Shown here piece by piece: positions 1 to 15,218 of a DNA stretch of 15,218 nucleotides. Location of the stretch: the NCBI GenBank assembly GCA_938018155.1, contig CALIIG010000255.1, positions 1-15,218 of the forward strand. The letters run 5' to 3'. The notes under the pieces were generated by a model. It was not told where the DNA came from. It was given only the letters and a program-made list of their open reading frames with translations, and searched no databases. The stretch is from an uncultured Prevotella sp. Lineage in GTDB: Bacteria; Bacteroidota; Bacteroidia; Bacteroidales; Bacteroidaceae. Position 1 is the stretch's first letter, and every line of letters starts with the position of its first letter. Both the position numbers and the translations under genes were made by a program.

Positions 1-2
1 CG

Positions 3-2597
3 CAGGCACAGGACAACGCGCAGGCCGCAGCCAAGGGCATGCCCGTAACGCGCGCCTCGTTCACCAACGAACTGGCCCTTCAGGGCCTCACCCCCGCCGA
101 CCTGCCCTCGCAGAAGATTGACGCACAGGGCATGAGCGGAGCCTGCCTCATTGAGACAACCACCGCGGGCATCGACAACAACGCCCTGCACGCTCCCGCA
201 GCCACGCGCGCCAACATCAAGGCAACATTCACCGCGCCCGACAAGTTCACCACCATCGGCTACCGCGGCGCAACGGCAGCCACCATCACCAACACCCCGT
301 GGTTCTACGACAAGGAGACGAAGGGCGACGGAACGCTTGTCAACGCCGTTCCATGGCGATGGGCACAGCCTTTCGGCAAATTCTACGCCGTATATCCGCG
401 TCCGGCCGACTACACGAAGCTGACGCTCTCGCCCGAAAGCTACACGTCAACGCCCTATGTCGACTTTGAGGTCGACCCCGACGTAACGAAGCAGACCGAC
501 TTCATGACGGCCTTCTCGGGCACGGTGCAGTACAGCACGCGCTTCGCCGCTCCGACAACCAACCTCAAGTTCCATCACGCCCTGACGGCCGTGCGCTTCA
601 AGGTAGGCCAGAATCTGTCGTGGAACAAGACCATCACGAAGATTGAGATAGTCGGAGCGAAGAGCAAGGCGCGCTACACGCTTCCCACCACGGCAGGCGC
701 AGCCGGAACGTGGGGCACACCTTCGGCTCCCGCCACCTTTACGCTCAGCGGACTCAGCTTCAGCACCTCCGACGCCGTGAACAACGTTATCGTGGGCAAG
801 GGTACCGACAACGGCACGTTCTACATGCTTCCGCAGACGCTGACGGGCGCAGGCGTTCAGGTAAAGGTTTACTTTAACGGCAGTGCCACTCCCGCCATTA
901 CCGCCACGCTCACAGGCACATGGAAGCCCGGCACGACGAAGACCTACGCCCTGTCGCAGAACACGTCCGACTGGAGCTACGTGCTGAACGTCGTCGGCCC
1001 CACAACACCCGCAGCCTACAACCAGACTGCAGCCGGCAACTACACCATCCAGAGCTACCGCCAGTCGGGCGGCACACTGCAGCCCGTGAAATGGAAGGTC
1101 GTAGGCTATCAGGAGAGCACCGACGGCGGTGCCAACTGGTCGGCACTTAGCGATACCAAGCCCGCATGGCTCGATGCCCTGCCCAAGGCCAATGGCGGCG
1201 GTGGAACAACAGCCGAGGGCGGCGCAGCCACCGTGCAGGCAGCCACCCTTGTCGACAAGCTCGCCGAGCGCAACAACGCATTGAAGACCGCCACAGCCAA
1301 AGGCTCTGCAGGTAACTATTATGATCTCTCAACTAAAGGCGGAAGCGAAGCCCGCAACACCGCCAACTGCTACGTTATTTCTGCCCCGGGCTACTACAAG
1401 ATACCTTTGGTTTACGGTAACGCCATCAAGAACGGCTCAACCAACAGCCACGCCTACAAAACTTCCAACACGGGTCCCTATATCTTGAGCACATTCCAGG
1501 ATCATGCTGGTGCCGCTATCACCGACCCCTGGATAGAAAAGACAAACAGCGGTGCCAACAATGGCGTTGACGGCGCAAAGATTGTATGGGCCGACGAAAC
1601 AAACCTCGTTCATCTTGCAACCGGTTCTGCTGCCATCACCCACGATGCCAGCGGCGACGGCTTCCTCGAATTTGAGGTAAAGGCAAGCGACATTAAGACT
1701 GGCAACGCCGTTGTAGCCGTTACCAAGGGCGGCACCGTAGTTTGGTCATGGCATCTGTGGTTTGCTCCGCAGGATGTACTCAATACCATTGCTTGTACAA
1801 ATGCTACCAACCATGTTTACAAATTTACTAAGGAAAACCTCGGATGGAAATACGACTCATGGCAAGGTACAAGCTATTCTGTCCCCCGCAAGGTAAAGAT
1901 CAAAGTTGAACAGGAAATCGCCAACGGTGGCAGTAAGCAGACGGGCTATATTACCATCACGCAGAACCCGGGCAGCGTGCGTCATGGATATGGCGCATTC
2001 TTCCAGTGGGGCCGCAAGGACGCCTTCCCTGGCATAGACGCACCTGCTCAGGGTTCCTGGAACGCTTATACTAGTAGTGGCGGCATGTCCTTTCAGAATT
2101 TCATCCTGCACCCCGAGACGTTCTACGGCACTTGGAGTGGCTGGGCCACCAACCTCAAGTTCAATCCCTGGTCAATGGACAACACTACATTCGGATTCAA
2201 CGACAACGCTGTCGTGAAGACCATCTACGACCCCTGTCCCGCAGGCTTCCACATACCCGCCTCAAATGCCTTCACAGGTTTCTCCACCACAGGTGTCAAC
2301 ACCACTTCGCCATCGCAGATTAATGCAAGTGGAGCCTGGAACTATGGCTGGGATTTCAACAACAAGATAACCAATCCTGATGCCACCCTCTATTTCCCTA
2401 CGGCAAATTATCGCTTTCAACATAACGGTACACTGTATTTTTCTGATGGGGCATATGGAGTATATTGTTCTGCTGCTCCTCATAACGCACTAATTTCTAA
2501 TTCATGTATGTTCTTCTCCTCGGCGGAAATAAGACCGTTGTGGACCGATAACTATGTCATGGCTGCCGGCTACTCTGTACGCCCCGTAGCCGAATAA
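3..2597 (+). CDS. Fimbrillin-family surface protein with C-terminal FISUMP-like domain (5' partial)
   Basis: The frame is open from the window edge, so the ATG at 39 is probably internal; the signal peptide and lipobox expected of this family would lie upstream. Residues below are numbered from that ATG. Residues 1 to about 310 resemble Mfa-like fimbrillins of Prevotella/Bacteroides, with an early TRASF and later CLIETT, TPWFY and YAVYPRP. A middle region (about 313-650) has the DGGANW, ANCYVISAPG and WSWHLWF motifs common in large Bacteroidota surface proteins. The C-terminus (about 655-852) has GRKDAFPG, then YDPCPAGFHIP at 730 and a final GYSVRPVAE, typical of FISUMP-like domains. Likely role: surface or fimbria-associated adhesin, inferred from family. 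GC is high in the first ~1.3 kb and clearly lower towards the 3' end, especially about 2380-2520, suggesting a mosaic or variable tip. The TAA is at 2595 and a hairpin terminator follows. Confidence 0.82.
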   Translation, partial: QAQDNAQAAAKGMPVTRASFTNELALQGLTPADLPSQKIDAQGMSGACLIETTTAGIDNNALHAPAATRANIKATFTAPDKFTTIGYRGATAATITNTPWFYDKETKGDGTLVNAVPWRWAQPFGKFYAVYPRPADYTKLTLSPESYTSTPYVDFEVDPDVTKQTDFMTAFSGTVQYSTRFAAPTTNLKFHHALTAVRFKVGQNLSWNKTITKIEIVGAKSKARYTLPTTAGAAGTWGTPSAPATFTLSGLSFSTSDAVNNVIVGKGTDNGTFYMLPQTLTGAGVQVKVYFNGSATPAITATLTGTWKPGTTKTYALSQNTSDWSYVLNVVGPTTPAAYNQTAAGNYTIQSYRQSGGTLQPVKWKVVGYQESTDGGANWSALSDTKPAWLDALPKANGGGGTTAEGGAATVQAATLVDKLAERNNALKTATAKGSAGNYYDLSTKGGSEARNTANCYVISAPGYYKIPLVYGNAIKNGSTNSHAYKTSNTGPYILSTFQDHAGAAITDPWIEKTNSGANNGVDGAKIVWADETNLVHLATGSAAITHDASGDGFLEFEVKASDIKTGNAVVAVTKGGTVVWSWHLWFAPQDVLNTIACTNATNHVYKFTKENLGWKYDSWQGTSYSVPRKVKIKVEQEIANGGSKQTGYITITQNPGSVRHGYGAFFQWGRKDAFPGIDAPAQGSWNAYTSSGGMSFQNFILHPETFYGTWSGWATNLKFNPWSMDNTTFGFNDNAVVKTIYDPCPAGFHIPASNAFTGFSTTGVNTTSPSQINASGAWNYGWDFNNKITNPDATLYFPTANYRFQHNGTLYFSDGAYGVYCSAAPHNALISNSCMFFSSAEIRPLWTDNYVMAAGYSVRPVAE

Positions 2598-2671
2598 TAT
2601 GATAGTTCGGACGGAAATATCTGCGATTGGTTTTGCGGTTCCCGGATAAATAAGAAAGAAGCATTCAGTTC

Positions 2672-2700
2672 CCCCTCGGCAGACTGCCGAGGGGAGATTT
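2672..2700 (+). terminator. Hairpin terminator of the fimbrillin gene
   Basis: A perfect 11-bp inverted repeat, CCCCTCGGCAG (2672-2682) and CTGCCGAGGGG (2684-2694), lies 75 bases after the stop codon and is followed by a short ATTT. The stem is strong but the T-run is weak, so termination efficiency is uncertain. Confidence 0.6.
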
Positions 2701-2900
2701 GAAAGCTGCAGATAGAACCGTGAATAAGCTACAAACAGATATTTGTATGTTTTCGCCAGCGTCAATCAAACCGGCAGGCGTACTGAAAAACCGTTGGCTG
2801 GTTTGGATGGCACGGCAGGGGAATTATCCCGCAGAAAGCAGAAAAAACAAGGCTCACGCAAGCCCCCGGAATTTCTCACGGGTTGGAAGAAAATTTCCAA

Positions 2901-3010
2901 CGTGTGAGAAATTTACGGGGAACGTGTGAGAAAAATATTTTTCACGTGTGAGAAATTTTGCTGCGACGTGTGAGAATTTTTCGCCCCATGCGTGAGAAAT
3001 TTTAAAGTCG
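2901..3010. repeat. 22-bp tandem array A (5 units, conserved CGTGTGAGAAATTT core)
   Basis: Copies of the core begin at 2901, 2923, 2945, 2967 and 2989 (the last as TGCGTGAG), exactly 22 bases apart. The first ~14 bases of each unit are conserved (CGTGTGAGAAATTT with small changes) and the remaining ~8 vary. A weakly similar unit precedes at 2879. An inverted copy of the core, AATTTCTCACG, sits at 2870-2880. No open frame is maintained. Function unknown; it could be a protein-binding platform or a replicating intergenic repeat. Confidence 0.85.
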
Positions 3011-3158
3011 TACGTATGCGCCTGACCGCCCGCGGCAGGCGGGCTGATTTTGAGGCTCGCCGGGCAGAACGGGCGGGCTGGCTTCACGGTGCGTTCCGTG
3101 GCAGAATGATAAAAACACGTAAGTTTACAGCTCCCGAATAAAAGAGAGCTGTATGTTC

Positions 3159-3192
3159 AAGCCCCGTCAGCAAGCAGCTGGCGGGGCTTTTG
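3159..3192 (+). terminator. Orphan intrinsic terminator
   Basis: GCCCCG (3161-3166) pairs with CGGGGC (3182-3187). The stem continues as CAGC (3168-3171) with GCTG (3177-3180) across a T/G mismatch, and it is followed by TTTTGTT. It is ~560 bases beyond the stop of the only upstream + strand gene, which already has its own hairpin. It may therefore end an unannotated RNA, or act in reverse for transcription coming leftward from the small ORF at 3659-3841. A second stem (3126-3133 with 3146-3153) lies immediately upstream. Confidence 0.65.
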
Positions 3193-3294
3193 TTGTCGCT
3201 GGTGCAATTCGCTTGCAGCTGGCGAAGCTGTATGCGATTAGAGGGAAGCCATGGGGTGAAGCAGGAAAAAACAATTAAATACGGTTATCTGTTA

Positions 3295-3514
3295 AGTTTC
3301 AAAGCATGAAACTGTGAGTTTTAAAGTATGGAACTATGAGTTTCAAAGTATGAAACCGTGGGTTCCAAAGTATGAAACTATGGGTTTCATAGGATGAAAC
3401 TGTGAGTTTCATAGGGTGGAACTATGGGTTTCATAGGATGAAACTGTTAGTTTCATAAGGTGAAACTGTGGGTTTCATAGGGTGGAACTATAGGTTCTAT
3501 TCTTTGGAATTATT
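3295..3514. repeat. 22-bp tandem array B (10 units, GTTTCAT/ATGAAAC dyads)
   Basis: Ten head-to-tail units start at 3295, 3317, 3339, 3361, 3383, 3405, 3427, 3449, 3471 and 3493 with no indels. The consensus is A/G, then GTTTCAT, AGG, ATGAAAC, then T(A/G)TG. The units at 3383 and 3427 contain the perfect dyad GTTTCAT-AGG-ATGAAAC, and junctions between units form a second dyad (ATGAAAC-TGTGA-GTTTCAT). Half-sites thus alternate about every 10-12 bases, close to one helical turn. The last unit is degenerate. No spacers exist, so this is not a CRISPR. Confidence 0.92.
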
Positions 3515-3658
3515 TAGAAATACGGTTCTATTCATACGTGTAACGGTAGGCTTTCTTCATACGCACAACGGTAGATTTCGCGTGTACTCGTACCAAAGGC
3601 TTTCAGGCCTTCACCCATTCGTTGGGCGGGCTTACAAAAAGAAAGACGAGGGATTCGG

Positions 3659-3841
3659 TCAATCATCACAGGCAAAGCAGGGGAAAATTACGACGCCAGG
3701 CATGGGAAATGATGCCGATGCCAGTGTTAGCCTGCCGGCTTTCGAACCTGTTTTAAACGTGGCCGGCAGGTTACCGCTCTGTGCCAAAAGCGTAAGGATG
3801 CTGCCAAAAAGCGCAGCAAGCGTAAGTAAGGTTTTCTTCAT
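3659..3841 (-). CDS. Possible small secreted peptide (60 aa), or remnant of a larger gene
   Basis: A 60-codon frame starts with an ATG at 3841 and opens with a textbook signal sequence: MKK, then a hydrophobic stretch TLLTLAALFGSILTLLAQ ending in an AQ-type cleavage site. The ~38-residue mature part is unlike anything I recognise and ends FPCFACDD. The frame runs upstream of this ATG, but the upstream part lacks protein-like features. A Bacteroidota promoter fits exactly upstream on the minus strand (TTTG, 19 bases, TGTATTTG near 3870-3900), supporting expression. It is divergent from the M6 protease. It may be a genuine small exported peptide or the 5' end of a decayed gene; I could not find a continuation in other frames. 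Confidence 0.4.
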   Translation of the reverse strand: MKKTLLTLAALFGSILTLLAQSGNLPATFKTGSKAGRLTLASASFPMPGVVIFPCFACDD

Positions 3842-3870
3842 GTTTTGTAATTTTGATGTTGAACAGCGTG

Positions 3871-3905
3871 CTTGCAAATACATTAAATAAAAGTAAAAAT
3901 GCAAA
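3871..3905 (-). promoter_or_regulatory. Promoter of the 60-aa ORF
   Basis: Read on the minus strand, TTTG is followed by exactly 19 bases and then TGTATTTG, one mismatch from the Bacteroidota -7 element TAnnTTTG. It lies about 30-60 bases before the ATG at 3841. Confidence 0.45.
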
Positions 3906-3946
3906 ACGCGCGGCCTTGTAAAACTGCATAAACGCAGAAAATTCAA

Positions 3947-3954
3947 TATTTTTG
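3947..3954 (+). promoter_or_regulatory. Promoter -7 element of the M6 protease gene
   Basis: TATTTTTG is a perfect match to the Bacteroidota -7 consensus TAnnTTTG and lies 42 bases before the start codon at 3997. No clear TTG is found 19-20 bases upstream, so the -33 part is weak. Confidence 0.5.
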
Positions 3955-3996
3955 CAGAAATCATGTTATTATTCGTTTCACCCAACATTGTATAGT

Positions 3997-6225
3997 ATGC
4001 GAAAATATGCTCTTTTTTTTCTTGTTCTTTCATGTCTTGTTTTTCCCTTCGCCGTGCAGGGTCATACCGTATTGAACAATACGGTGGTGTTTGTACGCTT
4101 TGCCGACGAGGCCGAAACAGGCCCGGGTGCCGTGTTCCAAACCCATACGGCCGAACATTACGACAGTCTGTTCAATTCAACCCTGCCCGGATATAACAGC
4201 GTCATCAATTACTTTACGCAGGCATCCTACGGCAAACTCACCTGGGGAAGCCGCCTTTTCCCTGCCCCTGCCGGCAGCAGGGTAATGTCGTTCCGCTCTC
4301 GTATGGAACGCGGATACTATGAAGAGCAAAGCTCTGTCAACCCAACGGGCTACCCTAAAGGCAATGCAACCGTGATGGAGGCGCGCCGGAGCGGACTGGT
4401 CAAAGAGGTAGTGAAGTATCTTGATCAGAATATTCCTGCCGGCTATCAGGTTGATGCCAACAACGACGGCATTGTTGACAACCTTACAATAGTGCTTAGC
4501 GGCACCTCGGCCACAGGCAATACGCACCTGCTCTGGCCCCAGCGTCAGAACTACATTCTGGGCGGTTCCATTCAGGGCAAGCGCGTAGTGAGCTTCCTGA
4601 TGGTGTTTGATGAGAGCAACGGCTTCAGGTTAGGGGCGGCCAATCCCAAAATACCGCTGAATACCGGCGTGCTTTGTCACGAAATGTCACACAACTTAGG
4701 CACCTACGATCTTTACCATAACGCCAAAGACGGACTTAATCCTGTGGGTGTGTGGGACCTGATGTCGGACATACAACCCGTTGCACAGCACATGACAGCC
4801 TATACCAAATGGCGTTACTGTCATTGGCTCGACTCGATACCTTCTATCTCTGCTCCCGGCACCTATACGCTTAATCCCATCGGCGGCAACACCGACGAGA
4901 ACGTGGCTTATAAGATTCAACCCGTAGGCCGGCGCGAATATTTTGTGATAGAATACCGCAAAAAGGAGGGCTTTGATGCCAGTCTGCCCGAATCGGGACT
5001 GATTATTTACCGCATCAATCCCGACCTTACGGGCGGCAATCTGGCCTACAACGGCACCACGCGACTGGACGAACAGTACATTTTCCGTCCCGGCGGCACA
5101 ACTACTTCAGACGGTAATATCAGCGAGGCTGCGTTCAGTTCCGGCAACGGCCGCACCGCTTTCGGAGGCTCTGCAGCCCGCCGGCCCTTTTACAGCGACG
5201 GCACAGAGGCCCATTTTGCCATCGCCAACATATCGGCCGCAGGCCCTGTAATGACCTTCGATTTGCTGGCATCGGCCCACCGTATTGTGCTTAGCCAGAC
5301 GGCTGTAAACCTCGGAGGCCGGGCCGGCAGCGGGGCAACGGTGCTCGTTTCGTCCGACGGCGCGTGGCAGGCATCGGGTGTTCCGGCATGGCTTACGCTG
5401 TCGGCTGCCGAAGGTAACAGCGGCGACACGCAGCTTGTATTGTCTGCACAAACCGACAATACAACGGGTGCGCCCCGTACGGCCGTCGTAACGTTTACCG
5501 ACAAGGCCCATCCCTCGGTAACGGCTACGCTCAGCATTACGCAGAACGTGAAAACAAACGGGAGCGTTGTGCTGTATGAAGATTGGGAGAATACGTCGAA
5601 CCCGAACGGCTGGACCGTCCAAAACAGCGACAGTCGCGGCTGGAATTTAACCCGCACGCTGCAAACCAACCGCGGCCTTTACCGCTCATACGAGGGCACC
5701 CATGCGGCCACACTTATCGAAGCCTGGGACGATGTGCACGAGGAACAAACGCTTGTTTCGCCCGTCTTTGCAAAGGGAAAGACGCTCGAGTTCTGGTCAA
5801 GGACAACGGCTGCCAACAAAAATCCGGCGAACAATCCGCAGTTCTACAATGTGGATGTAAGCAGCGACGGCGGGGCAACATGGACTACACTGTTCAACTG
5901 CCTGACCGATTATCCGCTCGATGCCGACGGGAAGTCGCAGAGTGGCAGGTATGTAAAGCTCACCATTGACCTGTCGGGCCACATGTCCGACAACATGCGC
6001 ATCCGTTTCCACTGCTACGATACGGGCGGCAAAGGGCTGGCATACTTTTGGAATATCGACAATTTGAAGATTGTCGGACTTCCTGCGGGCATCGGCCGAC
6101 TGTCGGCACCCCATGCTGCCCACGATGCCGTCTACACTACCGACGGCCGCTATGCGGGTCGCGATATACAGCAGTTGCCGGCCGGCGTTTACGTAAGGGG
6201 AGGCCGGAAATGGGTTAAAAAATAA
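3997..6225 (+). CDS. Secreted M6-family metalloprotease with BACON, jelly-roll and sorting-like tail
   Basis: The start is the ATG at 3997, because it opens directly on a signal peptide (MRKYALFFLVLSCLVF, cleavage near VQG); an upstream in-frame ATG at 3952 would bury it and overlaps the promoter. The product is 742 aa. The catalytic domain has the zinc site HEMSH at 228-232, continued as NLGTYDLY, the M6/immune-inhibitor-A pattern, and a Met-turn WDLMS with Met 256. Residues ~430-517 (IVLSQTAVNL to SITQN) match a BACON domain. Residues ~523-697 form a MAM/cleaved-adhesin-like jelly roll (DWEN, LEFWSR, FWNIDNLKIVG). The last ~35 residues (DGRYAGRDI, LPAGVYVRGG) resemble short C-terminal sorting signals of type IX secretion in Prevotella. 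It probably acts outside the cell on proteins or glycoproteins; the substrate is unknown. It appears monocistronic. Confidence 0.88.
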   Translation: MRKYALFFLVLSCLVFPFAVQGHTVLNNTVVFVRFADEAETGPGAVFQTHTAEHYDSLFNSTLPGYNSVINYFTQASYGKLTWGSRLFPAPAGSRVMSFRSRMERGYYEEQSSVNPTGYPKGNATVMEARRSGLVKEVVKYLDQNIPAGYQVDANNDGIVDNLTIVLSGTSATGNTHLLWPQRQNYILGGSIQGKRVVSFLMVFDESNGFRLGAANPKIPLNTGVLCHEMSHNLGTYDLYHNAKDGLNPVGVWDLMSDIQPVAQHMTAYTKWRYCHWLDSIPSISAPGTYTLNPIGGNTDENVAYKIQPVGRREYFVIEYRKKEGFDASLPESGLIIYRINPDLTGGNLAYNGTTRLDEQYIFRPGGTTTSDGNISEAAFSSGNGRTAFGGSAARRPFYSDGTEAHFAIANISAAGPVMTFDLLASAHRIVLSQTAVNLGGRAGSGATVLVSSDGAWQASGVPAWLTLSAAEGNSGDTQLVLSAQTDNTTGAPRTAVVTFTDKAHPSVTATLSITQNVKTNGSVVLYEDWENTSNPNGWTVQNSDSRGWNLTRTLQTNRGLYRSYEGTHAATLIEAWDDVHEEQTLVSPVFAKGKTLEFWSRTTAANKNPANNPQFYNVDVSSDGGATWTTLFNCLTDYPLDADGKSQSGRYVKLTIDLSGHMSDNMRIRFHCYDTGGKGLAYFWNIDNLKIVGLPAGIGRLSAPHAAHDAVYTTDGRYAGRDIQQLPAGVYVRGGRKWVKK

Positions 6226-6233
6226 CATCTGAC

Positions 6234-6280
6234 GGCTGTATGCAATTTGCAAAACAGCCTGCTGGGTGCAGGCGTTGTTG
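6234..6280 (+). terminator. Candidate terminator of the M6 protease gene
   Basis: Two overlapping hairpins are possible: GGCTGT (6234-6239) with ACAGCC (6254-6259), with TGCAA/TTGCA inside, or GCCTGC (6257-6262) with GCAGGC (6268-6273), followed by GTTGTTG. Neither has a clean T-run. The 187-base gap to the convergent reductase gene holds nothing else I can support. Confidence 0.35.
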
Positions 6281-6412
6281 CACGTGTGGTGGCTGCCGCA
6301 GCGTTGTTCTATGGTGCCTCTATGACCTCAATCAGATTTAGCACCATGTTTGGCTCTTGCTTTGCATGTTTTTACAACATAATAGGTGCGCAAGGCAAAA
6401 ACGCAACAGCCT

Positions 6413-7138
6413 TTAAAACAGCCGCAAACGTCTCCAAATCCAATTCGGAATAAGGCTCCACACGAAAGTTAATATGCACCAACGTGTATCAATAACACAA
6501 ATATGCTTACGTTTTCTGATTGCTTTCACGATGCTTCGAGCCACCGTTTCGGCCGTCATCAGCATTGGATATTTCTTTTCGCCTGTAAGCAAAGGCGTAT
6601 CGACAAAGCCGGGACGAATATCGGTAAACCGAATATTGAGCTTCTGAGCATTGGCTAATTGTTCCAGAGCCTGCAAATAAGTGTTTTGCATGGCTTTCGT
6701 AGCACTGTAGCTTGGAGCAGGGCCAAGGCCTTTCGTTCCTGCAATAGACGTGATGCAAGCTATATGTCCACCGCCGTTAGCCACAAAATAACGATAAGCC
6801 GCGCCCACCATTCTCGTGAACCCCACAGCGTTGGTTTGCATCGTCTTCATTTCCTTGTCGGCCTCCAAAGTAATATTAGTCCAGCCTATGCCTGCTGCGT
6901 GAAAATACAGGTCAATGCCACCCATGCGCTCTATAAGCTGCAACAATGAGGTATCGGCATCGTCGGCTGTCATGTCAATTTGTGCTGTGAACACACGCTC
7001 GGGTGCATGGTTTTGCAATTCGGCAAGTGGCCCAACACGTCGTGCAGCCATACCAACTGTCCACCCTTGAGCAATCAACAACCGTGCCACCTCGTAACCA
7101 ATGCCACTGCTGGCACCTATAATAACCGCTCTTTTCAT
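6413..7138 (-). CDS. Short-chain dehydrogenase/reductase with hydrophobic C-terminus
   Basis: The 241-residue product is a classical SDR: a Rossmann nucleotide motif GASSGIG at 8-14, HAAG (the NNAG equivalent) at 80-83, Asn 103, Ser 131 in ITSIAG, and Tyr 144/Lys 148 in YSATK, so the catalytic tetrad is complete. An AARR after the second strand (31-34) suggests NADP(H), by family convention. PGFVDTPL (176-183) matches the usual loop after the active site. The last ~25 residues (WCILTFVWSLIPNWIW and a basic RRLR) are strongly hydrophobic, as in SDRs tethered to the membrane. The substrate is unknown. The gene stands alone, convergent with the protease and divergent from the TonB receptor. No strong promoter was identified; TAAATTTA just upstream is only a near match. 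Confidence 0.85.
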   Translation of the reverse strand: MKRAVIIGASSGIGYEVARLLIAQGWTVGMAARRVGPLAELQNHAPERVFTAQIDMTADDADTSLLQLIERMGGIDLYFHAAGIGWTNITLEADKEMKTMQTNAVGFTRMVGAAYRYFVANGGGHIACITSIAGTKGLGPAPSYSATKAMQNTYLQALEQLANAQKLNIRFTDIRPGFVDTPLLTGEKKYPMLMTAETVARSIVKAIRKRKHICVIDTRWCILTFVWSLIPNWIWRRLRLF

Positions 7139-7416
7139 GTTTATACGTCGTTTAAATTTAGCGTGAGTTCAACAAGTTTTAGCCGTTGAAAACATGGGTT
7201 TCGTACAAATTTTACCGCTGCTCTATGGCGTATGCGCCTTACTGCCTGCAAAATAGCACCCCTGTCTTCAGTGCATAAAGTTACTGAAATATTTTATACG
7301 AAAGCCCGTTCTGCCTGCCTTTTAATGCTCTGCAGTACGAAAATGCCGACCTCCGACCAAGGAACGGTATAGGGTTTACAGCATTACGTCATGGAAAATA
7401 AGGCAGAAAGTGACAG

Positions 7417-7480
7417 AATACCTAATGTAAGGTATTGGCCGATTTACTGATATTTAGGTATTGTTATCTTTTTAGGTGTT
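7417..7480. promoter_or_regulatory. Candidate operator: AGGTATT half-sites
   Basis: AATACCT (7417-7423) and AGGTATT (7430-7436) form a perfect dyad with a 6-base centre. The half-site recurs as AGGTATT at 7456-7462 and AGGTGTT at 7474-7480, overlapping the -33 and -7 promoter area, and ACCT of the -7 box forms a further inverted half. The arrangement fits a transcription-factor site controlling the receptor operon; the factor is unknown. Confidence 0.5.
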
Positions 7481-7491
7481 TTTTACCTTTG
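7461..7491 (+). promoter_or_regulatory. Promoter of the TonB receptor operon
   Basis: TTG (7461-7463), 20 bases, then TACCTTTG (7484-7491): an excellent Bacteroidota primary-sigma promoter. Transcription would begin around 7497, leaving a leader of about 110 bases before the ATG. Confidence 0.75.
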
Positions 7492-7515
7492 CATTATAAT
7501 TTAAACTATACGTTT

Positions 7516-7584
7516 GAGGGGTCTTGTCAACTTTATGAAAACATATTGTTTACAAGCGGTTACAACTATTTGAAAAGACCTCTT
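7516..7584 (+). other. Structured 5' leader of the TonB receptor mRNA
   Basis: GAGGGGTCTT (7516-7525) can pair with AAGACCTCTT (7575-7584) with two G-U pairs, enclosing ~50 bases. A competing short stem is CTTGT (7523-7527) with ACAAG (7552-7556). The leader is too short for a cobalamin riboswitch and I recognise no known class; it may influence translation or stability. Confidence 0.35.
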
Positions 7585-7606
7585 CCGTACAAACAATAAA
7601 CACTTT

Positions 7607-10009
7607 ATGTATATTCAAAGTACAGAAAAAAATATATCATTATTTAAAAAAATAATATTGTTATTACTGAATCAAAAGAGAGAATTTTATCTAACAATTC
7701 TATCGTTTTTCTTTACGCTTTCAGTTTCGGCGCAACAAGCTGTTGTTTATGGCACGGTAACCGATTTTCAAACAGGTGAGCCACTTGTAGGAGTTTTGAT
7801 AAAAGCCGACAGAACAAACGCCCGTACCGTCACCAATAATGAAGGATTTTATCGTCTTGTTTTGTCGGGTAGGCAGCGTGTCCAGTTAAATTTCCAGTGT
7901 ATAGGATATAAGGAACACACACAAAGTGTTACGTTACAGGACAGCCTGCGTTACGATGTGCAACTTACGTCAGCCGAGCAAGTTCTGAAGGAAGTTACGG
8001 TAACGGCTCATAGTGAGATGCGTAAGCTTAAAGAAGCAGCTATGCCTGTCTCTGTCATAGGGCAGCAACAGCTACAGGGAACAGCTTCAAACATGAATGA
8101 TGTACTCGCACGTACGGTTGGTGTTACGGTTCGAAATACGGGCGGAATGGGCAGTGCTTCGCGCATATCAGTGCGTGGTTTGGAAGGAAAAAGAATGGGA
8201 ATGTTTGTAGATGAAACCCCATTGTCACAGCTAAATAACTTTATTGCTCTGAACGATATTCCAACAAACATGATTGAACGCATCGAAGTGTATAAAGGTA
8301 TTGTTCCATATAAGTTTGGTGGTTCTGCATTGGGTGGTGCCGTAAATGTTGTTACAAAGGAGTATCCTCCCGTTTATTTAGACTTTGCTTATGAGGTTGG
8401 TTCGTTTAATACACATCAGTTTTCAACGGTGTTTAAGCGTACGAACCGTAAGAGCGGCTTGCAGTTTGGAATAGGTGGCACGTTTTCGTTTTCGAAAAAT
8501 AATTACGAAATGACATTGGCAAACCTTGATAACCGAACTGTGAAAAGAGACCATGACCTGTTCAATAAGGTTATTGGCGGTATGTCAGTAAAAGCTACTA
8601 AATGGTGGTTTGATGAAATAAAGTGGGAGCTTGTTTTCATGAAGACGCACCAAGAGATACAAGGAATTGACCTCGATATTCGTGAAGCGTACAACCGTTC
8701 TGTAAACTATGTTACTGAATTATCGCTGAAGCGTAATAATTTCTTTTTAGACGGACTTGATTTTGACTTTGATATTAACTATGTGTTTGGCAAATATGGC
8801 ATGCACGATAAGGCGATGAATCGTTATGATTGGGACGGAAATAAACTTCCACCTGTTTCTTCTTATGGTGGCGAACAGAACAATTTTCCTTCTGATGGCA
8901 ATAATAGGTTAAACGAGTTAATATCAAAACTCAATCTGCAATACACGATTGATATGCATCATAGTGTAAACTTCAATGCTTATTTTGATCATAATTCGCT
9001 CCATCCTAAAGATACATTGATGGACAAAGCATTAGGTTTTCGTTCTAATTTCCCCAGCAAGATGAATACGCTAACGCTGGGTCTTTCGTACGATTTGACC
9101 CTATTCAACGGACGGTTTCAAAATGCTTTTACGTTGAAAAACTTTATTTTCTCGTCCGATTCGCGTAGTATCAACATCTTTTCTGTAACTGAACCTGAGC
9201 GTGTAAAAGTGTTCAAATCGTATTTTGGCTTCAGTAACGCCGCACGTTATAAGTTTACACCCGACCTGATGATTAAAGCTTCGTTCAATGCAGAGGTACG
9301 AATTCCTTCAAGTGAAGAGCTGATAGGTAATGGCTATTCTATATTAGCTTCTCCTGCGTTAAAGCCTGAACGAACAAAAGGTGTGAACGTAGGCATGCTC
9401 TATCGACATTTAAAAGCTGACAACGGACTGATTGAGGTGGAGTTGAATACCTTTTATAACCTGTTGGAAGATATGATACGTTTCACCCCCGATATGATAC
9501 CGACAATGGCACGATACCGCAATTTTGGTAGTGTGCGCACGCAAGGAATAGAGCTGGAAGCTAAAGGCGATGTATGCCCCGTTCTGTATTTATATGCCAA
9601 CGGAACCTTTCAAGACCTTAGAGACGTACGAAAGTTAACACCCGGAACAGTGGTTGAAAATCCTACTTATAAAATGCGAATCCCCAATGTTCCTTATCTG
9701 CTTGGTAATTTCGGTGCAGAATTTCATAAGGAGAATATCTTTGGTGGGAGCGGACAAAACACACGTTTACTTTTCGATGCTTCGTACATACATCAGTATT
9801 TTTACGACTTTGAGGTGAGTCGATATCAAGAACGCAAAATTCCGACATCGTTTACAATGGATGCCGCTGTGGAACATAGCTTCGGCAATGATAAGTGGAC
9901 GCTTACCCTAAAGGTGAAGAATTTAACCAACCGCCATGTCGTTTCCGAATTGAACCGACCGTTACCAGGGCGTTACATAGGCTTTAAAGTGCGCTATCTT
10001 TTCAGATAA
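7607..10009 (+). CDS. TonB-dependent outer-membrane receptor (siderophore/heme/metal type)
   Basis: An 800-residue protein. A long N-region precedes the signal core (about 26-43: EFYLTILSFFFTLSVSAQ); no later ATG exists before the cleavage site, so the ATG at 7607 is kept although a TTG start near 7659 is possible. Residues ~46-121 are a carboxypeptidase-regulatory-like domain (VYGTVTDFQTGEPLVGV), ~136-250 the plug (SRISVRGLEGKRMGMFVDETPL in two parts, IERIEVYKGIVPYKFGGSALGGAVNVV), and the remainder the 22-strand barrel, ending VRYLFR. It lacks the length (~1000 aa) of SusC-type glycan receptors, so uptake of a chelated metal or small cofactor is more likely. With the lipoprotein 35 bases downstream it resembles XusA/XusB of Bacteroides. 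Base composition is more AT-rich than in the flanking genes, possibly reflecting transfer. Confidence 0.88.
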   Translation: MYIQSTEKNISLFKKIILLLLNQKREFYLTILSFFFTLSVSAQQAVVYGTVTDFQTGEPLVGVLIKADRTNARTVTNNEGFYRLVLSGRQRVQLNFQCIGYKEHTQSVTLQDSLRYDVQLTSAEQVLKEVTVTAHSEMRKLKEAAMPVSVIGQQQLQGTASNMNDVLARTVGVTVRNTGGMGSASRISVRGLEGKRMGMFVDETPLSQLNNFIALNDIPTNMIERIEVYKGIVPYKFGGSALGGAVNVVTKEYPPVYLDFAYEVGSFNTHQFSTVFKRTNRKSGLQFGIGGTFSFSKNNYEMTLANLDNRTVKRDHDLFNKVIGGMSVKATKWWFDEIKWELVFMKTHQEIQGIDLDIREAYNRSVNYVTELSLKRNNFFLDGLDFDFDINYVFGKYGMHDKAMNRYDWDGNKLPPVSSYGGEQNNFPSDGNNRLNELISKLNLQYTIDMHHSVNFNAYFDHNSLHPKDTLMDKALGFRSNFPSKMNTLTLGLSYDLTLFNGRFQNAFTLKNFIFSSDSRSINIFSVTEPERVKVFKSYFGFSNAARYKFTPDLMIKASFNAEVRIPSSEELIGNGYSILASPALKPERTKGVNVGMLYRHLKADNGLIEVELNTFYNLLEDMIRFTPDMIPTMARYRNFGSVRTQGIELEAKGDVCPVLYLYANGTFQDLRDVRKLTPGTVVENPTYKMRIPNVPYLLGNFGAEFHKENIFGGSGQNTRLLFDASYIHQYFYDFEVSRYQERKIPTSFTMDAAVEHSFGNDKWTLTLKVKNLTNRHVVSELNRPLPGRYIGFKVRYLFR

Positions 10010-10044
10010 ATATTAATAAATGTATGATTAAAAATAAAAGAACA

Positions 10045-11292
10045 ATGAAAAAGTTTAAATCAGTTTTATCTATTATCGCCTTAACGGCTTTAATGGTATC
10101 ATGTGACGGAAACAATGACAATCCCACACCAAACCCTAATCCCAACCCCAGCGGAAAGGAATTTAAAGGCGTTATTTTCGCAACAGGCATTACCAACCCC
10201 GAAGGCAATAATGGTAGCGTTTATATGCAGACTCTGAGCGATTTGCTCCCTGGCAACTATGATATTAAGAATGGTATTCCTGTAGGATTTGGCTCTACGC
10301 CTATTGTTACTGAAGCAGGCAGCGTATATGCTCTTCCTGATTATATGGGTAATACAAAGGCTGAGGTTACGCGTTATAAAATTAACGCTGACGGTATATG
10401 GGCTAAGCAAGGCGTGTTACCTATCCCGGCCAATGCTGCGGCCAGCAATGTGGTAGAACTCAATGCCGAAAAAGCATATCTTAGTTTGCAAGGATTAGGC
10501 ATCGTAATGGTATTTAACCCTACCACAATGAAAAAGATTGCTGATATTGATCTTAACAGTTTGCATCAGCAAAACACAAATGTGTCGCCCGCTTCAATGA
10601 TTATCCGTGATGGCAAACTGTTTGTAGGTCTTAACCAAATGAACGCACAGTATATGCCTACACGCAACAATATTGAACTGGCTATGATTGACACGAAGAC
10701 AGATAAGGTTGAAAAGCATATTGTTAATACCTCATTAGGACTGTGCTTTGCAACACGTCCTATTGACCCAGGTTCTATATTCATGGACGAAAATAAGGAT
10801 ATTTATATCAACTGTATTGGCTCGTTCGGCTTTATTCCGGGCTTGAACGGTGGCATCGTTCGAATTAAAAATGGTTCAACTGATATTGATACTGATTATT
10901 GTATTCGTCTTGACCAAACTACAGTTGCAGGGCTGTCAACAACACATGCTGATTTTTTGAGCACCATATTCTATGCTGGTAAGGGAATGGCTTATGCGTA
11001 TGCCACCTCGTTTGGCCTCGATCCCAACGGAATGAGCAACCCTTATGTCAGTCTTACAAATGTGCCAGTTGTAATTGATTTGAAACAGAAGAGCATGTCG
11101 GTTATACAGGGAATGGAAATTTCTAATCCACAAGGAGTTGCTATTGGCAAACATAAGAACCTCATTGTATTTGGAAGTGCAAACAAAAAGGCGGTTGGTT
11201 TCTACACCTATAACCCTGAAACCAAAGAGGTTGCAGGGCCTGTTATGCAGGTGAAAGGTAACCCAAGCTTCTTCCATAGCTTTGCGAAATAG
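10045..11292 (+). CDS. Surface lipoprotein, XusB/DUF4374-like predicted beta-propeller
   Basis: The start chosen is the ATG at 10045 (MKKFKSVLSIIALTALMVSC) rather than 10024, because it gives a normal lipoprotein signal with Cys 20. The acidic DGNND just after the Cys fits a Bacteroidota surface-export signal. A low-complexity PTPNPNPNPSG linker follows, encoded by a short CCNAAY repeat. The ~380-residue body has repeated strand-rich segments (VIFATGIT, SVYALPDYMG, AYLSLQGLGIVMVFN, KLFVGLNQMN, DIYINCIGSFGF), typical of a beta-propeller. It recalls DUF4374 proteins such as XusB, which binds siderophores next to the TonB receptor XusA; assignment is by resemblance and context only. No PepSY-type third gene (XusC) follows: a terminator stands 13 bases after the stop. 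Confidence 0.7.
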   Translation: MKKFKSVLSIIALTALMVSCDGNNDNPTPNPNPNPSGKEFKGVIFATGITNPEGNNGSVYMQTLSDLLPGNYDIKNGIPVGFGSTPIVTEAGSVYALPDYMGNTKAEVTRYKINADGIWAKQGVLPIPANAAASNVVELNAEKAYLSLQGLGIVMVFNPTTMKKIADIDLNSLHQQNTNVSPASMIIRDGKLFVGLNQMNAQYMPTRNNIELAMIDTKTDKVEKHIVNTSLGLCFATRPIDPGSIFMDENKDIYINCIGSFGFIPGLNGGIVRIKNGSTDIDTDYCIRLDQTTVAGLSTTHADFLSTIFYAGKGMAYAYATSFGLDPNGMSNPYVSLTNVPVVIDLKQKSMSVIQGMEISNPQGVAIGKHKNLIVFGSANKKAVGFYTYNPETKEVAGPVMQVKGNPSFFHSFAK

Positions 11293-11304
11293 TAAAAAAA
11301 ACAA

Positions 11305-11353
11305 TCGTAACCATGCTCTTTCATGTATGATAGGCATGGTTACGACATTTTTT
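11305..11353 (+). terminator. Terminator of the receptor/lipoprotein operon
   Basis: TCGTAACCATGC (11305-11316) and GCATGGTTACGA (11334-11345) make a perfect 12-bp stem with a 17-base loop, followed by C and ATTTTTTAT. It begins 13 bases after the stop codon. Confidence 0.9.
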
Positions 11354-11730
11354 ATAAATGTTGTTTATTGTTTCGGTTTTATCTTTGGAAATCAACAAGG
11401 CTCGTAAATATAAAACATTTCTGTTTACAAACGCTATTGTTGGTTACATTCATCAGGTATAAAAAACCGGCATAAGTGACAAAAAGAGACCTAAAATGGG
11501 TCTCTTTTTGTCACTTATGCCGGAAATTGTTTATCTATATCAAGTGCATCATCACGCCTGCTTTATACAAATAATTTAAAGGTGCATCATCAAGAAAATA
11601 TATTCTTTCCGTCTTCCTCTCCTCTCCATGTCGCCTCCCTCTTCTTGTCCCTTCGCCCATTAAATTTTGTCTTTTTGTCTTTCTGTCTTCACCAATCCGT
11701 CTTCCTGTCCTCAATTTTCTGTCGTCGCCA
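11354..11730. other. Convergent intergenic region with polypyrimidine stretch
   Basis: Beyond the two terminators, no gene is supported. The word GTGCATCATCA occurs at 11544-11554 and 11582-11592. Bases ~11603-11725 are almost all pyrimidine on the + strand with GTCTT at 11611, 11669, 11677, 11685 and 11699, so the 3' untranslated region of the response-regulator mRNA would be purine-rich (GAAGAC-like). TATCTTTG at 11380-11387 matches a -7 box, but its TTG is only 16 bases upstream. Confidence 0.6.
11467..11523 (-). terminator. Perfect 25-bp hairpin, bidirectional terminator
   Basis: Arms at 11467-11491 and 11499-11523 are exact reverse complements (starting CCGGCATAAGTGAC and ending GTCACTTATGCCGG), with a 7-base loop. 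On the minus strand it is followed by TTTTTTATA, making it a strong terminator for the HMA-kinase-regulator operon. The inner A5/T5 part could also stop + strand transcripts. The 25-bp stem is longer than needed for termination. Confidence 0.88.
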
Positions 11731-12480
11731 CTACTTCTTGCGGTCGAAAAGATCGGGAACGCGCGTAATAAGTTTGAACTTATCCTTAAGGAAATCGGCA
11801 ATTTCGGCACCGTAATTCCGGCCTACCGGTATCTCTTCGTCGCGCCCTGCGAGCTTAATACTCTGGCGGGTATAATGCTCAATTTTGGCCACCGACACCA
11901 GATAGCTGCGGTGAACACGTATAAATTCCTTTGCGGGAAGCATTTCATTTATCTTCTTTAAGCTGATTTGGGAGATGAGATTTGAGCCGTCCAGGAGGTG
12001 CAGTTTAACGTAATTGTCCATCGATTCAATATAAATAATCGAGTCGATTGATACGTTAACGTTCTTGTATTCCACCTTCAGGGTGATGACACGCTCGGGC
12101 CGTTGCGTGAGCTGTACGGTTTTGCGCATTTTAATTCTTTGTGCAACCTTGTCGACAGCCTTGACAAAACGCTGGTAGAAAAAAGGCTTGTGCAGGAAGT
12201 CGACCGCGTTAACGTCGTAGCTGTCCAGGGCATATTGTGCGTAGGCCGTGGTGAAAATAAGGCACACCGTGGGCGGTAACTCGCGGGCAATCTCGAGGCC
12301 TGTCATGCCGTTCATTTCAATATCGAGGAACACAATGTCGGGTTTCTCTTCTATAATTTTCTGCAACCCTATACGCGGATTGGTGTAAGTTTCGAGGGTT
12401 ATGCCCCCCATTCGGTCGCAATAGTTCCTGATAATGCTCAGGGCTACCGGCTCGTCGTCTATGGCTATAGAGTGGAACAT
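11731..12480 (-). CDS. LytTR-family response regulator
   Basis: A 249-residue protein. The receiver domain (1-~115) has Asp 8/Asp 9, phospho-acceptor Asp 53 in VFLDIEMNGMTG, Thr 77 and Lys 98 in HKPF, all expected residues. The LytTR DNA-binding domain (~130-235) has VRVHRSYLVS-type residues (FIRVHRSYLVS at 186-196) and a YIESMDNYVKLHL segment. It should be phosphorylated by the kinase encoded immediately upstream and bind direct repeats at promoters. The stop TAG is at 11731 and a purine-rich 3' tail runs to the hairpin at 11467-11523. The 46-base gap from the kinase contains an attenuator-like hairpin, so regulator dose may be set separately from kinase dose. Confidence 0.93.
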   Translation of the reverse strand: MFHSIAIDDEPVALSIIRNYCDRMGGITLETYTNPRIGLQKIIEEKPDIVFLDIEMNGMTGLEIARELPPTVCLIFTTAYAQYALDSYDVNAVDFLHKPFFYQRFVKAVDKVAQRIKMRKTVQLTQRPERVITLKVEYKNVNVSIDSIIYIESMDNYVKLHLLDGSNLISQISLKKINEMLPAKEFIRVHRSYLVSVAKIEHYTRQSIKLAGRDEEIPVGRNYGAEIADFLKDKFKLITRVPDLFDRKK

Positions 12481-12510
12481 GATTTAAAAGTAAAAAATAA
12501 AAAAGTAAAT

Positions 12511-12544
12511 ATTAAGGTAAGCGTCTTCAGACACTTACCTTAAT
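12511..12544 (-). terminator. Attenuator-like hairpin between kinase and regulator
   Basis: ATTAAGGTAAG (12511-12521) pairs with CTTACCTTAAT (12534-12544), extended by GTC/GAC (12523-12525, 12530-12532) across one mismatch, loop TTCA. On the transcribed minus strand it is followed by ATTTACTTTTTTATTTTTTAC, a U-rich tract. It overlaps the kinase stop codon (12527-12529), so it could cause partial termination before the regulator gene, with kinase translation melting the stem. Confidence 0.6.
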
Positions 12545-13531
12545 ACTCAGCTTTACCGTAAATCCGTCCTTGTCCTGACGGCGGCGGAGGGTGTAGTTAT
12601 CGGGATAAAGCAGGTCGAGGCGGTGGCGTAAGTTGTCGAGACCGCTGCCTGACGATACCTTAACGGCGTTGTTGATATGCGAGTTGTGCACCGTGAAGTG
12701 GAGTACGCGGCGGCGTGCCGTGAGGTCGATGTCGATGCTGCTGTCGTCGGTCGACGATATGCCGTACTTGAAAGCATTCTCTACAAGCGTTATCAAAAGC
12801 ATGGGAGCGATGCCCATGTGCGGGTCGTCGACCTCGAAATGCTTGTTTACACGTGTGGTGTCGCCGATGCGAAGCAGTTGCAAATCAATGTATTGTTGCA
12901 GATAATCCATCTCTTCTTGCAGACTGATGAAATCGCGGTTGGCGTTGTTGTACGTGTATTTCATCATGTTAATAAACTGTTCAAACGCCTCCTCGCGCTT
13001 GTCCGAGTCGGTTAATATCAGTCCGTAGAGCGTGTTTAATGTATTGAAAAGGAAGTGCGGATTGATTTGAGCCTTGTACATTGCCAGCTCAGCCTTGTCG
13101 CGTTGAGCCTCCATTTCCTCGCGCTGACGGGCCAGACGGCCGGCCTCCTGCAGCATGTTGTTGAAGAAACTATACCCTAAAATGACGAGAAAAAGGAACC
13201 AGACGGTAGAGTAGATGTGCGTTGTGCGCGGTGCTTCACCGGGAAATTCGTAGAGGTTCAGCCAGTCGGCCAGTCGCGAAAATGCTGCTGTTACGCCCAG
13301 AGCCATGGCCGAAAGCAGCGTTCCGCGCACGTAATGGTGGCGGATAAACAGCCCGGGGATGTTATAACGCGTCAATACAACGAAGCACAAAACGAGGTAA
13401 CCCATGATAGACACAAGCAGCACGGGACGCGTTTCGGCCCATTTTACCGTGGGCACCAGGAGCGTAAGCACGGGAATGAATACCAGAAAGAAGAACAGAC
13501 TGGTATAGAGATTCAGTTTCTTTTCAGTCAT
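12527..13531 (-). CDS. LytS-type membrane sensor histidine kinase
   Basis: A 334-residue protein with four predicted membrane segments (about 9-27, 36-54, 70-86, 106-124) separated by short loops, so there is little periplasmic sensing surface. A coiled linker (127-152, rich in R, E, Q) leads to the His_kinase domain: phospho-acceptor His 159 in AQINPHFLFNTLN, followed by a HATPase-like domain with the N-box TLVENAFKYG (Asn 252) and a G-box SSGSGLDNLRHRL (near 293-305). This is the PF06580 kind that pairs with LytTR regulators, and the regulator is the next gene. It begins 12 bases after the HMA gene stop, so the three genes are co-transcribed. The signal is unknown; short-loop topology suggests a membrane-embedded or protein partner cue, possibly the HMA protein. 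Confidence 0.93.
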   Translation of the reverse strand: MTEKKLNLYTSLFFFLVFIPVLTLLVPTVKWAETRPVLLVSIMGYLVLCFVVLTRYNIPGLFIRHHYVRGTLLSAMALGVTAAFSRLADWLNLYEFPGEAPRTTHIYSTVWFLFLVILGYSFFNNMLQEAGRLARQREEMEAQRDKAELAMYKAQINPHFLFNTLNTLYGLILTDSDKREEAFEQFINMMKYTYNNANRDFISLQEEMDYLQQYIDLQLLRIGDTTRVNKHFEVDDPHMGIAPMLLITLVENAFKYGISSTDDSSIDIDLTARRRVLHFTVHNSHINNAVKVSSGSGLDNLRHRLDLLYPDNYTLRRRQDKDGFTVKLSIKVSV

Positions 13532-13543
13532 TTTGCCGAACGT

Positions 13544-14236
13544 TTATTTTATTTTCCGGCGCAGCTTGTCTTCCGAAGTTGTGTCCTTAAAATAGGTAAT
13601 GGCCATTTTTCGTGTCGCGGGATTGATGCAAACATCCTCTACACCGTCGAAGGCGGTGGCGTCGTCGGCCAGCGTTTTCAGGTTTTTGCCACGTGGAATA
13701 TTGAATATAACGTAGCCCACCTTGTCGCTGGTGTAATAGTTTGATGGCGTAAATCCCGCATTGATAAGAAGTTTTTTGATGTCGTTCTTGCTGATGCGGT
13801 TGGCGTCGTAGCGGATAAAGAGGTAGCGACGGTCTGTGTGAGGCGCGAGCGAATCGATGCCTTCGTGTCCGCTCAACGCTGCAACGGCCCTGCGTGCAGA
13901 GGCACTGTCGGTTAGTTCCATGTGCTGTCCTGTTCCCCTTCTGATGACATCGGTTGTGCTATACGGTGTCATGTTGTAACGTTGCCCCGCAAAAGGTGCC
14001 TTAATCGAATCGGGATTGGTTAGCGACGGGTCGTAACTGATGGTAGCTGTACGCCGTTCAAGGTTAAACCAGATGTCGTCGACGCCGCGAATTTCCATTG
14101 CGCGCGTCATCACCTTATGTGCGCATTCGTCACACCGCATTCCCTTAATGCAGACGGTTAGCGTGTCTAATGTTACGGCCCGGCTTTGTAATATACCGGT
14201 TAGTACAATGATGATGGTGATAGAAATTTTCCTCAT
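13544..14236 (-). CDS. Exported protein with three tandem HMA-like folds, only the first with CxxC
   Basis: The start is the ATG at 14236 (MRKISITIIIVLTGILQSRA, a signal peptide), giving 230 aa. In-frame starts further upstream (TTG 14269) fall in the promoter -7 box. Residues ~24-88 are a heavy-metal-associated domain with the metal motif GMRCDECAHKV (Cys 35 and Cys 38). Residues ~105-168 and ~172-230 look like two further HMA-type ferredoxin folds, with helix and strand patterns kept (SARRAVAALSG.. RYLFIRYD; LKTLADDATAFDGVEDVCIN.. KMAITYF), but the CxxC pairs are absent. It is probably periplasmic and may bind Cu, Zn or another soft metal at the first domain. As first gene of an operon with a kinase and regulator, a sensing or accessory role is inferred. 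HMA proteins next to LytS/LytTR pairs are not a described pathway that I can name. Confidence 0.8.
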   Translation of the reverse strand: MRKISITIIIVLTGILQSRAVTLDTLTVCIKGMRCDECAHKVMTRAMEIRGVDDIWFNLERRTATISYDPSLTNPDSIKAPFAGQRYNMTPYSTTDVIRRGTGQHMELTDSASARRAVAALSGHEGIDSLAPHTDRRYLFIRYDANRISKNDIKKLLINAGFTPSNYYTSDKVGYVIFNIPRGKNLKTLADDATAFDGVEDVCINPATRKMAITYFKDTTSEDKLRRKIK

Positions 14237-14266
14237 GATGATGTCCATTAAGAATGAAATACGATG

Positions 14267-14296
14267 CAAAGTTACGCAAAAATAACGTTACTACAA
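14267..14296 (-). promoter_or_regulatory. Promoter of the HMA-kinase-regulator operon
   Basis: On the minus strand TTG (14296-14294), exactly 19 bases, then TAACTTTG (14274-14267): an ideal Bacteroidota promoter. Transcription would start near 14260, giving a ~25-base leader before the ATG at 14236 and excluding the TTG start at 14269. Confidence 0.8.
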
Positions 14297-14347
14297 TGCT
14301 GCCGGTACCCCGTGAAAATTCAATTTACCTACTATTTGTGAACCTTC

Positions 14348-14502
14348 GCGTTGCGTTTACGGCACTATCGCGTTGTGTTTACGGTGTAAAGGCGTTGCCA
14401 TTACATCGTAAACGGGGGTGCGTTTACGGTGTAAACGGGTTGCCTTTACGGTGTAATTGAGTTGCCATTACGCCGTAAAGCCAACGTAATTACGCCGTAA
14501 TG
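14348..14502. repeat. 22-bp tandem array C (7 units, TTTAC/GTAAA dyads)
   Basis: Units begin at 14348, 14370, 14392, 14415, 14437, 14459 and 14481; the only indel is one extra G at 14414. Most begin G(C/G)GTTG and carry a dyad TTTAC-GGT-GTAAA or TTAC-GCC-GTAA with a 3-base centre. The array ends ~52 bases before the -33 element of the HMA operon promoter (array is upstream). Degenerate units may continue rightward. No spacers and no coding frame. Confidence 0.9.
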
Positions 14503-14566
14503 GCAGGGTAACAAGGGTGTTGTTATATGACCTGTAAATCAGTGTGTTACAAGTTTACCAAAGCTG

Positions 14567-14623
14567 ATTACGGCACAATGGCCCTTTAAATGGGCCGTAA
14601 TGCCATATACATTACGGCACAAT
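14567..14623. repeat. Outlying ATTACGGC/GCCGTAAT repeats
   Basis: ATTACGGCACAAT occurs at 14567-14579 and 14611-14623, exactly 44 bases (two 22-bp periods) apart, with the inverted word GCCGTAAT at 14594-14601 between them; either copy can pair with it in an 8-bp stem. GGCCC (14580-14584) with GGGCC (14592-14596) is a competing stem. The words resemble the half-sites of array C, so this may be its decayed extension. Confidence 0.65.
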
Positions 14624-14803
14624 TGCAAACCGTTTAGCCCGAAATGGTTTTTTAAAGGTAAAAAAGCAAAAAGGTAAAGGGCAGGCTTAAGGAATAAAAT
14701 GGTACGTAAAAGGGAGAAGAGGGTAGCAGAAAAGGGAACAAAGAGGGGAGGAGGAGGGTGGTTTTGCAGCACGATGATTTTGTTCGGGGAAGGCTTTTAC
14801 AGA

Positions 14804-14853
14804 ATAATAAAAAAAGGCGGAGGGCTATTCCCTATGACGGGAAAGCTCTCCGC
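14804..14853 (-). terminator. Terminator of the GH3 gene
   Basis: On the minus strand GCGGAGAGCT pairs with AGCCCTCCGC (G-U allowed; arms at 14817-14826 and 14844-14853), with an inner CCC/GGG, followed by CTTTTTTTATTATTC. It is a strong intrinsic terminator ~70 bases past the GH3 stop codon. Confidence 0.85.
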
Positions 14854-14925
14854 GGTTGACAATAGCAATAAAATGTATTGGTTATCCTGAAACCATCTTC
14901 TCCATTTTAAGGACTGTCAATATCG

Positions 14926-15218
14926 TTATTTCAGCGTAAAGCCGGCCGTTTGCGTGTCACGACTGTTGGGCCCTACCATGATCTGGAACTCGCCCGGCTC
15001 GCAAACATACTGCAGTTCGCTGTTATAGAATTTCAGCTTATCGGCTGTAATGGTGAACGTTACATCCCTGGTTTCGCCGGCACGCAGGCTGATTCGGGCA
15101 AAGTCCTTAAGCTCTTTTACAGGGCGTGCTATCGATGCGGCCACGTCGCGCAGGTATAATTGCACAACCTCGTCGGCGTCGCGGCTGCCCATATTGGTAA
15201 CGGGCACGGTAACTTTAA
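14926..15218 (-). CDS. GH3 glycoside hydrolase, C-terminal Fn3-like domain (5' partial)
   Basis: The 97 codons present run off the window edge (frame continues KVTVPVTN before the first possible GTG). They match the fibronectin-III-like domain that ends GH3 beta-glucosidases and beta-xylosidases: VTNMGSRDADEVVQLYLRD, then ARPVKELKDFARISLRAGET, VTFTITADKLKFYN and EPGEFQIMVGPNS. The catalytic (beta/alpha)8 and alpha/beta sandwich domains lie outside the window, so substrate specificity cannot be read. Stop TAA at 14926; terminator follows. Confidence 0.9.
   Translation of the reverse strand, partial: KVTVPVTNMGSRDADEVVQLYLRDVAASIARPVKELKDFARISLRAGETRDVTFTITADKLKFYNSELQYVCEPGEFQIMVGPNSRDTQTAGFTLK

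Follow-up and report, generated by a model that had tools for sequence, protein, structure and literature searches.

Intergenic repeat arrays with a common 22-bp period and differing sequences in Prevotella

PINSR, described in 2015, is a dispersed intergenic repeat of 188 bp that was judged to be non-coding; one strain has 177 copies and another 184 (PMC4755523). According to the passages of that paper dealing with the repeat, some rearrangements occur among the copies, it is found in one clade only, and the authors name no function for it; the terms '22-bp' and 'stem-loop' are absent from the main text, and these passages do not describe half-sites. Dispersed bacterial repeats are usually described per single sequence family. 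Plasmid iterons and LytTR-type direct-repeat sites consist of repeats spaced by about two helical turns, to which proteins bind cooperatively on a single face of the DNA, with one sequence per replicon or regulon; the Prevotella arrays reported here, in contrast, vary in sequence by locus and species and are spread over chromosomes. The bacterial order to which Prevotella belongs also includes Porphyromonas gingivalis. BrickBuilt, from that species, is a minisatellite-containing MITE of one sequence family with a 23-bp period, of which a single strain carries 19 (Klein et al. 2015, PMC4596501). As characterized in the cited sections, it resembles our arrays in being tandem and intergenic and in sitting within a dispersed element, one whose ends are small inverted repeats, and differs in its 23-nt unit, against 22 in the window arrays; neither 'palindrom' nor 'hairpin' appears in the main text of that paper. 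REP/BIME sequences are described, in the relevant parts of two papers, as palindromic, extragenic, high-copy and regularly spaced repeats of alternating orientation, reported to bind several proteins (PMC12306157, PMC3733652). The Prevotella arrays share their palindromic, extragenic, regularly spaced and alternating character, whereas the strict 22-bp step belongs to the Prevotella arrays; of the REP/BIME tags, GTAG is absent from arrays A, B and C, and CGTC occurs once in A and not in B or C. The main text of one survey (PMC4060949) contains neither 'Prevotella' nor '22 bp'.

The window, by which we mean the whole stretch of 15,218 nucleotides analysed from an uncultured Prevotella sp., contains three arrays of 5, 10 and 7 units (A, B and C), which the initial annotation had described as sharing an exact 22-bp period without sharing sequence. 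Analysis by TRF and alignment in 22-base rows confirmed the positions, the unit numbers and the period of 22 for all three alike, and no obvious sequence is common to A, B and C. At a threshold of at least 30 matches per 44 bp, the window gave three clusters at lag 22 and none at every other lag from 10 to 43; a chance origin of the arrays was rejected, 100 dinucleotide shuffles having produced not a single cluster at any of the 31 lags between 13 and 43. Array A (2901..3010, forward strand) consists of five direct 22-bp units with the motif (A)CGTGTGAGAAATTT, and an inverted copy of the motif (AATTTCTCACGGGTTGGA) lies at 2870..2887 on the reverse strand. It has no significant dyad (p 0.163) and may be a different case. 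Array B (3295..3514) consists of ten units, the last one degenerate, with a significant dyad (p 0.007) and the half-sites GTTTCA and TGAAAC, separated by a 5-bp centre and a 5-bp spacer; since it scores 41/44 against itself at lag 44 and 38/44 at lag 22, it has a dimeric higher order. Array C (14348..14502) comprises seven units with the dyads TTTACGGTGTAAA and ATTACGCCGTAAT (p 0.003); dyads of the form TTACGNCGTAA with at most one mismatch are located at 14379, 14401, 14424, 14446, 14468 and 14490. A sparse continuation of its motif (14567..14623) is formed by two copies of ATTACGGCACAAT, 44 bp apart (14567 and 14611), with GCCGTAAT inverted between them at 14594-14601. The near-absence of indels claimed for the arrays is borne out by A and B, which stay in register, and is qualified by one 1-bp slip in C and by the 9% indels that TRF gives for A, yet the five motif copies of A keep one register. 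A 3-base dyad centre had been assigned to both B and C; it applies to C (TTTAC-GGT-GTAAA) and to those B units with the sequence GTTTCAT-AGG-ATGAAAC, the remaining B units being better described as 6-5-6. One contig scan yielded two relatives, with protein identity of 68-69%.

A census of sampled stretches of related genomes, with a cluster threshold of 30/44 matches, was carried out in groups drawn around one genome (G002) and termed genus, family, order and phylum, members of the family possibly falling within the genus; eight loci picked by the array B pattern (L117-L124) were omitted, as were L003-L006, L027 and L081. The genus sample (1.15 Mb) contained 44 clusters at lag 22 versus 0-11 at the other lags from 13 to 43, with 6 and 1 at lags 21 and 23; the 44 clusters do not equal 44 independent families, because some are copies of one family within one genome. 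A lag-22 cluster was present in 11 of 13 genomes, and 22 was the commonest TRF period in 8 of 11, the exceptions being G027, G004 and G050. There were 5 lag-22 clusters in the family sample (10 contig starts, 200 kb), none in the phylum sample (10 contig starts, 200 kb) and none in the order sample (338 kb); the last of these combines 12 contig starts with 29 short loci next to the S7 gene and is for that reason poorer in gaps than random sequence. The census that the initial annotation had proposed, with a missing peak at 22 as its refuting outcome, thus came out in favour of that annotation on these stretches: the genus has a strong lag-22 peak and the order and phylum samples have none, and the phasing without common sequence that had been suggested from the window is therefore considered real. 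The inverted-arm spectrum likewise had its maximum at period 22, with arm distances of 9, 11 and 13 (49 clusters in 754 kb), compared with 2-29 clusters at other periods from 12 to 43 and 2 in the outgroup (338 kb). The array B motif had an exact two-unit match in 5 of 398 genus genomes (control, 1 of 398), and the exact two-unit pattern of array C had none in 151 family genomes.

Arrays are the cores of dispersed repeats in several genomes, which agrees with the earlier proposal of a repeat family expanded by a common mechanism. One example was analysed in G047 (contigs of 1.97 and 0.71 Mb), where the exact dyad TTTTGC-N3-GCAAAA is present in 228 copies, compared with 29 in G004 and 0-4 in 11 other genomes. 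Within 460 kb of G047, 117 of 120 successive dyads (at most two mismatches) lie exactly 22 bp apart, and 47 elements have two or more dyads, their alignment being conserved over about 200 bp; many of the 228 copies belong to such elements. The G047 half-site TTTT/AAAA recurs each 11 bp on alternating strands. This G047 element and PINSR are both intergenic, about 190-200 bp long and present in more than 100 copies, a close fit as far as the published description goes, and judged by that description, not by consensus sequence, the element is very probably PINSR; terminal inverted repeats are denied in the paper (PMC4755523), whereas the G047 consensus fold shows an imperfect one. The PINSR-like core dyad is not in the window arrays (no matches at one mismatch or fewer). 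The same half-site lattice has been amplified in further species with mostly different spacers, at loci that were picked by the half-site pattern; the control with a reversed pattern gave single matches in 3 of 398 genomes. The TTTTGC lattice was not seen beside the blocks examined in G444 and G439.

With a simple codon-usage gene caller made for this analysis, 45 of 48 arrays from the window and the sampled genomes were found to be intergenic, at 83.5% coding. They fell into tandem (27), convergent (10) and divergent (5) gaps, with 3 called genic and 3 at contig ends, while all gaps of at least 150 bp comprised 136 tandem, 71 divergent and 62 convergent ones. Promoter regulation was rejected as an explanation on these counts. 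The G047 element occupied 17 of 36 convergent, 8 of 35 divergent and 21 of 257 tandem gene pairs; against divergent pairs alone, its enrichment in convergent pairs is modest (Fisher p 0.047). This count over all gene pairs replaces a convergent count over gaps of at least 200 bp, in which enrichment is confounded because element length itself matters. Separately, the spacing of G047 copies was slightly more even than random (CV 0.76 versus 0.92, sd 0.09; 0.027 of simulations as low), as calculated from 94 positions taken from the first places listed, with close neighbours removed by hand; we attach no meaning to this difference.

We consider it about evenly balanced whether the arrays are intergenic, dispersed repeats with a helically phased lattice at their base, predicted to bind one or more dimeric proteins. 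Arrays A, B and C would then belong to a class of lineage-specific intergenic repeats across Prevotella, with a core of approximately 6-bp half-sites placed in alternating orientation about every 11 bp, that is, 22 bp per inverted pair; because of this spacing, the half-sites would be on one helix face. Such a lattice may be a platform to which a dimeric protein, such as a nucleoid, topology or transposition factor, binds cooperatively; its specificity would vary by lineage, so that the half-sites could change while the phasing remained constant. The repeats may have spread as non-autonomous, MITE- or BIME-like elements that collect in convergent-gene gaps. Dyads with p below 0.05 were detected in 32 of 51 arrays, the other 19, array A included, having none that was significant, and conservation is concentrated in two inverted half-sites of about 6 bp lying about 11 bp apart, an arrangement compatible with a protein-binding platform as predicted from sequence. 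In the 23 odd-centred arrays among 33 dyad arrays, adjacent-unit identity was 0.73-0.83 over positions 3-7 bp away from the centre of the dyad, compared with 0.42 at the centre itself and 0.48-0.50 at 10-11 bp, a profile that is partly circular because the dyad centres came from the same data. The dyad, gap, conservation and neighbour-change analyses used a threshold of 29/44 matches and omitted arrays in which the best of lags 2 to 11 scored to within 0.05 of lag 22 (for gaps, at lag 22 only); these counts, and those of the census, also omit clusters at or below a triplet entropy of 3.2. As a separate point, copying alone could account for common half-sites inside one genome.

The arrays might instead be nucleic-acid structures, namely hairpins, either tandem or long, of RNA or of single-stranded DNA, in which the length of stem and loop sets the 22-bp step, formed at transcript ends, in small RNAs or in transposition intermediates; this is possible, and we regard it as unlikely. 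The dyads in most arrays would fit such hairpins, as would the greater frequency of copies in convergent gaps, where terminators would also be expected. The G047 element could also fold into a long hairpin, in which case pairing may be important: of 43 copies, 31 have a spacer 1 that matches the reverse complement of spacer 3 at no fewer than 6 of 7 positions, and the fold z-scores, from 20 copies each, are -3.7 and -4.8. However, changes between adjacent units are dominated by one-sided ones (113 of 126), with 13 two-sided (8.6 expected) and 7 compensatory (2.9 expected), 4 of these in one array. Compensatory half-site substitution, which the initial annotation proposed to look for, is rare between adjacent units, the scored pairs of arrays B and C giving 13 one-sided and no two-sided changes, and is not supported; the earlier interpretation thus holds in part. 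Moreover, the half-site letters themselves recur across units and loci, beyond mere pairing, one half-site has been amplified in several species, and hairpins have no need for one period across unrelated families. A known RNA family was not supported in the window, none of 13 Rfam matches at E of 1 or less reaching its gathering score.

A further explanation, which we judge improbable, is that these are selfish or neutral MITE-like repeats and minisatellites without a cellular function, the 22-bp period being a by-product of slippage or of how an element or transposase builds arrays. The G047 elements, as dispersed copies of about 200 bp with the imperfect terminal inverted repeat, suit this explanation, and a 23-bp minisatellite within a MITE has a precedent in BrickBuilt as described in part (PMC4596501). 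Array B lies between two copies of a 10-bp direct repeat, AAATACGGTT, at 3277..3286 on its left and 3518..3527 on its right (both forward strand), a possible target duplication; this was searched for post hoc, and direct repeats of at least 10 bp appeared in 4 of 2000 shuffled flanks. The preference for convergent gaps may reflect tolerance of insertion, and presence varies between species: the idea that the arrays are duplications missing elsewhere holds in part, two orthologous gaps of G397 lacking the G047 element, where the empty-site alignment is too diverged to show ends. Slippage, on the other hand, would scatter periods, but lags 21 and 23 hold far fewer clusters than lag 22, and something in common that reads or builds the arrays would still be required for unrelated sequences to have one period. 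A transposase for the arrays was not identified: Y1 (RAYT, TnpA-REP) proteins have matches in 8 of 13 genomes and none in G047, G001, G016, G054 and G408, all with lag-22 clusters, and RAYT mobilisation is thus unsupported as a general cause. Intrinsic curvature from phased A-tracts, with 22 bp as two turns, would suit the TTTT/AAAA half-sites of G047 but is very improbable as a common cause, array B having a single A/T run of at least 4 and array C none (array A five), and families with GCGATA or ATTACCAC half-sites having none in their consensus by eye.

In Prevotella, differing sequence families have one geometry genus-wide, which points to a common reader or builder and offers a concrete route to find it. 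We speculate, with low confidence, that the lattice evolves fast in the manner of satellite DNA and its binding protein: a family of dimeric DNA-binding proteins would read one half-site per 11 bp, lineages would have switched the half-site sequence and kept the geometry, and in some genomes more than 100 intergenic sites would have been re-seeded with the lattice, which might serve to organise the chromosome or to insulate it, above all where genes converge. If the arrays are phased binding lattices, PINSR would join a wider class of repeats, and repeat architecture would be tied in a testable way to the organisation of chromosomes in a common genus of the gut, rumen and oral cavity.

Repeat finding and alignment in rows of 22 bases bore out the positions and the 22-bp period that the initial annotation had assigned to three intergenic arrays of the window, array A (2901-3010, 5 units), array B (3295-3514, 10 units, the last degenerate) and array C (14348-14502, 7 units). 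The near-absence of indels and the difference in sequence also held: A and B run without a slip, C has a single 1-bp slip, and no obvious sequence is common to the three units. The dyads claimed for B and C were significant (p 0.007 and p 0.003, respectively), and A has no significant dyad (p 0.163). Clusters, i.e., stretches matching themselves at a given lag above threshold, were absent from the window at lags 10-43 other than 22, and from 100 dinucleotide shuffles of it at all 31 lags (13-43). Arrays A and B occupy one gap of 1354 bp whose flanking genes are both on the + strand; the gap that holds C is 656 bp long and precedes a gene encoding a protein with a heavy-metal-associated (HMA) domain. 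Window occurrences of GTTTCA-N5-TGAAAC, TTTACGGNGTAAA and ACGTGTGAGAAA (at most one mismatch) are confined to the arrays. Directly downstream of B, at 3532-3574, TCATACG-NNN-AACGGTAG was seen by eye twice, 25 bp apart.

A LytTR response regulator and its histidine kinase are encoded near array C (11731-13531). LytTR proteins recognise direct repeats spaced by about two helical turns, and direct repeats like those of array A are therefore candidate LytTR sites. Between convergent genes at 11467-11523 lies a hairpin of 27 bp with a 3-base loop, likely a bidirectional terminator; the fold of 11441-11550 has -49.2 kcal/mol, and every Rfam match at the hairpin was under its gathering score.

The window histidine kinase matches two uncultured Prevotella genomes, RUG541 and RUG137 (69% and 68%), and 22-bp arrays are present at both loci. 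Periods were then counted in relatives, in genus, family, order and phylum sets drawn around genome G002, with stretches picked regardless of array content. The peak at 22 for which the initial annotation had proposed a test was present: lag 22 gave 44 clusters in 91 genus loci (1,150,736 bp), counted as loci and not families, some being same-family copies within one genome (G047, G002 and G037). In the same loci, the runner-up within lags 13-43 gave 11 clusters, lags 21 and 23 gave 6 and 1, and lag 44, the harmonic, gave 35. At least one lag-22 cluster was found in 11 of 13 genomes, with none in the 60 kb sampled from G027 or the 40 kb from G004. The family sample (200 kb) contained 5 such clusters; the order sample (338 kb, partly beside ribosomal genes) contained none against about 13 expected at the genus rate, and the phylum sample (200 kb) none against about 8. 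A second spectrum, of inverted arms in tandem repetition, peaked at period 22 with arm distances of 9, 11 and 13: the peak held 49 clusters over 754 kb, with 2-29 at the remaining periods 12-43, compared with 2 clusters in 338 kb of outgroup. In 8 of 11 genomes, 22 was the period that TRF reported most often. Across the genus samples, repeats unrelated in sequence have one common geometry.

Among 51 arrays taken at a threshold of 29 of 44 matches, 32 have a dyad at p < 0.05 against column shuffles. Conservation between neighbouring units was profiled in 33 dyad arrays, and is somewhat inflated because dyad centres were drawn from the same data: in 23 odd-centred arrays, identity rose from 0.42 at the centre to 0.73-0.83 at a distance of 3-7 bp and dropped again to 0.48-0.50 at 10-11 bp, and 10 even-centred arrays were noisier (centre 0.63, 1-5 bp 0.73-0.83, farther out 0.50-0.71). 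The profile therefore points to a typical 22-bp unit in which an inverted pair of half-sites, each about 6 bp long, is spaced by about 11 bp and lies on one face of the helix. Half-sites differ by family: GTTTCA and TTACG in the window, GCGATA in G002, TTACCAC in G001, GTTGG in G042 and TTTTGC in G047.

In genome G047, this lattice forms a dispersed intergenic element of about 200 bp. G047 contains its core dyad, TTTTGC-N3-GCAAAA, 228 times; G004 has 29 copies and the 11 other genomes 0-4. Allowing up to 2 mismatches, we found 47 elements with at least two dyads in 460 kb of G047, and the step from one dyad to the next was exactly 22 bp in 117 of 120 cases. Alignment of 43 copies over about 200 bp showed conserved AT-rich flanks; the first dyad carries 1.6-2.0 bits in its half-sites and 0.5-1.0 at its centre, the third is less clean (1.0-2.0 and 0.8-1.8), and the second, as search anchor, has an uninformative score. 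The first four spacer positions carry 0.6-1.3 bits and the last three (CGC) 1.5-2.0. Spacers (L143-L145, L197-L216) are of two main types, CCTACGC and SAGCCGC, in few combinations. The consensus fold of the element is closed by an imperfect terminal inverted repeat. A second G047 lattice (L144:17047-17122) and an array of G408 (L153:3084-3162) have the tail AAATAAATATTTTTC of the TRF consensus in common and differ in the rest of the unit.

Of 398 genus genomes, 47 contain the longer pattern TTTTGC-N3-GCAAAA-N6-CTTTT, often as a single match, and counts reach 36-114 per strand in G047, G012, G439, G378 and G397; the reversed pattern matched 3 of 398, once each. Among loci selected by this pattern, the lattice is present in eight further species with mostly different spacers, G397 being PINSR-like and one type being common to G425 and G137. 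Flanking sequence common to copies is clear in G378 and G444, weaker in G397 and not evident in G439.

Two modes of action were weighed, reading of the sequence by a protein and action through nucleic-acid structure, i.e., pairing. Over 563 paired positions of neighbouring units, 113 changes were one-sided. Two-sided changes numbered 13 against 8.6 expected, and among these 7 were compensatory against 2.9 expected, 4 of them from one array (L067). The compensatory half-site substitutions sought at the suggestion of the initial annotation did not appear in B and C, where all 13 scored changes were one-sided. Because changes are mostly one-sided, recognition of the half-site letters is favoured over selection on pairing. 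The structural explanation appears rather improbable, and is retained because in 31 of 43 G047 copies spacer 1 is the reverse complement of spacer 3 at no fewer than 6 of 7 positions, and because the fold of the element outscores that of shuffled sequence on either strand (z -3.7 and -4.8; 20 copies per strand). That a protein reads the 22-bp geometry is our best inference, held with about even confidence.

We found no account of the 22-bp lattice in the open-access literature, subscription papers being mostly outside the search. The nearest known systems are PINSR, BrickBuilt and REP/BIME. The window arrays lack the dyad of the PINSR-like G047 element, and differ from BrickBuilt in period and from REP in its tag. 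PINSR is described as a repeat of 188 bp, present in 177 copies in one strain of Prevotella intermedia and 184 in another (PMC4755523). The G047 element is very probably PINSR.

Turnover was compared along a single 20-kb G047 stretch with five elements. G397 is 96% identical to G047 through the element at 1089 and is without those at 15935 and 19013. In the gap that holds L209:1089 of G047, the element of G012 (L254) is turned the other way round and the match stops at this point, the outcome that recombination between inverted copies would give. G378 (76% flank) carries a lattice with its own spacers in place of the element at 8587 and no lattice at position 1089, and no TTTTGC lattice lies beside the examined blocks of G444 and G439. 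These differences in presence and orientation indicate that elements come and go, and G047-type elements may recombine, which is likewise reported for PINSR (PMC4755523).

Nearly all arrays are intergenic (45 of 48, at a coding fraction of 83.5%). In G047, the element occurs between convergent genes in 17 of 36 pairs, between divergent genes in 8 of 35 and between tandem genes in 21 of 257, the last count including operons; convergent and divergent pairs alone differ at Fisher p 0.047. Control of the promoters of single genes is a poor match as the role of the arrays; topology, insulation or tolerated insertion is a better one.
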